Source: Planctomycetia bacterium
GTDB lineage: Bacteria > Planctomycetota > Phycisphaerae > Phycisphaerales > SM1A02
Assembly (NCBI GenBank): GCA_005790605.1
Contig: SXUI01000070.1
Span: forward strand, 1 to 64,000
Direction of reading: 5' to 3'
DNA: 64,000 nucleotides
Under the pieces are notes generated by a model. That model did not search any database. It was not told the origin of the DNA and was given only the letters and a program-made list of their open reading frames with translations. Shown piece after piece: positions 1-64,000 of this stretch. A program made the translations under genes and the position numbers. Positions within the stretch are counted from its first letter, which is position 1; the number at the start of each line of letters is the position of its first letter.

Positions 1-13
1 CCCCTTGGGGTCA
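1..13 (+). tRNA. 3' end of an upstream tRNA (probably tRNA-Glu), partial
   Basis: The first 13 bases are identical to the last 13 bases of the complete tRNA-Glu at 2902-2976 (end of the T-arm, acceptor strand and discriminator A), and the sequence that follows is the same repeat that follows that tRNA. I infer that the window opens inside the 3' end of a second copy of this tRNA; the body of the gene lies outside. Confidence 0.45.
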
Positions 14-223
14 CTCAACGACAACGGCCGCTGCTTTTTCGCAGCGGCCGTTGTCGTTGCGTGATGCGTGTCGCGCGCCTACGGCGCATGCGACACGCGC
101 GAGTGGGGGCTCTCCTCGACGGAAGCGAGCGAGCGCAACGCTCGCTCGCCCCGCCTCGTCGAACACCCACTCGCCCCCGCCAATCTGGATCGTTCAGCCA
201 GGCTCGAAGCAAGTCCCCCTGGG
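1..223 (+). repeat. tRNA-tail repeat, copy A (three stacked hairpins)
   Basis: About 220 bp that recur at 2964-3190. The unit contains a perfect 19-bp stem (16-34 with 41-59, loop tttttc), a second hairpin around 65-99 (GCGTGTCGC with GCGACACGC) and a third, long one around 100-172 whose outer arms are GAGTGGG and CCCACTC and whose inner arms are GCGAGCGAGCG and CGCTCGCTCGC. It ends in a short GGATCGT...CCCCTGGGG motif that is also found alone near 4039. The first stem could act as a terminator for the tRNA before it. Confidence 0.8.
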
Positions 224-400
224 GTGCTGCCCATCGGGTTCTAGGTGCATGCGCAACCAAAGGGAGAAATCGGTCTCTCTAAGGCGCCGCATCCTCCTCT
301 GATTTTCGGATTTACTTGTGGTTCATCGCGTATCGATGCGGGAAGCGACTAACTAGGTATTCTGAGAGAGAGTCGATCAACTGCGAAGTAGGAGAATGTA

Positions 401-1648
401 ATGCAGCGAGAACTGAGATGGATGGCGGCGATGATTTTCTTGAGCGCGTTCGCGTCGAGCGCGCGCGGGCAAACCGCCGTGCAATGGCGCGTTGAGGACG
501 GAGGGAACGGTCACTGGTACCGCGCGGTCTACTCGGATCCGAATCGCACACCAGAGCAATGGTTCTCTTGGGCTGCTTCGAACGGTGGGTACGCCGCGAC
601 CGTGACAAGTTCAGGTGAACAATCTGTCGTGGTATCGCTGCTCATCGAGAATCCTCAGGTTTACAACCCAGTGCTCGGAGGCAAGCGGAACGGTTCGAAT
701 GTGTTCCAATGGATCACCGGTGAAGGGTGGACATTTACCGCGTGGAGCGGCGGCGAACCGAGCTGCACTTGTGAGAAGTACCTCATCCTGTACCCAACGG
801 GATGGAACGACACGAATGCCTCCTTACGCCCGTGGGCAATCATCGAGTATGTCGCTGACTGCAACGGCGACGGCATAGTCGACTATGGGCAGATTCTCAG
901 TGGTCTGCTCGCCGACGGCAATGGAAATCTTGTTCCAGACTGCTGCGAGTATTCGACGCCATGCGCGCGCGAGACCCGACAGTGGCGCGTGGAGGATGGC
1001 GGGAACGGGCATTGGTACTCAACGACAAGCGCGATTGCGAACTGGGACTCGACCGCCGCCGAGGCTGAATCGAGGGGCGGTCATCTCGCAACCCTCACAT
1101 CACCTGAAGAAGGTGCTTTCGCTGCGGTGTTCGCCTCTTCAGGGCCACTTCTGTTCGGCGCACTTCAATTGCCAAACTCCTGTGAGCCTAGCTGCGGTTG
1201 GCAGTGGGTGACCGGCGAACCATGGCTCTTCGAGGCGTGGGCACAAGGGGAGCCGAATGACCAAACTGGAGAAGAGGTAGCTGAGGTCTATGTACCAAAC
1301 TTGTGGAATGACTTGCCGCGGCGCAATTCCGGTCGAGGCCTGATTGAATGGTCCGCCGATTGCAACGCAGACGGCATCGTGGACTACGGTCAGATTCTCG
1401 ATGGCACATTTTCGGATGCCAACGCGAATGGGGTTCCTGATTGTTGTGAGGGCGGGCCCCCATGTACACCATGCGACGGCGATGTCACAGGCAATGGAAC
1501 CATCGATGGCATCGATCTCGCAATCGTGCTTGATGCGTGGGATTCGAGCGGCAAGGGCGAGTTTCCCGCAGATGTGAACGGCGATGGAATCGTTGATGGG
1601 CAGGATCTTGCGATCGTGCTGAGCGGATGGGGTCCGTGTCCGAAATGA
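401..1648 (+). CDS. secreted protein with two C-type-lectin-like domains and dockerin-like EF-hand tail
   Basis: A 415-residue protein beginning with a signal peptide (residues 1-23, ending ASSARGQ). The start has a GGAG ribosome site nine bases upstream. Two similar modules follow (about 24-150 and 194-317), each opening with QWRVEDGGNGHWY and containing WITGEGW or WVTGEPW, as in C-type-lectin-like folds. Each is followed by a DCNGDGIVDYGQIL-type calcium-binding repeat. The C-terminus (about 358-415) carries two EF-hand loops (GDVTGNGTIDGIDL and DVNGDGIVDGQDL) spaced like a dockerin. It is a clear paralog of the gene at 5880. Cell-surface or extracellular carbohydrate or glycoprotein binding is inferred; the ligand is unknown. 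Confidence 0.75.
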   Translation: MQRELRWMAAMIFLSAFASSARGQTAVQWRVEDGGNGHWYRAVYSDPNRTPEQWFSWAASNGGYAATVTSSGEQSVVVSLLIENPQVYNPVLGGKRNGSNVFQWITGEGWTFTAWSGGEPSCTCEKYLILYPTGWNDTNASLRPWAIIEYVADCNGDGIVDYGQILSGLLADGNGNLVPDCCEYSTPCARETRQWRVEDGGNGHWYSTTSAIANWDSTAAEAESRGGHLATLTSPEEGAFAAVFASSGPLLFGALQLPNSCEPSCGWQWVTGEPWLFEAWAQGEPNDQTGEEVAEVYVPNLWNDLPRRNSGRGLIEWSADCNADGIVDYGQILDGTFSDANANGVPDCCEGGPPCTPCDGDVTGNGTIDGIDLAIVLDAWDSSGKGEFPADVNGDGIVDGQDLAIVLSGWGPCPK

Positions 1649-1702
1649 ATGACCGCTGGTCTTGATCCCACCGACTCAACATGCGAGTGAGAACTGCCGC
1701 AC

Positions 1703-2662
1703 TCAAGTCGTCGAGTTCTGCTTCGATTCCTCGCGGAACTCGCGCACGAGTCGCACCTTTTGGATGCAGTTGAGTTCGATCGCGGTGCTCACTCGGAAGA
1801 GTTCATCCGCGTCGCTTGTTGTTTCCTGCCGCGAGATCCATTGCGCGTGCACCGCTGCGATTTTGGCGACGATACGCGCGAGGGCAGCCGCAAACATCAG
1901 GTAGTCAACAGCATCCTCCTTGGTCAGCAGGCGTTTATTGAACTCCTCCGGCGCGACCTCTGGCGCGAAGTTTGGATTCGCACCCTCAAGCCACCACGCG
2001 GTCCACTCGTTCGACAACACATGCGAGTCGATCACTTGAATGAGCGAACGGCAGCGATGGATCTCCCGCAATGCACGGCGCGTTCGGAGTCGGAGTTCGA
2101 TGAACACCGCAGCGATCCACCATCCGACGAAAATCGTCCCGCCCGCCGCAAATGCCTCGATGAACTGCGCGAGGTTTGACACTTCTCGAAGGTCGCTGTC
2201 GTTGAATCCGTACCGATTGAAAAGGAACACCATCGAGCCGACGGCGAGCACGAACCCTGCAATGAGCAGCACGAATTTCAACCGCTGTGGTGAGCGCTGG
2301 CGCTTTTCCATCCGGTCCGCATCCTCCATCAACAGAAACGCGTCGCGAGCGCACTTCTTGTACAAGCCTGACTCACTCATCGGAGGTCTTGCATTCTCGC
2401 GAACGAGATTCACGAGCGTGTGCGTGAGCCCCTTTCTTGTACTCAGCGTCTTGTTGAGAAAGTCTGCGGGGGTCCAAGTGTCTCGTGGGGCATCATTCGC
2501 TTCCGTTGGTAGGCCAATCTCAAGCTCGTTCTCTGAAGGAGTCGAGCCTTTGAGGAATTCGCGCCACAGTTCCTGCAGGTCCTTCCAAACTTCGCTGATC
2601 TCATCGTTGTGAGCGGGACCACGAGAGCTTGAGGCGCTGGGTGGAATGGGGGGATGCGACAT
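1703..2662 (-). CDS. hypothetical membrane protein with two transmembrane helices
   Basis: I do not recognise a family. From the ATG at 2662 it is 319 residues: a polar N-terminal part, a first membrane helix near residues 126-147 (core FVLLIAGFVLAVGSMVFLF), a short outside segment, a second helix near 168-188 (core GGTIFVGWWIAAVFIEL) and a charged, probably cytoplasmic helical C-terminal domain. The frame stays open upstream to 2887, but that would run almost to the divergent tRNA-Glu at 2902, and MSHPPIPP with a weak GAGAA site is a better start. It is convergent with the lectin-like gene, 54 bases apart. Confidence 0.6.
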   Translation of the reverse strand: MSHPPIPPSASSSRGPAHNDEISEVWKDLQELWREFLKGSTPSENELEIGLPTEANDAPRDTWTPADFLNKTLSTRKGLTHTLVNLVRENARPPMSESGLYKKCARDAFLLMEDADRMEKRQRSPQRLKFVLLIAGFVLAVGSMVFLFNRYGFNDSDLREVSNLAQFIEAFAAGGTIFVGWWIAAVFIELRLRTRRALREIHRCRSLIQVIDSHVLSNEWTAWWLEGANPNFAPEVAPEEFNKRLLTKEDAVDYLMFAAALARIVAKIAAVHAQWISRQETTSDADELFRVSTAIELNCIQKVRLVREFREESKQNSTT

Positions 2663-2901
2663 GCGATTCTCGTGGCGGAGCTTGCAACTGATCGGGCGCG
2701 GTAGGAGAGAAACGCTGTGCGTCGTCCGTGTTGCGGCAGGAAATGTAACTCGCGTGGCGTCTTCGGTTGCGGGTTCGATATCGAGCATGGGAGCGTGACG
2801 CGCCCGATCGCCCGCTCCTTGTGACGCCACTAGTTTGCCCGCGCTATACTTCGCGTCCCGCGTAGGCGGAGTGAGAACGGTCGCCAAGACCCACAGTCAT
2901 T

Positions 2902-2976
2902 GGCCCCATCGTCTAGCCCGGTCTAGGACACATCCCTCTCACGGATGGGACAGGGGTTCAAATCCCCTTGGGGTCA
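2902..2976 (+). tRNA. tRNA-Glu (anticodon CTC)
   Basis: A 75-base cloverleaf. The acceptor GGCCCCA pairs with TGGGGTC (one G-T pair), with discriminator A at 2976. The anticodon stem is CATCC/GGATG around the loop CTCTCAC, giving anticodon CTC. The T-arm is GGGG-TTCAAAT-CCCC. No CCA is encoded. The hairpin-rich repeat B starts inside its 3' end. Confidence 0.9.
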
Positions 2977-3190
2977 CTCAACGACAACGGCCGCTGCTTT
3001 TCGCAGCGGCCGTTGTCGTTGCGTGATGCGTGTCGCACGCGCCTGCGGCGCATGCGACACGCGCGAGTGGGTGCTCTCCTCGTCGGACGCGAGCGAGCGC
3101 AACGCTCGCTCGCCCCGTCTCGTCGAACACCCACTCGCCCCCAAGCCAATTTGGATCGTCCCTTCGGGCCGATGCAAATCCCCTTGGGGA
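2964..3190 (+). repeat. tRNA-tail repeat, copy B
   Basis: Second copy of the unit at 1-223, about 90% identical by eye, with the same three hairpins. The first is a perfect 19-bp stem, 2979-2997 with 3003-3021, loop ttttc. The unit begins within the last 13 bases of tRNA-Glu and ends at 3175-3190 with a second copy of the tRNA's own 3' sequence (CAAATCCCCTTGGGG), so it is bracketed by tRNA-end direct repeats, like an attachment-site arrangement or a repeatedly duplicated tRNA tail. Confidence 0.8.
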
Positions 3191-3265
3191 GGAGGATGAG
3201 GCAGAAGGGGAAGAGAAGAAGAGAAGAGCAGAAGAGAAGAGAAGCGCGCGCGGTCAAGGCGACCG

Positions 3266-3613
3266 TTACATCTGAGCGCGAAGCGCAACGAGAAGCGACG
3301 GAAGCCGCGTACGAGCAAGGTCGAACACAAGTCGAGGGTCAACCGCGTCGTAACCGTGCGCGAGGACATTGCGAAAGTCGATCACTCGGCGCAGTTCGGG
3401 AATCTGTGCGGCAATGGCTGGAAACTCCCGCGCGAGTCTAGAACTCGCTTCGCCAATGATCTCGAACGAGCGTTCGGTCGCGCGGAGCGTCTTCCGATCC
3501 GCGACGAAATCGGCCTCGACCATTCCATGAAGCATCGTGACGATGTCATCGCCTGCGGAGATCGCATCACGCAGAATAGTCGAGCTGTTACGCGGCATAG
3601 AGTCGGATCGCAT
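3266..3613 (-). CDS. hepT: HepT-like ribonuclease toxin (DUF86, HEPN fold)
   Basis: A 115-residue all-helical protein with the HEPN/DUF86 signature R-X4-H-X-Y near residues 80-88 (RNVLAHGY), preceded by the typical EIIGEASSRL helix. HepT proteins are RNases paired with MntA nucleotidyltransferase antitoxins. The partner gene lies directly upstream and overlaps it by 26 bases, so the two are probably translated together. An internal Met at 3598 is an alternative start. The pair lies between two copies of a short repeat (3150-3190 and 4039-4077). Family is clear; activity in this host is inferred. Confidence 0.85.
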   Translation of the reverse strand: MRSDSMPRNSSTILRDAISAGDDIVTMLHGMVEADFVADRKTLRATERSFEIIGEASSRLAREFPAIAAQIPELRRVIDFRNVLAHGYDAVDPRLVFDLARTRLPSLLVALRAQM

Positions 3614-3893
3614 CGGCTCGGAGAGACTCCAAGAGAAGCGGGTTTCTAACTCCCCTGGCCGTGATCACATCGATGGGGCGTCCGAGGATGCTCGCAAGAT
3701 CCTCGCGCAATCCCATGAACGAATCGAAGATGTCTGTGGCACCATCTGGAAAATCGACGAGTACATCAATGTCGCTGCGCGACGGATCAAAGTCATCGCG
3801 CACCGCAGAGCCCACGAGTTCGAGGTACGCCACCCCTCTTCGTCTGCACGCATCCTGAATGAGCGCAAGATTGTCAGCAACCAAGTCAATCAC
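3588..3893 (-). CDS. mntA: MntA-like nucleotidyltransferase antitoxin
   Basis: A 101-residue minimal nucleotidyltransferase with the GS-X11-DXD motif (GSAVRDDF...SDIDVLVDF) near residues 27-45, as in MNT-domain antitoxins that inactivate HepT by adding nucleotides to its active-site tyrosine. It is the first gene of a two-gene minus-strand operon with hepT. The family order and overlap support a working toxin-antitoxin module, and both active-site motifs look intact. Confidence 0.85.
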   Translation of the reverse strand: MIDLVADNLALIQDACRRRGVAYLELVGSAVRDDFDPSRSDIDVLVDFPDGATDIFDSFMGLREDLASILGRPIDVITARGVRNPLLLESLRADAIRLYAA

Positions 3894-4506
3894 ACTCGTC
3901 AGCGTATCTCCGAGCGACGGGAATCGAAAGCGGCAACCAGTGGATTCCGTTCGTCTGCAAGCGGCGTGCTCTGGTACCTAGCCATGCAGCTGAGCCACGC
4001 ATGATGCATCGTTGACCGCCTACACACTCCTGAAGAACTCGGATCGTTCCTTCGAGCCGATGCCAACTCGCCTTCGGGTGAGGTCTGCATCTATGGGCCG
4101 AGTCTCTGCAGAAGGAGCTGGATTCGCCGCGAACCCAATGGCAGGGTGCTCAGGTTTCGTCGCGTAACGGGGGGACGGAGGGAGTCGAAGCCCTGGCTCG
4201 GCGTGCTCGTGAGGCGCGTGGGCTTGGTTGATGGGGATCGCACTCTTCCAATGAACGAGAGGCGATTGGGCGCTTGGCCGCGCCGCTTCAACCGCACTGG
4301 GACCGAGTTTTCGTGGGTGCTTCATTGGGGCGTTGGGTCGCGTCCGCGCGCATTGCACCGCATTTTTGAAAAATCTCGGGATTCACTTACGGGTATTGGC
4401 GCCGATTTCGCACGAAGGTCAGGAGAGTTGTCGGCTCTCCCCGTGGCTACGCATTCCTAGCCTCGCGTTGTGGACAGGCCGTAAGACTCTTCCTCGAGGA
4501 ACGATC
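3894..4506 (+). other. intergenic stretch without a supported gene
   Basis: About 600 bases between mntA and the next secreted-protein pseudogene. Open frames here are short, lack ribosome sites and resemble no family. The only recognisable item is the short repeat at 4039-4077. The stretch may contain the promoter of mntA-hepT at its left end and of the gene at 4507 at its right end. Confidence 0.4.
4039..4077 (+). repeat. short GGATCGT repeat, solitary copy
   Basis: The segment GGATCGTTCCTTCGAGCCGA, continuing with TGCCAACTCGCCTTCGGG, matches the last part of the tRNA-tail repeats at about 185-223 and 3150-3190 (GGATCGTCCCTTCGGGCCGA then TGCAAATCCCCTTGGGG). All three copies are in the same orientation. 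Copies two and three enclose the toxin-antitoxin pair. Confidence 0.55.
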
Positions 4507-5675
4507 ATGAAGTCAGTAGACGCAATTCGCTTTGTAGTTCTTTCGTTCGGACTCGCATTCGGATTCGCGAGTGTCCCAGCGCACGCGCAGACTTGCCCCG
4601 GTGATGTCAACGGTGATGGCGTCGTGAACGGCGTGGATTTGGCCTATGTGCTCACGGATTGGGGAACCTGCGTCGAACCGGGGCCGGTTGTCACAAGCGT
4701 GACACCGAGTTTCGGGCCTCCCGTCGGAGGAACTGCGATCACTATCGCTGGCTCAAACTTCAGCGCTGTGACGGGCGTGATGTTGGCTCCGCAGCAGCGA
4801 CGAATGTCGTCGTCGTCTCCGACAGTGTGATCACTGCCCTCTCGCCTGCGGGGAGTCGCGGGCCGAGAAATGTCGTGGTGTCAACGCCAACTGCATCGTC
4901 GACTGCCGCGAGTGCATTCACTTACACCGCTGCGCCCGCGTGGGCGACCGTTCTCGAGTGGTATCCCAACCCAGCGGTCGTCACTGACGCAAGTCTTCGC
5001 GCCGCGATTCTCGCGAGCAACCTTCCGTGGCGCGTCGTTGACACTGCGACGAACATTGAGTTGCTTCTCGTTCCGCCGGGTGTTTTTATGAGGGGTTGCA
5101 GCCCGGGTGACACGGAGTGCCGCGGAGGAGGGTATGAGACGCCCGCGCATCAAGTCACACTGACGAACGCGTTCTACTTGGGCAAGACCGAAGTCACGGT
5201 GGGGCAATATGGCGGCGGTGGTTCGTCGCTTCCGCAAACTGGAGGCCTGAGTTGCAACAGCGCGCAATCGTTTTGTACGGCACGAGGATTTCGGCTCCCA
5301 ACAAGCGCCGAGTGGGAGTGGGCATGTCGCGGCGGAACCACGACAGCGCGCTACGGAGTGTTGAACGATATCGCGTGGTACAGCGGAAACTCGGGAGGAA
5401 CGCGGCACACCGTCGCTACGAAACTACCCAATGCGTTGGGGTTCTATGACATGTTAGGAAATGTGTATGAGTTTGCTTCTGATCATTGGGAGTTCTATTC
5501 CTCCGACGCACCGGTGGTGAATCCTCAAGGACCCGCGAGCGGTGCCTTTATCGTCATCCGCGGAGGTGCCTTTACGCATACACGCGCATGCAGCCGCGCC
5601 TCGGACCGAGAGGGGGCGGGAGAAGGGCAAAGTGCCGAAGTCCATCTCGGCTTCCGCGTCGCGCGAACGCCGTGA
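4507..5675 (+). pseudogene. frameshifted secreted protein: dockerin-like repeat, IPT/TIG domain, formylglycine-enzyme-like domain
   Basis: The ATG at 4507, behind a GAGGAACG site, opens a signal peptide (ending PAHAQ), an EF-hand repeat (GDVNGDGVVNGVDL) and the start of an IPT/TIG domain (PSFGPPVGGTAITIAG). Homology then jumps frame at about 4782, where one base appears missing in gtgatgttggc: the other frame resumes with GSAAATNVVVVSDSVITAL and runs to 5675 as a SUMF1/FGE-like domain (LPTSAEWEWACRGG, LGNVYEF, IRGGAF, GFRVAR). Between TEVTVGQY and NSAQSFC the FGE-like domain is shorter than usual, suggesting an internal deletion too. Either a real pseudogene or an assembly error at the frameshift; the domain shortening argues for decay. 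Confidence 0.7.
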
Positions 5676-5879
5676 GTAGCGTGTGGCACGAGCGACTTGG
5701 CGGAGATGGACGACCGCGATTTGAAAGATGGATACGAGCAGCGAACGTGCACAACGCACATCGATTGCGTTCACGACTTCGATTGGAAGCGATCGCGGGT
5801 TCAGGCGTGCGTCGGTGAGGAGTCGTGGCGGAACGGTGTCAATGGCTGGAGATTCAGGCAATCACAAGAGGAGAAAAAA

Positions 5880-6716
5880 ATGAGCGCAGCAATTCGATCG
5901 ATGACGGCCACGGCATTCGCAGTGTGTCTTTTCGCGTCTGGCGCAATGGGACAAACCGCCGTGCAGTGGCCCGAAGCGACCGGCGGCAATGGGCATTGGT
6001 ATCAGCTTGTTGTCAGCAGCCCAATGACATGGCCCAATGCGCGGGCGGCGTGTGAATCGCGTGGCGGATATCTCATCACATCTCGGAGTGCAGCAGAAGA
6101 AGCGTTCCTGCTTAGCATCGCGAACCGCGCGGCCCATCCCACGGCTTGGGTGAACGACTTTGGCGGAAACGCTGCGGGGCCATGGCTTGGAGGCTTTCAA
6201 CCCGCCGATGCGAATCCAACGCAGCCGTGGGCTTGGGTGAGCGGTGAGTCGTGGCAATGGGCTGGATGGGCGCCCGGAGAGCGTGGCGCGTTTAGTCCAG
6301 GAAACGGTATCTCACTCATGTTGGGATGGGCGGGATCGAATGTTTATCGCGGATGGGCCGATGCGGGGCTCACTGACTTCCCGCCTTACCCGCTATCGCC
6401 GAGTTATGTCATCGAATGGTCCGCCGATTGCAACTCCGACGGCATCGTCGACTACGGCCAAATCCTCGACGGGACTTTCGAAGATGCGAATCTGAATGGT
6501 GTTCCTGATTGTTGCGAAGGCGGTCCAATGTGTGGTGCCTGCGATGGCGATGTCACTGGCAATGGCGCGATTGATGGCGTCGATCTTGCCGCGGTGTTGG
6601 GCGATTGGGGTTCGAAGGGAAATGGCGAATTCGCCACCGACATTACGAACGATGGCACCGTCGATGCCTCGGATCTCACGATCGTGCTAAATGGTTGGGG
6701 TCCGTGTCCGAAGTAA
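5880..6716 (+). CDS. secreted C-type-lectin-like protein with dockerin-like EF-hand tail
   Basis: The start at 5880 follows an AAGAGGAG site and gives a 278-residue protein; upstream codons in frame are not protein-like. Residues 1-24 form a signal peptide. One lectin-like module (about 25-180) opens with QWPEATGGNGHWYQL and contains WVSGESW. Then come ADCNSDGIVDYGQIL and, from about 220, two EF-hand loops (GDVTGNGAIDGVDL and DITNDGTVDASDL). It is a single-module paralog of the gene at 401, with almost the same linker and tail. Probably exported and calcium-binding; no ligand can be named. Confidence 0.75.
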   Translation: MSAAIRSMTATAFAVCLFASGAMGQTAVQWPEATGGNGHWYQLVVSSPMTWPNARAACESRGGYLITSRSAAEEAFLLSIANRAAHPTAWVNDFGGNAAGPWLGGFQPADANPTQPWAWVSGESWQWAGWAPGERGAFSPGNGISLMLGWAGSNVYRGWADAGLTDFPPYPLSPSYVIEWSADCNSDGIVDYGQILDGTFEDANLNGVPDCCEGGPMCGACDGDVTGNGAIDGVDLAAVLGDWGSKGNGEFATDITNDGTVDASDLTIVLNGWGPCPK

Positions 6717-7103
6717 CGCGACGATGTGACGAGTCCGAAGGTGTTGTCAGTCTGTCAAGCGTCAACCATCGTCGCTACCCGCAGCGGCCATGGTTCATTG
6801 CTACTGCGCGCGGCGGGGGTGATTCTCTACGGCGATCAGTCACGCACCCAACCCAATCGCGCACCGTGCCTCGGGTCTGAACGCCGCTGCGCGACATAGC
6901 ATCGCCTTGCGAAAGCGCGATTTCAAGGCGCGGGCCGCTTGCGGGCGCTCTTGACGAGAAGTGCACCGCGCGCCACTGGATCTCCATTCCGGTTCATCAA
7001 GGGTCCCCTTGCTTTCGATGCAGAAAGGCGGCGCGTCACGGTTATCTGTTATAGTCGCGTTCGTCGTACTCGTACAAACGCTGCATCGGAAAGGCACGAT
7101 CGA
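6717..7103 (+). other. intergenic stretch, nothing recognised
   Basis: About 390 bases with no convincing coding frame, RNA or strong hairpin. A frame reading into the next gene is open from 6939, but MSNEPS at 7104 is the more natural start. Confidence 0.4.
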
Positions 7104-7577
7104 ATGAGCAACGAACCTTCAAACTCCGACATGATTGGCGCACGCGCAACTGGAACACATCCCACTGTTTCACCAACTCCAATCAACCCTCTCCGCCATG
7201 GGATCCGCAGAATCGTGCTCGCCATTTGCGTCTATTGGTTGCTCTTCCAAGGGATGTTTCTTTCGGCGAATGGAATCATGGAAGGGGGTTCCGTCGGAGT
7301 GCTGCAGGCTGCAGGGAGCAGCCTATTCAGCCGTTCACTGAGTGGCTCCGATTGGTTGCTTCTGCCGTTTGGCCATTCAACTCGTACCTCCTACATCAAC
7401 GCGGATGTCGCCTTCATCGGTCGTCGAACGGATGGCTCATACATTCGGCCGTGTTTCATCGTTTCTCTCTTCGCGGCACTCCTTGTGCTCTGGCCTGGGC
7501 CGGGATGGTTTGTTCGCATGATCGGGCGGTGGTGGCGAGAGTGGTTCATGCCGAATTGGCGGAGTGCGGCTTCCTAG
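7104..7577 (+). CDS. small hypothetical membrane protein
   Basis: From the ATG at 7104 this is a 157-residue protein of unknown family. It has two hydrophobic helices, near 37-52 (VLAICVYWLLFQGMFL) and 118-133 (IVSLFAALLVLWPGPGW), separated by a polar loop, and a basic-aromatic C-terminus (WWREWFMPNW). It precedes a predicted lipoprotein gene by 40 bases and may share its transcript. Confidence 0.5.
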   Translation: MSNEPSNSDMIGARATGTHPTVSPTPINPLRHGIRRIVLAICVYWLLFQGMFLSANGIMEGGSVGVLQAAGSSLFSRSLSGSDWLLLPFGHSTRTSYINADVAFIGRRTDGSYIRPCFIVSLFAALLVLWPGPGWFVRMIGRWWREWFMPNWRSAAS

Positions 7578-7617
7578 GATCGCGTGCTTGAACATGCGCG
7601 CAAGAGGCAATCGATCC

Positions 7618-8328
7618 ATGCGTGAACTCATTCGCCTTCTTCTCTGCATCGCCTGCTCGTGCGCGACTCTCGGCTGTCAAGCTCCGGCCGAACGAACTCC
7701 ACCGACGGCCTCTCAAGCATCCTGCGACGCGAGCAATCGCTGGCGCGCGATCACGGAAGGCACACAAATAAAGATCATTTCGCAGCTTTGCTCGCTGAGT
7801 GCCAGTTCACCCCTCTCCTCCGAGCCAGTCGCGGCGTCGTGGCGGATCGGTGCGAATGATGAGACTGAGTGGGTGCTGGCCGACGGAACTGTGGTGGTGT
7901 TCGCTCCTACTCGACTGACGCAGCTTCAGACGGCGATGCTCGCACTCCAAACACGCAGCGACATCGATCCACGCCAGAAGCATGATGCCGCGATGGCGGT
8001 CGCGAGCCTCCGCAGGAAAATGTCAGAGATGGCATTCAATCTTCCTCAGCAGATCGACATCGATGCGACAGCCGACGCACTCGCTCTCTCTGCAAACACG
8101 AAGGCTGCCCGCATGGATGCGTTGATGGTGGGAAACCTCGTGAAACGATTTGCCGCTGAGATGCTCAAGGCGCTCCCCGCCGATGCGGTGCCGCCGAATG
8201 AACTTGAATCGATCAACCGCGAGATCAGCGCAGATCGAGCGGCCATCGCACAAGGCTTCGACGATTTGCAAGCAGAGATTGATCCGCAAAGGTGGCGCGA
8301 AAGTCGTGACCGAAGCACAGAGAATTGA
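7618..8328 (+). CDS. predicted lipoprotein of unknown function
   Basis: With the start at 7618 the 236-residue product begins with a short basic stretch, a hydrophobic core (LIRLLLCIACSCATLGC) and a cysteine suited to lipidation. The mature part is helical and charged, without a family I recognise. Starts at 7564 or 7594 are open but would put extra residues before the signal. It ends 36 bases before the convergent aroB. Confidence 0.55.
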   Translation: MRELIRLLLCIACSCATLGCQAPAERTPPTASQASCDASNRWRAITEGTQIKIISQLCSLSASSPLSSEPVAASWRIGANDETEWVLADGTVVVFAPTRLTQLQTAMLALQTRSDIDPRQKHDAAMAVASLRRKMSEMAFNLPQQIDIDATADALALSANTKAARMDALMVGNLVKRFAAEMLKALPADAVPPNELESINREISADRAAIAQGFDDLQAEIDPQRWRESRDRSTEN

Positions 8329-8364
8329 ATCGGTGTGGAGCGCGAGGCTCTACCGACGCAGCGT

Positions 8365-9480
8365 TCACGCTATTCCAATCGCGCGGAGTGCTTCGAGCAC
8401 GACTTCTGGCGGCGGGTTCTCGACGATCTCGCACGCGCCGATGCCCTTCGGAAGAATGAGCTTCAAGCTGCCGCCCTCTGCCTTCTTATCAAAGCCCATC
8501 CGGCGCATGACTTCCGCGGCGCTGGTTTCGCCTTGAAAACTTCGCGGAAGTCCGCAACTCGTAAGCGCGTTGGTAATGTTTGTCTCTTCGTGCGCACTTA
8601 GCATTTGCATCGCTCGCGCAGCCGCCGCAGCCGACACGAGTCCGATCGCGACCGCTTCACCGTGGAGCAGTTTTCCGCTCGCGGTGGGAATGGTTTCGAT
8701 CGCGTGACCAAAGGTATGACCGAGATTCAACTTGGCGCGCTCGCCGCGTTCGAGTGGATCGCGCGCAACGATCGCCGTCTTCACCACGATCGCCCGCGGA
8801 AGCAATCGATCGATCGACGGCTCGTGATTGTTCACGAGTTCGTTCGCGTCCCGTGCGATGTCGTGGAACAGCGTCGCATCGGCAATCAGTCCGTGCTTGA
8901 CACACTCGGCGAGACCAGATCGGAGTTCGCGCTTGGGAAGCGTGCGAAGCGTGTTGGCATCCACAATCGTGATGCTCGGTTGCCAGAACGCGCCGACAAG
9001 ATTCTTGCCCAAGCCCCCTTCGGGAAGCGTGCGGTTGATGCCGGTCTTGCCGCCGATGGCCGCGTCGACCATCGACAGGAGCGTCGTGGGAATCTGCACG
9101 ACGCGCACGCCGCGCAAGTAAGTTGCGGCCGCAAACCCAACGAGGTCGCCAACGATGCCGCCACCGATGGCGATGAAGCAGTCGCCACGATCGAGTCGCG
9201 CGGCGAGCGCTGCATCCCAGATTGTCTCAACCACCGCCGCCGACTTCGCGTCCTCCGTCGCATGCAATCCAAACTCCGTGACAACCACGCCTGCTGCGCG
9301 AAGTACTCGTGCGGCCTGTTGCGCATGCGCGGTGCAGTTGCGATCGAAACACAGAAGTGCGCGGCGGGGGAGTTTCGTCCCCGCGCGCATCGTGAGAATG
9401 GACGCCAGGTTCTCGAGCGCGCCTCGAGCAACGAGGACGGACGAGGGTTGGCCGGGGATGTCGACGGGGATCTCAATCAA
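8365..9480 (-). CDS. aroB: 3-dehydroquinate synthase
   Basis: AroB converts DAHP to 3-dehydroquinate, the second step of the shikimate pathway, using NAD and a divalent metal in the cytoplasm. The NAD/substrate signature is plain (GGGIVGDLVGF, YLRGV, IPTTLLSMVDAAIGGKT), as are the catalytic-domain segments (ECVKHGLIAD, LNLGHTFGHAIE, LHGEAVAIG). The frame is open to 9543, but family N-termini begin where IEIPVDIPG lies. The TTG at 9480 overlaps the TGA of the upstream gene (TTGA), giving about 371 residues, a normal AroB length, so I take that start. Confidence 0.92.
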   Translation of the reverse strand: MIEIPVDIPGQPSSVLVARGALENLASILTMRAGTKLPRRALLCFDRNCTAHAQQAARVLRAAGVVVTEFGLHATEDAKSAAVVETIWDAALAARLDRGDCFIAIGGGIVGDLVGFAAATYLRGVRVVQIPTTLLSMVDAAIGGKTGINRTLPEGGLGKNLVGAFWQPSITIVDANTLRTLPKRELRSGLAECVKHGLIADATLFHDIARDANELVNNHEPSIDRLLPRAIVVKTAIVARDPLERGERAKLNLGHTFGHAIETIPTASGKLLHGEAVAIGLVSAAAAARAMQMLSAHEETNITNALTSCGLPRSFQGETSAAEVMRRMGFDKKAEGGSLKLILPKGIGACEIVENPPPEVVLEALRAIGIA

Positions 9481-9881
9481 GAGGCGCGTTCTCGCAAGGT
9501 CCGCAGCGCATCCTCGGGTGTTGCTCCGATGAAATGCGCGCAAGTTGCCTCCGTCATCGGCTCAATCGGCCTCGGTTCGTCGCTTGCGAAGGAAGAAGCG
9601 CGCGGCCTGCGCCAAGGGTTGCTTCGGTTGGAGTTCGCAGCTGTCCGCCTTGACCATGCTCGAACCAAAATCGACGCGACGAGTAAGACGAGGACGACTG
9701 GGCCGACCGACTTGAGAAGGTCCGTGGCTGGGTTGGCGAGAAAGGAGGGTGGCGGCGGTTTCGCGCTTCCGGACTCCGATTCAAACTCAATCGCCATTCC
9801 CCCAAATGCCGGTTTCGAGCTTTCGGCAACTTGTGAATTGAGAGCGGTCGGGAGCACAAGTTGAGGGTAACGCAATTTCAC
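9477..9881 (-). CDS. small membrane-anchored hypothetical protein upstream of aroB
   Basis: About 134 residues from a GTG at 9881; a later ATG at 9797 is possible. It has one membrane helix (VGPVVLVLLVASILV, near residues 58-72), a basic stop-transfer region, and a short C-terminal segment. No family recognised. Its stop overlaps the proposed TTG start of aroB, so the two are likely cotranslated, and it is divergent from parA with only 35 bases between them. Confidence 0.5.
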   Translation of the reverse strand: MKLRYPQLVLPTALNSQVAESSKPAFGGMAIEFESESGSAKPPPPSFLANPATDLLKSVGPVVLVLLVASILVRAWSRRTAANSNRSNPWRRPRASSFASDEPRPIEPMTEATCAHFIGATPEDALRTLRERAS

Positions 9882-9916
9882 CCTCGTGCCTGCGGGATGC
9901 CGATTTCCTCCCTCGC

Positions 9917-11038
9917 ATGAGAGTGGTATCGATCATCAATCAGAAGGGTGGTTGTGGCAAGACCACAACCGCGATCAATCTTGCCGCCGTCCTCGCCCGA
10001 ACTGGCGCTCGCACGATGCTCGTGGACATGGATCCGCAGTCGCACTGCGCCGCTGGTCTAGGAGTTCCCGAGTCGAGTATCGAACACGGTGTCGCGGAGT
10101 TGCTGCTCGGAGACCTCGAACGGCCGCTCGAGTCACATGAGCACTTGTGGGAAATCGGGACGAACCTTCACCTGCTTCCGAGCACCGTGCAACTCGCGAT
10201 GCTCGAGGCGCCTTCGGGCCCACTCGCATCTCGGCTTGATCGTGACCGCCGCCTCGCGCGATTGCTCGCTGGTTGGCGCGATCAGTTCGATTGGTGCATC
10301 GTGGATTGCCCGCCCACGATTGGATTACTCACCTTCAACGCGTTGATGGCGAGCGACCTCGTGCTCGTTCCCGTCGAGACGGGGTACTTTAGTTTGAAGG
10401 GCGCTGAGAAACAGATTCAAACGATTGGCGCGCTGGTTGAACGGCGACAGCGACCCATTCCGTTCTACCTCCTGCCGACGCTCGTGGATGAATCGAAGCC
10501 GCTTTCGCGCGATGTGCTCGCGACGCTCACGACTCGCTTCAGCGAACACCTCCTGCCAGTCGTTGTGCGCAATCACGAGGTGCTACGCGAAGCCGCGAGC
10601 TTTGGGCAAGCGGTCACCGAGTACGCGCCGGGTTCAGACGCAGAGACCGACTTCCATGTCCTCGCGCAGTGGCTTGAATCATGGCGCGTCGAGACGATCG
10701 CGGAAGTCCGCGCACTCGCGGATGCACTTCCCGGTCTGCCGCTACCCGCGAGCGTTGAGCCGCCTGTCACAAGAAGCGCAACCGATTTCCCGTCGAGCGT
10801 GGCAGGTTCACCTCTCGCGCAGGTTGGCATTGAGATTTCAAGCACCGCTATCGCAGCTGGAATTGATCGACCGCCGCCCGTGAATCGCGCGGCGGATCTC
10901 GCAGCTCGATTGCGCGCGCTCGCCGATCGCGCACGCCATGTCGATGCGCGGTCGCAGGCGCCAATTCCGCAGGGTTTTGGGGCAGCGGAACCGGCGGATA
11001 GCACAAGCAAACACGACGAGACGGGAGTCGCGCAATGA
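9917..11038 (+). CDS. ParA/MinD-family ATPase
   Basis: A 373-residue deviant-Walker ATPase. The P-loop KGGCGKTT lies at residues 10-17, followed by the Walker A' region LVDMDPQSH and a Walker B-like WCIVDCPPTIG. ParA-type proteins use ATP-dependent dimers on DNA or membrane to place cargo. After residue 265 a poorly conserved proline-rich tail replaces the usual end. No parB is next to it; instead the gene overlaps by 4 bases (ATGA) one for a ParA-like protein without a P-loop. Role could be chromosome segregation or positioning of another structure; the context does not decide. Confidence 0.85.
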   Translation: MRVVSIINQKGGCGKTTTAINLAAVLARTGARTMLVDMDPQSHCAAGLGVPESSIEHGVAELLLGDLERPLESHEHLWEIGTNLHLLPSTVQLAMLEAPSGPLASRLDRDRRLARLLAGWRDQFDWCIVDCPPTIGLLTFNALMASDLVLVPVETGYFSLKGAEKQIQTIGALVERRQRPIPFYLLPTLVDESKPLSRDVLATLTTRFSEHLLPVVVRNHEVLREAASFGQAVTEYAPGSDAETDFHVLAQWLESWRVETIAEVRALADALPGLPLPASVEPPVTRSATDFPSSVAGSPLAQVGIEISSTAIAAGIDRPPPVNRAADLAARLRALADRARHVDARSQAPIPQGFGAAEPADSTSKHDETGVAQ

Positions 11039-12411
11039 GTGCGGTGCGTGATGCGATGGCAAGCGTCGCTGATGCGTTCCTCGGCGAGCGAACACCGCCG
11101 CGCACTCGCGATCAGCGATCGTTACTCCTCGTCGGACATCTTCCCGTGATGGGTGGCTTGTGGCTCACGCAGTTTGCCGATCGCGATGCTCGCGGTGTCG
11201 GCGCGACGGCACTCGTGCGCGTCTTGCATGGCGAAGTTGAGATCGAAGTGTTGCGCGCCGGCGGTCGGAAGATTGAGGTCGCGGAGGGGGAGAGTTTCGA
11301 GCAAGTCATCAACACCCTCTCGCGCACGGTTGGTCGCTGGATCTTTTGCGTGTTTGGCGAGGCGGAGTCACAGATTCCCGCCGCGCTTGACGGCATTGAT
11401 CGCGTCATCCTTCTGACAGGTGCTGATGATGCCGCGACCGTCGGAGCGTACAAGTTGTTGAAGGGATTCGTCGAGCACGCAGAGCGTGGTGGCGGCACTG
11501 TGCCGCAGGTTGAACTCTCCGTCGTTGGCGCCACCGACGCGCAAGCACGCGAACTCGCTGAGCGACTCGATCGCACGACTCGCGCGTTCCTAAGGACGAA
11601 TCTCACGGTCGGCGTCTCGATGCAGCGCATGGACGCTGTCGAGTCGAGTTTTCGCGAGAGTTATGAGTTCCCTAGTGCGACGCTCGAAGGCGTGTGCGCG
11701 CTTGTGGCGAAGGCGGTGGCCGCCCGTGCGTCCCGATTTGATGCGCCAGCTCGCTCGAAGCGTGTTGCGCCGCGCGCATCGGTCGCGTCAATCGCGCCTG
11801 ATCAGGGCGAAGCAGCGTTGTTAGAAGCGCCACTCGAGCCTAATTCGGCTGAAACAACGCAGTTTTCTGCGGTGCTTCCATTTCGCATCGGACCAACGGC
11901 AGTCGCCGCGGCGAAGGTCGAAGCAGCAGGTCTGTCGCATGAGAGTGAGTTTGTGGCGCCCAAGCGCGCGGCGGTGACGCGCAGCGAGGTCGTTGGAATT
12001 CCGCCCAAACTCGTGACTCCGCGCGTCGCGAGTTTGCATGCGAAGTCAATCCCTGATTCGTACGCGAGGTTGTTGGTCGGTCTGTCACCTCTTGCGATCC
12101 GCCCGCCTCGTTGGAGAGAGATCGAGCTCGCGATGGACGCGCAAGGTGGTTTGCATCTCGTGCTTCGTGCGTCGCGGCTTGGCGTTGCGATGCACGCCCT
12201 CGCATGGGCGCGCGAGCATGCAGAGTTGCTCACAGTGGCGTATCCCAATCTGCGAGCAGAGAAGATCATGACCGATGTCGTGCTCGAATCGAATGAGCAC
12301 GGGGCACTCGTGGTGCCGGACGCACTGACGGACATCGCGTATCACCAAGTCATAGCGCTCGAAGTTGATGGCGTTCCAGCCTGGTTTTGTCAGCGCGTGG
12401 TTGGCGCCTGA
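11035..12411 (+). CDS. uncharacterised ParA partner, MinD/FlhG-like domain lacking a Walker A motif
   Basis: A 458-residue protein coupled to the ParA gene by ATGA. Residues 20-235 follow a MinD/FlhG layout: the helix-strand where VVTTPEPTAxTDAY occurs in FlhG reads ILLTGADDAATVGAY, then a VVNR-like strand (LSVVGATDAQA) and a closing helix pair. Where the P-loop should be it has LLLVGHLPVMGGLW, without GK[ST]. I read it as a pseudo-ATPase; this is inference from pattern, not alignment. A linker and a roughly 110-residue C-terminal domain (PPRWREIELAMD...) follow; that domain I do not recognise. Confidence 0.65.
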   Translation: MSAVRDAMASVADAFLGERTPPRTRDQRSLLLVGHLPVMGGLWLTQFADRDARGVGATALVRVLHGEVEIEVLRAGGRKIEVAEGESFEQVINTLSRTVGRWIFCVFGEAESQIPAALDGIDRVILLTGADDAATVGAYKLLKGFVEHAERGGGTVPQVELSVVGATDAQARELAERLDRTTRAFLRTNLTVGVSMQRMDAVESSFRESYEFPSATLEGVCALVAKAVAARASRFDAPARSKRVAPRASVASIAPDQGEAALLEAPLEPNSAETTQFSAVLPFRIGPTAVAAAKVEAAGLSHESEFVAPKRAAVTRSEVVGIPPKLVTPRVASLHAKSIPDSYARLLVGLSPLAIRPPRWREIELAMDAQGGLHLVLRASRLGVAMHALAWAREHAELLTVAYPNLRAEKIMTDVVLESNEHGALVVPDALTDIAYHQVIALEVDGVPAWFCQRVVGA

Positions 12412-12424
12412 TTGCGCAGTCGTG

Positions 12425-13441
12425 TCATCGCAACGCCTCTCGTAACACGCGCAGCCAGTTTTCGTGCTGAAAACCAAGCACTTCGCTTGGAGAGAATCCG
12501 TGTTGCGCGAGAGCCGTACTCAGGGCATCGAGTCCTTGAGGGCCACCGATTTCCTGCGGGACATCGAGGCGTGTAAATCCTCCGTCAAAGTCGCTTCCAA
12601 GCGCGACGCGTTTGCTCGTCGCGAACTCAGTCATCCGTTCGATGTGCGCGAGGCAATCCTGCAGCGTCGCCGCGCGACCTGACGCGAGGAACTTCCCGTA
12701 GAGGTTGAGGCCAACAATGCCGTCGCGCGATGCAATCGCCGCGAGTTGCACATCGGTGAGGTGCCGTTCGGAGTGCGGCATGAGCGCGGCGGCGTTGGAG
12801 TGCGTTGCGACGATGCGTTGATCGGTTGCGTTCAGGAGATCATCAAACGCAGCGCGGGATAGGTGCGATGCGTCGTGGAGAATTCCGAGGTCATCAAACG
12901 CCGCCACAAGTTCGCGACCGATGGGCGCGAGTCCGCCGGGCATCGCGTTTCCTCCGCAGTAGCGCGAGCCGCGACCCCACGCCATACCCACAACGCGCAC
13001 ACCTTGATCGAACCACCACGCAGCTTCGTCGGGAGAGCGGATCGGATCTGCGCATTCCATCAGGAGCACGACGCCAAGCGGCGCGTTCGGATCGGTTTCG
13101 TTCCAACACGCATCGAGATCCTGCGCGCTCTTGATGATGCGAAGCGCCCCGCGCTCCTGCGCGTCGAGATACCAGTTGAGTTGTCGAACGCCAGCCGCAT
13201 GCGCGCTCTCCGGATCACCGGCGCGATATGCGCATGGGTCGTTCTCGCTTCCACCGAGTTCCGTAAAAATCGTCCCGAGCGCGATGCGCACGCGCGCAGC
13301 TTGGAGCGAAGGCAGCGTGATGCACGCGTTTGACTCCGCCGGAATCGGCGAAAACATGTCGCGCTTCGAATTTGGATCGAGCGCGAGGTAGGCAAGGTCG
13401 AGGTGGCCATCGATCCAGCGCGATGAAGCGTCAGGCGCCAT
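12425..13441 (-). CDS. membrane dipeptidase family protein (peptidase M19)
   Basis: A 338-residue renal-dipeptidase-type zinc hydrolase. Visible elements are DGHLDLAY (the HxD metal ligands, near residue 11), the bridging Glu segment LLMECADP, DASHLS and ATHSNAAAL (metal-ligand histidines), and GSDFDGGF near the C-terminus. Family members cleave dipeptides, and bacterial ones also D-amino-acid-containing dipeptides. No signal peptide is seen, so it is probably cytoplasmic. It is convergent with the ParA partner gene, 13 bases apart. Confidence 0.88.
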   Translation of the reverse strand: MAPDASSRWIDGHLDLAYLALDPNSKRDMFSPIPAESNACITLPSLQAARVRIALGTIFTELGGSENDPCAYRAGDPESAHAAGVRQLNWYLDAQERGALRIIKSAQDLDACWNETDPNAPLGVVLLMECADPIRSPDEAAWWFDQGVRVVGMAWGRGSRYCGGNAMPGGLAPIGRELVAAFDDLGILHDASHLSRAAFDDLLNATDQRIVATHSNAAALMPHSERHLTDVQLAAIASRDGIVGLNLYGKFLASGRAATLQDCLAHIERMTEFATSKRVALGSDFDGGFTRLDVPQEIGGPQGLDALSTALAQHGFSPSEVLGFQHENWLRVLREALR

Positions 13442-13502
13442 GCGTTCATCGTAACTCTCCGCATCTGCGCTGGCGCGAGCCGCTACGCTGTGAGCGATTC
13501 AC

Positions 13503-13955
13503 ATGACTGCCGCGGTTGTCAATCCTGCTCCAAGTTCCCTTCGCAGGCGCCTTCCTGCAATCGCGGTCGCTGCGAGTACAGGTATCGTTCTTGCCCTAGC
13601 ATGGTGGCTCGAGCCTGCGTCGAAGGGCATCGGGACACATCAGCGCTTAGGGCTTCCAGCGTGCGCATGGCCCGATCGATTCGGCATTCCCTGCCCAACC
13701 TGTGGTTATACAACCTCGTTCGCTCTCGCCGCGAAGGGCAGATTCATCGAGAGCTTCGTGAATCAGCCCATGGCAATGCTGACCGCGCTCGCCGTAGGAG
13801 GTATCTTTGTCGCCGCGCTCTGGACCGTCGCCACCGGTCGCAGCATCAGTCCGATTGCTTCCCGCTTCTGTGGCGGAAAATTTTGGATTATCGTTGCCAT
13901 CCTTGGCGCCCTGAGTTGGGGCTACAAGATCGCGGTGATGAGGAACTTCCTGTGA
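13503..13955 (+). CDS. DUF2752 family membrane protein
   Basis: A 150-residue protein with the DUF2752 hallmark GIPCPTCGYTTSF near residues 61-73, where the usual Arg is replaced by Thr, plus three membrane helices (about 17-36, 90-110, 126-142). The family's function is unknown; the conserved cysteines suggest metal or redox chemistry. It overlaps the following lipoprotein gene by 4 bases (GTGA), so it heads a small operon of envelope genes. Confidence 0.75.
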   Translation: MTAAVVNPAPSSLRRRLPAIAVAASTGIVLALAWWLEPASKGIGTHQRLGLPACAWPDRFGIPCPTCGYTTSFALAAKGRFIESFVNQPMAMLTALAVGGIFVAALWTVATGRSISPIASRFCGGKFWIIVAILGALSWGYKIAVMRNFL

Positions 13956-14626
13956 ATGCATTGACTCACCACTTTCATGTTCGCCGGTTCTGCCTTGCGC
14001 TCGCTCTTGCCGGCTGCGCCTCCATGCACGGGTGCATGGTGCCAGCGGTAGTCGGTGGAATTGGTTCGGTGATCGAGAAGAGCAAGAAACTCGATGTCCC
14101 TGCGCAGTACGACGGGCTCGAAGGCAAGACTGTCGCGGTACTGGCGAGTGCGGATCACTCTGTGCTCATGGAGCACGCTGCGGTTGCTGGAAACATTGCC
14201 GCAAACATTGCGCTTCGCATCGCGCAGAATGTGAATCAGGCATCTGTACTTGGACCTGGTGAAGTCGAAGAGTGGAAGTACCGCACGCCGCGCTGGCAGA
14301 CGCTCGCGCCAGGAGAGATTGCGAAAGAGCTTGGCGTTGAGCGGCTCGTGGTGATCGATCTCTATGAGTACCGATTGAATCCACTGGGCAATAGTTACAT
14401 CTGGGACGGCATGGCTGGTGCCAACATCCATGTCGCGGAGGCTGATTCGCTTTCGCCTGATGAGTATGTCTTCACGACGACAATCGCTGTGAAGTTCCCA
14501 GATCTCGAAGGGCTTGGCCGGAATCAAGCGACAGCCACGCAGGTGAACACAGGGCTCGCGCTGAAGTTCGTGCAGCACTCAAGCTGGCTGTTCTATCGCC
14601 ACATTGAAGACAAGTATCCCAAGTGA
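13952..14626 (+). CDS. predicted lipoprotein (first of a coupled pair)
   Basis: The GTG at 13952 overlaps the stop of the DUF2752 gene; upstream codons in this frame are not protein-like. The 224-residue product has a lipoprotein signal (LALALAGC). The mature domain starts with a beta strand KTVAVLASAD and includes KELGVERLVVIDLYEY, a pattern resembling periplasmic assembly lipoproteins such as GNA1162/CsgG-like folds, though the assignment is only suggestive. Its stop overlaps the start of the next gene, which encodes a similarly organised lipoprotein. Confidence 0.65.
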   Translation: MNALTHHFHVRRFCLALALAGCASMHGCMVPAVVGGIGSVIEKSKKLDVPAQYDGLEGKTVAVLASADHSVLMEHAAVAGNIAANIALRIAQNVNQASVLGPGEVEEWKYRTPRWQTLAPGEIAKELGVERLVVIDLYEYRLNPLGNSYIWDGMAGANIHVAEADSLSPDEYVFTTTIAVKFPDLEGLGRNQATATQVNTGLALKFVQHSSWLFYRHIEDKYPK

Positions 14627-15324
14627 TGCGCGCAACCAAGCTTTCGATCGCGTTGAGACTCGCCGCTTTGGTCGCATGCACGAGCGCATGTATGGTTCTT
14701 CTCGCAGGGTGCAACATCGTGCACGCGGGGAGCTACATTCTTGAGGGGCCAGGGAAGATTGTCGCTGAGTATGAGTTGCAGCAGGTGAAGACCGTGGTCT
14801 TCGTCGACGATCAGAAGAATGTCCTCCCACGCACGACGCTGCGGGTCATCATCGGTGATGACATTTCAGCCAAACTCCTGACGGAAAAGCTCGTTCCGTC
14901 GACGATCTCGCCTCGCGATGCGATCAGCATGTCGCGTAGCCGCGAACAAGACGGAACGAAACTCTCGCTCGAAAAACTTGGAAGGGAACTCGGCGCCGAG
15001 CAGGTGATCTGGATTCGTCCCTATACCTTCGATCTTGACGGCTACGACGATCAGCAAGGCGCGCGTCCGACGGCCAAGGTGCATGTCAAGGTCATCGATG
15101 TGACGCATCGAGTTCGCGTCTATCCACCTGGCGACTCATTTCCAGAAGGTCGCGACCTCACCATTACCTTGCTGCGTGATGTGAACCGAGATGAACTCGC
15201 GACGACGATCGGTCGTCGAAAGATTGAAGAGGCGCTCGCGGCCGAGATCGCGGATGATGTTGCGAAGCTCTTCTACGAGCACGAACGACTCGATTTGGGT
15301 GAGAAGGTGAATGCGCACAACTGA
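14623..15324 (+). CDS. predicted lipoprotein (second of a coupled pair)
   Basis: A 233-residue protein with a lipoprotein signal (MVLLAGC, cysteine near residue 30). It follows the same plan as its neighbour: a strand KTVVFVDDQKN, then KLGRELGAEQVIWIRPYTF, matching KELGVERLVVIDLYEY. The two are therefore probably diverged duplicates working together at a membrane. Coupled to the previous gene by ATGA and overlapping the next one by 14 bases. Confidence 0.65.
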   Translation: MMRATKLSIALRLAALVACTSACMVLLAGCNIVHAGSYILEGPGKIVAEYELQQVKTVVFVDDQKNVLPRTTLRVIIGDDISAKLLTEKLVPSTISPRDAISMSRSREQDGTKLSLEKLGRELGAEQVIWIRPYTFDLDGYDDQQGARPTAKVHVKVIDVTHRVRVYPPGDSFPEGRDLTITLLRDVNRDELATTIGRRKIEEALAAEIADDVAKLFYEHERLDLGEKVNAHN

Positions 15325-16204
15325 GGCGGGTGCGCCTGCCGCGCCTGTTCTGCAACATCAGGCCACGCATCTGATCCACGCGAAGTGCGCGGGGCTGGTT
15401 GGGCTCGAGCGCCTAGCCAAGTTTGCGCAGCGCAACGATCGATGCTTGCTCATCGGGAACCGAGCCGATGCGGAGTTCTTGGGAAGTACGGGTTGCGTGG
15501 CGCGGATCGAGTGCCTCCCCAGCGGTGTGTGGCAAGGCTATCGCCGTTGGATGCTCGCGAGAAGCGATCAAAGAGGGCGATGGATTGCGTGGGATGCCGA
15601 AGCGGCATCGCTTGCGCCTCGCGCGCATCGGATTGAAGTGTCAGAGATCCTCGCGCTGGCGCCGATCCACCGCCACGAAATGGCGCCAGAGGCACGGTCG
15701 GCGAGCAGGAAGGCGCTGGGCGTGCGCGAGGATGAGTTACTCGTTGGTCTTCTGTGCAACGCGCCGACAAGCGCCGATGTCTTCAATGCTGCGTCGGTCG
15801 TCAGCTTCCTCGCATGTCAGCGCGTGCCCGTTCGCTTGCTCGTGCATCCCAAGATGTCTCGACTCGCGCTTTCGAAACGACACTTTGACTGCATGGGTGT
15901 AGGGCGGATGTTGCTTGTCAACGAGATGATTGAGCAACCATGGAAGTGTGCACCACTTCTTGACGCTGCGATGCTCGACGCTTGCGCGCCGACGCGTGGC
16001 TGCGCGCGAGCGCCATCATCGCTTCCCGCAGTTTGGACTCTGACGCAAGGCGTTCCCACGCTCGTGCATGCATCGATTGATCTGCCGACTGCCTGTGAGG
16101 ATCGCGCGATTCGTTTCACCGACGACCGCATGCACGCGATTCGTGCACTAGGAATCGTGCTTGAAGAACGCGAGCGCGGTGTCACGGTAGAGCGAGCGAA
16201 GTAG
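15311..16204 (+). CDS. hypothetical protein, glycosyltransferase-like region
   Basis: A 297-residue protein without a secure family. The segment from about residue 135 (RKALGVREDELLVGLLC) resembles the start of the C-terminal Rossmann domain of GT4/GT-B glycosyltransferases (typically R..LG...D..VVG), followed by PVRLLVHP. The donor-site Glu motif (EX7E) is not evident. It overlaps the preceding lipoprotein gene by 14 bases, suggesting one operon, and its 3' end overlaps the convergent amidohydrolase gene by 57 bases. Confidence 0.5.
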   Translation: MRTTEAGAPAAPVLQHQATHLIHAKCAGLVGLERLAKFAQRNDRCLLIGNRADAEFLGSTGCVARIECLPSGVWQGYRRWMLARSDQRGRWIAWDAEAASLAPRAHRIEVSEILALAPIHRHEMAPEARSASRKALGVREDELLVGLLCNAPTSADVFNAASVVSFLACQRVPVRLLVHPKMSRLALSKRHFDCMGVGRMLLVNEMIEQPWKCAPLLDAAMLDACAPTRGCARAPSSLPAVWTLTQGVPTLVHASIDLPTACEDRAIRFTDDRMHAIRALGIVLEERERGVTVERAK

Positions 16205-17257
16205 CGAAGGGGGCAGGTGCAGGCCGCGAAGGAGGGGGGCATCGTGCGGCGCATACTGGGTTGGGTTTACGAGGTGCAAGTCGGGATCTGCAATTGGCGA
16301 GTCGCAGGATCCCGTGCCTTCCCACATCATGCGAAGCGCCCAGAACCGACTCGCGTAGAGGTCGTAGGCGTCCGCCTCGTTGGTCGCCTTCGTGGCCATT
16401 TCATTCGACTTCGATCCAGCGTGGAGATGCTCGTCGCTCGTCACCGTGTCACTGCCAAACAGGATGCGCCCTTCAAACTTCTGAAGGAATGCGAGCACTG
16501 ATTCGCGAGAGTGTCCGCCGAGCGCGCGCACGATCCACTTCGTCGCGCTCGTGTCGAGCGAGAGATTGGGATGGCGTGTAAGCAGTCCGTCAAGGAACTC
16601 GAGGTCTTCCGGCCATCCACCGAGATGCGCGGCGAGCCATGGATTGTCGAATCGATCGAGTGCGCGTTCGAGTGGCTTGTAGTGATCGGGTTTCGAGTGG
16701 TACTTCGACGCGTCGCTGTACTTCGTCGCAAACCAAGTATCGGGATCCGCGACATGCACCATGAAGGACATACCGAGCCGCGATGCATGCGTCATCGCGG
16801 CGGTACGCAGTTCGCCGTCGAGTGCGAACAGGTCTGGCGAAGAGAGTTCGCGCGCAAAGTCCATGACGCGGGGCGCATTCCAGAACTTCACGATGCGGGA
16901 ACCGAGCGCGTGAAAGCGATCGATGCGATCGAGAAACTCCGCACCGTGCGCGAGTCGGCGATCCTTCGCGTTCCAATCGGGAATTGCGATGAACCTGAGC
17001 GCGTCGCCGAAGCGTTGCGCGAAGGCTGGGACATCCTCAAGCTTCGTCATCGAGTAGGTGCACTCGATTCCGTATTGCATGGCGGCGCGATGCCAGATTT
17101 CAGCTGCAACGAGGCCGTTGATGTGCGCATGCGCATCGATGATGCCGTAGTCGAGCGCTGGAAACCTCGACGCCTCCTGCGCATAGTCGAGCCCGAGTCG
17201 ATTCGATGGTTTGTCGGGCGAGATCGACCGAGCATGCGGAAGTGAAAGCTGCGGCAT
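16148..17257 (-). CDS. amidohydrolase family protein (amidohydrolase-2 type)
   Basis: From the ATG at 17257 it is 369 residues; the frame is open further upstream but that part is the shadow of the next gene. It has the TIM-barrel metal motif IIDAHAHING near residue 40, SFMVHVADP with a following histidine, LAAHLGGWPEDL, and the catalytic Asp in ILFGSDT. Such enzymes hydrolyse or decarboxylate cyclic or aromatic substrates, and the substrate here cannot be told. The last 57 bases overlap the convergent gene at 15311-16204. Confidence 0.8.
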   Translation of the reverse strand: MPQLSLPHARSISPDKPSNRLGLDYAQEASRFPALDYGIIDAHAHINGLVAAEIWHRAAMQYGIECTYSMTKLEDVPAFAQRFGDALRFIAIPDWNAKDRRLAHGAEFLDRIDRFHALGSRIVKFWNAPRVMDFARELSSPDLFALDGELRTAAMTHASRLGMSFMVHVADPDTWFATKYSDASKYHSKPDHYKPLERALDRFDNPWLAAHLGGWPEDLEFLDGLLTRHPNLSLDTSATKWIVRALGGHSRESVLAFLQKFEGRILFGSDTVTSDEHLHAGSKSNEMATKATNEADAYDLYASRFWALRMMWEGTGSCDSPIADPDLHLVNPTQYAPHDAPLLRGLHLPPSLLRSLYRDTALAFFKHDS

Positions 17258-17276
17258 CGTCACAGCGCGAAGTCTA

Positions 17277-17975
17277 CTAGCGACGACCGCGCGACTTCGA
17301 CTTTGCACTTGGCAGGTGGGCGATGTGCGGCAAGCGCGCGGTTTCTGATTTTCGCGAGTGCGGATCAGCGCGGGTGACGCTCGCACGCGGCTGAAGCAGC
17401 AGTGTTTCGGTCTTCTCGAGCGCGGCATCGCGCACGAGTCCGACATACACCTCATAGTTTGACTCGACATCAAAGTGGCGAATCACTTCGCAGTCGTACC
17501 ACGCTTCTGCGCGTGTGACGATTGGCGCGCCAAGCGCACCGATCTTGGTGGGAAGCGCGACGAATGGATCATCGTGCTGGTTTCGATCGTCGCTGAACAG
17601 TCGCGCGAGCAATCGACTTCTTGCGCCAAGCAGGGAGAGGCCGAAAGTCCGGCTGTCGCGAATGAGAGGACTCAGTGCATGTCCCTTTTCCATGGCGATC
17701 AAGAGCATGGGCGGCGTTGTTCCGCAGATTTGCACTCGTTGCACAAGCACTCCGCCTTGCGCATCGCCATACTTCGCTGTGAGAAGAAACTCTGCGTGGG
17801 GAATGCGCACGAGCGCCGCATCGCGTGACTGCGTGGCGCAGTCTGGCGTTCGGCCGGAGACCTCGGGAGATGAATCAGATCCAACCATGGCAATGTTGCG
17901 CGACCCGGCACGGAGCAGGAAACCGTCCTGAGTTCGTAACTCAAGCAATGTGAAGCATTTGCGCTCGAAGTCCAC
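17277..17975 (-). CDS. flavin reductase-like domain protein
   Basis: About 232 residues from a GTG at 17975, with an ATG at 17888 as an alternative. The region from residue 80 matches the FMN-binding split-barrel of flavin reductase-like proteins: PPMLLIAMEKG, RDSRTFGLSLLG, the DPF segment, GAPIVTRAEAWYDCEV and YEVYVGLVRDA. These proteins bind FMN and reduce flavin or act as flavin oxidoreductases. A basic Ser/Arg-rich tail closes the protein. It lies 19 bases upstream of the amidohydrolase gene on the same strand, so the two probably form a unit. Confidence 0.7.
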   Translation of the reverse strand: MDFERKCFTLLELRTQDGFLLRAGSRNIAMVGSDSSPEVSGRTPDCATQSRDAALVRIPHAEFLLTAKYGDAQGGVLVQRVQICGTTPPMLLIAMEKGHALSPLIRDSRTFGLSLLGARSRLLARLFSDDRNQHDDPFVALPTKIGALGAPIVTRAEAWYDCEVIRHFDVESNYEVYVGLVRDAALEKTETLLLQPRASVTRADPHSRKSETARLPHIAHLPSAKSKSRGRR

Positions 17976-18025
17976 ATCGCGCGTGAAACTCTTTCAAGAA
18001 AATGTGGAGAAAATTGGAATCGAAG

Positions 18026-18060
18026 TGTTGCAGAGTGGGGCAGGGTGGGGTAAGGTGCGC
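18026..18060 (+). promoter_or_regulatory. MraZ-type operator: TG repeats at exact 10-base spacing
   Basis: Upstream of mraZ lie TGTTG (18026), TGGGG (18036), TGGGG (18046) and TGCGC (18056), each exactly 10 bases apart. MraZ of other bacteria binds direct TGGG-type repeats separated by about 5 bases in its own promoter, and this array has that period. It most likely gives autoregulation of mraZ. Confidence 0.7.
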
Positions 18061-18094
18061 GTGCCATCCCAGTCACCGGAAGGAGGCAAGCAGC

Positions 18095-18556
18095 GTGTTT
18101 CTTGGCGAGTACGAACACAACCTCGACCAGAAACAGAGGCTTGCGATTCCCGCAGAAATTCGGGACTCACTCTCTCCGGAACTGCATGGCGAGGCGTTCG
18201 TAGCGGCCCCAGGAGCCAATGGGGCGCTCTGGCTCTGGCCTGAGAAGACCTTCGCTCAACTGAGCGCGCGTCTAGGTCAGAACCTTCTTGGTGAAGAAGC
18301 GCTCGTGCAGTTCGAGCGACAGTTCTTCTCACAAGCAGCACGAGTTCCTCTTGACTCAGCAGGGCGCGTTCGGATTCCCGATCGCCTTCTGCAACGGTAT
18401 GGACTGCATGCGCAAGTGTTGGTTCTTGGCGTTCGCGACCACCTTGAGGTGGTGCGACCAGAGGAGTGGCGAGGCAAGCAGCAGGAACTGCAGCCACTCG
18501 AGAGTGAAATTTGGCGTCGCGCGCGCGCGGCGCTCGCGGCCGATGCAGCGAAGTGA
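18095..18556 (+). CDS. mraZ: transcriptional regulator MraZ
   Basis: The start is the GTG at 18095, eight bases after AAGGAGG, so the protein begins FLGEYEHNLDQKQRL as MraZ proteins do. The 153 residues contain the two SpoVT/AbrB-like halves: DQKQRLAIPAEIR in the first and DSAGRVRIPDRLL in the second. MraZ binds repeats in its own promoter and controls the division and cell-wall cluster. Here the genes after it are not rsmH or ftsL: only a small open frame and a terminator follow. Confidence 0.93.
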   Translation: MFLGEYEHNLDQKQRLAIPAEIRDSLSPELHGEAFVAAPGANGALWLWPEKTFAQLSARLGQNLLGEEALVQFERQFFSQAARVPLDSAGRVRIPDRLLQRYGLHAQVLVLGVRDHLEVVRPEEWRGKQQELQPLESEIWRRARAALAADAAK

Positions 18557-18711
18557 GTGCAATGTTCGGATCGATGCTCGGAAGAGCTTCGAAACGATTG
18601 GATCGAATACCCGGTGGCTGCGACAAGGATGTTGCTTCCACCGACCGTGGCCACAAGACCTCTCAAGATTTTGTGGATGGCACAAGTTCCCAGCTCAAGG
18701 ATGAGTTGTGA
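18553..18711 (+). CDS. possible small protein coupled to mraZ
   Basis: A GTG at 18553 overlaps the mraZ stop (GTGA), the same coupling used by confirmed pairs in this window, and opens a 52-codon frame ending at 18711 (MFGSMLGRASKRLDRI start region, acidic end SQLKDEL). No family is recognised. The arrangement makes it a candidate gene, but so short a frame could be chance in GC-rich DNA. Confidence 0.35.
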   Translation: MSAMFGSMLGRASKRLDRIPGGCDKDVASTDRGHKTSQDFVDGTSSQLKDEL

Positions 18712-18790
18712 ACGCGAGTCCGAGGCAGGATTCGAGTGACATGGACTGCTCTGCAACGGGTGCGCAGAGCGGACCCACATTCGCTCTAGG

Positions 18791-18812
18791 GCTAGACCAC
18801 GGATGGTCTAGC
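18791..18812 (+). repeat. short inverted repeat before the terminator
   Basis: GCTAGACC and GGTCTAGC form an 8-bp stem around the loop ACGGAT, between the small open frame and the strong terminator. No T-run follows it. Confidence 0.45.
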
Positions 18813-18852
18813 GACGGAAGCAGTTCGCAAGGTCGCGAATGAGGCTTCCGTG

Positions 18853-18896
18853 AAAACACAGCGCGTCCCATCGCAGGATGGGACGCGCTGTGTTTT
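18853..18896. terminator. bidirectional rho-independent terminator between mraZ and csrA
   Basis: A 20-bp perfect stem (18853-18872 with 18877-18896, loop GCAG) that starts with AAAA and ends with TTTT, so it can end the mraZ transcript on the plus strand and the csrA transcript on the minus strand. It sits between the two convergent genes. Confidence 0.85.
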
Positions 18897-18922
18897 TCGT
18901 GCTAGGTGAACTCGATTCCGGG

Positions 18923-19150
18923 TCACGCTTCTGCAGCGGGGCGGATCTTCCCAACGACCTGAGCCGCCGATGCATCGTTCTGAACGATCTCGTCGGCGAT
19001 CTCGCGCCGATGGACGGCGACTTCACGCGGGAACTCAAACGCGATCCGGACGCGGTCTCCCTTGATGCTGCTAATCCGAACGATCCCCAGCGGTGAGGCG
19101 GGGTTTCCGATGACGACTTCTTCGCCTTCGCGTCTGGTGATGACAAGCAT
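18923..19150 (-). CDS. csrA: carbon storage regulator CsrA
   Basis: A 75-residue RNA-binding protein that begins MLVITRREGEEVVIG, with a GGAGG site seven bases before the ATG at 19150. The core (VRISSIKGDRVRIAFEFP and REVAVHRREI) contains the conserved Arg and the strand pattern of CsrA/RsmA dimers, which bind GGA motifs in mRNA leaders. The frame is open upstream to 19234, but those residues are not CsrA-like. The C-terminal 13 residues are a species-specific tail. Confidence 0.94.
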   Translation of the reverse strand: MLVITRREGEEVVIGNPASPLGIVRISSIKGDRVRIAFEFPREVAVHRREIADEIVQNDASAAQVVGKIRPAAEA

Positions 19151-19348
19151 TGGGGACCTCCTGCCCAACTCGATCGTGTATCGAGGTGTGCGCTTCGTTG
19201 CGACTACGACCAAAGAGTACCCGAAGGCTTCCAAAGTGGAAACAAATCTTCAACGAGAAGGGCGGTTTCTCTCCCCGATGCCCCCTTCGATTGGGGTCGC
19301 AGGAGTCCCGTAAGTGACGATCTAACTCTATTCTTGGCATCCAGTTAG

Positions 19349-19624
19349 CTACTCAACCGCATGGACGCTCGTCACGCCCGCAACCTCTGATTTCAGAGTT
19401 CGCTCGATCCCATGTTGGAGGGTCATCGGCGCGGAGGGGCACCCGACGCATGCGCCGAGGAATCGGATGTGTACCGCACCGTCCGCCAAGACATCGACGA
19501 GTTCGATGTCGCCTCCATCGAGTTGCACCGCGGGCCGGATCTTTGCGATCACGCGCTCAACTTCGCCCCGCAGCGGTGTGCGAGCTTCGTCGTTCGTGTG
19601 GCGGATTTGGGCAGGGTCGACCAT
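19349..19624 (-). CDS. NifU-like Fe-S scaffold protein (Nfu domain)
   Basis: A 91-residue stand-alone Nfu domain: VIAKIRPAVQLDGGDIELV, then the CxxC cluster-binding pair in GACVGCPSAPMTLQ, then GIERTLKSEV. Such proteins carry 4Fe-4S clusters to target enzymes. It lies 199 bases upstream of csrA on the same strand, probably as its own unit. Confidence 0.88.
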   Translation of the reverse strand: MVDPAQIRHTNDEARTPLRGEVERVIAKIRPAVQLDGGDIELVDVLADGAVHIRFLGACVGCPSAPMTLQHGIERTLKSEVAGVTSVHAVE

Positions 19625-19767
19625 TGGGGGCGTTGGCGCGGTTGGGGCCTCTTGAAGCGAAGATCATAGAGTCGATTGGATCTTGGTGGGCTGCGTTGTT
19701 GGACCTTCGCACTTTTCGAACTCCCAACCCCGCGCCTTAGAGTCGAACCTTTATCCTCTCGACCTCT

Positions 19768-21234
19768 ATGACGAAGTGCACTGCCGCTGGGCATCGACGC
19801 GAGTCCTTCGCTGGTTGCGCCAAACTCGCGACAAGCTTGCTCCTTGTCGCAGCGCTCGCGGCGTGTAAAGCGACCCCAGCATCCATCGATGACCCAGTCG
19901 CAGTGTTGAACGCGACGGGTCGCCCGATGGATCAGTACGACGCAGCGCTCACGGTCGTCGAGATGCGGGGCCTCGATCCAGCATCGACGGCGGCACTGCG
20001 ACGGCTCGTCGTTGCGGAAGGAATCGCTTACGCGGTGCGTGAGCGAGCCTTTGACATTCTCGCGAAGTACGACAGCGTTGCGCTTGCAGAGGCGATTACG
20101 AACGGCCTCCCGAGAATGGGAGACCTCGAGTGGCGGCGGAGGTTGTGCGAGAAAATCGCCGCGATCAAACTTGCCGGAACGGAAGTTGCGCTTGTCCGCG
20201 GTTGGGCAAACATGATTCCGGCCTGGAGCGACGATGCGAAGCGTCCAGAGCGGCTTGCGCTCGCGGCCATCGTCGGCGATGCGAACTTGACGAACTTTCT
20301 GATGGAGACACTGCGAGACGCAAGCCCCGTGACGGAGGCGAATCTCCGGATTCGCTGCGTCGAGTTGCTCGTGCGTGTCGGTGATGAGGAAGTGCTTCTT
20401 GCCGCGTTGCGTGATGGTGAACAGACGAAGAACGATGCGTTGTTGACGGACCTCGCGACGATCACGCGTGAACTTGGCATGCTCCCGCGCAACCGCGAGG
20501 AGATCCTGTGGGCGCGCAAGCTCTGCGAACCGAGTCGCGCCGAGTTTCTTGCGCAAGCAGCGAAGGCACTCGCGCTCGTCCCATCAGGCCGCCGAAGCGC
20601 GATGGAACTGCGCAGCATCGCTATCGCGGTGGCGTGCGCTCAGATTCGTCCTGAACTGTTAGCAAAGAATGAGCCGGAGATGTACGCGGAGATCGAGAGT
20701 CGGCTCAAGGGCAGGAAGAAGATCAGCCCAGATTTCAGCGGGTTTGGGAGTGGATTTACGGAAAATCTCTACGCCTCTCGGGACAAACTCGTGTGGGGTG
20801 ATCTTGCGGCGATGTTGATCGCGCTTGACCTCCTCGACCAAGAACAGGTTCGGCGCGCGGTCTTTGAACTCGCCGACCGCGATCGAGAAGAGCGAGGAAC
20901 CGAGTTTGGCGGCGTGCTCTCGATGCGCGCGGCAGGACAGGGCCTGGTCACGGCGTTTCCACCTCGCGTGAAGTCGGGCGACACGCGCTTTGAGAGTTCG
21001 CAGGCGCTGTTCGATGCACTCTATGAAGGGCTCTTCCACTTTCACAATCATGCGCAGTCGTACGACAATGACAAGTACGCGGGTCCGCACCTCGGTGATT
21101 TCCAGTTCGCCCTCGCATCACGCACGAATTGCCTCGTGTTTACTTTTCTGAGCCCCGATGAGCTTGGCGTCGACTACTACAGGTACGGCCCTTTGGTCGT
21201 TGACTTGGGTGCGATCACGCGACCTGAAGGCTAA
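19768..21234 (+). CDS. predicted lipoprotein, HEAT-like helical repeats
   Basis: A 488-residue protein with a lipoprotein signal (VAALAAC, cysteine near residue 33). The first two thirds are paired helices of HEAT-repeat character (AALRRLVVAEG, RERAFDIL, RIRCVELLVRVGDEEVLLAAL), and the C-terminal part ends in an alpha/beta region (FALASRTNCLVFTF). I do not recognise a family. It stops 3 bases before the start of the M48 protease gene, so the two are probably transcribed and exported together. Confidence 0.6.
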   Translation: MTKCTAAGHRRESFAGCAKLATSLLLVAALAACKATPASIDDPVAVLNATGRPMDQYDAALTVVEMRGLDPASTAALRRLVVAEGIAYAVRERAFDILAKYDSVALAEAITNGLPRMGDLEWRRRLCEKIAAIKLAGTEVALVRGWANMIPAWSDDAKRPERLALAAIVGDANLTNFLMETLRDASPVTEANLRIRCVELLVRVGDEEVLLAALRDGEQTKNDALLTDLATITRELGMLPRNREEILWARKLCEPSRAEFLAQAAKALALVPSGRRSAMELRSIAIAVACAQIRPELLAKNEPEMYAEIESRLKGRKKISPDFSGFGSGFTENLYASRDKLVWGDLAAMLIALDLLDQEQVRRAVFELADRDREERGTEFGGVLSMRAAGQGLVTAFPPRVKSGDTRFESSQALFDALYEGLFHFHNHAQSYDNDKYAGPHLGDFQFALASRTNCLVFTFLSPDELGVDYYRYGPLVVDLGAITRPEG

Positions 21235-21237
21235 TGC

Positions 21238-22647
21238 ATGCAATTGGTCTTGATCATCGCGATCGGACTGAGTGTGCTCGTGAGCGAGACCGCGCAGCAG
21301 CCATCGATGGACTCGATGCACTGCATCTCGGCAGGTTTCGCGATCTGTGTTGCGTTCGCGATGCCGGTCGTGACGACGCTCACGCTCTCCATCCTTGTCC
21401 AGGGAACACTCCGCGGATTTGATCGTGGTCGGTCCAAGCACTTCTGGCGCGCCGCGCGATTGCGTGAACTTGCGCCTTGGCTTGGGTTGGTGGCAGTTGC
21501 CTTCTTGCTCCTTGGTAGTCCGTTCGTGCGGATGCTTGGACCGGGTGTCGGTGGGCGTTGGCTGATACCGTTGATTTCTCTTGGAATTCCGCTACTTTCA
21601 GCCATCGGCGCGCTTGCCGCGTGGTACCCGATGGAGCGACGCATGTTGTGCGCGACGACGATTCGGAGGCTTGACGAAGGCGCTGCGTTGCAACCAATCC
21701 TGACGCGATGTGGGTTCGTCGTCGCGCGCTTACGCATGACCGTGCTGCTGACACTCGCACCCATCGGCATTCCGATGTGCATCGGCGCCATGGCCGGGGA
21801 GATAGCAGAGCGCGTGCGACCGAGCTCCGGTGACGCGTGCATGGACATCGCGACGCTCACTTCGGCAGTCTTGCTCTTTGCGCTCGCGCCGCTCCTGGTT
21901 GGTCGCGCACTTGGACTGCGGGTGCTTAAGCCGGGGCATCTCGAAGCACGCTTGCGAGGACTTGCAAGCGACGCGGGTACTGCGCTTCGAAGAATCTACA
22001 TTTGGCCGACCGGCGGAATCGTGGCGAATGCATTGGTCCTCGGCGTGATTCCTGGAACGCGCGCAGTCATTCTCACGGATCGACTGCTCGAGAGTTTGCG
22101 TGACGACGAGATTGACGCCGTCGTCGCGCATGAGCTTGGGCATATCAAGCGGAACCACCTCTTGTGGTTCATCCTCGTCATCATCGCGTCATTCACACTT
22201 GGCGGACTGCTCGTCGAGCCGTGCTGGTCATTGCTCGTCGAGACGATGCCGCGCGCATGGATCGCGTCGTCTGAAGATCTGATCCACTTAGGTATCGCGT
22301 TCGCGTTCGGATTATGGATCTTCGGCTTCGCGAGTCGGCGATTCGAGCAACAGGCGGATGCATTCGCGGTTCGTTTGCTCTCGACACGCCAAGGCAATGC
22401 AGCCGCGACGACCGAGGCTATTGCAGCAGTTTCTGGCGCACTTTCGCGTGTGTGCGACGCAAGCGGGGCAGAGCCATCTCGGCACAGTTGGAGGCACGGA
22501 TCGATTCAATCTCGCATTCACGCGGTTAGATGCCTTCAGGGCGTTTCGCTCGACGCCCTTCGCATTGACCGGATCGTTGCGGGAGTGAAAATCGTGTCGC
22601 TCATTTTCGCAACGCTGGGCATTGTGGATGCGATCGGAGTACCCTGA
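21238..22647 (+). CDS. M48-family membrane zinc metallopeptidase
   Basis: A 469-residue integral membrane protein. The zinc site HELGH lies near residue 297 (VVAHELGHIKRN), and the third-ligand helix RRFEQQADAFAV near 370. Membrane helices precede the catalytic domain (for example LGLVAVAFLLLGSPFV) and flank it (LLWFILVIIASFTLGGLL). M48 proteases such as HtpX and Ste24 cleave membrane or exported proteins. The N-terminal helices are more numerous than in HtpX, so it is a divergent M48 branch. It follows a lipoprotein gene by 3 bases. Confidence 0.82.
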   Translation: MQLVLIIAIGLSVLVSETAQQPSMDSMHCISAGFAICVAFAMPVVTTLTLSILVQGTLRGFDRGRSKHFWRAARLRELAPWLGLVAVAFLLLGSPFVRMLGPGVGGRWLIPLISLGIPLLSAIGALAAWYPMERRMLCATTIRRLDEGAALQPILTRCGFVVARLRMTVLLTLAPIGIPMCIGAMAGEIAERVRPSSGDACMDIATLTSAVLLFALAPLLVGRALGLRVLKPGHLEARLRGLASDAGTALRRIYIWPTGGIVANALVLGVIPGTRAVILTDRLLESLRDDEIDAVVAHELGHIKRNHLLWFILVIIASFTLGGLLVEPCWSLLVETMPRAWIASSEDLIHLGIAFAFGLWIFGFASRRFEQQADAFAVRLLSTRQGNAAATTEAIAAVSGALSRVCDASGAEPSRHSWRHGSIQSRIHAVRCLQGVSLDALRIDRIVAGVKIVSLIFATLGIVDAIGVP

Positions 22648-22656
22648 ACGCGCCTC

Positions 22657-23607
22657 ATGTCGACGCCTTCATCGCAGCGCATTTCCTTCGTCAAGATGCA
22701 CGGCATCGGGAATGACTATGTGTATGTGAACGCCTTCGTGCACGCGATCGACGATCCTGCGTCCGTTGCGCGCCTTGTCGCTGATCGACAGTTCGGAATC
22801 GGCGGCGATGGGTTGATTCTCGTCGCGCCTCCAACGGTCGAGGCACGGGCAAAGGGTGCTTCCGTCCGCATGCGCATGTTCAACGCCGATGGAAGTGAAG
22901 GCGGCATGTGCGGCAATGGCATCCGATGTGTGGCGAAGTTCGCGATTGATCGAGGGCTCGCGTCGACGAATCCTCTTCTCGTGGAAACCAAGCGCGGCGT
23001 CCTCTCGATTGTGTGGAAGCGGGGCGGCGATGACCGTGTGGCGGAAGCGACGGTTGATATGGGCGCGCCGATGCTCGAGTGCTCGGACATTCCTGCGTCG
23101 ATCGACGGACTTACGCTCTCGGCGCGGTGCATCGCGCATCCAATCGATCTTGATCGATTTGGCGCGGAGGGTTGGGCTCTAGACGCGGGCGTGGAGTCGC
23201 GAATGACGCTTGTTTCTATGGGAAATCCGCACGCTATCTTTGACTGCGCGGATCCTTGGAAGATCGACCTTGACTCGGTTGGCCCCGCAATCGAGCGATG
23301 TGCGTGGTTTCCGGATCGCATGAATGTGCACTTCGTGGCATGGCGATCATCCGCAGAGTGCGTCATGCGAACTTGGGAGCGCGGAAGTGGCATCACGCTT
23401 GCCTGCGGAACCGGAGCGAGTGCGGTGTGCGTTGCAGGCGTGTTGACCGGGCGTGCGAACGACATCACTGCGCACTTGCCCGGGGGGTCGTTGGCGTTGT
23501 CGTGGAAGGGTGAAGGCGCATCCGTCTTTATGACTGGCGGCGCGACCGAAGTTTTTTCGGGCGAGTTCGATCTTGCCGCTCTCGAACGGAGTTGCCGTGG
23601 GAAGTGA
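22657..23607 (+). CDS. dapF: diaminopimelate epimerase
   Basis: A 316-residue DapF, converting LL- to meso-diaminopimelate for lysine and peptidoglycan. Two catalytic cysteines are present, in GGMCGNGIRC (near 85) and ITLACGTGAS (near 249), together with KMHGIGNDY at the N-terminus and MGNPHAIF. The gene starts 9 bases after the M48 gene and its end overlaps the start of the M20 hydrolase gene, so it sits in a run of plus-strand genes. Confidence 0.94.
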   Translation: MSTPSSQRISFVKMHGIGNDYVYVNAFVHAIDDPASVARLVADRQFGIGGDGLILVAPPTVEARAKGASVRMRMFNADGSEGGMCGNGIRCVAKFAIDRGLASTNPLLVETKRGVLSIVWKRGGDDRVAEATVDMGAPMLECSDIPASIDGLTLSARCIAHPIDLDRFGAEGWALDAGVESRMTLVSMGNPHAIFDCADPWKIDLDSVGPAIERCAWFPDRMNVHFVAWRSSAECVMRTWERGSGITLACGTGASAVCVAGVLTGRANDITAHLPGGSLALSWKGEGASVFMTGGATEVFSGEFDLAALERSCRGK

Positions 23608-24838
23608 TGCACTCAACGCACTTGAAAAGAACATCGTGGCGCAGCTTCATGCGCGGCAGTCTGCGATGGAGTCAGACCTCGATGCGTATGTCGCGATTCC
23701 GACTGGAACTGGCTACGAGGTCGGTCTCGCGAAGTTTCGGGTACTCCTACGCGATCGATTCAAGCGACTTGGCGCGAGCGTGAAGGAGATTCCTGGAGAT
23801 CCCAAACCAGCGTGGATCACGATGCCCGGTCAATCTGCCGATGCGGCACCGCCGCCTTGTTTACAAGCGGTTTCTGCAAGTTCGAGTGGACCTCGGCACC
23901 TGTTGACGGGTCATCTCGACACCGTGCATGATCCGTTTGGCGCGTTCCAATCGTTACGAAGAGTCTCGCTCACGCGGGCAGAGGGGCCGGGCGCGATCGA
24001 CATGAAGGGCGGACTCGTGACGATGCTTCATGCGCTCGAAGTGCTCCATGAGTGCGACGCGCAAGTCGGTTGGACGGTCCTACTCAACAGTGACGAGGAG
24101 GCGGGAAGTCTCCATAGCGGCCGCGTTGTGCGCGCAATCAGTCGCGAGCACGCCCAGTCGGGCGGACTGGGATTCGCGATGGAGCCAGCGCTCACGGACG
24201 GATCGATCGTGATTGAACGACTTGGCAGCGCGACATTCAGGCTCGAGTGCTGTGGACGCGCGGCGCACGCGGGTCGAGATTTCGCGCAAGGCATCAGCGC
24301 CGTCAACGCGCTGGCGGGTCGCATACTTCAAGCAGCAGCGCTGGTCGATCTCCCGCGCGGGACGGTTGTGAACATTGGCCCACTCGAAGGTGCCGCGGCG
24401 ACGAACATTGTTGCTGACCGCGCTCGCGCTTGGGGGAACGCGAGATTCCGTGATGCATCGGGGGAAGCGAAACTTCTCCAAGGTTTGCGCGCGCTTGAGA
24501 CCGAGAGTGGCGCGCCGCTTCCCCATACTCAACTGCAGTATGAATCGAACCGACCGGCGAAGCCTGCTTCAGCGAGCGTGCAGTTGCTCGCGAAGAGAAT
24601 TCAATCGATTGGGGCGTTAGTGGGTGAGACGATCGGATTTGGGAAATCAGGTGGCGTGAGTGATGGCAATCTCATGCAAGCCGAGGGACTCACGACGATC
24701 GATACGCTTGGCCCGCGGGGTGGAAATCTGCATCGCACGGATGAGTTCATCGAACTTGATTCGATGGCGCCACGTGCGGCAATGCTTGCGCTCACGCTGT
24801 TGCGGAGCCAGAACGGCATCGCCGGGCTTGACCGATAA
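23597..24838 (+). CDS. M20-family metallohydrolase, carboxypeptidase G2/ArgE-like
   Basis: About 413 residues from the GTG at 23597 (GGAG six bases before; a TTG at 23573 is also open). All zinc ligands of the M20 fold are visible: GHLDTVHDP, GAIDMKGG, the EE pair in NSDEEAGS, AMEPAL, and a C-terminal histidine in GGNLHRTDE. The spacing is like carboxypeptidase G2/ArgE, which remove N-acyl groups or release glutamate. It ends 104 bases before the aminotransferase-astA-astD block, so an N-succinylglutamate desuccinylase role is an attractive inference. The substrate is not shown by sequence alone. Confidence 0.8.
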   Translation: MGSDALNALEKNIVAQLHARQSAMESDLDAYVAIPTGTGYEVGLAKFRVLLRDRFKRLGASVKEIPGDPKPAWITMPGQSADAAPPPCLQAVSASSSGPRHLLTGHLDTVHDPFGAFQSLRRVSLTRAEGPGAIDMKGGLVTMLHALEVLHECDAQVGWTVLLNSDEEAGSLHSGRVVRAISREHAQSGGLGFAMEPALTDGSIVIERLGSATFRLECCGRAAHAGRDFAQGISAVNALAGRILQAAALVDLPRGTVVNIGPLEGAAATNIVADRARAWGNARFRDASGEAKLLQGLRALETESGAPLPHTQLQYESNRPAKPASASVQLLAKRIQSIGALVGETIGFGKSGGVSDGNLMQAEGLTTIDTLGPRGGNLHRTDEFIELDSMAPRAAMLALTLLRSQNGIAGLDR

Positions 24839-24942
24839 TCAGATCTGCGCCGAAGGTACTGCTGCCTATAGAGAGGGTCGTGGAACGGACGAAGAATGGG
24901 TTCTCCCTCTAACCCTACCGTGCTCCCTCGGAGCCACGACCG

Positions 24943-26379
24943 ATGCCCACCATGCTCAACGCCAATCAGACACTCGGCGCCGCGTTTCGCGCCAGTCCCG
25001 CCGTCGAAGCGGCGATTCATTCCATCCTCGCGGAGCTTCAGGTTCGGCAGTCGAAACTCACGGCTGTGCGAAGCGCGTCCGGCGACTTGCGGGAGACGCT
25101 GCAATCGTGGCTTGCACGCGCGGCAGATGTGCGCGGTCGCGGCGGCTTGTATCCCTACGTGGGATCTGGCTTCGGCAATGGCGCACTCGTCGAGCTTGCG
25201 GACGGCAGCGTGAAGTGGGATCTCATCAATGGCATTGGTGTGCACATGTTTGGGCACTCCGACCCCATGCTGGTGGAGACCATGCTTCGTGCGTCGCTCA
25301 CGGACCTCGTGATGCAAGGCAACCTGCAATACAACGAGGAGTCGATTGAGTTTGCGGAGTTCTTGCGCGATGAGGCGGCGGCGCACTCTCGACTCGCACA
25401 CTGCTTCGTGACGAACTCCGGCTGCATGGCGAATGAAGCAGCGCTCAAGGTCTGTCAGCAAAAAACTTCGGGTGCGCCGCGCATCATCGCGTTCGCTGAT
25501 TGCTTCATGGGTCGATCGACCACCATGTCGCAGATTGGCGACACCGCAGCGTATCGACAGGGCGTCGCACTGAATGTGCAAGTCGACTACCTCCCGTTCT
25601 ATGACGAGGACCTCGGTGAGCGATCTATTGATCGCGCCGTCTGGCAACTCGAACAGTACATCCATCGCTATCCCTCGCAGCACTGCGCACTCGTCGCTGA
25701 GTTGATTCAAGGTGAAGGCGGCTTCAATACCGCGCCACGCGAGTTCTTCGTCGCGCTCTTCGAACGGGCCAAAGCAGCGGGAATTCCTATCTGGGACGAT
25801 GAAATCCAAACGTTTGGTCGCACGCAAAGCATGTTCTGCTTCGAACAGCTCGATCTTGGCTCGTACATCGATGTCGTGACGGTCGGCAAGATCACGCAAG
25901 CGTGCGCCTGTCTCTACACCGCAGAGTTCAATCCGAAAGCCGGACTTCTCTCGGGCACATTCAGTGCATCGTCGAGCGCGTTCGCGACTGGTCTTGCGAT
26001 TCTCAGAAGGCTCAAGAGCGGCGGCTTCTACGGAGCGACGGGCTTGAATGCGCAGCTCTTCGAGGCATTCCGGCAACACGCGGACTCGTTCGTGAAGTCA
26101 CATCCGCAGTGGTTTCCGGCGCTCCCGACTGCGATGGGTGGCGAGAGCAGACGATTCGTTGCTGGCACGGGCGGCATGATGCGCCTCTCGCCCTTCGGAG
26201 GAAGCAAAGAGAAGATCGGCCGACTCCTCAATCATCTTTTCGAGGACGGAGTGATCGCGTTCAGCTGCGGTCATGGTCCCTACCACCTTCGTTTCCTTCC
26301 ACCCATCGGTGTGATGCAGCCCGCGCAATTCAAGAGTGTCTTTGAAATCATGGAGCGCTCATTCGCGCGCACCGTCTGA
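24943..26379 (+). CDS. class III aminotransferase, probable succinylornithine/acetylornithine type
   Basis: A 478-residue PLP enzyme with a GGAG site eight bases before its ATG. It has the fold-type I class III signature: the DDEIQTFGRT acidic motif, and the PLP lysine in TVGKITQA near residue 315. AstC transaminates succinylornithine in the arginine succinyltransferase pathway. The position immediately before astA and astD supports that role. The region around the active site also resembles lysine 6-aminotransferases, so substrate choice is inferred from neighbours. Confidence 0.75.
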   Translation: MPTMLNANQTLGAAFRASPAVEAAIHSILAELQVRQSKLTAVRSASGDLRETLQSWLARAADVRGRGGLYPYVGSGFGNGALVELADGSVKWDLINGIGVHMFGHSDPMLVETMLRASLTDLVMQGNLQYNEESIEFAEFLRDEAAAHSRLAHCFVTNSGCMANEAALKVCQQKTSGAPRIIAFADCFMGRSTTMSQIGDTAAYRQGVALNVQVDYLPFYDEDLGERSIDRAVWQLEQYIHRYPSQHCALVAELIQGEGGFNTAPREFFVALFERAKAAGIPIWDDEIQTFGRTQSMFCFEQLDLGSYIDVVTVGKITQACACLYTAEFNPKAGLLSGTFSASSSAFATGLAILRRLKSGGFYGATGLNAQLFEAFRQHADSFVKSHPQWFPALPTAMGGESRRFVAGTGGMMRLSPFGGSKEKIGRLLNHLFEDGVIAFSCGHGPYHLRFLPPIGVMQPAQFKSVFEIMERSFARTV

Positions 26380-26398
26380 CGGTCTTTCGAGATTGAGC

Positions 26399-27463
26399 AT
26401 GTTTGTCATTCGCCCCGCCATTCAAGACGATCTCGCGACGCTGATGAAGTTCGCGAAGATGGTGCATTTCATCAACCTGCCAGCGGATCGAGACTTGCTT
26501 TCGGCCAAGGTCGCGCGGAGTCGTCGCAGCTTCATGCTGCAAGCGGATGACCCTCGCGAACGCGAGTTCATGTTCGTGCTTGAAGATCAGGAGACCAATG
26601 AAGTCATCGGAACTTGCGGTGTGCTTTCAAGCGTCTCATGGCCAGGACATCCGCAGATCACGCTGAAGGTGCGCCGTCGCGAGCATTACAGCGACGATCT
26701 TCGAGGCGGTCAGGTGCACACGACGGTTGAAATGTGCACGGATGAAACTGGCCCGAGCGAAGTGGGTGGCCTGATTCTCGCGCCAGGCTTTCGAGGCCGC
26801 GCGGATCATTTGGGCGCACTGCTCTCACTCGTGCGATTTCATTTCATTGGTTTGCATCGCGAGCTCTTCGCGCCTCGGATCCTTGCCGAGATGATGGGTC
26901 CTCTCACGCCCGATTCACACACGCCGCTTTGGGAGTACTTCGGTCGCCGTTTCATCAACCTGAGTTACCGAGAAGCGGATCTCTTCAGTTCGCGCTCAAA
27001 AGAATTCATGCTTTCACTCTTCCCGAAGGGGGAGATTTATGTTTCGATGCTTCCGCCTGAGGCGCGCGCGCTCATCGGTCGCGTCGGCGAGGAAACGGAG
27101 CCTGCTCGAAGATTGCTCGAAAAGCAGGGATTTCGCTTCGATAACCAAGTCGATCCGTTTGACGGTGGTCCGTGCCTTGAAGCCGAACGCGATGTGATTC
27201 CTCTCGTCAAGGCAACCGAGCGCAAGCCATTCCTCGGCACCAAAGTCATCGCAGCGGGAAGCCTCGAGGCGTTCGTTTCGAATCCGGGCCCGGCCGGATT
27301 TCGAGCCACTCGCAGCGCGTTTGAGGAAACGGCGGATGGCGTGTGGCTCCCCGAAGCGATCGCCGCAGCGCTGCACCTCAAGCAAGGCGCGTTTGTTGGA
27401 TGCACGCCTCTTCCGCCAGCGCGCGAGTCATCGCGAAGAAAACCGCGGAAGGGAACTTCGTGA
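26399..27463 (+). CDS. astA: arginine/ornithine N-succinyltransferase
   Basis: From the ATG at 26399 it is 354 residues starting MFVIRPAIQDDL, a GNAT-like AstA. Family segments are clear: EVGGLILAPGFRGR, LVRFHFIGLHRELFA, LAEMMGPL, TPLWEYFGRRF, a PPEARALIG segment and LEKQGFRFDNQVDPFDGGP. AstA adds succinyl from succinyl-CoA to arginine; the AruF/AruG enzymes of pseudomonads also act on ornithine. There is a single subunit here. It is 19 bases after the aminotransferase and overlaps astD by 4 bases. Confidence 0.9.
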   Translation: MFVIRPAIQDDLATLMKFAKMVHFINLPADRDLLSAKVARSRRSFMLQADDPREREFMFVLEDQETNEVIGTCGVLSSVSWPGHPQITLKVRRREHYSDDLRGGQVHTTVEMCTDETGPSEVGGLILAPGFRGRADHLGALLSLVRFHFIGLHRELFAPRILAEMMGPLTPDSHTPLWEYFGRRFINLSYREADLFSSRSKEFMLSLFPKGEIYVSMLPPEARALIGRVGEETEPARRLLEKQGFRFDNQVDPFDGGPCLEAERDVIPLVKATERKPFLGTKVIAAGSLEAFVSNPGPAGFRATRSAFEETADGVWLPEAIAAALHLKQGAFVGCTPLPPARESSRRKPRKGTS

Positions 27464-28953
27464 GCTGCGCTCGCGTCGGAAGAGACTTCATTGCAGGCGG
27501 GTTTCGCGATCTCCCTGGCAATGCGATCGTCGTGCGTGACCCATCCGATGGATCCACAGTGGTGTGGCAGGCGACGCCGATCGTCTCGCATGTTGGCGCG
27601 GCGATTGAAGCGGCTCGTCAAGCGCAAGCCGCTTGGGCGCGATTGAGGTTTGAAGATCGCGCGGCGATTTTGCGCCGCTACGCCGAAGCCACCACATCGC
27701 GTGCGGACGAGATTGCAGAGCGCATCGCTCGCGAGATGGGAAAGCTCAAGAGTGAGGCAGTGCTCGAAGCGAAGTTACTCGCGGAGAAGGTTGCGATCAC
27801 GCTCGAGGAGCATTCGTCCGCGCGAATCCGTGGTTACGAAGTTGCGATCAACCAAAGTCGAACGGGTCTCTGCTCGTTTCGCGCACATGGCGTGATGGCT
27901 GTGCTCGGCCCGTTCAATTTTCCAGCGCACCTGCCCAATGGTCAGCTCGTGCCCGCGCTGCTTGCGGGCAACACGGTGGTTTTCAAGCCGAGTGAGAAAG
28001 CGCCGGGTGCCGCAGAAATTCTCGCAGAGTGCTTTGTCCACGCAGGCTTGCCGCGCGGCGTTTTCAATGTTGTGCAGGGCGGAGCTGAAACTGCGCGGTC
28101 GTTGACGGCGCACCGAGACATTGACGGCATTCTCTTCACGGGATCGTTCCAAGTCGGTCGTGCGATTCTTGAGTCGAATCTCGATCGACCTGGGCGCATC
28201 GTCGCGCTCGAAATGGGTGGGTCGAACGCGAGCATCGTCTGGGGCGACTGTGATCTGCGTCAGGCGGTGATTGAGTGCGCACGCGCGGCCTTCGCGACGA
28301 CCGGCCAGCGATGCACTTGCACGCGGCGCATGCTTGTGGACGCGCGAATCGCTCCGCGGTTTATCAAAGCCTTCTGCGAGGTCGCGTCAAATCTTTCGGT
28401 TGGTGAGGCGCTCTCGCAAGAGCCGGTGTTCATGGGACCACTCGTGTCGAGCGACGCTGCAGACGCGTTTCTGCGCGAGCAAGCTCGGCTCGTCGAGCAT
28501 GGCGCGAAATTGCTTGTCGTGGGCTCGCGGCTTCCACGGCCCGGCTACTTCGTGTCACCGAGCGTTTGCCAAGTGGAGCGCTTTACGATTGAGGATGATC
28601 GTGAGACATTCGCGCCATTGGTGCGCATTGCCACGGTGCACTCGCTTGACGATGCAATCGCGCAAGCTAATGCGAGTGAGTACGGACTCGCTGCAAGCGT
28701 GTTCACACGAGATGACGCCGTGTGGGACGAATGCGTGGCTCAACTCAAGTCGGGATGCATCAATCGCAATACGGGCACGGCAGGGGCATCAAGCCGCTTG
28801 CCCTTCGGCGGGCTCGGTCGCAGCGGCAACCATCGCCCAGCTGCCGCGTTTGCGCTTGATTTCTGCGCATATCCGGTCAGCAGCCTCATCGAACGATCAG
28901 ACACTGCACCTGTGCCAGTTGGCATGTGTGCGGAGGAAAGTTGGTTTCAATGA
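27460..28953 (+). CDS. astD: succinylglutamate semialdehyde dehydrogenase
   Basis: The GTG at 27460 overlaps the astA stop (GTGA) and follows GGAAGGGA; the product is 497 residues. It is an ALDH-fold enzyme with PFNFPAHLPNG, the general-base Glu in LEMGGSN (near 250), the catalytic Cys in TGQRCTC (near 285) and the AstD-type end LDFCAYPVSSL. It oxidises N-succinylglutamate semialdehyde with NAD. Its stop overlaps the start of the ureohydrolase gene by 4 bases, so the three genes are translationally coupled. Confidence 0.92.
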   Translation: MSCARVGRDFIAGGFRDLPGNAIVVRDPSDGSTVVWQATPIVSHVGAAIEAARQAQAAWARLRFEDRAAILRRYAEATTSRADEIAERIAREMGKLKSEAVLEAKLLAEKVAITLEEHSSARIRGYEVAINQSRTGLCSFRAHGVMAVLGPFNFPAHLPNGQLVPALLAGNTVVFKPSEKAPGAAEILAECFVHAGLPRGVFNVVQGGAETARSLTAHRDIDGILFTGSFQVGRAILESNLDRPGRIVALEMGGSNASIVWGDCDLRQAVIECARAAFATTGQRCTCTRRMLVDARIAPRFIKAFCEVASNLSVGEALSQEPVFMGPLVSSDAADAFLREQARLVEHGAKLLVVGSRLPRPGYFVSPSVCQVERFTIEDDRETFAPLVRIATVHSLDDAIAQANASEYGLAASVFTRDDAVWDECVAQLKSGCINRNTGTAGASSRLPFGGLGRSGNHRPAAAFALDFCAYPVSSLIERSDTAPVPVGMCAEESWFQ

Positions 28954-29927
28954 AGAGATCGAAGTCAACGCTCTTACCCAACGGTCGAGTCCACCCGCGC
29001 TTCGCAGGTCTACTGACATTCCTTCGCGTCCCTCGTCTGGAAGATCTTTCCGCAGAGCATGCTCCGGCGGACTGGGCAATCTACGGAGCACCCTTTGACG
29101 GCGGCACGACCTTTCGTCCGGGCGCGCGCTTCGGTCCGCGCGCGGTCCGCGATGCGAGTCAGTATGTGAAGGCGTTTCATCTTGAATTGCAGGTGGATTG
29201 GGCTGCCGCACTGAGCGTGGTTGATGCAGGGGACGCGCCCACTGCGCCGTTTTCGTGCGAGGCGAATGCGCAAATGATGACCGCGCATGCGCGCACGATT
29301 GGCGCTCCGAGCACAAAGCTCCTCGCGGTCGGCGGAGACCATTCCATTGCCCTCGCGAACATGCGCGTTGCGTTTGAGCGCGCGGGTCGACCTGAAGGTG
29401 GACTCGCGGTGTTGCACTTCGATGCGCACCTTGACACGGTCGATCGTGTGTGGGGCGAAGCCTATAGCCACGCGTCACCGTTCCGCCGCGCCATAGAAGA
29501 GGGGATCATCGCGCCTACGAAAATGCTCTCGATCGGAACCCGTGGTCCAATCACGATGGAAGCCGATCTTGAGTGGTGTAAGGCACAGGGCATCGAGATT
29601 GTCTCGTCGCAAGCTGCGATCAACTCCAACGCGGGTCTTCAAGCGGTCGAGCGATGCGTCGCGAAGGCGGGCGGACAGCCGATGTACCTCTCCATCGACA
29701 TCGATGTGCTTGATCCGGCGTTCGCGCCAGGAACCGGAACGCCGGTCGCAGGTGGTCTCTCGTCAGCGCGTCTCTTTGAGCACCTTCGCGCCGCGAAAGG
29801 GATACAACTTGCTGGCGCTGATGTGGTGGAGGTCCTTCCCGATCGAGACACGAGCGGCATCACGGCCCTCGCTGCAGCGCACTGCCTCGCCGAGATTTTG
29901 GCGATTGATGCGAGTTCGCGCGCGTAG
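28950..29927 (+). CDS. agmatinase-family ureohydrolase
   Basis: A 325-residue manganese ureohydrolase starting at the ATG that overlaps the astD stop. All metal-site motifs are present: GGDHSI (near 128), FDAHLDT (near 157) and SIDIDVLDP (near 248), followed by the agmatinase-type APGTGTPVAGG. It also has GAPFDGGTTFRPGARFGP. Relatives hydrolyse agmatine, guanidinobutyrate or arginine to an amine and urea. There is no arginine decarboxylase nearby, and the coupling to astD suggests that the substrate is arginine or N-succinylarginine. That is inference. Confidence 0.85.
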   Translation: MKRSKSTLLPNGRVHPRFAGLLTFLRVPRLEDLSAEHAPADWAIYGAPFDGGTTFRPGARFGPRAVRDASQYVKAFHLELQVDWAAALSVVDAGDAPTAPFSCEANAQMMTAHARTIGAPSTKLLAVGGDHSIALANMRVAFERAGRPEGGLAVLHFDAHLDTVDRVWGEAYSHASPFRRAIEEGIIAPTKMLSIGTRGPITMEADLEWCKAQGIEIVSSQAAINSNAGLQAVERCVAKAGGQPMYLSIDIDVLDPAFAPGTGTPVAGGLSSARLFEHLRAAKGIQLAGADVVEVLPDRDTSGITALAAAHCLAEILAIDASSRA

Positions 29928-29931
29928 AAGC

Positions 29932-29966
29932 AAAAAAACCACCGGCGGTCTCGCGACCGCCGGTGG
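29932..29966 (-). terminator. rho-independent terminator, minus strand
   Basis: A 12-bp GC-rich stem (29939-29950 with 29955-29966, loop TCGC). On the plus strand it is preceded by seven A residues, so on the minus strand it is followed by a T-run and can end the folE transcript, about 250 bases after that gene. Read on the plus strand it may also slow exit from the ureohydrolase gene. Confidence 0.65.
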
Positions 29967-30212
29967 CTCGTCCCTAGACCGGACCCATTTGTTGGACACA
30001 ATGTGAGGAGTCACTGTGTCCTGGACCCAAGTCGAAAGTCGTCTCCTGCAGAGGAATCCCGGAATGGTTCCTCGCGGCGGCTGACTTCCTCACGCGGTTG
30101 CGTGACGAAGAGATAATCGGTCTGAAGTTCGGCGCGCGCCATACGGCGGATTCCCCACTTCTCAGCCGCACGCGTTCTGCAATCGTTGCAGGCTGCGAAG
30201 GCGCTGTTTTGC

Positions 30213-30806
30213 TCAGTCGCGCGTGTTTCCGATGAGCGTGAAGAGTTCCATGCGAGAAGCAGGATTCGTCAGAAACGATCCGTGCAGCTTCGATGTCGTC
30301 GTGGTCGCTCCCGATTGCCGGACGCCTCGGTAGCACATGCAGAAATGACGCGCCTGAATAATGACCGCAACGCCGTGCGGGCGGAGCGTTTCATTGATCG
30401 CGTTGGCGATCTGCGCGGTCAACTTCTCTTGCACTTGGAGTCGTTTCGAAAAGATGTCCACCACGCGAACGAGCTTGGAGAGTCCAACGACGCGACCGTT
30501 CGGGATGTACGCGACATGTGCCTTCCCGACGAACGGAACCATGTGATGCTCGCAGTGACTATGAATCTCGATGTCCTTGAGCAACACGAGTTCGTCGTAA
30601 CCCTCGATCTCCGTGAAAGTCCGCTGCAGTGGCTCAAACGGATCCGCGCCGTATCCCCAGAAGTGCTCGTGCATGGCTTTCACGACGCGCGAGGGTGTGT
30701 CGAGCAGACCCTCACGCGAGGGATTTTCGCCGATGAAACTCAAGAGGGAGCGGACATGATCCATCGCCTGCTTGGCTTCAGGGGTCGTGAGGTCGGGCTC
30801 CTTCAT
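30213..30806 (-). CDS. folE: GTP cyclohydrolase I
   Basis: Begins at the ATG at 30806 (MKEPDL); 197 residues. FolE opens the GTP ring to make dihydroneopterin triphosphate for folate. Zinc and catalytic motifs are intact: HSHCEHHMVPF, GKAHVAYIP, SKLVRVVDIFSKRLQVQE and RHFCMCYRGVR. It lies between two ureohydrolase-fold genes on the other strand, with which it has no obvious functional tie. Confidence 0.94.
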   Translation of the reverse strand: MKEPDLTTPEAKQAMDHVRSLLSFIGENPSREGLLDTPSRVVKAMHEHFWGYGADPFEPLQRTFTEIEGYDELVLLKDIEIHSHCEHHMVPFVGKAHVAYIPNGRVVGLSKLVRVVDIFSKRLQVQEKLTAQIANAINETLRPHGVAVIIQARHFCMCYRGVRQSGATTTTSKLHGSFLTNPASRMELFTLIGNTRD

Positions 30807-30881
30807 GGGGCGGAGATCGTAGCAGGGGGGCAGGGTGATTGTTCTTGCTTCCCCGAGTGAAAAAGCCCGTATGGTGCGCGT

Positions 30882-31880
30882 ATGGAATGCACATCGAGCA
30901 ATCCGCCAGAGAGTTATCACCGCGCGAATGCGAGTCATCGCGCGTGGTGGGTTGGAAGAGATGACGGCGCCGAATCAACCGCAGCTCGTTGGCACCAGCG
31001 TGTTGCCTTTCATGATCTCGCGCAGGCGCTTCCGCCTTGCATTCAACGAACCGCATGCTTCATCGGATACGCGAGTGATCTCGGCGTGCGCATGAATCAA
31101 GGGCGTGAAGGCGCGGCCCTCGGTCCCGGTGCGCTGCGCGAGCGAATGGCGAACTTCCCCGCGATCGGCGGATTGCAGTTGGTGGATTGCGGTGACATTG
31201 TGGCTGCGGACTCCGTCCTTGCGACGCAAGAGGCGCTCGCCTGGGCGGTTGAGCGGATCGTCCGAGCGGGCGCGATTCCCGTCATTCTTGGTGGCGGACA
31301 CGATCAAGCATTCGGGCACTTCTTAGGGCTCGCTCGCGCGCTCGGTCGTGCGCCCGCGTGCTTGAACTTTGATGCGCATGCTGACCTGCGGCCGATCCCC
31401 GCGAGTGGTCCCAATTCTGGCACGCCGTTTACGCAAGCGGCGGACTGGTGTGCGTCGCACAACGAAAAGTTTCGATACACCATCGTTGGTTGGCAATCAT
31501 GCGCGAACACGCAATTGCTCGCAGATCGCGCAAGAGATCGGGGTGTGTCGATCATCGACGCGCTGAGCGTGCAAGCAGCATCGGTGGCGAACGCGTGCGG
31601 GGGGTTTGCGGGAGCGCCGATCGCGCTCTCCATCGACCTCGATGTCTTTTCCGCGGCGCACGCGCCTGGTGTCAGCGCACCAAGCGCGCTCGGTTTGATC
31701 CCCGATGCTGCGTTCACGCGCCTGCTTCAAGGGTTGTTTTCCTCACACACAGCCATTCGCGGTATCGAGATTGCGGAGCTGAATCCCTCGCTCGATGTCG
31801 ATGCACATACGGCGCGACTCGGCGCAGCACTGATCTACGCGATGCTTTCGGCATACGCGCAATTGAGGTCGCCCGCGTGA
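30882..31880 (+). CDS. hutG: formimidoylglutamase-like ureohydrolase
   Basis: A 332-residue arginase-fold protein of the HutG type, which converts N-formimidoyl-L-glutamate to glutamate and formamide in histidine breakdown. Evidence: GYASDLGVRMNQGREGAALGP, GGGHDQAFGH, NFDAHADLRP and SIDLDVFSAAHAPG, which holds the second metal-ligand pair. The first 55 residues are poorly conserved and the true start may be later. No other hut gene is in the window. Its stop overlaps the ROK kinase start (GTGA). Confidence 0.8.
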   Translation: MECTSSNPPESYHRANASHRAWWVGRDDGAESTAARWHQRVAFHDLAQALPPCIQRTACFIGYASDLGVRMNQGREGAALGPGALRERMANFPAIGGLQLVDCGDIVAADSVLATQEALAWAVERIVRAGAIPVILGGGHDQAFGHFLGLARALGRAPACLNFDAHADLRPIPASGPNSGTPFTQAADWCASHNEKFRYTIVGWQSCANTQLLADRARDRGVSIIDALSVQAASVANACGGFAGAPIALSIDLDVFSAAHAPGVSAPSALGLIPDAAFTRLLQGLFSSHTAIRGIEIAELNPSLDVDAHTARLGAALIYAMLSAYAQLRSPA

Positions 31881-32809
31881 GTACTTCGCACTGCATTGGG
31901 ATCGACATTGGTGGTACGAAGATCGAAGCAGCGCTGATCACGCGTGCGGCGATGGACGGCTTGGAGCCAGTTTCGTTTCATTGGCGAGAGCGTGTGCCGA
32001 CGCCCAAGGGCGACTACGAAGCCACCGTGCGCGCGGTGGGCGACCTTGTGCGCAGACTCGAACGGGAAACAGGGCACACAGGGACCATCGGCATTGGTGC
32101 GCCGGGCAGTGTGTCACCAGTGACCGGACTGCATCGCAATTCAAATTCAACTTGTATCAACGGCCGCAGCTTTCGCGAAGATCTTTCGAGGGAGCTTCGC
32201 CGCGAGATTCGCATCACAAATGATGCGAACTGTCTCGCACTCTCCGAATCGATCTTCGGTGCCGCGCGTGGATCTCGTGTGGTCTTTGGTGTGATCCTTG
32301 GAACGGGCGTGGGCGGTGGCGTCGTGCTCGACGGTGCGGCATGGGACGGCGCGAACGGGATTGGCGGGGAGTGGGGGCATTCGCCCATGCCGACGGTCGA
32401 TCAGGCGACGTTGCGCGCGACGCCTTGCTATTGCGGGAAGTTTGGCTGTCGAGAACAGTTTCTTTCTGGCCCTGCACTCGAGTCCCGATATGCGCGGCTG
32501 AGCGGAAGGACGCTGCCACTTGCGTCCATCGAGACTGCGGCATCGCAAGGTGATCCTCACGCGAAGGAAGTTCTCGAGTTCTTCGCATCCGGACTTGCGC
32601 AGAGCCTTGCGAGCGTCTGCAACCTGCTCGATCCAAACACGATCGTGCTTGGCGGTGGCGCGTCGAACCTGCAAGGCGCGCTTGACCTCGTTCCATCTCG
32701 GGTTGCGCGACTCGTGTTTAGCGACTCGTTTGTCACGCGCATCGTCCGCGCGGACTTGGGCGATAGCAGTGGAGTGCTCGGCGCGGCATGTCTCCACGCG
32801 CGTGCGTGA
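31877..32809 (+). CDS. ROK-family sugar kinase
   Basis: The GTG at 31877 overlaps the hutG stop; the 310-residue product starts with the ATP site IGIDIGGTKIEAALI. It then shows GIGAPGSVSP, the catalytic Asp in TNDANC, GTGVGGGVV, EWGHSPM, and the ROK zinc motif CYCGKFGCRE. ROK proteins of this size phosphorylate glucose, fructose, mannose or N-acetylglucosamine; which one cannot be told. There is no DNA-binding N-terminus, so it is an enzyme, not a repressor. Confidence 0.88.
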   Translation: MSTSHCIGIDIGGTKIEAALITRAAMDGLEPVSFHWRERVPTPKGDYEATVRAVGDLVRRLERETGHTGTIGIGAPGSVSPVTGLHRNSNSTCINGRSFREDLSRELRREIRITNDANCLALSESIFGAARGSRVVFGVILGTGVGGGVVLDGAAWDGANGIGGEWGHSPMPTVDQATLRATPCYCGKFGCREQFLSGPALESRYARLSGRTLPLASIETAASQGDPHAKEVLEFFASGLAQSLASVCNLLDPNTIVLGGGASNLQGALDLVPSRVARLVFSDSFVTRIVRADLGDSSGVLGAACLHARA

Positions 32810-32849
32810 GTGAGTTCTCGCGGGAAGCGATCGCGCAGCGTTTGTAGCG

Positions 32850-34130
32850 TTACGCGAAGCGATCTGGCGCGAGCATGCTGCAGTCAATGCAGGGCTTTTC
32901 ACCGTCGATCATCTCGGCGAGCGCCTTGCCTGAAATCGTTCCAAGCGTCATGCCCATCATCGCGTGGCCAGTTGCAATGTAGAGGCCATCGCGTGCCTTC
33001 ACGCCGCCAACCGCGGGCAATCCATCGCTCGTGCACGGTCGGTAGCCCGCCCATTCGCTCATTGGCTTCAGCGTATCGAGGTCCTTGAGGAAGCGATTGC
33101 CTCCGTTCAAGAGCATCGCAACTCGGTCGCGCATCCACGGCGCGCCGACGGGGCCGATCTCGAGCGTGCCTGCGATGCGTAACTGTGGTCCGCTCGCAGT
33201 TTGCATTGGCGTGACTGCGACGAAAGACTCATGCAGCACCATGCCTGTCGAGGGAATCGGTGGGCCGCCCTCGCTGGGGTACGCGAATTGCAGGTGATAT
33301 CCGCGCGCGGCTTGCATCGGAATGCGAACCCCCGCGAGTTTCGCCAGTGCGTCGCTCCAGATGCCAGCGGTCAAGACGACAAGATCTGCGTGAAGTTCTT
33401 CACCCGTTGCGAGATGGACGCCCGTCACGCGCCCGCCGCGTCCGGTCTTCAACGCGCGCACCTCGGTCCGTTCTCGCACATCGACACCGAGTTTCGGAAG
33501 CGCGCGCACGATGCCTGCGATGAGGTCGTGTGGTGCGCAATGCGCACTGTCCTTCAGGTGAATCGCGCCGGCAACGTCCCCGCGGAAGCAGGCGTCCTGC
33601 CGGAGCAATTGCTCCTTCTCGATGCGCTCCCACTTGTAGCCGTAGGGTTCAATGCTGCGCGCTTCTTGTTCCGCGATCGCGAGGTTTTCAGGTTTGAGCA
33701 CGACATCGAGCCAGCCGTCTCGCTGGTAGTCACAGGCAATCCCAACTTCTTCGATGATCGCCTCAAGCGCCGCGAGTGACTTGAAGCCCATGTCGCAGAG
33801 CACGGCCATGGATCGGTCGAGATGCCGTTGCGTGCAGTGGAGGTGGAAATTCCACATCCAAGCAATGAGCTCTGCATCGACGCGAGGTCGAATGTAGAGC
33901 GGCGCAGTCTGCGAGAACATCCATCGCAGACCGCGCCACGACGCGCCCGGTCGAGTGAGCGGGAAGTGCCCAATCGAAAGGAGGCCAGCATTGCCGCCGC
34001 TTGCACTCTGCCCAATCGCATGAATCGCGTCGCGTTCAACGACGGTGACTTGGTACCCGCGCTTGGCGAGATACCACGCCGTCGATGCGCCGACGATGCC
34101 AGAGCCTACAACGATCGCGGTTCGTGTCAT
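32850..34130 (-). CDS. DadA-like FAD-dependent amino-acid dehydrogenase
   Basis: A 426-residue flavoprotein of the glycine oxidase/D-amino-acid dehydrogenase family. The FAD dinucleotide fold is at the N-terminus (IVVGSGIVGASTAWYL, VTVVERD) and the C-terminal signature is SEWAGYRPCTSDGLP...IATGHAMMGMTLG. Such enzymes oxidise D-amino acids or imino acids such as hydroxyproline, passing electrons to the membrane. Convergent with the ROK gene (40 bases apart) and followed upstream on the same strand by a TlpA-like gene. Confidence 0.82.
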   Translation of the reverse strand: MTRTAIVVGSGIVGASTAWYLAKRGYQVTVVERDAIHAIGQSASGGNAGLLSIGHFPLTRPGASWRGLRWMFSQTAPLYIRPRVDAELIAWMWNFHLHCTQRHLDRSMAVLCDMGFKSLAALEAIIEEVGIACDYQRDGWLDVVLKPENLAIAEQEARSIEPYGYKWERIEKEQLLRQDACFRGDVAGAIHLKDSAHCAPHDLIAGIVRALPKLGVDVRERTEVRALKTGRGGRVTGVHLATGEELHADLVVLTAGIWSDALAKLAGVRIPMQAARGYHLQFAYPSEGGPPIPSTGMVLHESFVAVTPMQTASGPQLRIAGTLEIGPVGAPWMRDRVAMLLNGGNRFLKDLDTLKPMSEWAGYRPCTSDGLPAVGGVKARDGLYIATGHAMMGMTLGTISGKALAEMIDGEKPCIDCSMLAPDRFA

Positions 34131-34154
34131 GCGTACCGAACGAGAACTGCCCGC

Positions 34155-35327
34155 TCAGGGAATCGACTCAGGTTGAGGATCTTCATCCGCTTCGTAGTCG
34201 GCGAGTACCTCGGCGATGGACTTGCCCATGGGTGTTCCCTCAGTCAGTTTCACCGCTTGGGTTTGCATGGCGATCGCTGCGTTCTTCTTGCCACTCATCC
34301 AGAGGCAGCGCGCACAAGTGTCGAGGTATGCGGGATTGGGGTCATCCTTGGTTGCCGCAACCATCAATTCAGCCGCGGCGAGCGCAAGTTGCATGTCTCG
34401 AACCTCGAAGGCGTCGCTCGCGCAGATGGCCCACGCGAGTTCATTGAGAGCTGCAGGTTGATTCTTCGCGAGCACGAGCGCTTCGCGTCCAATCTTCCAT
34501 GCGCGTTCCGGGTTCTTGAGCGGGCCGGCGAGCACCTTCATCGCTTGGATGCGAGTCGATGCAGAGGTTGGATCTCGCAGCATCGCGCCTTCGAGCAATC
34601 CCATGACTGGCGCCCAATCGCCGCTCTTCTGCGCTGCGCGCTTGGCCGCATTCATCTGTCGGAAAAAGTTGCTCGCAGCTTCTTCATTGGCGAGCGCTTT
34701 CGCGGCTGCCTCAAGATCCCAGTTGCCCGCAACGATCTTCGTGAGTGGTTCGTCCATAGAGGACGGGTGACCGATCCACGCGACGCGACTCCTTTGGTCG
34801 ATGATGAAGGTGCAAGGAATGCCATTGCGCCCTGCGGCCTTCATGTACGGATTATTCATTTTGGCCTGATCGCCAGCGAAGACGACGCGGTAGCCCATTC
34901 CATCGCCTTTCTTCTCGACGAAGGCGGTGACCTTTTCAAGATCCTTCTCGGCGCTGTCTCCATGCTCGCTCGCGGCGATGCCAACGAATCGAACATCGGG
35001 ATACTTTGCCTGAAGCGAGGTGAGATGCGGCATCGCGGCGATGCAAGGTCCACACCAAGTCGCCCAGAACTCAAAGACATACACATTGCCCTCTTCGATG
35101 GAACTGAAGGAATCGCCCTTCACCCACGAATCGACTTGAAAGGCAGGGGCCGCATCACCGAGATGCAGCGTGACCGCCTCCATCTTCGGTGGCTCTTTGG
35201 CTTGTGGCGCGGGGACGAGCTTCACAGCAGGAATCGTCTTGGGTGCGTCCGCCGCGGGTTCCTGTGCGAGTGAGGTCGCTGCGACAAAGGTAAGCGCGGC
35301 GCCTGTGAGGAGAAGTGTCTTGCGCAT
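34155..35327 (-). CDS. secreted TlpA/ResA-like thioredoxin protein with TPR-like tail
   Basis: A 390-residue protein with a signal peptide ending ATSLAQ. The thioredoxin domain (about 55-200) begins with LGDAAPAF, has the redox motif WCGPC near residues 89-93, and ends with GIPCTFIIDQ, as in TlpA/ResA periplasmic thiol reductases. Residues 215-375 are helical repeats of TPR type (WKIGREALVLAKNQPAAL, YLDTCARCLWMSG). It probably reduces exported proteins or works in cytochrome maturation; partners are not in view. Confidence 0.85.
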   Translation of the reverse strand: MRKTLLLTGAALTFVAATSLAQEPAADAPKTIPAVKLVPAPQAKEPPKMEAVTLHLGDAAPAFQVDSWVKGDSFSSIEEGNVYVFEFWATWCGPCIAAMPHLTSLQAKYPDVRFVGIAASEHGDSAEKDLEKVTAFVEKKGDGMGYRVVFAGDQAKMNNPYMKAAGRNGIPCTFIIDQRSRVAWIGHPSSMDEPLTKIVAGNWDLEAAAKALANEEAASNFFRQMNAAKRAAQKSGDWAPVMGLLEGAMLRDPTSASTRIQAMKVLAGPLKNPERAWKIGREALVLAKNQPAALNELAWAICASDAFEVRDMQLALAAAELMVAATKDDPNPAYLDTCARCLWMSGKKNAAIAMQTQAVKLTEGTPMGKSIAEVLADYEADEDPQPESIP

Positions 35328-35381
35328 CAGTGGAAAATCCTTAGAAAGAAGAACTCAACGAAGACCTAGAGAGCGGAGACT

Positions 35382-37268
35382 TTATCGCAGGGTCGCATCG
35401 ACGACATTGCGGAGGAGCATCGCCACAGTCATGGGGCCTACGCCTCCTGGCACGGGCGAGAGGAACCCTGCGACTTCACGAACGCCACTGAACTCGACAT
35501 CGCCCACGGTTGTGAGTTTCCCGCTCGCATCACGGACGCGATTGATGCCGACATCAATCACGACCGCGCCGGGTTTCACCATGTCCCTCGTGATGAGGCC
35601 TGGGACTCCCGCAGCGGCCACGATGACATCCGCGCCGCGCGTGAGTTCTGCAAGGTTCGTGGTGTACTTGTTGGTGGAAAGCACCGTCGCCTCGGCGCGC
35701 ATCAGAAGCACGGCGATGGGTTTGCCGACGATGTTCGAGGCGCCCACGATGACGCAGCGCGCGCCGCGCAGCACGATGCCTGTGGACTCGATCATCTCAA
35801 GCGCAGCAAGCGCGGTGCAAGGTACGAGACTGCGGCGACCGTAGACCACATTGCCGATGTTGGCCGGGTTCACGCCTTCGACATCCTTCTCTGGCGCGAT
35901 GAGTGATTGCACGCGCTCGGTCTCGATCCCTTCAGGAAGTGGAAGATGCAGCATGATCGCGCGCACATCGTCGTCGCGATTTAGTAGCAGAATCCGACCG
36001 GCGATTTCATCGAAGCCCGCGCCCTCGGCGATACGGTGCAGCCGATAGTCAATACCAACCTCGCGACATGTCTTCGCTTGATTTTCCGCGTACACCGCGC
36101 TCGCGGGGTCGAGACCCACCATGATCGCGTCGAGTCGAACTCCGCGAGTGCTCGCAAGGATGCGCGCCTTGGTGGAAGCCCGAAGTGCAGTGGAGAGCAG
36201 GCGCCCATCAATGATTGTTGCGCCTGTGGATGGCAGTGACGGGGATGTCGTTCGTCCCGCAGATTGCGCACGGGTCACGCGCTCACGAAAGGTGTTTCGC
36301 CGCAGTGCTTCGAGGCCGAGGCGATCGAGTGCTTCGAGATACCGACCAAGTGTTTGTTGCACGAGTTCGGAAGGAAGTTCAGGGCCTGGCGCTTCCTTAT
36401 TCCACGTTCGCGCCGCGACGAGCTCGAGCAGCCAGTTGCGAAGGAATTGTTTGTCGAAACTCGGCTGATCGCGGCCCGCGGCGTAGAGATCGGCGGGCCA
36501 ATATCGACTCGAGTCTGGAGTAAGAACTTCGTCGACGAGCAGCAACTCGTCAGTCGGCCGGCCGTTCGCATCGAGTTCAAATCCGAACTCAAACTTGGTG
36601 TCCGCTAGGATCACGCCGCGATCTCTCGCGTGTTGCGCGGCCTGCCCGTAAATCGCGAGCGTCAGGGCACGCAATCGCTCCATTGTCTCGCCACCGACGC
36701 GCGCCGCTGCGCCATCAAAGGAGACATTTTCATCGTGGCCCGTTTCGGCTTTGATCGCAGGCGTAAAGATGGGTTCGGGGAGTTGCTCGCACTGTCTCAA
36801 TCCAGCGGGAAGGCGAATCCCGCAAACGGTGCCCGACGCTTGGTACTCGTTCCATCCGCTTCCCGCGAGGTATCCGCGCGCGACGCACTCGATTTGTATG
36901 ACCTTTGCTGCGCGACACACCATCGTTCGACCAGCAAGCGACGCTCGCATATCGGGAGGAAGTGCATCGAGTTCGGCAACGCCCCCGACGCCCGCCTGCA
37001 GCACATGATCCTTCACGATGCCGCGAGCGCGAAGGAACGCGAACCAGCCAAGGCTGAGTGCCGTGAGGACGGCGCCCTTTCCTGCGACGGGCGTTGGCAT
37101 GACGACATCGAACGCACTGATGCGATCGCTCGCCACGACGAGAAGGCGCGCGCGACCCTCGGCATCTGGCGAGAGTTGGTAGAGGTCGCGAACCTTGCCT
37201 TGTCGACGACCGTCGAGCGGAAGGTTCGTCTGAAAGACCGGAGGAATGGCGGCAAATCCGGAGGTCAT
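35382..37268 (-). CDS. fusion of SAICAR synthetase (PurC) and FolD-type methylene-THF dehydrogenase/cyclohydrolase
   Basis: One uninterrupted 628-residue protein from the ATG at 37268 (a GTG at 37286 is also in frame). Residues about 8-325 are a full yeast-type PurC: QGKVRDLYQL, ASDRISAFDVVMP, RGYLAGSGWNEY, EPIFTPAIKAE, HDENVSF and LVDEVLTPDSSRYWP. After a Ser/Thr/Pro linker, residues about 348-628 are a full-length FolD: LVPCTALA, VGASNIVGKP and PVPGGVGPMT. PurC makes SAICAR in purine synthesis; FolD interconverts methylene- and 10-formyl-THF, the formyl donor for that pathway. In the FolD half the catalytic Lys position is Gln397 (Tyr393 kept) and the conserved Gln of VQLPLP is His441. Confidence 0.93.
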   Translation of the reverse strand: MTSGFAAIPPVFQTNLPLDGRRQGKVRDLYQLSPDAEGRARLLVVASDRISAFDVVMPTPVAGKGAVLTALSLGWFAFLRARGIVKDHVLQAGVGGVAELDALPPDMRASLAGRTMVCRAAKVIQIECVARGYLAGSGWNEYQASGTVCGIRLPAGLRQCEQLPEPIFTPAIKAETGHDENVSFDGAAARVGGETMERLRALTLAIYGQAAQHARDRGVILADTKFEFGFELDANGRPTDELLLVDEVLTPDSSRYWPADLYAAGRDQPSFDKQFLRNWLLELVAARTWNKEAPGPELPSELVQQTLGRYLEALDRLGLEALRRNTFRERVTRAQSAGRTTSPSLPSTGATIIDGRLLSTALRASTKARILASTRGVRLDAIMVGLDPASAVYAENQAKTCREVGIDYRLHRIAEGAGFDEIAGRILLLNRDDDVRAIMLHLPLPEGIETERVQSLIAPEKDVEGVNPANIGNVVYGRRSLVPCTALAALEMIESTGIVLRGARCVIVGASNIVGKPIAVLLMRAEATVLSTNKYTTNLAELTRGADVIVAAAGVPGLITRDMVKPGAVVIDVGINRVRDASGKLTTVGDVEFSGVREVAGFLSPVPGGVGPMTVAMLLRNVVDATLR

Positions 37269-37321
37269 GGGTCGTGGAGGGTACACTCGCAGGACCCATG
37301 CATGGGACGCGAGATTTGCGC

Positions 37322-38845
37322 ATGCTTCGATTCAGAGTTCATGACCGAAACTTGTCCCAAGACCTGGCGCTTGGCGCACTTGGTCACGGACTTGCTGGAG
37401 AAGATCGAGCGGTTCGTGGCGCGTCGGTGCGCGAAGGATCACAGTTGCAGTTTCAGCCTGAGCGCGCAAGCGAGGCGGCATACGCGTGCCTCGCCCCAGT
37501 TGGCGCGATGGGCCGGATGTTGGTCCAGACCTGCATTCTTCCGACTCGCCCCGAGGCGTACGACTTTTATCTTGAGGTCGCTCGGCATCGGATCAAGCAG
37601 TACATCGAGAAGACGGAAGACTGGCAGATGTGGGATCCGGCCCGCGCAGGTGATGCGCTTGAACAGTGGGAACGGGCGCGGCGGCTGTTTCGAACGGCAA
37701 CTGTCGCATCGGACCCGGAACAAGCAGAACGCGCCGCGAGAGATGCTGTAGCGCAGGGCATGGATGCGGGGGAGTTTCTCGCACTCAAGCACGCGGAGAT
37801 CTTTTTGAGGCGACGATATCGCGCGCATGCGGCGAGTAGCGCGCTGCTTGGCGTCGTCGTCGATCCCATGACCGCTCCGCCAGAAGGTCTCGTTGCTGCT
37901 GCCGCCCGCATGTTCGATGTGCTCGCCATTCGCGTGCCATGGCGCGCGATGGACAAGGGGAAGGGCCGCAAGGGCGAGGCCGCCTATGACTTCGCGGCGC
38001 TCGATCGCTGGGTCGCGTTCGCTTCGAAGGAGAAGAAGCAAGTCGTCCTGGGCCCCGTTGTTGACTTGCGTCGAGAAGCGCTCCCAGACGCGGTCTCCGC
38101 GCTCTCGAAGGATCTCGATCGACTTCGCGAGGTGTGTTGGGATCACGCTTGCGTGCTGGCGTCGCGATACCAGAAGGTCAACGTTTTCTGGAACGCCGTC
38201 TGCGGTGCTGGCTCCAATGTGATGTGCGAAATGAGCGCATCGCAGATGAGCGAGTTTGTCCGAAAGATCGCGTTTGCGCTTCGAACCCATCAGCGCAACG
38301 CGCGAACGATGATCGAAATCGATCATCCGTTCCATGAGCGAACTTCCAATCGACTCGGCGCTGTCGCGCCAACGGGGTTGCTCGAACGGCTCGTTTCCGA
38401 CGGCGTTCCACTGAGTGCGGTTGGTTTGCGTTTGGACTTTGTTCCCGACCGCCTCGCGCTTCGCGATCTCTTGATGATTTCAAGTGATCTTGATCGATAC
38501 ATCGGTCGTCAGCTTCCAGTTTTCATTTCAGGATTCGGCACGCCCTCTCACGGTGATGTTTCGCAGTGCGGATCTTGGCGTGGCGACGCGAGCGCATCGA
38601 CACAAGCAAGCTGGGCGACGCGATTTGCGCGGATCGCGATGTCCAAGCCATTTGTCGAAGGCCTGTGGTGGTCTCGCCTCGTCGACACGAACACCGCAAC
38701 CGATGGCGTCCTTGATGTCACCGGAAAACCAAAACCAGTTCTTGGAAAGTTGCTCGCGTGGCGTCAATCGCTTCGTGAACCCATGGGTGCGGACGATCAG
38801 TCCAAGGGAGTGCGCGAGGATCCGTCGGAGGAACCAGCGAAGTGA
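37322..38845 (+). CDS. GH10-like TIM-barrel protein without the usual catalytic glutamates
   Basis: About 507 residues from the ATG at 37322. The region from about residue 170 follows the GH10 xylanase plan: FDVLAIRVPWRAM, YDFAALDRWVAFA, VVLGPVVDL, a final barrel ending FVEGLWWSRLVDTN and GKPKPVLGKLLAWR. However, where GH10 has WDVVNE it reads FWNAVCGAG (near 289), and where it has ITELD it reads FISGFG (near 400), so neither catalytic Glu is in place. A roughly 170-residue N-terminal domain precedes the barrel. No signal peptide is seen. Its stop overlaps the next gene by GTGA. Confidence 0.6.
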   Translation: MLRFRVHDRNLSQDLALGALGHGLAGEDRAVRGASVREGSQLQFQPERASEAAYACLAPVGAMGRMLVQTCILPTRPEAYDFYLEVARHRIKQYIEKTEDWQMWDPARAGDALEQWERARRLFRTATVASDPEQAERAARDAVAQGMDAGEFLALKHAEIFLRRRYRAHAASSALLGVVVDPMTAPPEGLVAAAARMFDVLAIRVPWRAMDKGKGRKGEAAYDFAALDRWVAFASKEKKQVVLGPVVDLRREALPDAVSALSKDLDRLREVCWDHACVLASRYQKVNVFWNAVCGAGSNVMCEMSASQMSEFVRKIAFALRTHQRNARTMIEIDHPFHERTSNRLGAVAPTGLLERLVSDGVPLSAVGLRLDFVPDRLALRDLLMISSDLDRYIGRQLPVFISGFGTPSHGDVSQCGSWRGDASASTQASWATRFARIAMSKPFVEGLWWSRLVDTNTATDGVLDVTGKPKPVLGKLLAWRQSLREPMGADDQSKGVREDPSEEPAK

Positions 38846-39255
38846 GCAGAGCGAAGATTGACGCGACGACCGAGCGCAATGCGCGGCAGCGTCTCAGTTT
38901 GCTCGTCGCGTCCATCGTCCTGTGTGGTTGCGCGATGATGCTGACTCTCATCGCGCCAGCTGCGCGGCGACCGATGGGCATGGTGATGATTCCTCGTCAC
39001 CGCGTCGATCTCGCGACAGCGAATGCGCAAGAACTCGCGTTACTCCCGAACATTGGGCCCGCGCTTGCCGCGCGCATCGTCGAGTATCGATCGACGCACG
39101 GAGGCATGCTCTCACTGCGGAACTTCGATGAGGTTGAAGGGATTGGAAGCGCGACGATTGCGGCGATCGAAGACGAAGTGCGCGGAGAGGACATTGACTC
39201 AGGATTTGCTTCGGGCACGAAAGGCGTTGAGAAACCCGTGGCGCCAACGCGATGA
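38842..39255 (+). CDS. ComEA-like helix-hairpin-helix membrane protein
   Basis: A 137-residue protein with an N-terminal membrane helix (LSLLVASIVLCGCAMMLTLI) and a C-terminal HhH DNA-binding domain: VDLATANAQELALLPNIGPALAARIVEYR... and VEGIGSATIAAI. This is the ComEA/ComEA-like layout of DNA-uptake proteins and of exported HhH proteins in general. It is coupled at both ends by 4-base overlaps (GTGA with the previous gene and ATGA with mfd), so it lies inside one operon with a repair gene. Confidence 0.8.
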   Translation: MSRAKIDATTERNARQRLSLLVASIVLCGCAMMLTLIAPAARRPMGMVMIPRHRVDLATANAQELALLPNIGPALAARIVEYRSTHGGMLSLRNFDEVEGIGSATIAAIEDEVRGEDIDSGFASGTKGVEKPVAPTR

Positions 39256-42200
39256 ATGAGCGCACGCCCTCGACGCAAGTCCAATCCTTCGCCTCATTCT
39301 CGAGCGCGCCGGAGATTGCGTCCTTGCGCAGTTCGCTCACTGAGCGCGCGCACATCGCAGCAAGCGGTCTTACGGGTAGCGCCGCGAGTTTCATACTTTC
39401 GGCACTTGCACAGGATGCCCGCCCGATGCTCGCCATAGTCGCGCACCTTGACGAGGCGGATGAATGTATCGAGGAATTGCGGGGCCTCGGCGTTGATGCG
39501 ATGGGATTCCCAGCCGTCGAGGTGCTTCCTGGCGAATCAAATCCAAGTGCAGAGTTGATCGCGGCGCGTCTTGGTGTCTTGCGTTCCATCTCGGTAGGAG
39601 AGATTGCGCAAGTCATCGTCACGCCCATTGCGGCGTTGATGCAGGCCGTGCCAACCCCGGAGCGGCTCGAGGCCATGGTTCGCGAACTGCGCGCGGGCGA
39701 GCGTGTGGCGCAAGCGGAACTGATTTCGTGGCTCGCCGCTGGATCGTACGAGCGCGTGGAGAGCGTGGAAAAACCAGGCGATTTCGCGGTTCGCGGCGGG
39801 CTGATTGATCTCTTCCCCACAACGGGAAGCGTGCCGGTGCGCATTGACTTTTTTGGCGACGAGATCGAGCGCATGTTTGAGATTGATCTTGCGACCCAAG
39901 CGAGCGATCGAAAGTTGGATCGCGTGCTGCTTCTCAGTGCATCGATGACTTCGATTGTTGGTGAGCAGGCGAAAGATCTCGTGGCGGAGGTCGGCACTCG
40001 TCCGTTTTATGAGTGGTTGCCCGCGAGTGTGTTGGCCGTGTTCGTGGATCTCGCAGAGATTGTCGAACAGGCGCGTGCGTATTGGGATCGAGTGCGCGAC
40101 GGACGAGGGGTGTACGGACCGCCAGCGACGATCGCGGGCATCACGAAGCGCGCGTTCGCAACGCTCGAATTGCATAGTGCGGCGCAGAGTTCTTCGAGCC
40201 ATGCGCTTCTGCCAATCCGCTCGCTTGCACCCTTCAGCGAGGAGCTCGAGGGAGCATGTGGAGAGCTTCTTGAACTTGCTTCGACGCACGCGCTTGTGCT
40301 TTGCTGCGAAAACGAGGGAGAACTCGCTCGGACGCGCGATCTCATCGCGCGGCACGTTCCCGATGCGCGCGCAGAGATTTGTCTACTCCACTTGCAACGC
40401 GGATTCTTGTGGGAACCTGCGAAGTCGCCGCAGATCGCGTTTGTTCCGATGCATGAAGTGTTGCATCGCGCAGTCATGCGGCGGCGGGGGAAGGGGCTCG
40501 GAGCTGCTCGTGCGAAGGATGTTTTTCTCTCTTTCGAACCCGGTGACTTCGTTGTCCATCGTGATCACGGCATCGCGCGATTTCTTGGGTTGACGCTTTC
40601 CATGCAGGAGCCAACTGAGGCGGGCGGGAAGGCGATCGAGGTCGAGTTTCTCAAGCTTGAGTTCGATGCCGGGGCCAACATCTTCGTGCCAGCAGCGCGC
40701 ATTGAGTTGGTCCAGCGCTACATCGGGGCGGGTGCAGCCAAGCCGAAGCTCTCGACGCTTGGAGGGAAACGATGGAAGCGTTCGAAGGAAGAAGCAGAGG
40801 AGTCTGTTCGCGACCTCGCGGCGGAGATGCTTCGAGTACAGGCGGCGCGGAGCGCGATGCCTGGCATTGCCTTTCCGTCGGATACGGAGTGGCAGAAGCA
40901 CTTCGAGGCGGAGTTTCCGTATGACGAAACCGAGGATCAACTCGCTGCGATTCAAGCAACGAAGCGTGACATGCAGCGTTCGCTGCCGATGGATCGCTTG
41001 ATTTGTGGAGATGTCGGATTCGGAAAGACGGAGATCGCGATTCGCGCCGCATTCAAGGTTGCGGAGAGTGGGAGGCAGACCGCGGTCTTGGTGCCGACAA
41101 CGGTGCTCGCCGAGCAGCATGAGCAGAGTTTTCATGATCGATTTCGCGCGTATCCGTTTCGTGTTGCTTCGCTCAGTCGATTCAAGACAGATGCGGAGCA
41201 GCGCGTCATCCTCGAAGCCGTCGCTGCGGGAAGCGTCGACATTCTCATCGGAACACACCGCATTCTTTCAAAGGATGTTCGTTTCAAAGATCTCGGGTTG
41301 ATCGTTGTCGACGAGGAACAGCGTTTCGGCGTAGAGCACAAGCAGCGACTGCTTGAATTCCGTGTCACAGCGGATGTGCTCACGCTGAGTGCGACGCCAG
41401 TTCCACGCACGCTTCACATGGCGATGCTCGGACTCCGAGACATCTCGTCACTCACAACGCCTCCGGCGGATCGGCGGGCGATCGTGACGGAGGTCATCCC
41501 GTGGAATGAGCGGCGCATTCAACAGGCGCTTCGCCGAGAACTCGCGCGAGAGGGTCAAGCGTTCGTCGTGCACAATCGAATCACCGATCTCCAACGCAAG
41601 GCGGATGAAGTGCAAGCGCTTGTGCCGAGCGCACGCATCGCGGTGGGGCATGGGCAGATGGAACCGAAGGAGCTCGAGGCGGTCATGCTTCGGTTCATGC
41701 GGCGCGAAGCGGACATTTTGGTTTCGACGACGATTATCGAGAGCGGGCTCGACATTCCGACAGCGAACACCATTGTCATCTCGAACGCGCATATGTTCGG
41801 ACTTGCCGAGTTGCACCAGTTGCGCGGCCGTGTCGGCCGTTGGAAGCATCGGGCGTACTGCTATCTGTGTTTGCCGGAAGGAAAGCCTCCAACGCAGGAC
41901 GCGTTGAAGCGATTGCGAGCGGTCGAGGATTTTTCGATGCTCGGCGCTGGTTTCAAAATTGCGATGCGTGACCTTGAGTTGCGCGGGGCGGGAAACCTGC
42001 TTGGTGCTGAGCAGTCGGGGCACATCGCCGCGGTTGGGTATGAGATGTACTGCCAACTGCTCGAGGACGCGGTCAGCGCGATGCGCAAAGAGGAACGCGT
42101 CGTGCCTCTCGATACGGTGCTTGACATTGGGCTCAACGGGAGTGTTCCGCGTGCCTACATCCCCTCTGATGCCCGTCGACTCGATGCGTATCGGCGAATC

Positions 42201-42545
42201 GGAAGCGCGACCACGCTTGAGGCATTGCGAAAGACTGCCGATGAACTTCGGAGCGCGTATGGGCAGGCACCACCGACAGTTGACGCACTTCTCGACTTTG
42301 CAGAAATCCGGCTGAGAGCAACGCTTCTGGGTGTCAAGGTCATCCTGAAGCGCGGTGCGGATGTGATTTTTCGTACGACGCGACCGAAGGAACTCGAGGC
42401 GCGCCTTGCGGGCATCCAAGGCACGGTCCGCGTGCCGAGCGGGAAGTCCCCAGACGGGCTTGCGGAGGTCTGGCTCCGCCCACCCAAGGCCTTTCTTGAG
42501 GTGGGGACGCTGGTGACCGTCCTTCGCAAGCGCCTGACGATCTGA
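39252..42545 (+). CDS. mfd: transcription-repair coupling factor
   Basis: A 1097-residue Mfd, which removes RNA polymerase stalled at lesions and recruits UvrA. The UvrB-like N-terminus has GDFAVRGGLIDLFP; the RNA-polymerase-interaction domain starts GDFVVHRDHGIARFLGL; the translocase domains show LICGDVGFGKTEIA (motif I), DEEQRFGVEHKQ (motif II), LSATPVPRTLHMA (motif III), FVVHNRITDL, ATTI-like STTIIESGLDIP (motif V) and QLRGRVGR (motif VI). A TRCF C-terminal domain follows. Starts with an ATGA overlap after the HhH gene. Confidence 0.96.
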   Translation: MNERTPSTQVQSFASFSSAPEIASLRSSLTERAHIAASGLTGSAASFILSALAQDARPMLAIVAHLDEADECIEELRGLGVDAMGFPAVEVLPGESNPSAELIAARLGVLRSISVGEIAQVIVTPIAALMQAVPTPERLEAMVRELRAGERVAQAELISWLAAGSYERVESVEKPGDFAVRGGLIDLFPTTGSVPVRIDFFGDEIERMFEIDLATQASDRKLDRVLLLSASMTSIVGEQAKDLVAEVGTRPFYEWLPASVLAVFVDLAEIVEQARAYWDRVRDGRGVYGPPATIAGITKRAFATLELHSAAQSSSSHALLPIRSLAPFSEELEGACGELLELASTHALVLCCENEGELARTRDLIARHVPDARAEICLLHLQRGFLWEPAKSPQIAFVPMHEVLHRAVMRRRGKGLGAARAKDVFLSFEPGDFVVHRDHGIARFLGLTLSMQEPTEAGGKAIEVEFLKLEFDAGANIFVPAARIELVQRYIGAGAAKPKLSTLGGKRWKRSKEEAEESVRDLAAEMLRVQAARSAMPGIAFPSDTEWQKHFEAEFPYDETEDQLAAIQATKRDMQRSLPMDRLICGDVGFGKTEIAIRAAFKVAESGRQTAVLVPTTVLAEQHEQSFHDRFRAYPFRVASLSRFKTDAEQRVILEAVAAGSVDILIGTHRILSKDVRFKDLGLIVVDEEQRFGVEHKQRLLEFRVTADVLTLSATPVPRTLHMAMLGLRDISSLTTPPADRRAIVTEVIPWNERRIQQALRRELAREGQAFVVHNRITDLQRKADEVQALVPSARIAVGHGQMEPKELEAVMLRFMRREADILVSTTIIESGLDIPTANTIVISNAHMFGLAELHQLRGRVGRWKHRAYCYLCLPEGKPPTQDALKRLRAVEDFSMLGAGFKIAMRDLELRGAGNLLGAEQSGHIAAVGYEMYCQLLEDAVSAMRKEERVVPLDTVLDIGLNGSVPRAYIPSDARRLDAYRRIGSATTLEALRKTADELRSAYGQAPPTVDALLDFAEIRLRATLLGVKVILKRGADVIFRTTRPKELEARLAGIQGTVRVPSGKSPDGLAEVWLRPPKAFLEVGTLVTVLRKRLTI

Positions 42546-42774
42546 GCAAGCGAGACTTCGTGTCAACTTCACTCAGGAGGGAAACTTTTTTCAGTTGGTG
42601 GATTGCGCGGAAGTCATTCGCGAGCGCTCGCTTATCCGATACATTCGAAAGTCCGCAAGAGGCGCGACTGAGAGTGGTCGCCGCGCCCTTGAGATCTTGA
42701 AGTTCGAGAACTGAAGTTTCCCTATCGATGTGGCAGCATGTAAGGTCAACGATGGAAGTTCAAGGATGGACGAA

Positions 42775-43152
42775 ATGAACGCAACGACTTCTCCGCGCCG
42801 CGAAGTACTTCCCGAAACTCGCAGCTCCGTGACGCACAAATTCGCGATAGGTGGCCATGAAGGCTATCTCACGATTGGGCTGTTTCCGGATGGACGACCA
42901 GGTGAGATTTTCATCAAGATGTCGAAGGAAGGCTCAACGCTTTCTGGCTTGATTCAAGGGTTTTGCCGAGCATTTAGCTTGTGCTTGCAGCACGGGCTTG
43001 GGCTTGGCGATGCGATTGCTCGCTTCAAGGGCATGCGTTTCGAGCCGTTGGGTCCAACGACCAATCCAGATGTGCCCGAGTGCTCGAGCATTCTCGATTA
43101 TGTCGCTCGCTACCTCGAAGTAGAGTTCATCGAGCGACCGTCGCGCGTCTGA
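42775..43152 (+). CDS. stand-alone C-terminal domain of B12-dependent ribonucleotide reductase (NrdJ tail)
   Basis: From the ATG at 42775 (AAGGATGG just upstream; an in-frame ATG at 42766 is possible) it is about 125 residues. Nearly the whole length matches the C-terminal part of long class II NrdJ enzymes: THKFAIGGHEGYLTIGLF, GEIFIKMSKEGSTLSGL, then RFEPLGPTTNPDV and SILDYVARYLEVEF. No catalytic domain is in the window. It may be a piece of a split reductase acting in trans, or a regulatory relative. Convergent with rplI, with a terminator between. Confidence 0.75.
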   Translation: MNATTSPRREVLPETRSSVTHKFAIGGHEGYLTIGLFPDGRPGEIFIKMSKEGSTLSGLIQGFCRAFSLCLQHGLGLGDAIARFKGMRFEPLGPTTNPDVPECSSILDYVARYLEVEFIERPSRV

Positions 43153-43191
43153 TCGCGCGCTGGCTCCACGGCGACCTTGACATGCATACGG

Positions 43192-43222
43192 AAAAACAGC
43201 GGCAGTCTTTCGACTGCCGCTG
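43192..43222 (-). terminator. rho-independent terminator after rplI
   Basis: An 11-bp stem CAGCGGCAGTC/GACTGCCGCTG (43197-43207 with 43212-43222), preceded on the plus strand by AAAAA, which is a T-run on the minus strand. It ends the rplI transcript and separates it from the convergent NrdJ-tail gene. Confidence 0.8.
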
Positions 43223-43285
43223 TGTGCATGATTTCGATGTGCAGCCGGTTCCACTTGGGGCGCCGGATGATCGTGTGTCAGAGAC

Positions 43286-43903
43286 TCACGCGGTCGCTGC
43301 GGCCTTCTTGTCCTTCTTCGGCTTGCCTGGCTTCTTCGCCTCGGCGCCTTCGGCTGCAGCGTCAGTCTTCGCCGCCTTGGCTTCCTCTTCCGCTGCGGCC
43401 TCAGCGGCAGCGTCGGCGTCTTGTGCGCGCATGAGCGACTCAAGTTGACGGTCTGGCGAAACTTCAATGTTGATGTCCGCCTTCAGATCGCGATCGAACT
43501 GAATGGTGCAGTGGTAGCTACCAATGCGACGGAATGGCGCCGCGAGACGAACCGCGCGCATGTCGACAGGGAAACCAAGCGCGACGAGCGCGTCGGAGAT
43601 GTCGCGCTGCGTGGTCGATCCGTACAACAAGCCTTGATCGTTGCAGCTGCGGATGAGCTTGAGTGTGTAGCCTTCGAGCTTCGCAATCGTCGCTTCGCGC
43701 GTGGCGCGCTGCGCGGCGAGGTTTGCCTGCGCTTTCGCACGAGCATCCTTCAGTGCTTCGACCTTCTCGGGGGATGGGGTTTCAGCGATGCCGTGCGGAA
43801 GGAGAAAGTTGCGCGCGAAGCCGGCGCGGACTTTGACGATGTCTCCGACGATCCCGAGGTTTTCGATCGTGCGAAGAAGAAGAAGTTCTACTGGTCGTGC
43901 CAT
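43286..43903 (-). CDS. rplI: 50S ribosomal protein bL9
   Basis: From the ATG at 43903 (AAGGA ten bases upstream) it is 205 residues. The L9 N-domain is clear: VELLLLRTIENLGIVGDIVKV, GFARNFLLPHG. A central helix (ALKDARAKAQANLA) and the C-domain follow. After residue 150 there is a 50-residue tail made mainly of Ala, Lys, Glu and Asp, absent from usual bL9. The frame is open to 44326, but this part is not bL9-like. Confidence 0.94.
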   Translation of the reverse strand: MARPVELLLLRTIENLGIVGDIVKVRAGFARNFLLPHGIAETPSPEKVEALKDARAKAQANLAAQRATREATIAKLEGYTLKLIRSCNDQGLLYGSTTQRDISDALVALGFPVDMRAVRLAAPFRRIGSYHCTIQFDRDLKADINIEVSPDRQLESLMRAQDADAAAEAAAEEEAKAAKTDAAAEGAEAKKPGKPKKDKKAAATA

Positions 43904-44331
43904 AGGTCGCTGTCCTTTGCAGTTAGAAGCGGGGGCGCCAGAATTGGCGTTCCGCCTCAGCGAATTGCGAGCCGAGCACTCTATCCTAGACAGGTGCGTG
44001 CTGGCAATGGGGCGCCCGGATTCGTGGGAAGTATCTGGCGGACAGGCGGTTGCGATTGGTCTGAGGGCAGCCGTTGGCTGCGTCGGTAGTAGTCCGAGGT
44101 CCCGGCAGAATTTCTCACATTTTTTGGACGAAGATACCGAACGAAAGCCGAACATTGTTATGCTGCTGCTTCGCGCCCAAGGTGTGGCGTGCCGCTGGAT
44201 TTGGTTGAGATTCGTCGCGCTAAGGCCACGAAGTCCGAGACGGAAACAGCGCGTTGTGGGAAAGTGATTGAACCGCGCATTGAAGGAGCCATCGCTCCCG
44301 CGCACCGCAGATGGTCTAGGAGACAAGAATC
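43904..44331 (+). other. intergenic stretch between divergent rplI and ssb
   Basis: About 430 bases without a recognisable gene. It must hold the promoters of both divergent genes. The rpsR gene that often lies between ssb and rplI is not here in either strand. Confidence 0.45.
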
Positions 44332-44811
44332 ATGCCGAACCTGAACAAAGTCATGCTCATGGGCAACCTCACCCGTGATGTCGAACTCAAAACAACCACG
44401 GGAAACCAAACGGTTGCCTCTTTTAGCCTCGCGATCAATCGCAAGTTTCGGCTGAAGGACGGCGAAGATCGCGAAGAGGTCACCTTCGTTGATTGTGAAG
44501 CGTGGGGCAAGACTGGCGAGGTGATCGCGAAGTATGTCTCCAAGGGAAAGCCGCTCTATGTCGAAGGTCGCTTGAAGCTCGATTCTTGGGAAGACAAGGA
44601 CGGGCAGAAGCGATCCAAGATGCGCGTGGTCGTTGAGGAGTTCCAGTTCATTGACTCTCGCGGAGGCGCTGGCGGCAGCGGCGAGTCCTCGCGTGGCGAG
44701 GGTTCTTACGCGCCCAGTCATTCGGGTGGCGGTCGCGGATCGTCGCAGGGCGGGGGCTCTTCGCAATCCGGAAGTCATCGCGGCATCAGTGAAGAAGACA
44801 TTCCGTTTTAA
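44332..44811 (+). CDS. ssb: single-stranded DNA-binding protein
   Basis: A 159-residue SSB: OB-fold segments NKVMLMGNLTRDVEL, ASFSLAINRKF, DCEAWGKTGEVIAKYVSKG, YVEGRLKLDSWEDKDG, a flexible Gly/Ser-rich linker, and the acidic tip EEDIPF that binds repair and replication partners. The start is supported by GGAG upstream. It stands alone on the plus strand between rplI and rpsF, which are on the minus strand. Confidence 0.96.
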   Translation: MPNLNKVMLMGNLTRDVELKTTTGNQTVASFSLAINRKFRLKDGEDREEVTFVDCEAWGKTGEVIAKYVSKGKPLYVEGRLKLDSWEDKDGQKRSKMRVVVEEFQFIDSRGGAGGSGESSRGEGSYAPSHSGGGRGSSQGGGSSQSGSHRGISEEDIPF

Positions 44812-44847
44812 CCGCGCAGCGGCGACGTGATCGCGCGAACGTCTTTG

Positions 44848-44868
44848 CGCACAAACGGTGTTTGTGCG
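44848..44868 (+). terminator. possible ssb terminator hairpin
   Basis: CGCACAAAC and GTTTGTGCG form a perfect 9-bp stem with a 3-base loop, 37 bases after the ssb stop. There is no clear T-run, so termination is only suggested by position. Confidence 0.4.
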
Positions 44869-45236
44869 TGCTCAATGCGCGACGATGGTTGTTCTATTGC
44901 GTCATGCGCGCTTGGCCTCTTGGCGGCGTGGCTGTCGGGTTCAATGAGCAGCTCGTGCCGAGATGAGCGGGCTTTGTGCGACGCGCTGTTTGTGTTGATC
45001 GTTCTGCGGTAGTCGCTCGCTCTGACTTCTCTTGCGCGATCACGCGAGACCGTCATCGCCGTCCCTTGGGTGCATGGGAGCGACGCCGGAGTCGTCAGGC
45101 GGGTTGCGTGATTCCGACGGTGCGCACATTCGTAGCACCTGTGATTCGGCTGCGCTGGATCGAGGTCGTGTCGTGGCATCAGGGACACGGCATGCTCCAA
45201 GTTGCCCTCAAGTCGAAGCTCACGGCCGCTCAACGA

Positions 45237-45268
45237 AGATGCTCGCGGTCGATCGACCGCGAGCATCT
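45237..45268. repeat. perfect 32-bp palindrome
   Basis: AGATGCTCGCGGTCGA followed by its exact reverse complement, 112 bases beyond the rpsF stop on the minus strand. It can fold as a 14-bp stem or act as a symmetric protein-binding site. No T-run adjoins it. Confidence 0.75.
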
Positions 45269-45379
45269 CGTGTGTGAACTTGGGGGCTCGCGCCCATGGC
45301 AGCGATTGCTGCCTTCAGCGCATCCGGGAGCCCTCGGAGAGCGGCTCACGTGAACCAATGCAGTCGCAGGTTCGCCGGA

Positions 45380-45826
45380 TCAGTGCGACTCTGCTTCGGC
45401 AGTCTCCGCCGCGGGGCTCGCGGCTGCTGCGGTAGCTGCTGCAGCTGCTGCAGCCTCATTGCCGCGGAGAATGATCTCGTCGGCGAGCTTCTGGCGACCC
45501 TCATTGGCAGCCATTTCTTCAGGAAGCACATGATCCGCGCGGGTCACGAGCGCGCGGAGCATGCGCTCCGAAAGTCGCGTGTCACGCTCGATCGAGACGA
45601 CATTCTTCGTGTCGCACTTGAAGTACGCCAGGAAGTACACGCCGCGCTTGTTGCCGTCGACGTCGTAGGCGAGCTTGCGCTCGTCCCACTTCGACATGCT
45701 GATGACTTCAGCTTGCGCGCGGTGCAGGATCTCGGACACGTGATCGAGTGCGGACTGCAGGTCGGCGGTGGCCGCCTGCGGGAAGAGGAAGAGACCCTCA
45801 TAGGTGCAGATTCGAGTTTCGGACAT
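45380..45826 (-). CDS. rpsF: 30S ribosomal protein bS6
   Basis: A 148-residue bS6. The fold is recognised from YEGLFLF, VISMSKWDERKLAYDVDGNKRG, YFLAYFKCD and IERDTRLSERMLRALV. After residue 110 there is a tail rich in Ala (seven consecutive Ala residues) and Glu, unlike the acidic Glu tail of enteric S6. Downstream of pth on the same strand, 27 bases apart, so probably the last gene of the glmU-prs-rplY-pth run. Confidence 0.94.
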   Translation of the reverse strand: MSETRICTYEGLFLFPQAATADLQSALDHVSEILHRAQAEVISMSKWDERKLAYDVDGNKRGVYFLAYFKCDTKNVVSIERDTRLSERMLRALVTRADHVLPEEMAANEGRQKLADEIILRGNEAAAAAAATAAAASPAAETAEAESH

Positions 45827-45853
45827 TGTTTTCTATCTCGCTTTCTTACGCGG

Positions 45854-46465
45854 TTAGGAATTGAGTTTGGCGCTCGGCGGCGTCTCGTCGACGCTGCGGC
45901 GATTGAAACGGTTCATTGCTTCTGTGAGTCCTGATTGCAACCAACAGAGCGACGCGTCGACCGAGGCATCGATCGCCTCGTCGACGGGTCCTTGCTGGTT
46001 CTCAGCGAACTTGCCGAGCACATAATCCGCCTGCGGGATGCGACCGGGCGCGTCGATGCCAATTCTGCATCGTGCGTACTTCGCAGTCCCGAGCTTGGAC
46101 TCGATGTCCGACAATCCGTTGTGTCCGCCAGCGCTGCCTTCCGCGCGAATCCTGAGAGATCCGCAGGGAAGTGCGATGTCGTCCACAAGAACGAACAGTT
46201 GCGTTTGTGCGTCAAGTTTGTAGAAGCGAATGGCTTCCGCCACGCTTTGCCCAGAGAGATTCATGAAGGTGAGTGGCTTCAGCAGCAGCACCTTGTCGCC
46301 GGCATGATCGATTTCGAGGAGAAGCCCCGCGAATCGATTCTTTGGCACACTCGTTGTCGGTGGCGCGAGCCGCCGAGCAATGCGGTCCACAGCCTCGAAC
46401 CCGACATTGTGTCGCGTTCGCAGGTACTGAGGTCCGGGATTGCCAAGTCCGACGATGAGTTTCAT
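45854..46465 (-). CDS. pth: peptidyl-tRNA hydrolase
   Basis: A 203-residue Pth that frees tRNA from peptidyl-tRNA. It opens MKLIVGLGNPGPQYLRTRHN with the catalytic His19, then shows LLLKPLTFMNLSGQSV, VDDIALP with the catalytic Asp, and GSAGGHNGLSDIESKLG. It lies 51 bases after rplY on the same strand, the order ctc/rplY-pth known from many bacteria. Confidence 0.96.
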   Translation of the reverse strand: MKLIVGLGNPGPQYLRTRHNVGFEAVDRIARRLAPPTTSVPKNRFAGLLLEIDHAGDKVLLLKPLTFMNLSGQSVAEAIRFYKLDAQTQLFVLVDDIALPCGSLRIRAEGSAGGHNGLSDIESKLGTAKYARCRIGIDAPGRIPQADYVLGKFAENQQGPVDEAIDASVDASLCWLQSGLTEAMNRFNRRSVDETPPSAKLNS

Positions 46466-46516
46466 GTTTCGCTCAGAGTCATCGCGCGTCGTTCGCGCTT
46501 CGCTTCCATCCTTGCA

Positions 46517-47191
46517 TTACTTCTTCTTGTCGCCAGCAGGTGCCTTCGCATCCTTGCTTGCGGCTTCGTCATCCTTCTTCGCTGTGAGGACTTCCGGCGC
46601 GGTCGCAGCGGTTGCAGCTGCGGCTTCACCAACAACCTCTTCCGCCATGGTCTGCAGCTGAACAAGCATCGTGGATGCTGGAGTGACTGCTTCGATGCCG
46701 GCTGGCAACTTGATTTGTCCGACGGTGAGGACATCGCCCATCGAGGAAACATCCACGCGGATGTGCTCAGGGATATCGCGCACCTTGCAACGAATCACGA
46801 TCTCTGAGGTCATGTGCACGACGATCGTGCCTGCCTTCTTCGCGCCTTCGGGCGAGCCCGCGAAATCAAGATGGATGCGTGCCGTCACCACTTCGTCGAG
46901 ATTGACGCGGGTGAGGTCCACATGGATCACGTTGTCACCGAGGTAACCGAACTGCAAGTCCTTGACGAGACAAGTCTCGGCGGATTGCCCTTCGATATCG
47001 ATGGTGAAGACTTTCTCGCCCTTCTTGAGGTGCAAGATTGTCTCATGCTCGCAGAGCGAGACGGACATTGGCTGGGAGCCGTGTCCGTAGACGACGGCAG
47101 GCAGCCGGCCTGCGGTGCGGAGTCGCTTTGCATATCGACTGCCGATGCGATCGCGGGGGACCGCTTTGAGAACTGGAACTTCTTTCGCCAT
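46517..47191 (-). CDS. rplY: 50S ribosomal protein bL25 (CTC/TL5 type)
   Basis: From the ATG at 47191, with AGGAGG nine bases upstream, it is 224 residues. The N-terminal 5S-rRNA-binding domain has KRLRTAGRLPAVVYGHG and LKKGEKVFTIDIEG; the C-terminal TL5 domain has DIPEHIRVDVSSMGDVLTVGQIKLPAG. The tail after about 185 is rich in Ala, Lys and Asp, as in bS6 and bL9 here. The frame upstream of the start is not protein-like. Confidence 0.93.
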   Translation of the reverse strand: MAKEVPVLKAVPRDRIGSRYAKRLRTAGRLPAVVYGHGSQPMSVSLCEHETILHLKKGEKVFTIDIEGQSAETCLVKDLQFGYLGDNVIHVDLTRVNLDEVVTARIHLDFAGSPEGAKKAGTIVVHMTSEIVIRCKVRDIPEHIRVDVSSMGDVLTVGQIKLPAGIEAVTPASTMLVQLQTMAEEVVGEAAAATAATAPEVLTAKKDDEAASKDAKAPAGDKKK

Positions 47192-47264
47192 GACTGGAGA
47201 CCTCCTAAATGAGTTGCAAACGTGTATGAGCTTGGGGTTGAAGCGCTTTCCTTTGAGTTCGACA

Positions 47265-48248
47265 TCAACGCTTGATGGCGACGCCTCCACGGAAGAGCGC
47301 GGAAATGGACTGATCGTGATGAATGCGGTGAATGGCTTCGCCAATGAGCACGGCGACGGACAGCACTTCGAGCTTGTCAGCGATGGGCTTCGTGCGCGCG
47401 CCGCCTGGGATCGTGTCGGTGGTGACAACCTTACTGATGAGGCTGTCGCGCAGCCGTTCCATCGCGAGTCCGACAAAGACGGGGTGCGTACATGCCGCGA
47501 TGACATCCTTCGCGCCCTTTTCCATGACGAGTTTCGCGGCTTCGCACACGGTTCCGGCGGTCGAGATCATGTCGTCAAACATGAGAACGGTGCGGCCTTC
47601 CACTTCGCCGATGAGGTTCTTCATGACGACTTGCGAGCCGGATTGCCGACGCTTGTCGATGATCGCCAGATCGCACTGCAGCACATTGGCGTACATATTC
47701 GCGACCTTCACATTGCCGACATCCGGACTCACGACGACGATGTCGCCGAGCGTCCCGCGGCGCGTGAGGAAGTAGTCCGCGAGGACTGGCGCGGCGCTCA
47801 TGTGATCGACGGGGATATCGAAGAATCCCTGGATTTGCGCAGCGTGTAAATCAAGACAAAGCACGCGATCCGCACCCGATTGTGCAATGAGGTTTGCAAC
47901 AAGCTTCGCGGTAATCGGGACGCGTCCCTCGTCCTTCCGATCCTGGCGCGCGTAGCCGCAGTAGGGCATGACCGCGGTGATCCGCTTCGCGCTCGCGCGG
48001 CGGAGGCAGTCGATCCAGATGAGCAACTCCATCAGATTGTCATTGACTGGCTCGCAGGTTGAGAGCATCACATAACAATCACGGCCCCGAACATCTTCTT
48101 CCACCTTGACGAGCGTCTCGCCGTCAGGGAAGCGGAGTGTTTGGCCCTCGCCTAACGGAAGTGCGAGATGCGCGCAGGTCTTGAGCGCGAGCTCGCGTGA
48201 TGCGGTTCCAGCGAAGATCTTCAATGTGTCGCGGTCGGATGCGCTCAT
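47265..48248 (-). CDS. prs: ribose-phosphate pyrophosphokinase
   Basis: From the ATG at 48248 it is 327 residues. Prs makes PRPP for purines, pyrimidines, His and Trp. Features: FPDGETLVKVEEDVRGRD, MPYCGYARQDRKDEGR, DLHAAQIQGFFDIPVD, and the PRPP loop VLMFDDMISTAGT. The start overlaps the stop of the GlmU-like gene (ATGA), as in the glmU-prs pair of other bacteria, linking PRPP and UDP-GlcNAc synthesis genes. Confidence 0.95.
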   Translation of the reverse strand: MSASDRDTLKIFAGTASRELALKTCAHLALPLGEGQTLRFPDGETLVKVEEDVRGRDCYVMLSTCEPVNDNLMELLIWIDCLRRASAKRITAVMPYCGYARQDRKDEGRVPITAKLVANLIAQSGADRVLCLDLHAAQIQGFFDIPVDHMSAAPVLADYFLTRRGTLGDIVVVSPDVGNVKVANMYANVLQCDLAIIDKRRQSGSQVVMKNLIGEVEGRTVLMFDDMISTAGTVCEAAKLVMEKGAKDVIAACTHPVFVGLAMERLRDSLISKVVTTDTIPGGARTKPIADKLEVLSVAVLIGEAIHRIHHDQSISALFRGGVAIKR

Positions 48249-49150
48249 GAGGAGATTCTCAGGGTGGAGGATGAAGCGGCAGTCGGCGTTCCGCACTGCG
48301 TGGGTGTTGGTTTCCGATTGCGCAAGATCGCGTCGACGACGGCGAGTTGCGCGGGGTCATTGATGGAGAGCACATCCTCAGCGGGAACGGCCGCGACCGC
48401 GTGCACCGTGCGACCATGGCTTGCGAGAATGCCGAAGAGGTCTGTGAAGTAGTACTCGCCGCTTCGATTGCTGTTGCCGATTTGCGCGAGCGTGGAGAAC
48501 AATTCCTCGCCACGGACGCAGTAGTAACTCGGGTTGATCTCACGAATCTCGAGTTCGCCCGGGCTCGCGTCCTTCTGCTCGACGATCCGCGTAAACGCTC
48601 CGGTTGCATCGCGCACAATTCGACCATACCCGGTGGGTGTCTCAATCACGCTCGTCGCGAGTGTTGCGGAAGCGCGGTGTGTGCGATGCGCGTCGAGCAG
48701 CGTGTCGAGCGTTTCGCTTCGTACCAAGGGTCCGTCACCGCAAAGGACGAAGAAATCGCTGCCCTGTGCGCTTTGCTCAAGCAGCGGCTTCGTCATGGAG
48801 ACCGCGTGCCCAGTGCCCAGTTGCTCTGTTTGCAGCGCAAACTCGACATCGCGGTCGTGGGCAAACTCGGCCTCAATCAGCGATGCGCCGTATCCGACAA
48901 CCAACACGATGCGCGCGCAACCGCTTGCGCGCGCAGCATCCACAACCCAACGCACCATTGGACGACCCGCGACGGGATGCATGACCTTCGGCAAGTCGCT
49001 CTGCATCCGCGTTCCCTTTCCAGCTGCGAGAACAATCGCAGTCAGCGGACGACGAGCATTCGTCGTTGCGCAAGAGGAAGATGAGCAGTTGCAATGGGAC
49101 ATGGGGATGAAAGGTTCGCGCTGAGGAGAGAGGTCGCGCACTTCAATCAT
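48245..49150 (-). CDS. GlmU-like N-acetylglucosamine-1-phosphate uridylyltransferase, N-terminal domain only
   Basis: About 301 residues from the ATG at 49150 (other starts: 49159 and 49102). The nucleotidyltransferase domain is clear: AIVLAAGKGTRMQSDLPKVMHPVAG, EQLGTGHAV, LCGDGPLV, TGYGRIVRD, GEYYFTD and the C-terminal SINDPAQLA. The left-handed beta-helix acetyltransferase half of GlmU (about 200 residues) is missing, since the stop overlaps prs. It should make UDP-GlcNAc from GlcNAc-1-P; glucosamine-1-P acetylation would then need another protein. Confidence 0.88.
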   Translation of the reverse strand: MIEVRDLSPQREPFIPMSHCNCSSSSCATTNARRPLTAIVLAAGKGTRMQSDLPKVMHPVAGRPMVRWVVDAARASGCARIVLVVGYGASLIEAEFAHDRDVEFALQTEQLGTGHAVSMTKPLLEQSAQGSDFFVLCGDGPLVRSETLDTLLDAHRTHRASATLATSVIETPTGYGRIVRDATGAFTRIVEQKDASPGELEIREINPSYYCVRGEELFSTLAQIGNSNRSGEYYFTDLFGILASHGRTVHAVAAVPAEDVLSINDPAQLAVVDAILRNRKPTPTQCGTPTAASSSTLRISS

Positions 49151-49266
49151 TCCATCCAAGCCTCGATGGAAGATCGCAGGTACGCGAATCGATTTTGGTA
49201 TCTCCGCGAAGTGTGAGGTGCGCGACGCTGCGCGTGTTTCGCGCGAGTCTCTCAGCGTTCACTCAA

Positions 49267-49337
49267 TTGGCCCGCATGGATTCGAACCATGACTCTAAGT
49301 ACCAAAAACTCGTGTGCTACCGTTACACTACGGGCCA
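49267..49337 (-). tRNA. tRNA-Gln (anticodon TTG)
   Basis: A 71-base cloverleaf on the minus strand: acceptor TGGCCCG with CGGGCCA plus discriminator A, anticodon loop TTTTGGT giving TTG, and T-arm ATGG-TTCGAAT-CCAT. No CCA is encoded. The outermost pair of the anticodon stem (C-A) appears unpaired. It lies 117 bases upstream of the GlmU-like gene. Confidence 0.88.
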
Positions 49338-49506
49338 ATGAATTGAGTTGAAGCGGAAAGTGTTCGTCGCGTAGGGAGCTCTGCTCACACGCGTCGCAGT
49401 CGTTCGCTGATGGACGGGGTCTCCGAAAAGTGTTCCGCTGTATCCGTCGCGACTTGCGCCCTAGGAGTTCCACGATCGGAAATCCGAGATATGCACTCGC
49501 TTGGGA

Positions 49507-49573
49507 GAATCACGCCTGTACCCGAACAAGACCCGCAGAGGAACACCCTCTGTGGGAGCCCGCGGCGTGATTC
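49507..49573 (+). ncRNA. candidate structured RNA element (rod with internal loop)
   Basis: Two nested inverted repeats: outer GAATCACGCC (49507-49516) with GGCGTGATTC (49564-49573), and inner CCCGCAGAGG (49532-49541) with CCTCTGTGGG (49547-49556, one G-U pair, loop AACAC). They lie in a 460-base gene-free stretch between tRNA-Gln and the aldehyde dehydrogenase gene. Rod-like layout with an asymmetric bubble is seen in 6S-type RNAs, but the strand and family are not established. Confidence 0.4.
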
Positions 49574-49797
49574 CTTCCATCGGAATCGCTCTCCGCGGCC
49601 ACAAACTCCTTCAAGGCTGGCGCGCCTGCTGGCCGCATCGGCGCCCCATGCGACTCCTTTCAGGTTTGAAAGTCGTCGACGGCCCTCTGTGAAGGGGTGG
49701 AGAGTCTAGCAGGTGATGCAGAATCTTCAACCGATCCGCCGCTCCGAAAGGCAGATTTCGTCTGAGTTTCGCTCTCGAATTCGTTACCGTTGAAGGC

Positions 49798-51165
49798 ATG
49801 ACATTCACCCTGAGCACCGCTGCCGCCGCTGTTTCCGCTCCCCAAGACGGTATCGCGCCAACCCCTGTTACAAGCCTCGAAGGGATTGTGGAACGCGCGC
49901 GCGCCGCGGGAGTTCGATGGCGGGCGCTTCCCTTGGCGAGTCGAATGACGCAGCTCGAGGGAGTGGCGGTAAGGCTGAAGGAGGAAACTGCCCGCCTCGG
50001 CGCAATCGCGAGCGCGGAGATGGGTAAGCCAATCGCTGAAGCGACCGGCGAGGCGAAGTACTGCGCGGACCGATTTGTGGAAGACCTGCAGTCGATCGCG
50101 AACGCGCTTGCTCCCTACACCCGTTCGGACGAGCGCACGATCTCGACAATCGCGTTTGACCCATTTGGTGTCGTCGCCGCGATCACGCCGTGGAATTTCC
50201 CAATTCTCATTCTGCAGCAATCCGTACTTCCAGCGCTTCTCGCGGGTAACGCAGTCGTCGCCAAACCAAGTGAAGTCACGCCTCGAGTTGCCGCGGCGTA
50301 CTACTCCATTCTCAATGAGTTTCTTCCACAAGACCTGCTGATGGTCGTGTTTGGTGATGGGGAGCAGGGCAGGGCGCTCGTTGCTTCGAGTGTCGATTTG
50401 ATCGTCTTTACAGGAAGCCGAAACACGGGCGCGCACATCGCTGCCGTGGCGGGAAAACGACTCGCGCGAGTGATTCTCGAGTTGGGCGGAAAGGACCCGA
50501 TGCTGGTTCTTGACGACGCTGACCTCGTGCGAGCCGCCGACTTTGCCGCGAACAACAGTTTCCGCAATGCAGGCCAAGTCTGCGTCTCGACGGAGCGAAT
50601 CTATGTTGATCGAAGCATCGCACGGGCGTTCGAGCACGCACTCGTTGAACGCGCCGCGATGCTGAAAGTGGGCGACCCGTCCGACCCAGCGACGACGATC
50701 GGTCCGATGTCATCTGCGCGACAGAAAGCGATCGTGCAGTCGCATATCGAAGACGCGGTGAAGCGCGGCGCGCGCGTCCTCTTTGGCGGGCGTCCACAGG
50801 CGGGAAACTTCGTCGAACCAACGGTGCTCGCCGGCGTCGATCACACTATGAAGATCATGCGCGAGGAGACCTTCGGCCCAGTCGCGTGCATCATGGAGGT
50901 CGCGTCGATTGATGAGGCGGTGACACTCGCGAATGACTCCCCATTCGGTCTTGGCGCAGCCGTCTTCGGTGCCGATGAGGCGCGCGCGATGCTTGTCGCC
51001 GAGCGAATCGAAACGGGCATGGTTGGTGTGAACCAAGGCTGCGGTGGCGCGAAGGGATGTCCGTGGGTCGGCGCGAAGCAGTCGGGTATCGGATTTCACT
51101 CGGGTCCAGAAGGGCACCGACTCTTCGCGCAGCTCCGCGTTCTTTCGCGGAAGAAGTCGAACTAA
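49798..51165 (+). CDS. aldehyde dehydrogenase, succinate-semialdehyde dehydrogenase-like
   Basis: A 455-residue NAD(P)-dependent ALDH. Motifs: ITPWNFPILI, KPSEVTP, FTGSRNTG, the general base in LELGGKDP, and the catalytic Cys in NAGQVCVSTER (near 261). The short length and absence of a long N-terminus fit the GabD/YneI (SSADH) branch. No gab genes adjoin, so the actual aldehyde is unknown. Confidence 0.88.
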   Translation: MTFTLSTAAAAVSAPQDGIAPTPVTSLEGIVERARAAGVRWRALPLASRMTQLEGVAVRLKEETARLGAIASAEMGKPIAEATGEAKYCADRFVEDLQSIANALAPYTRSDERTISTIAFDPFGVVAAITPWNFPILILQQSVLPALLAGNAVVAKPSEVTPRVAAAYYSILNEFLPQDLLMVVFGDGEQGRALVASSVDLIVFTGSRNTGAHIAAVAGKRLARVILELGGKDPMLVLDDADLVRAADFAANNSFRNAGQVCVSTERIYVDRSIARAFEHALVERAAMLKVGDPSDPATTIGPMSSARQKAIVQSHIEDAVKRGARVLFGGRPQAGNFVEPTVLAGVDHTMKIMREETFGPVACIMEVASIDEAVTLANDSPFGLGAAVFGADEARAMLVAERIETGMVGVNQGCGGAKGCPWVGAKQSGIGFHSGPEGHRLFAQLRVLSRKKSN

Positions 51166-51186
51166 CGACGCCTCTATGCTGTCGGC

Positions 51187-51822
51187 GTGTTTCAGGTCAT
51201 TGGCGTCGCACATCGATTCGACTCAGATACGATTCTGCATGCGTACCGCGCGGGCGCATTCCCGATGGCAGATCCCGAGAGTGGAGTCATTCACTGGCTC
51301 ACTTCGTCGCCGCGATTTCTGCTCCCTCTCAGTGGATTGAAGGTCTCGAAGTCTCTCGCGCGCCTCGCGAAGCAGGCGCCATTTGAGATTCGCGTTGACA
51401 CTTCGTTCGATCGCGTGATTCGCGCGTGCGCAGAAGATCGCCACGACACCAATCCGAACTGGATCTCCGATCGGATGATTCGCGCATATGAGAAACTGCA
51501 TCGCGAAGGATTCGCTCACTCGATCGAAGCGTTCCGCGGCGGCGTGTTAGTCGGCGGCTTGTACGGCGTCAGCATCGGGAGTGCCTTCTTTGGCGAGAGC
51601 ATGTTTTCAAGGCGAGAGCTCGGCGGATCGAACAGTTCCAAGATCTGCCTGCTCGAGCTGGTGCGGATGCTCCGTGTTCGAGGTTTTACGCTCCTTGATA
51701 GCCAGGAAGCCAACGAACACATGCTCCAGTTTGGGGGGATGGAAGTCCCGCTTGAGGCGTATCTTGATCAGCTCGATGTGGCAGTTTCCCGGGCCGATGC
51801 GTGGTTCTCCGGGACGCCGTAG
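51187..51822 (+). CDS. aat: leucyl/phenylalanyl-tRNA--protein transferase
   Basis: A 211-residue Aat from a GTG at 51187. It adds Leu or Phe to the N-terminus of proteins with Arg or Lys ends, marking them for ClpS/ClpAP. Family motifs: YRAGAFPMADPESG, WISDRMIRAYEKLHREGFAHSIE, GESMFSR, and LLDSQEANEHMLQFG. No strong ribosome site is seen. It lies 21 bases after the aldehyde dehydrogenase gene. Confidence 0.92.
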   Translation: MFQVIGVAHRFDSDTILHAYRAGAFPMADPESGVIHWLTSSPRFLLPLSGLKVSKSLARLAKQAPFEIRVDTSFDRVIRACAEDRHDTNPNWISDRMIRAYEKLHREGFAHSIEAFRGGVLVGGLYGVSIGSAFFGESMFSRRELGGSNSSKICLLELVRMLRVRGFTLLDSQEANEHMLQFGGMEVPLEAYLDQLDVAVSRADAWFSGTP

Positions 51823-52076
51823 TTTTCCGAGACTGCGGCGTAAGTGCTTCGCGCTGCGACACATCCGGCAGCGTGATTGGAGCGGTTGACGGGTGTTTTT
51901 CGATCGCGCAACCAAAATCGTGTGGTTTTCACGACATTTCGTCATGTCGCCGCAGTTGCGCCTTGCAGGGGCGAGTTTCTAGGACACTATCAGTTTGGAG
52001 TCCGGGGTCTGCATATGAAAGGGAGTTACTTCCGGGTGGAAGTACCTGTTTGTGAAGTCATTCGCAAAGGGTTCCC

Positions 52077-52694
52077 ATGTCGCTCCGCTCCGCCGCCTCC
52101 GTTCTCGCGATCGTCACCTCCATCTCGGCGAGTGCATCTGCAGCGCTCTATGTGACGCCGAGTAACGCGATTTTCGACACACTTGTCAGTTCGCTCAATT
52201 GCACGAGCTATGTGGAGACATTCGGCTCAACGCCGAGTGGTTTTCTCGCGAGCGGGTATTCGTCTTCGACGGGTCCGGTGAATTGGAGCGCAGTCGCGAC
52301 CGGCGATCTCTATGTCGATGGCGGATTTTTCTCGACGAACATGCCAGGACAGATGCTGACGTTCAACTTCAGTGCGCCCGGGCTCGACATCCAAGCCGTC
52401 GGCGGCAACTTCTTCGCTACTGACATCGACTTCACGCCGATGCCAGCGATCGTCGTCGTCACGCTTGACGACGGCACTTCGTATGTGAACATGACGACGA
52501 TTGATCAGTCCTTCGTCGGGTTCGTCTCGACCACCGCGTCGATTTCCTCGATCTCGCTCTCGCTGCCAGTGAATGGCGACCTCTACGCGACTGTCGATCG
52601 GATGATCTTCGGAGTGAGTGGAGTGGTTCCTGCGCCGAGCGCTCTCGCACTCTTTGGCCTCGCAGGCCTCGCAGGTCGCCGCCGTTCGCGCTGA
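52077..52694 (+). CDS. secreted protein with PEP-CTERM-like sorting tail
   Basis: A 205-residue protein with a signal peptide (cleavage after SASASA) and a beta-rich, Thr/Ser-rich mature domain. It ends in a PEP-CTERM-like tail: VPAPSALALFGLAGLAG, a hydrophobic helix, then RRRSR. Such tails direct exported proteins to an exosortase and the envelope. The mature domain is not recognised. A 254-base gene-free stretch lies upstream. Confidence 0.75.
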   Translation: MSLRSAASVLAIVTSISASASAALYVTPSNAIFDTLVSSLNCTSYVETFGSTPSGFLASGYSSSTGPVNWSAVATGDLYVDGGFFSTNMPGQMLTFNFSAPGLDIQAVGGNFFATDIDFTPMPAIVVVTLDDGTSYVNMTTIDQSFVGFVSTTASISSISLSLPVNGDLYATVDRMIFGVSGVVPAPSALALFGLAGLAGRRRSR

Positions 52695-52726
52695 CTTCTC
52701 ACGCGCGCAGCGCAGGCTCAACCGCG

Positions 52727-53815
52727 TTACACATTGAACAGGAAGTGCGTGATGTCGCCGTCCTGCATGATGTAGGACTTGCCTTCGCTTCGCAGTTTTC
52801 CTGCTTCGCGCACTGATTTTTCCGTGCCGTGCTTTTCGAGATCGGCGAGCGTGAAAATCTCCGCGCGAATGAACCCGCGCTCAAAGTCGGTGTGAATCAC
52901 GCCCGCAGCTTGCGGTGCGGTGAATCCGCGATGAATCGTCCACGCGCGGACTTCTTTCTCACCTGCGGTGAAGTAACTCTGAAGCCCGAGCAGCTCGTAG
53001 GAAGCCCGGACTACGGCGTGCAGCGCTGGCTCCTTCATCCCTAGGCTCTCGAGCATTTCCTTGCGATCTTCGGGCGTCAGTTCCGCAAGTTCTGATTCGA
53101 TCTTCGCACAGACCACAACGACTTGTCCGCCGGTTTCCTTGGCGTGGGCGCGAACGCGGGCGACGAGCGCTCCTTCATTCCCCATCTGCGCCTCGTCGAC
53201 ATTGGCGACATAGAGCGTGGGCTTCGCGGTCATCATGCCCATCGACGAGAGAATCTTGGTCTCCTCAGGATCGAATGACATCGAGCGGATCGGCTCTCCT
53301 CGTTTCACCACCGCCTCGCATCGCTCGAGGACTGCGAGTCGGTCGATCGCCTCTTTGTCGCCACTTCTCGCTGTGCGACGAGACTTCTCGATCGTTCCTT
53401 CAATCACTTGAAGATCGGCAAGAAGGAGCTCGGTCTCAATGATCCCCATGTCACGGATCGGATCGACGGACCCTTCGACATGCGTGACATCGGTGTCTTC
53501 GAAACAGCGGACAACATGCAGAATTGCGTCGACCTCACGGATGTGTGAGAGGAACTTGTTTCCTAGGCCCTCTCCTGCGGATGCACCCTTGACGATGCCC
53601 GCGATATCAACGAGGCGGACCGCGGCTGGAATCACCTTCTTCGTCTTGATGTGCGCTTGAATCCGATCAAGGCGATCATCAGGGACCATGACGACGCCGA
53701 CATTCGGTTCGATCGTGCAGAACGGGTAGTTCGACGCTTCAATCCCCGCAGCGGTCAGCGCGTTGAAGAGCGTGCTCTTGCCAACATTGGGGAGTCCGAC
53801 GATGCCTGCTTCCAT
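52727..53815 (-). CDS. ychF: GTP/ATP-binding protein YchF (OLA1 family)
   Basis: A 362-residue P-loop protein. G1 is GLPNVGKST (near 7-15), followed by [12 protein letters not shown], the G3 motif [10 protein letters not shown] and the YchF-type NVDE in place of NKxD. The TGS domain at the C-terminus contains the segment [21 protein letters not shown]. YchF prefers ATP and associates with ribosomes. Convergent with the PEP-CTERM gene, 32 bases apart. Confidence 0.95.
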
Positions 53816-53896
53816 GGTGTGCCTCTCTCGTTGGTGAAGCCAACGGGGCGGAGATGGTAGTCGAGAAGTCCCGCCGAAGTCCTTACCATTCGCGCC

Positions 53897-55114
53897 ATGC
53901 TTTCTCCTGCTCCTGCATTGAAGTCACGCATCCTCATCTTCGCGTTGCTCGCGAGCGGTGGTTCTTGGAGTTTCGCGCAGGAGGAGCCCTCTCACGCCCC
54001 GCCACCCACGCCAGTCCGCGTCGAGACGGTGCGAGAAGGCTTGCTCGCGCCTCGAAAGCGCGTCTTCGGCGAGTTGAGGGCGGCGCAGCAGTCAACGCTT
54101 GCGTTTCAAGAGTCCGGCATTGTGAGGGAATTGCTCGTTCGCGAAGGCCAAGCCGTCCTTGAAGGCATGGTGATTGCGCGCCTCGACGCAACCCGGATCG
54201 GGCTTGAACTTCGTGTGAACGCGGCGAATCGAGCTTTGGCGAGTACGGTGATCCTCGAGCAAGAGGCCGTCTTGGCGCGAGCCGTTCGAGATCTCGCGTT
54301 AATCAAGAAGGCAGAGTCCGTGGGTGGGACGAATGTGCGCGAAGTCGCCGATTCGGAGAGTGACCTGTCGATCGCGCAGGCGAAGCTCGAAGCTGCGCAC
54401 GCGAGCCTCGCAGTCGAGGCCGCGTCCCTTGCGGTGCTCGAGCAGCGATTGCGAGATCATGAACTTCGCGCGCCATTTGCTGGTGTCATCACGAAGCGGC
54501 ATGCAGATACTGGAGCATGGCTGGGCGAAGGGGCGGCGGTTGTCGATCTTCAAGCGACCGACCACTTGCGCGCGTGGCTTGAGGTTCCGCAAGAGTTCTA
54601 TGAGCCGATGCTCGCGTTCACGAAAGCCGCGCCTGAACAATCGCGGGCGAGCGGTGGAGAGGAACAGGCGCACGGGTCCTCAGCGATCGAGATCCGCGAC
54701 GCGCTTGATCATCCATTGCAGACCACAACCGTGAGTTTCGTTCCGTCCGTTGACCCGCGATCTCGTAGTTTTCCAGTGATTCTCGATGTGCGCGCCGACG
54801 GCGCGAAACTCGCAGCGGGTATCGCGCTCACGGGTTTCATTCCGAGTGGTGCTTTGGCGAATCGACTCATCGTCTCGCGTGATGCCGTGCTCCACGGTGA
54901 TGCGGGTCCGTTCCTGTTCGTGGTGCGCGACGATGTCGCTGTTCCACTCCAAGTGCGAATCGACTTTCCCATCGGCGATGATGTCGCCATTGAGGCAGAC
55001 GGTTTAACGGTCGGTAGTCGCGTTGTTACGGAAGGCAACGAACGCCTCATCCCCATGTCCCGCGTCGCGCCGATCGCGGACGCAACTCCGCTCGCATCGG
55101 AAGGATCGAAGTGA
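53897..55114 (+). CDS. RND efflux periplasmic adaptor (membrane fusion protein)
   Basis: A 405-residue exported protein (signal ends WSFAQ). It shows the HlyD/AcrA layout: first lipoyl half ([17 protein letters not shown]), a helical hairpin (about 110-190), second lipoyl half ([20 protein letters not shown]), a beta-barrel, and a C-terminal membrane-proximal domain (VTEGNERL). It links the inner-membrane pump encoded next to an outer-membrane channel. Its stop overlaps the pump gene start by 4 bases (GTGA). Confidence 0.9.
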
Positions 55115-58100
55115 AGATTGTTGAAGGGTCGATTCGTCAGCCGGTGAGCGTGCTCGTCGGTGTGGTGTTGGTGCTCCTCGCAGCACTTGTCGCAGTGCGC
55201 CAGGTTCCCGTGCAGCTCACACCGGATGTGGACGACACGATCGTGAGCATCTCGACGGTGTGGCCGGGTGCCTCACCGGAAGAGGTCGAGCAATCGATCA
55301 TTGAACGGCAGGAGGAGAAACTGCAAGGCGTCGCGGGTGTCCGGCAGACCACGAGCAACGCCTCGCAAGGGGCAGGGCATGTGCGGCTCGAATTCGCACC
55401 AGGGACTGATCCCGAAGCGGCGATGCGCGAAGTCAGTGACCGACTCCGACAAGTTCCCGATTATCCGTTTGGCGTGGACGAACCTGTCGTCGAGGCGAGT
55501 GACCCCGAGAACAAGGACTACATCGCATGGATCGTGGTATCCGCGAACGGCGCGCGCAATCCTGATGGCTCGGAGTTTGATGTTCGCACGCTGCAAGACT
55601 TCGTGAAGGATCGCGTGCAGCCGCAGATCGAGCGAGTGAAGGGTGTCGCTGAGGTCAATGTCCTTGGCGGTCGTGAGCGCGTGTTGCAAGTTCGGGTGGA
55701 GCCAGCAGCCCTCGCTGCGCGCGGTATCACGATGGCGATGCTTGCTTCAGCGCTGCGGGACGCGAACAAGAACGTCCCGGGTGGATCATTGCGAGAGGGG
55801 AAGCGCGAAATCGTACTCCGCGCGATTGGGCAGTTTGAATCGGTCGACGATATCGCTCGCGTCGCCATCGCGACTCCGCACGGTGTCCCCATTCTTGTTT
55901 CCGATGTCGCGGAAGTCGTCGAGACCTGGTCGGAAGCTGGCAGTTTTGTGCGTTCTCAGGGTGTGCCTGTGCTCGCGATCAATGTCCAGAAAGAGGTCGG
56001 CACGAATGTCATTGAGGTGATGGAAGGTGTCAACGAGGCGATTGCGAGCCTCGCGCTTGAAGGCGGCGTCCTTGATGCCAAGAGCAGTGGCCTTGGACTC
56101 ACCAAGCCGATTACGGCCGAGCTCGTCTACGACCAAACGGTCTACATCGACGACGCGCTCAACCTCGTCCTCGACAACATTTGGCAGGGTGGAATCCTCG
56201 CGATCCTCACGCTCGTTGTGTTTCTTCGCTCTTGGCGGAGCATCGTCATTGTCGGAACAAGCGTTCCACTCGCGGTGGTCGCGACCGTCGTCGTGATGCT
56301 CGCGATGGGACGGACGATCAATGTGGTGAGCCTCGCCGGTCTTGCTTTCGCAATCGGCACGCTCATCGACAATTCCATCGTCGTGCTCGAGAATGTCATT
56401 CGGCACATGGAGATGGGGAAGGATGCGCGACGCGCGGCTTTGGTTGGCACGCAAGAAGTCGCGGGCGCGATTCTCGGTTCGACGCTTGCGACTTGTGTGG
56501 TCTTCATTCCCGTGTTCTTGATTGGGGATGAGGTCGGTCAGTTGTTCCGTGACATCGCGCTCGCAATCCTGATTTCGAACTTGCTGTCCATGATCGTTTC
56601 GATCACCGTGACGCCGTGCGCATGCGCGTTCTTGCTACGGACTCAGATGAAAGTGGACCCCTCAGTCGCGCCACGGCAGGGCATGGGAGAGCGTTTCGCA
56701 ACGAGCATCGCTCGACTCGTGTTTCGAACTTCGCGACGCAAGGTCGTGAGCCTTGCGATCGTCCTCCTGATGACCGCAGCCTCTATCGCGGGGACGCTCA
56801 TGCTTATGCCGCCGGCGGACTACTTGCCAGCGGGGAATCGAAATCTCGTCTTCGGTTTGATCATTCCTCCGCCCGGAACTTCGAGTGCGATGCAGGAGTC
56901 GATCGCGCGACGCGTCGAAACAACGGTCGCGCCATATTGGGAACGCACGCTTCCTGCTCGTGGAACGCCAGAGCGCGCTGCTGCCGAAGCAAGGCTCGCG
57001 TCCGTTCCTGTGAACCCGTGGATGATGTTCAAGTACGGTCCGTCGGTGCAGCCCGCGCCTTTGGCGAACTACTTCGTGGTGGGGTTCGGAAGCATGATGT
57101 TCCATGGCGGCATCGCCGTTGACAGTGCGCGGGCGAGTTACAACGAACACTTGCTTGGACACGCAACGCGAAGTGAGGTACTTCCGGGCACGAACGCGTT
57201 CGCATTCCAAGTGCCACTCTTTCGGACGAGCGGATCCTCCGGGAGCGCCGTCGCCGTCGACTTGCGTGGCGATGATCTCGACGCAGTGCAATCCGCGGCA
57301 TCGGAGATGATGGCGCGATTTTCAGCGCTCTTTGGCCCAATGAGCGTGCAGCCTGATCCGTCGAACTTTGCGACCCCTGGCGTCGAAGTTCGTGTTCGCG
57401 CGGATCAGCGGCGCTTGCACGACGCGCAACTCACGCCGGATGATGTCGCATTGTCCGTTGCCGCGGCCGGTGATGGAGCGCTTGTTGGTGAGTACAACGC
57501 TGGTGGGGACTCGATCGATCTTGTCGTCATTGATCGATCAAGCGCGCTTGCAGGCCAATCGCAGAGCTCGATGAGCGTGGATGCGGTGGGGGACATCCCA
57601 GTCGCGCTCCCGAGCGGTCGCCTTGTTTCCATCGGTCAACTCGCGCAAGTGGAGCGCGGAACAGCAGCCACGCAAATCAATCACATTGATCGGCAGAGAT
57701 CCGTGCGATTGCAGGTGACGCCTCCACCGACGACCGCGCTCGAAGACGCGGTGGTCACCATTCAGACTGCTCTCGCGGAAGCCCGCCGCGATGGTGTGAT
57801 CGCGCCAGGTGTCGCGAGTGATGTCGCAGGTACCGCGAGCGCGCTCGCGTCGGTTCGCAAGGAGCTCATCGGCGACGGCACTGTCTTAGGCGTGATGGCG
57901 AGCACTGTGTTTCTCGCGCTCCTGGTTTGCTACCTCGTGATGGCGGTGCTCTTTCAGAGCTTTCTCTTGCCGTTTGTGATCATGTTCAGCGTGCCTCTTG
58001 CGGCCGTCGGAGGCGTTGCCGCGCTGTTTGCAGTGTTTATCGTGAGTCTGACGAGCCCGACATTGCCCATGCAATCGCTTGATGTGCTGACGATGCTCGG

Positions 58101-58491
58101 CTTCGTCATTCTCATCGGTGTCGTCGTGAACAACGCGATTCTGATCGTGCATCAGGCGATCAACTTTCAGCGAGGCACGGCAGATGAAACGCCGTCGGAC
58201 GCATCGTTTCGTGGACTCATTGGCGCACCAACGGTTACGGCGGGTGGACCACTTCCGCTTCGTGCGGCGATTGCCGAGAGCGTGCGCACGCGCGTCCGGC
58301 CGATCCTCATGAGCGCGATCACAAGCGTTGCCGGCATGCTTCCGTTGATTTTCGCGCCCGGCGCGGGCAGCGAGCTCTACCGCGGGCTCGGCGCAGTGAT
58401 GGGTGGAGGATTGCTTGTATCGACGATCTTCACGATCGTGCTTGTCCCTTTGGTGATGGCGATCTTGGTTCCGGCGCGCACGCGCTACTGA
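55111..58491 (+). CDS. RND family efflux transporter, inner-membrane subunit
   Basis: A 1126-residue AcrB/MdtB-like pump starting at the GTG in the GTGA overlap. Twelve membrane helices with two large periplasmic loops are expected; visible parts include the first helix (VLVGVVLVLLAALVAV), WPGASPEEVEQSI, the RND motif GTLIDNSIVVLENVIRHME with the proton-relay Asp in place, and the second-half GVVVNNAILIVHQAI. Substrates cannot be told. No TolC-like channel gene is in the window. Confidence 0.92.
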   Translation: MKIVEGSIRQPVSVLVGVVLVLLAALVAVRQVPVQLTPDVDDTIVSISTVWPGASPEEVEQSIIERQEEKLQGVAGVRQTTSNASQGAGHVRLEFAPGTDPEAAMREVSDRLRQVPDYPFGVDEPVVEASDPENKDYIAWIVVSANGARNPDGSEFDVRTLQDFVKDRVQPQIERVKGVAEVNVLGGRERVLQVRVEPAALAARGITMAMLASALRDANKNVPGGSLREGKREIVLRAIGQFESVDDIARVAIATPHGVPILVSDVAEVVETWSEAGSFVRSQGVPVLAINVQKEVGTNVIEVMEGVNEAIASLALEGGVLDAKSSGLGLTKPITAELVYDQTVYIDDALNLVLDNIWQGGILAILTLVVFLRSWRSIVIVGTSVPLAVVATVVVMLAMGRTINVVSLAGLAFAIGTLIDNSIVVLENVIRHMEMGKDARRAALVGTQEVAGAILGSTLATCVVFIPVFLIGDEVGQLFRDIALAILISNLLSMIVSITVTPCACAFLLRTQMKVDPSVAPRQGMGERFATSIARLVFRTSRRKVVSLAIVLLMTAASIAGTLMLMPPADYLPAGNRNLVFGLIIPPPGTSSAMQESIARRVETTVAPYWERTLPARGTPERAAAEARLASVPVNPWMMFKYGPSVQPAPLANYFVVGFGSMMFHGGIAVDSARASYNEHLLGHATRSEVLPGTNAFAFQVPLFRTSGSSGSAVAVDLRGDDLDAVQSAASEMMARFSALFGPMSVQPDPSNFATPGVEVRVRADQRRLHDAQLTPDDVALSVAAAGDGALVGEYNAGGDSIDLVVIDRSSALAGQSQSSMSVDAVGDIPVALPSGRLVSIGQLAQVERGTAATQINHIDRQRSVRLQVTPPPTTALEDAVVTIQTALAEARRDGVIAPGVASDVAGTASALASVRKELIGDGTVLGVMASTVFLALLVCYLVMAVLFQSFLLPFVIMFSVPLAAVGGVAALFAVFIVSLTSPTLPMQSLDVLTMLGFVILIGVVVNNAILIVHQAINFQRGTADETPSDASFRGLIGAPTVTAGGPLPLRAAIAESVRTRVRPILMSAITSVAGMLPLIFAPGAGSELYRGLGAVMGGGLLVSTIFTIVLVPLVMAILVPARTRY

Positions 58492-59694
58492 TCACACACC
58501 CGCACTCGCGAGATCAATCGTGCAGCCTGGCGGTGTGAGTTGCTCGCTTGGACGCGCCGCTCGAAGCAACGCGAGCGCTCGGCAAATGTCCGCGGCGATC
58601 GGCGCGGTGAAGGACATGCTCGCTTCTGTCATGGGATGACGAATGCCAAGCGTTGTCGCATGGAGCGCCTGGCGAGCGAGCAGCACTTGTGTCGAAGTCC
58701 CGCCGAGATCTCGCTCCGTGACATGCCGCCCTCCGTACATGTCGTCGCCGACGATTGGGTGGCCGCGCCATGACATATGCACGCGAATCTGATGCGTTCG
58801 CCCGGTCTTCAGCTCGAGCTCGACGAGCGTGAACTTCTCGCCCGAGGGAGTGATGCAGCGTTCTCGTACTCGACTGATCGTCAGCGATGCCTTGCCCGTT
58901 TCATCATGTCGGACCGCGTACTTTTCCTTGATCGTCGGGTGTTTGCCGAGCGGTGCATCGATTTGCATCACTGGCTCGAGCACTTCGCCGTGCACGAGCG
59001 CGAGATATCGCTTGTCGGTTCGACGCATTTCAAACTGCTTGCCGAGTCTCCAGTGCGCGGTGTCATTCTTGGCCGCGACAATCGCGCCAGAGGTCCACTT
59101 GTCGAGTCGATGCACGACGCCAGGGCGTGCGAATTCTTCCCCAACGGAACTCAACGCTCCTCCGGTGAGATGTTTGAATCGCCAAGCCAACGCATTGATG
59201 AGTGTGCCCGTCTTGTGGCTTCGAGCCGGATGCACGATCAGTCCTGCAGGCTTGTTCACCACAATGATCGCGTCGTCTTCGAAGATCACATCGAGCGGAA
59301 TGTTTTCTGGTTGGATCGCGCCCGACGGTGGCGGAGGGAGCGTCGCGACGATGTGGTCACCAATACGAAGTTTCGTGGAAGACTTCGGCACACGACCGTT
59401 CACTGTGACCGCGGATTCTTCGATCAATCGTTGGATCTGCGTGCGTGAGAGAAAGGGCACGCGATCGACGAGATAACGATCGAGCCGCTTCTCGAGGTCT
59501 TTCAACAGTGTGAACTCAACCCGCGGCGCGACTTCATCATCACCCGCACTCTGCCGTTCATACAACGCAAACAGTGCATCGCGGTCCACGGTGCCGCTCG
59601 CGGAAATGAGGTCTATCTCCGCGCTGTCACTTCGCGCAGCATCCGCTGCGTCAGGAGCACCAGGCGCAGCGCCCGAAGATTCTTCGTTCGGCAT
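58492..59694 (-). CDS. RluD-family 23S rRNA pseudouridine synthase
   Basis: About 400 residues from the ATG at 59694. After a variable N-terminus comes an S4 RNA-binding domain (RLDRYLVDRVPFLSRTQIQRLI), then the catalytic domain with the Asp in GVVHRLDKWTSG and the ending GRTHQIRVHM. Proteins of this size modify 23S rRNA positions 1911-1917 (RluD) or others (RluC). Its stop codon touches the stop of the convergent RND gene with no base between. Confidence 0.88.
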   Translation of the reverse strand: MPNEESSGAAPGAPDAADAARSDSAEIDLISASGTVDRDALFALYERQSAGDDEVAPRVEFTLLKDLEKRLDRYLVDRVPFLSRTQIQRLIEESAVTVNGRVPKSSTKLRIGDHIVATLPPPPSGAIQPENIPLDVIFEDDAIIVVNKPAGLIVHPARSHKTGTLINALAWRFKHLTGGALSSVGEEFARPGVVHRLDKWTSGAIVAAKNDTAHWRLGKQFEMRRTDKRYLALVHGEVLEPVMQIDAPLGKHPTIKEKYAVRHDETGKASLTISRVRERCITPSGEKFTLVELELKTGRTHQIRVHMSWRGHPIVGDDMYGGRHVTERDLGGTSTQVLLARQALHATTLGIRHPMTEASMSFTAPIAADICRALALLRAARPSEQLTPPGCTIDLASAGV

Positions 59695-59704
59695 CACGCC
59701 TCAC

Positions 59705-60511
59705 TTAGCCGCCTTGCGGGAGAGCTGTGGGCGCAACGGTTGGCTCAGCTGCGGGCGCAGGCGCCGGCGCGGTCACGGGCATCTCAAGCGAACGGAGAAT
59801 GTCGCCAGTCGCATCCGGCGCGACCGGATCGACCACAGCCTTGACAGGCAGTGCAGCTTTGGGGGGAAGCGCAACGCCGCGCTCAATGGCGTTCAGTGAG
59901 GCGAGGCGCGCAGCCGTGACTTTCGACAGTGGCGAGTACGCGCCCGTGGCCGCGGTGGCTTGTTCAAGCATTGCGCGCGCTTGCGCGAAATCGCCGCGGC
60001 TCTCCGCGACGGCTGCGCGACCGATGAGTGCTGGGACAACAACTGGTGCAGCGCTTCCGCTCTTCGCAACCGTCGTCGCAAGTTCAATCACGCGCGAGTA
60101 ATTTTCATCTGCGGCGTCTTGCACGATCTTGCGCGAGGCATCGTCGAGCGGCTGTTGTGGTTGCCCCTCCACAGGGCGAGTGAGGTAGCCGCTCTGCAGT
60201 TGCTGCAATCGCATATCGCCCGCACTGAGGTAGGCGAGCATCGCGATCTGTGGAACATGTCCTTGCGCCTTCGCAACCGCTTCAAGATCTTCAGGAGTCG
60301 TCGCTTCGCTGAGGTCCGTCCACGCGAGTTTCACTGCGTCAGCTTGCTTCTCGCGCCAGAGGTTCCATCCGAGGAACGCGCAGACCGCAAGGAGTACAAC
60401 GAGGAGGTAGTTGGACCCCTTCGTCTTGAGCCAATAGACGAGATCCTCGTTGAGTCGGCTCTCGGAGAGGTCGTTGCTTTGCACTTGGGAGAGGCGTGTC
60501 TTGTCGGCCAT
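59705..60511 (-). CDS. membrane-anchored TPR-like protein (YfgM-like layout)
   Basis: A 268-residue protein with one membrane helix near residues 35-51 (YLLVVLLAVCAFLGWNLW) and a helical outside domain of TPR type (YSRVIELATTVAKSG, GRAAVAESRGDFAQARAML), ending in a Pro/Ala-rich tail. The layout matches YfgM/BamD-like ancillary chaperone proteins, but homology is only suggested. It lies 11 bases upstream of the pseudouridine synthase gene on the same strand. Confidence 0.65.
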   Translation of the reverse strand: MADKTRLSQVQSNDLSESRLNEDLVYWLKTKGSNYLLVVLLAVCAFLGWNLWREKQADAVKLAWTDLSEATTPEDLEAVAKAQGHVPQIAMLAYLSAGDMRLQQLQSGYLTRPVEGQPQQPLDDASRKIVQDAADENYSRVIELATTVAKSGSAAPVVVPALIGRAAVAESRGDFAQARAMLEQATAATGAYSPLSKVTAARLASLNAIERGVALPPKAALPVKAVVDPVAPDATGDILRSLEMPVTAPAPAPAAEPTVAPTALPQGG

Positions 60512-60654
60512 GGGAGGGAAGAGAATACGGGGTTTGGGCGTTGGGAGGAAGTGTTGGATGCGAGAATGGTGAGAGATTCAGGGCATTGGTAGAGTCCACC
60601 GCTGTTTCCTGCGTCGCTCGCAAACCCTATCGGTCAAACCTGATCGCTCTCCCC

Positions 60655-61509
60655 ATGCCGATTCGAATGTTCGTTGCTGACCTTGATGGAACCCTGCTCG
60701 ATGAGTCGGGAGCGGTTTCTGCGGGTGCGTTGGCAGCGATTGAGCGGTTGCGTCGGCGCGGGGTGCAGTTCATCCCAGCGACGGGCCGCTCGCTTCCAGA
60801 ATGCCGGCATGTCATGGAAGCGATCGGACACTCGGGACTGATGATTGCGGCTGGCGGTGCGCTTGTTCATGAGACTCGCCGAGGAAGCGTCGTCCTTCGC
60901 CGCCCCCTCGAGGCTTCGCTGGTCGCGCGACTCGTGGAGGTCGTCAGTCGACACGGTCACTTGGTGCACCTCCTTCAAGACCACACCGTTTCCCAACATG
61001 ATTACCTCATGATTGGCGAGCAGCCGTTCGATCCAGCCACCGCGTGGTGGTTTGACACGCTTCCGGTGACCTATCAGCGCATTAGGAGTTTGCTTGAAGC
61101 GGACGCGTTGCATCACACGGTTCGAGTCGGAACCGTCGCGCCTTGCGACTCGCTTGGTGTCGTGGCGAGTGATGTTGCGGCTTCGCTCGGCGACTCCGTG
61201 AATGTGCAGCATTGGCCGGCTCTAACTGCGGAGAAGGCGACAGCGACCAAGACGCATCTGCTTGAGACTTTCGCAGCGCGCGTCAGTAAGTGGACCAGTG
61301 TCGCGGCGCTTGCTGCGCTTGAAGGGATTTGTCGATCCGAGATCGCGGCAGTCGGCGATGGGCTGAATGATTTTGAACTCGTCCGTGAGGCGGGGCTCGG
61401 CATGGCGATGGGTAACGCCGATCCACGCATCAATGCAGTGGCGCGTGTGCGAGTGGCGACGAATGCTGCGGAAGGATTCGCTGAAGCCGTGGATCGCGCG
61501 CTCTCGTGA
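60655..61509 (+). CDS. Cof-type HAD phosphatase
   Basis: From the ATG at 60655 it is 284 residues. HAD motif I is DLDGTLLD (residues 8-15), motif II lies in PATGRS, motif III is the Lys in AEKATATKTHLL, and motif IV is GDGLNDFELV. The C2B cap inserts between II and III. These phosphatases act on sugar phosphates, nucleotides or flavin precursors; the substrate is unknown. Confidence 0.88.
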   Translation: MPIRMFVADLDGTLLDESGAVSAGALAAIERLRRRGVQFIPATGRSLPECRHVMEAIGHSGLMIAAGGALVHETRRGSVVLRRPLEASLVARLVEVVSRHGHLVHLLQDHTVSQHDYLMIGEQPFDPATAWWFDTLPVTYQRIRSLLEADALHHTVRVGTVAPCDSLGVVASDVAASLGDSVNVQHWPALTAEKATATKTHLLETFAARVSKWTSVAALAALEGICRSEIAAVGDGLNDFELVREAGLGMAMGNADPRINAVARVRVATNAAEGFAEAVDRALS

Positions 61510-61565
61510 GGCGTGAGCTTCCAAGTGCGCAGGAACCGAGCGGCCGCTTCCCGTAGTATTCGCGA

Positions 61566-64000
61566 GTGCATTCCGCCACTGACGGCGCTCTTGCGACCAT
61601 CTCCGCTCCCGCGCGGCTCGCCCGCGCGGAGGGGCCGGTGTTTCTCGATGCGTACGAGGCCATTCTGAAGGGTGTGTTGGAGTCTCAGGTTGCTGTCAGC
61701 GTCGTTGCGGCACCTCGTCGCGCGCCCTTCGAACGGTTGCAGCGCGTTGCGAGCGAAGTGGAGCACGCGCGCGTGCTCGCGCGTCATCAAGTAGAGCTGC
61801 TGATCGGAGGCGATGCCGCGCGTGCAGTTTCGCTGGCTTGCGCCGGCGTGCGTGGTGGTCGAAGCGCGATCGCTCTCATTCCCAACGATGAACTCGTAAG
61901 GGGTGCGGATGCGGTGTTACGCGCGAGCGACTGTTTCGTGAATCCTGAAGCAGGGCTTGCACTGCTCTTCGAAGATGATCCGCGCGGCGTCGCGGGTTGT
62001 TGCCCGCGGCGGATCGCGGTTGGCGCGGGGCTGCCGACGATCGAAACGACGGACATTCCAAGTCTTCGCCACAGCATAGAGTGGGCGCTGCGACTCTCGC
62101 GAGCAGCGGGGAAGCCGACGGCCGTCATCATGCATCGCGGCATTCTGCAGAGCGCGGACACGATTGAGGCGCGGCCGAATCGCGTGCATAGCAGCGTCGA
62201 TGAGATGATCCTCTCACGCAAGCAGCGGCATGGACCTCGCGCAGGCGAGGCGCTCGATCTGGTCCGTATGGCGCGGCGACTCGAAGTCGATCAACTGAGC
62301 GCATTGCCAAGTCCGGGCGAACGCGAGTTTGTTGGATTCTTGACGGTTGGTCCCTGCGATCGCGCGCTCATGCACCTGCTTGATGAGTTCGGACTTGCAG
62401 GTCGTGTCCCCGTCTTGCGCCTCGGTCTGATCAGTCCTGTCGACGACTCGATTCTCACGCGTTTTCTAGACCGCGTGCAGCACGCGGTGATTCTCGAGCC
62501 TCGGCCCGGAAGTGTTGTTCCAAGCGTGATCGAGGTTGCAGAAGTCATTCGACGACGCGGCAATCGAACCGCGAAACTCTGGTGGGCGGACATGCCGCCA
62601 CTTGATGATGGTGAGGTGCTCGACCTGCGCCCGGGCGATGCATTGCATCCGTCGCTCCTCGTGCGCAAGATTCTTCATCTGCTGCATCAAGCGCGTCCGC
62701 ACGCGCAACTTGGTCAGCGTCTCGCTTCGCAGCGAGGCATGCTCGAATCGATCAAGCTCCCGTCGCGAACCGCCGAAGGAAGCGACGCAGAGACAATGTT
62801 GCGCGAGCAATTCGCGGCGCTCGATCAAGAACTTCGCTCCGAGGCAACCTCTCGCGATGCCGATGAGTTGCCCACGGTCCTCGCGCTTGACGAACTCCCC
62901 GCACTTGGAGCCGCAGCGCGCACCGTCATCTGCGAGGTGTGGAAGCGAGCTCGATTTGTCGAAGAAGGCGTGGCAACGATGTTGCAGGCATCGCGCGATT
63001 CCGCTCCGCGCATTCTTGCAGTGCTTGACACCGCGGGTGCGACTGACCCTGATCTCGAGCGACTGGCGAGTGCGGCGGTGCCTGCAAATGCCGCAGAGCG
63101 CGTGACGATCGAGCGCGTCAGTTTGCGCGAGGCAGCCACCGTACTCGATCGCATCCGAACGGCAGCGTTTCGCGAGGGGCTCTCTGTGTTGCTGTGTTCC
63201 GGGCTCGACGCACGGGGCGGAGCGGCGACCGCTGAAGCCGATCGCCTCGGCTATCCGCCGCAGCAACGACTGGTGTGGAATGCGGAACTCGCCTGTGAAC
63301 TGCGCCCGCCGCTCGCGTTGCACCGCATCGAAGGGGGTCTTGAACGCGGCGCGACGCCGCTGCAAGGTGAGTTTACGAAGAGCGACATCCCGCGCGTCGC
63401 TGGCCTCGTTCGACTGACCGTGCAAACGCTGCTCGAGCAGGTTGAGGTGGTGCGAACGAAGGCACCTTGGTCGGAGATTGCGCGGCTTGGCGGCCGACTT
63501 CCAACGCCGCGACCGTTGCATGCGGAGCAGGGGATTTGGCGCGCGCACTTTGCTGGCATCCGTGCGATCAGTGACTTCGGCGTCGCCGACATTCTCGCGG
63601 ACGCTGGGCTCAAGATGGGATATCGCGTCGAAGTAGGTTGGGATCGCGCGCTCGTTGGTGTTGGGCGGATGGCGTGGGCGCAAGTGACCTTCACTCGATT
63701 TCGAGCGAGCGACACGCGCCCTCCGTGCGCAGGCACAATTCCGTACGGCGAAGCAGACTTGGTGATTGGCGTGGATGCGGTTGAGGCGCTGCGTGCGCTT
63801 GGTCCAGATCCACTCCTGCGAGTCGCCGACGCGCAACGCACCGCGATCGTCGCGAACGATGGCGCGCTTGAAGATCAACTCGATCAAGAGTCGATTCGTC
63901 GCTGTGCGTTGCTCTTCAACGCCGCGCAGATTTCTTGCATGCAGTCGCGTCGCGTGATTGGTGATCTCGCATCACGCGCCCGTAACGAGTTGCTCTCGGA
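61566..64000 (+). CDS. 2-oxoacid:ferredoxin oxidoreductase-like protein, cofactor motifs apparently lost (3' end outside window)
   Basis: An open frame from a GTG at 61566 to the window edge (811 codons, no stop). Layout resembles indolepyruvate:ferredoxin oxidoreductase: a pyrimidine-binding-like domain (about 10-210, GGDAARAVSLACAGVRGGRS, TTDIPSLRHSIEWALRLS), a transketolase-C-like domain (VGPCDRALMHLL), then regions in the order of the TPP and ferredoxin modules, then a gamma-subunit-like part (GEADLVIGVDAVEALRAL). However, the GDG/GDS...N thiamine-binding motif and the CxxCxxC ferredoxin cysteines are not visible at their expected places. It could be a non-catalytic relative or one with changed chemistry. 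Assignment is by pattern only. Confidence 0.55.
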   Translation, partial: MHSATDGALATISAPARLARAEGPVFLDAYEAILKGVLESQVAVSVVAAPRRAPFERLQRVASEVEHARVLARHQVELLIGGDAARAVSLACAGVRGGRSAIALIPNDELVRGADAVLRASDCFVNPEAGLALLFEDDPRGVAGCCPRRIAVGAGLPTIETTDIPSLRHSIEWALRLSRAAGKPTAVIMHRGILQSADTIEARPNRVHSSVDEMILSRKQRHGPRAGEALDLVRMARRLEVDQLSALPSPGEREFVGFLTVGPCDRALMHLLDEFGLAGRVPVLRLGLISPVDDSILTRFLDRVQHAVILEPRPGSVVPSVIEVAEVIRRRGNRTAKLWWADMPPLDDGEVLDLRPGDALHPSLLVRKILHLLHQARPHAQLGQRLASQRGMLESIKLPSRTAEGSDAETMLREQFAALDQELRSEATSRDADELPTVLALDELPALGAAARTVICEVWKRARFVEEGVATMLQASRDSAPRILAVLDTAGATDPDLERLASAAVPANAAERVTIERVSLREAATVLDRIRTAAFREGLSVLLCSGLDARGGAATAEADRLGYPPQQRLVWNAELACELRPPLALHRIEGGLERGATPLQGEFTKSDIPRVAGLVRLTVQTLLEQVEVVRTKAPWSEIARLGGRLPTPRPLHAEQGIWRAHFAGIRAISDFGVADILADAGLKMGYRVEVGWDRALVGVGRMAWAQVTFTRFRASDTRPPCAGTIPYGEADLVIGVDAVEALRALGPDPLLRVADAQRTAIVANDGALEDQLDQESIRRCALLFNAAQISCMQSRRVIGDLASRARNELLS

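Follow-up and report, generated by a model that had tools for sequence, protein, structure and literature searches.

In the AST pathway of arginine breakdown, encoded in E. coli by astCADBE, the guanidino group is removed by AstB, which converts N-succinylarginine to N2-succinylornithine, two NH3 and CO2. The planctomycete cluster described here resembles this system in its orthologous AstA and AstD families, its class-III aminotransferase and its gene order (aminotransferase, AstA, AstD, guanidino step), but differs from it in the absence of AstB (PF04996), the slot of which is taken by a di-metal ureohydrolase (designated UH1). In addition, the genome has an M20 deacylase instead of an AstE-family gene, and the aminotransferase is far from AstC.

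Guanidinoproclavaminic acid is an arginine derivative in which the alpha-nitrogen is acylated within a beta-lactam. Its guanidino group is removed by proclavaminate amidinohydrolase (PAH; PMC6097109), an enzyme of antibiotic biosynthesis that belongs to the same ureohydrolase subfamily as UH1 (36% identity; Z of 41.4 to the structure 1gq6). PAH thus acts on the kind of substrate proposed here for UH1, an arginine derivative acylated at the alpha-nitrogen, but it has His at the position of UH1 K74 and Tyr at that of R299. Two enzymes of Pseudomonas aeruginosa, 3-guanidinopropionase (GpuA; 3nip) and 4-guanidinobutyrase (GbuA; 3nio), rank high among the matches to UH1 in both sequence and fold, sharing with it guanidino-acid chemistry and a basic head-group residue (R72 in GbuA). 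They differ in forming a separate clade, in the Tyr or Phe at the R299 position, in the replacement of the HAS motif by HGT and in having no AstA linkage in this analysis. The arginine on which peptide arginases such as OspR (also of the ureohydrolase superfamily) act has both its amino and its carboxyl group modified (PMC10028609); these enzymes, set beside UH1 by description, differ in their peptide substrates, their role in natural-product maturation and their little similarity to conventional arginases.

Gene content of the planctomycete cluster

Within the window (the whole stretch of 64,000 nucleotides analysed), the aminotransferase, AstA, AstD and UH1 genes are real open reading frames in one run (Table 1), the last three joined by 4-base overlaps (GTGA between AstA and AstD, ATGA between AstD and UH1), just as the original prediction had described. 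Its account of the extent of the run overlooked the upstream M20 deacylase gene, which probably belongs to the AST-type run as well, and the run should start there. The comparison of gene order among relatives that it had proposed revealed the aminotransferase-AstA-AstD-UH1 arrangement again in many of them, and such a recurrent order is not due to chance. The stem-loop 3' of UH1 is the strongest terminator-like match in the region, and marks the boundary with the convergent folE region.

Table 1. Features of the AST-type run and of UH1 (positions in the window)
Feature	Position	Strand	Remarks
M20-family deacylase/hydrolase	23573..24838	+	start codon uncertain; Peptidase_M20 + M20_dimer
Divergent class-III aminotransferase, 478 aa	24943..26379	+	Aminotran_3
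AstA, arginine/ornithine N-succinyltransferase family, 354 aa	26399..27463	+	PF04958
AstD, N-succinylglutamate-semialdehyde dehydrogenase, 497 aa, GTG start	27460..28953	+	NF006992, TIGR03240
UH1, arginase-superfamily ureohydrolase, 325 aa, ATG start	28950..29927	+	PF00491
UH1 codons Y72-V73-K74, within clade-specific SQYxK motif	29163..29171	+	
UH1 metal-ligand codons H131, D158, H160, D162	29340..29435	+	invariant, alignment A1
UH1 metal-ligand codons D250, D252	29697..29705	+	invariant, alignment A1
UH1 codon R299, clade-specific Arg	29844..29846	+	
Stem-loop 3' of UH1, 15-pair stem	29936..29969		T-run on minus strand

The assignment of AstA and AstD, made originally from family features, was confirmed by profile scores. 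AstA, the only copy in the genome, reached 314 bits with the Pfam AstA profile (PF04958; cut-off 29), and AstD scored 478 bits with NF006992 and 455 bits with TIGR03240, succinylglutamate-semialdehyde dehydrogenase leading other aldehyde dehydrogenase families by ∼180 bits.

UH1 matches the Pfam Arginase profile (PF00491) at 249 bits (cut-off 22) and displays both the fold and the metal motifs (GGDH, DAHxD and DxD) that define the ureohydrolase superfamily. Its manganese motifs had been described as intact; indeed, all six metal ligands are present and, together with the catalytic His and Glu, invariant across 38 orthologues. The closest solved folds to its AF2 model (pLDDT 91.5) are guanidinopropionase and PAH, with Z up to 41.9. 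In the phylogenetic tree, UH1 orthologues form a monophyletic clade with full support, separate from GbuA/GpuA, PAH and SpeB.

Distribution of AstB and UH1 across the order

We scored 201 genomes of the order for the presence of AstA, AstB and UH1. Orthologues of UH1 (50–59% identical) were found in 71 of them, as a distinct score class at 338 bits or above; the next matches reached at most 145 bits, and the top one was a UH1 fragment at a contig end. All 71 genomes contain AstA and lack AstB, and UH1 occurs neither in the 68 genomes with both AstA and AstB nor in the 57 without AstA (the remaining 5 have AstA accompanied by neither enzyme). The mutual exclusion of AstB and UH1 holds over 139 genomes (Fisher p = 1e-35). 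The genome carrying the window, 99% complete, gave no match to the AstB profile (PF04996) in a search that detected the controls, which answers the question, raised with the original prediction, of an astB gene elsewhere in it. In three genomes that initially appeared to combine AstB with a strong ureohydrolase (G416, G356 and G466), the ureohydrolases proved to be other paralogues with 25–30% identity and not UH1.

UH1 lies on the strand of AstA and within 6 kb of it in 34 genomes; in about half of the genomes it is not within 6 kb of AstA. In the 34 genomes it occupies the slot held by AstB in clusters of family f4, of the class, of the phylum and of E. coli. Outside planctomycetes, no AstA was found near the relatives of UH1 (40–47% identical) among the best 80 loci of a genome scan.

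The AstA tree requires at least 13 switches between AstB and UH1, some of them inside single genera (g1, g268 and g11). On the branches of this tree with good support there were 9 independent pairs, of which about 8 went in opposite directions and none in the same direction (sign test p ∼0.008). AstA itself stays constant over the switches: it is 82–86% identical between the members of three close switch pairs, and no column of the AstA alignment consistently tracks the partner (AstB or UH1). The AstB sequences of families f1 and f2, none of them encoded beside AstA, fall into several clades in a tree with a weak backbone; multiple re-acquisition of AstB in these families is only suggested. 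Given the complementary profiles and the number of switches required by the AstA tree, UH1 very probably replaces AstB functionally. The earlier claim of a ureohydrolase standing in for AstB, with urea released in place of two ammonia, is thereby supported both by the AstB-less genome and by the exclusion pattern.

Probable substrate of UH1 and competing assignments

We consider it likely (with a probability of about 0.7) that UH1 has taken over from AstB in the AST pathway as a non-orthologous enzyme, most likely a di-Mn N2-succinylarginine ureohydrolase. In this scheme, AstA would succinylate arginine, and UH1 would hydrolyse the guanidino group of N2-succinylarginine to give N2-succinylornithine and urea. 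As AstB needs N-succinylarginine and AstA is constant across the switches, AstA should still make this compound in UH1 genomes; that AstA is unaffected by the switch of its partner favours N-succinylarginine over free arginine as the substrate. The same choice is suggested by the failure to find UH1 without AstA, a pattern that such an enzyme should show and a free arginase should not: in all 71 UH1 genomes AstA is present and AstB absent. It is further supported by the active-site region, where K74 (71 of 72 UH1 sequences, with Y72 in 72 of 72) aligns with GbuA R72, a residue capping the neighbouring active site and able to contact the substrate carboxylate. K74 thus provides the basic residue expected of guanidino-acid hydrolases at this capping position, and R299 (69 of 72 sequences; mostly Tyr elsewhere, Tyr or Phe in aligned characterised relatives) is an extra clade-specific base. 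Finally, the close relative PAH acts on an N2-acylated arginine derivative.

Several observations weigh against this explanation. UH1 passes an agmatinase model (see below); the copy in the window sits on a long branch within its clade, with T202 in place of the Asn found in 71 of 72 UH1 sequences; five genomes with AstA have neither enzyme; UH1 is not within 6 kb of AstA in about half of the genomes; and urea nitrogen seems to be wasted. In addition, AstA could take ornithine too, permitting an order of reactions in which UH1, as an arginase ahead of AstA, would convert arginine to ornithine and urea, and AstA would succinylate ornithine, AstB still being functionally replaced. This reading involves simple chemistry, fits the distribution data equally well and has a parallel in Pseudomonas, where AstA/AOST-family enzymes can act on ornithine. 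We nevertheless find it rather unlikely, as UH1 falls far short of the arginase model TIGR01229 (62 vs 228 bits), groups with guanidino-acid hydrolases and agmatinases, and is absent from genomes without AstA, though an arginase would be useful by itself. Moreover, AstA would need to change from arginine to ornithine, and no partner-linked residue was seen across the switches.

An ordinary agmatinase (SpeB) for putrescine synthesis, located near AstA and AstD incidentally, is very improbable. UH1 does pass the cut-off of the TIGR01230 'agmatinase' equivalog (203 bits vs 174), a model that may be loose, and the genome carries the arginine decarboxylase SpeA, which, in combination with agmatine-only activity, would have spoken against the original prediction. 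However, UH1 fails the stricter agmatinase model NF002564 (252 bits vs 302), and SpeA occurs with UH1 and, widely, without it, with no SpeA match in four UH1 genomes (G436, G478, G552 and G278). Agmatine deiminase (AguA) is present both in this genome and in an AstB-bearing congener (G502), and in several UH1 genomes a separate SpeB-like gene adjoins SpeA (L122, 29% identical to UH1). The aromatic or acidic residue that agmatinases have for the substrate amine in the alpha2-eta2 loop (e.g. E. coli Trp68) is absent from UH1, the adjoining aligned position being the guanidino-acid-type Lys in 71 of 72 sequences. The agmatinase assignment, which also leaves the mutual exclusion with AstB unexplained, was rejected on the independence of SpeA and UH1, the deiminase, the SpeB-like genes beside SpeA and the head-group residue. 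Activity on another guanidino acid (e.g. 4-guanidinobutyrate or 3-guanidinopropionate), with AstB and UH1 marking two alternative arginine routes, is hardly credible: guanidinopropionase and guanidinobutyrase are among the solved proteins closest to UH1 in sequence, but UH1 forms a clade separate from GbuA/GpuA, occurs in no genome without AstA, and is accompanied by retained AstA and AstD in genomes where nothing else known processes N-succinylarginine.

Proposed urea release and the remaining steps

N2-succinylarginine ureohydrolase would be a new activity, and it probably defines a urea-releasing planctomycete variant of the AST pathway that was repeatedly exchanged with the AstB version, two unrelated enzymes being interchangeable at one step. 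We found no paper joining N-succinylarginine with a ureohydrolase in a literature search that covered subscription journals sparsely. If true, the textbook pathway would gain an enzyme activity that current models label 'agmatinase', a family of misannotations would be corrected, and a clean example of repeated non-orthologous displacement would be at hand, the claim being open to direct bench test. The nitrogen yield of arginine breakdown would also be altered (urea vs two ammonia); no urease alpha subunit was found in this genome or in any of 15 genomes tested, so the urea nitrogen looks wasted.

The aminotransferase scores far under the cut-offs of AstC and ArgD, and its orthologue also sits in AstB-bearing clusters of the phylum. 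We propose for it the role of AstC (N-succinylornithine transaminase), yielding N-succinylglutamate semialdehyde, which AstD would oxidise to N-succinylglutamate. AstE (PF04952) had no match in this genome, the E. coli control being detected, and the M20 enzyme, the nearest NCBIfam of which is PRK07338 hydrolase (314 bits, under its cut-off of 357), is proposed as a stand-in for this succinylglutamate desuccinylase, probably freeing succinate and glutamate. Its gene is syntenic in most relatives, AstB-bearing clusters included.

The AST gene run and its neighbours

The original prediction of a run of aminotransferase, AstA, AstD and ureohydrolase genes was confirmed on the forward strand, with the gene of an M20 deacylase to be added to it (see the table). 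The end of AstA overlaps AstD by GTGA and that of AstD overlaps the ureohydrolase (UH1) by ATGA, the aminotransferase and AstA genes are spaced by 19 bases, and UH1 has a strong stem-loop on its 3' side and a convergent folE.

Genes of the run (window coordinates)
Gene	Position	Strand	Remark
dapF	22657-23607	+	first gene of the run
M20 deacylase	23573-24838	+	start uncertain
class-III aminotransferase	24943-26379	+	
AstA	26399-27463	+	
AstD	27460-28953	+	
UH1, ureohydrolase	28950-29927	+	

A profile search of the window's own genome (a planctomycete assembly of 3.03 Mb in 80 contigs, 99% complete), in which the controls matched, returned neither AstB (PF04996) nor AstE (PF04952). Its only PF00491 genes, both in the window, are UH1 and a formimidoylglutamase-like gene. 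The latter (30882-31880) is closest to HutG (formimidoylglutamase; 213 bits vs a cut-off of 229); many relatives of the window's family have it in synteny with folE close to their AST genes, often along with a gene resembling D-amino-acid dehydrogenase, independently of the presence of AstB or UH1.

The comparison of AstA loci across the phylum bore out the gene order: aminotransferase-AstA-AstD recurs, often with M20 and dapF, and is followed by AstB or by UH1. AstB is the gene after AstD in the outlying families of the order, in one lineage that is sister to it within the class and more widely in the phylum (the order of E. coli is the same). UH1 takes this place in many genomes of f1 (the window's family), f2 and f5. 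Because the M20 and aminotransferase genes are also present in AstB clusters, both predate the swap. As the M20 deacylase occurs in AstB-bearing clusters and the own genome is devoid of AstE, AstE also looks to have been displaced, at an earlier time than AstB.

Mutual exclusion of AstB and UH1

Searches of 201 genomes of the order found AstB in 72, AstA in 144 and UH1 orthologues (50-59% identity, at least 338 bits) in 71. The next match, a UH1 fragment at a contig end in G546 (144 bits), was scored as UH1; all others reached at most 141 bits. All 71 UH1 genomes have AstA and lack AstB, and UH1 was found in none of the 68 genomes with both AstA and AstB and none of the 57 without AstA. The p value of this complementarity (Fisher, 1e-35) takes no account of relatedness, which was handled by an AstA tree of 98 rows. 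This tree requires 13 or more switches from AstB to UH1 or back (5-8 on trees with fewer rows built from the aminotransferase, M20, AstD and dapF); of 9 independent pairs on its well-supported branches, about 8 changed in opposite directions and none in the same one (p about 0.008). Swaps occur within genera g1 (UH1 in the window's genome, AstB in G502), g268 and g11. This exclusion, together with the lack of AstB in the own genome, supports the original reading of a ureohydrolase replacing AstB, to which we assign a probability of about 0.9.

AstB never adjoins AstA in f1 and f2, often does in f3/f4, and in f1/f2 splits over several clades. A plausible history, in the direction that we infer, is that AstB belonged to the ancestral cluster, UH1 took its slot, and AstB came back repeatedly at other genomic sites as UH1 was lost.

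Five AstA genomes (G342, G422, G472, G522 and G535) have neither gene. Two of them, G342 and G422, are nearly complete and of one genus, which may handle the guanidino step in a third way; in G342 (C14:333000-349000) AstA lies with M20, aminotransferase and AstD.

The UH1 protein and its probable substrate

The UH1 metal ligands (H131, D158, H160, D162, D250, D252), as well as H174 and E294, are unchanged in 38/38 orthologues. Its confident AlphaFold2 model (pLDDT 91.5, pTM 0.92) is nearest to guanidinopropionase (GpuA) and proclavaminate amidinohydrolase (PAH), then to agmatinases; in the tree UH1 forms a separate, fully supported clade, distinct from SpeB, GbuA/GpuA and PAH and from actinobacterial relatives. 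Clade-specific residues include Y72, K74, HAS (for HGT) at 174-176, N202 and R299. The window's copy forms a long branch within the clade and has T at position 202 (N in 71/72 orthologues). UH1 looks like a guanidino-acid hydrolase, since K74 aligns with R72 of guanidinobutyrase (GbuA), an arginine that caps the active site of the adjacent subunit and could touch the carboxylate of the substrate (PMC9772407), whereas in E. coli agmatinase the position is taken by Trp68, for which binding of the substrate's amine has been proposed (PMC8125230). A second carboxylate may interact with R299.

N-succinylornithine would be reached by UH1 acting either on succinylarginine after AstA or on arginine before it. 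In three close AstB/UH1 switch pairs the two AstA proteins share 82-86% identity, and no alignment column tracks the partner, so that AstA should make succinylarginine with either; moreover, UH1 was never seen without AstA in the 201 genomes. Both observations favour N2-succinylarginine, which is probably the substrate. An arginase-first order is possible, as AstA relatives may accept ornithine, but unlikely. The agmatinase reading, suggested by a TIGR01230 score above the cut-off (which explains the automatic naming; agmatinase is the best NCBIfam name of UH1 members), was rejected: SpeA (arginine decarboxylase) is spread independently of UH1, being present in most genomes with or without it and unmatched in four UH1 genomes, agmatine deiminase is present in the own genome and in an AstB-bearing congener, and a PF00491 gene other than UH1 directly adjoins SpeA in UH1 genomes G303, G368, G372, G393, G396, G398 and G414.

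Predicted urea release and additional copies

With UH1, arginine breakdown would yield urea in place of two ammonia. Urease alpha was not found in 15 genomes, the own included, so that export of the urea, or its use by some other route, is probable. The literature searched contained no report of a ureohydrolase acting on N-succinylarginine or of an AST pathway without AstB; we take UH1 to be a new subfamily of ureohydrolases and the pathway to be AST with one of its steps displaced.

Two UH1-type genes are present in G547 (C125:5138-6094 and C103:3259-4227; 57% and 56% identity to UH1 of the window). G242 carries a second, divergent M20-aminotransferase-AstA-AstD cluster with no AstB adjoining (C38:224500-240000) and, at a distance of ~130 kb on that contig, another AstA.
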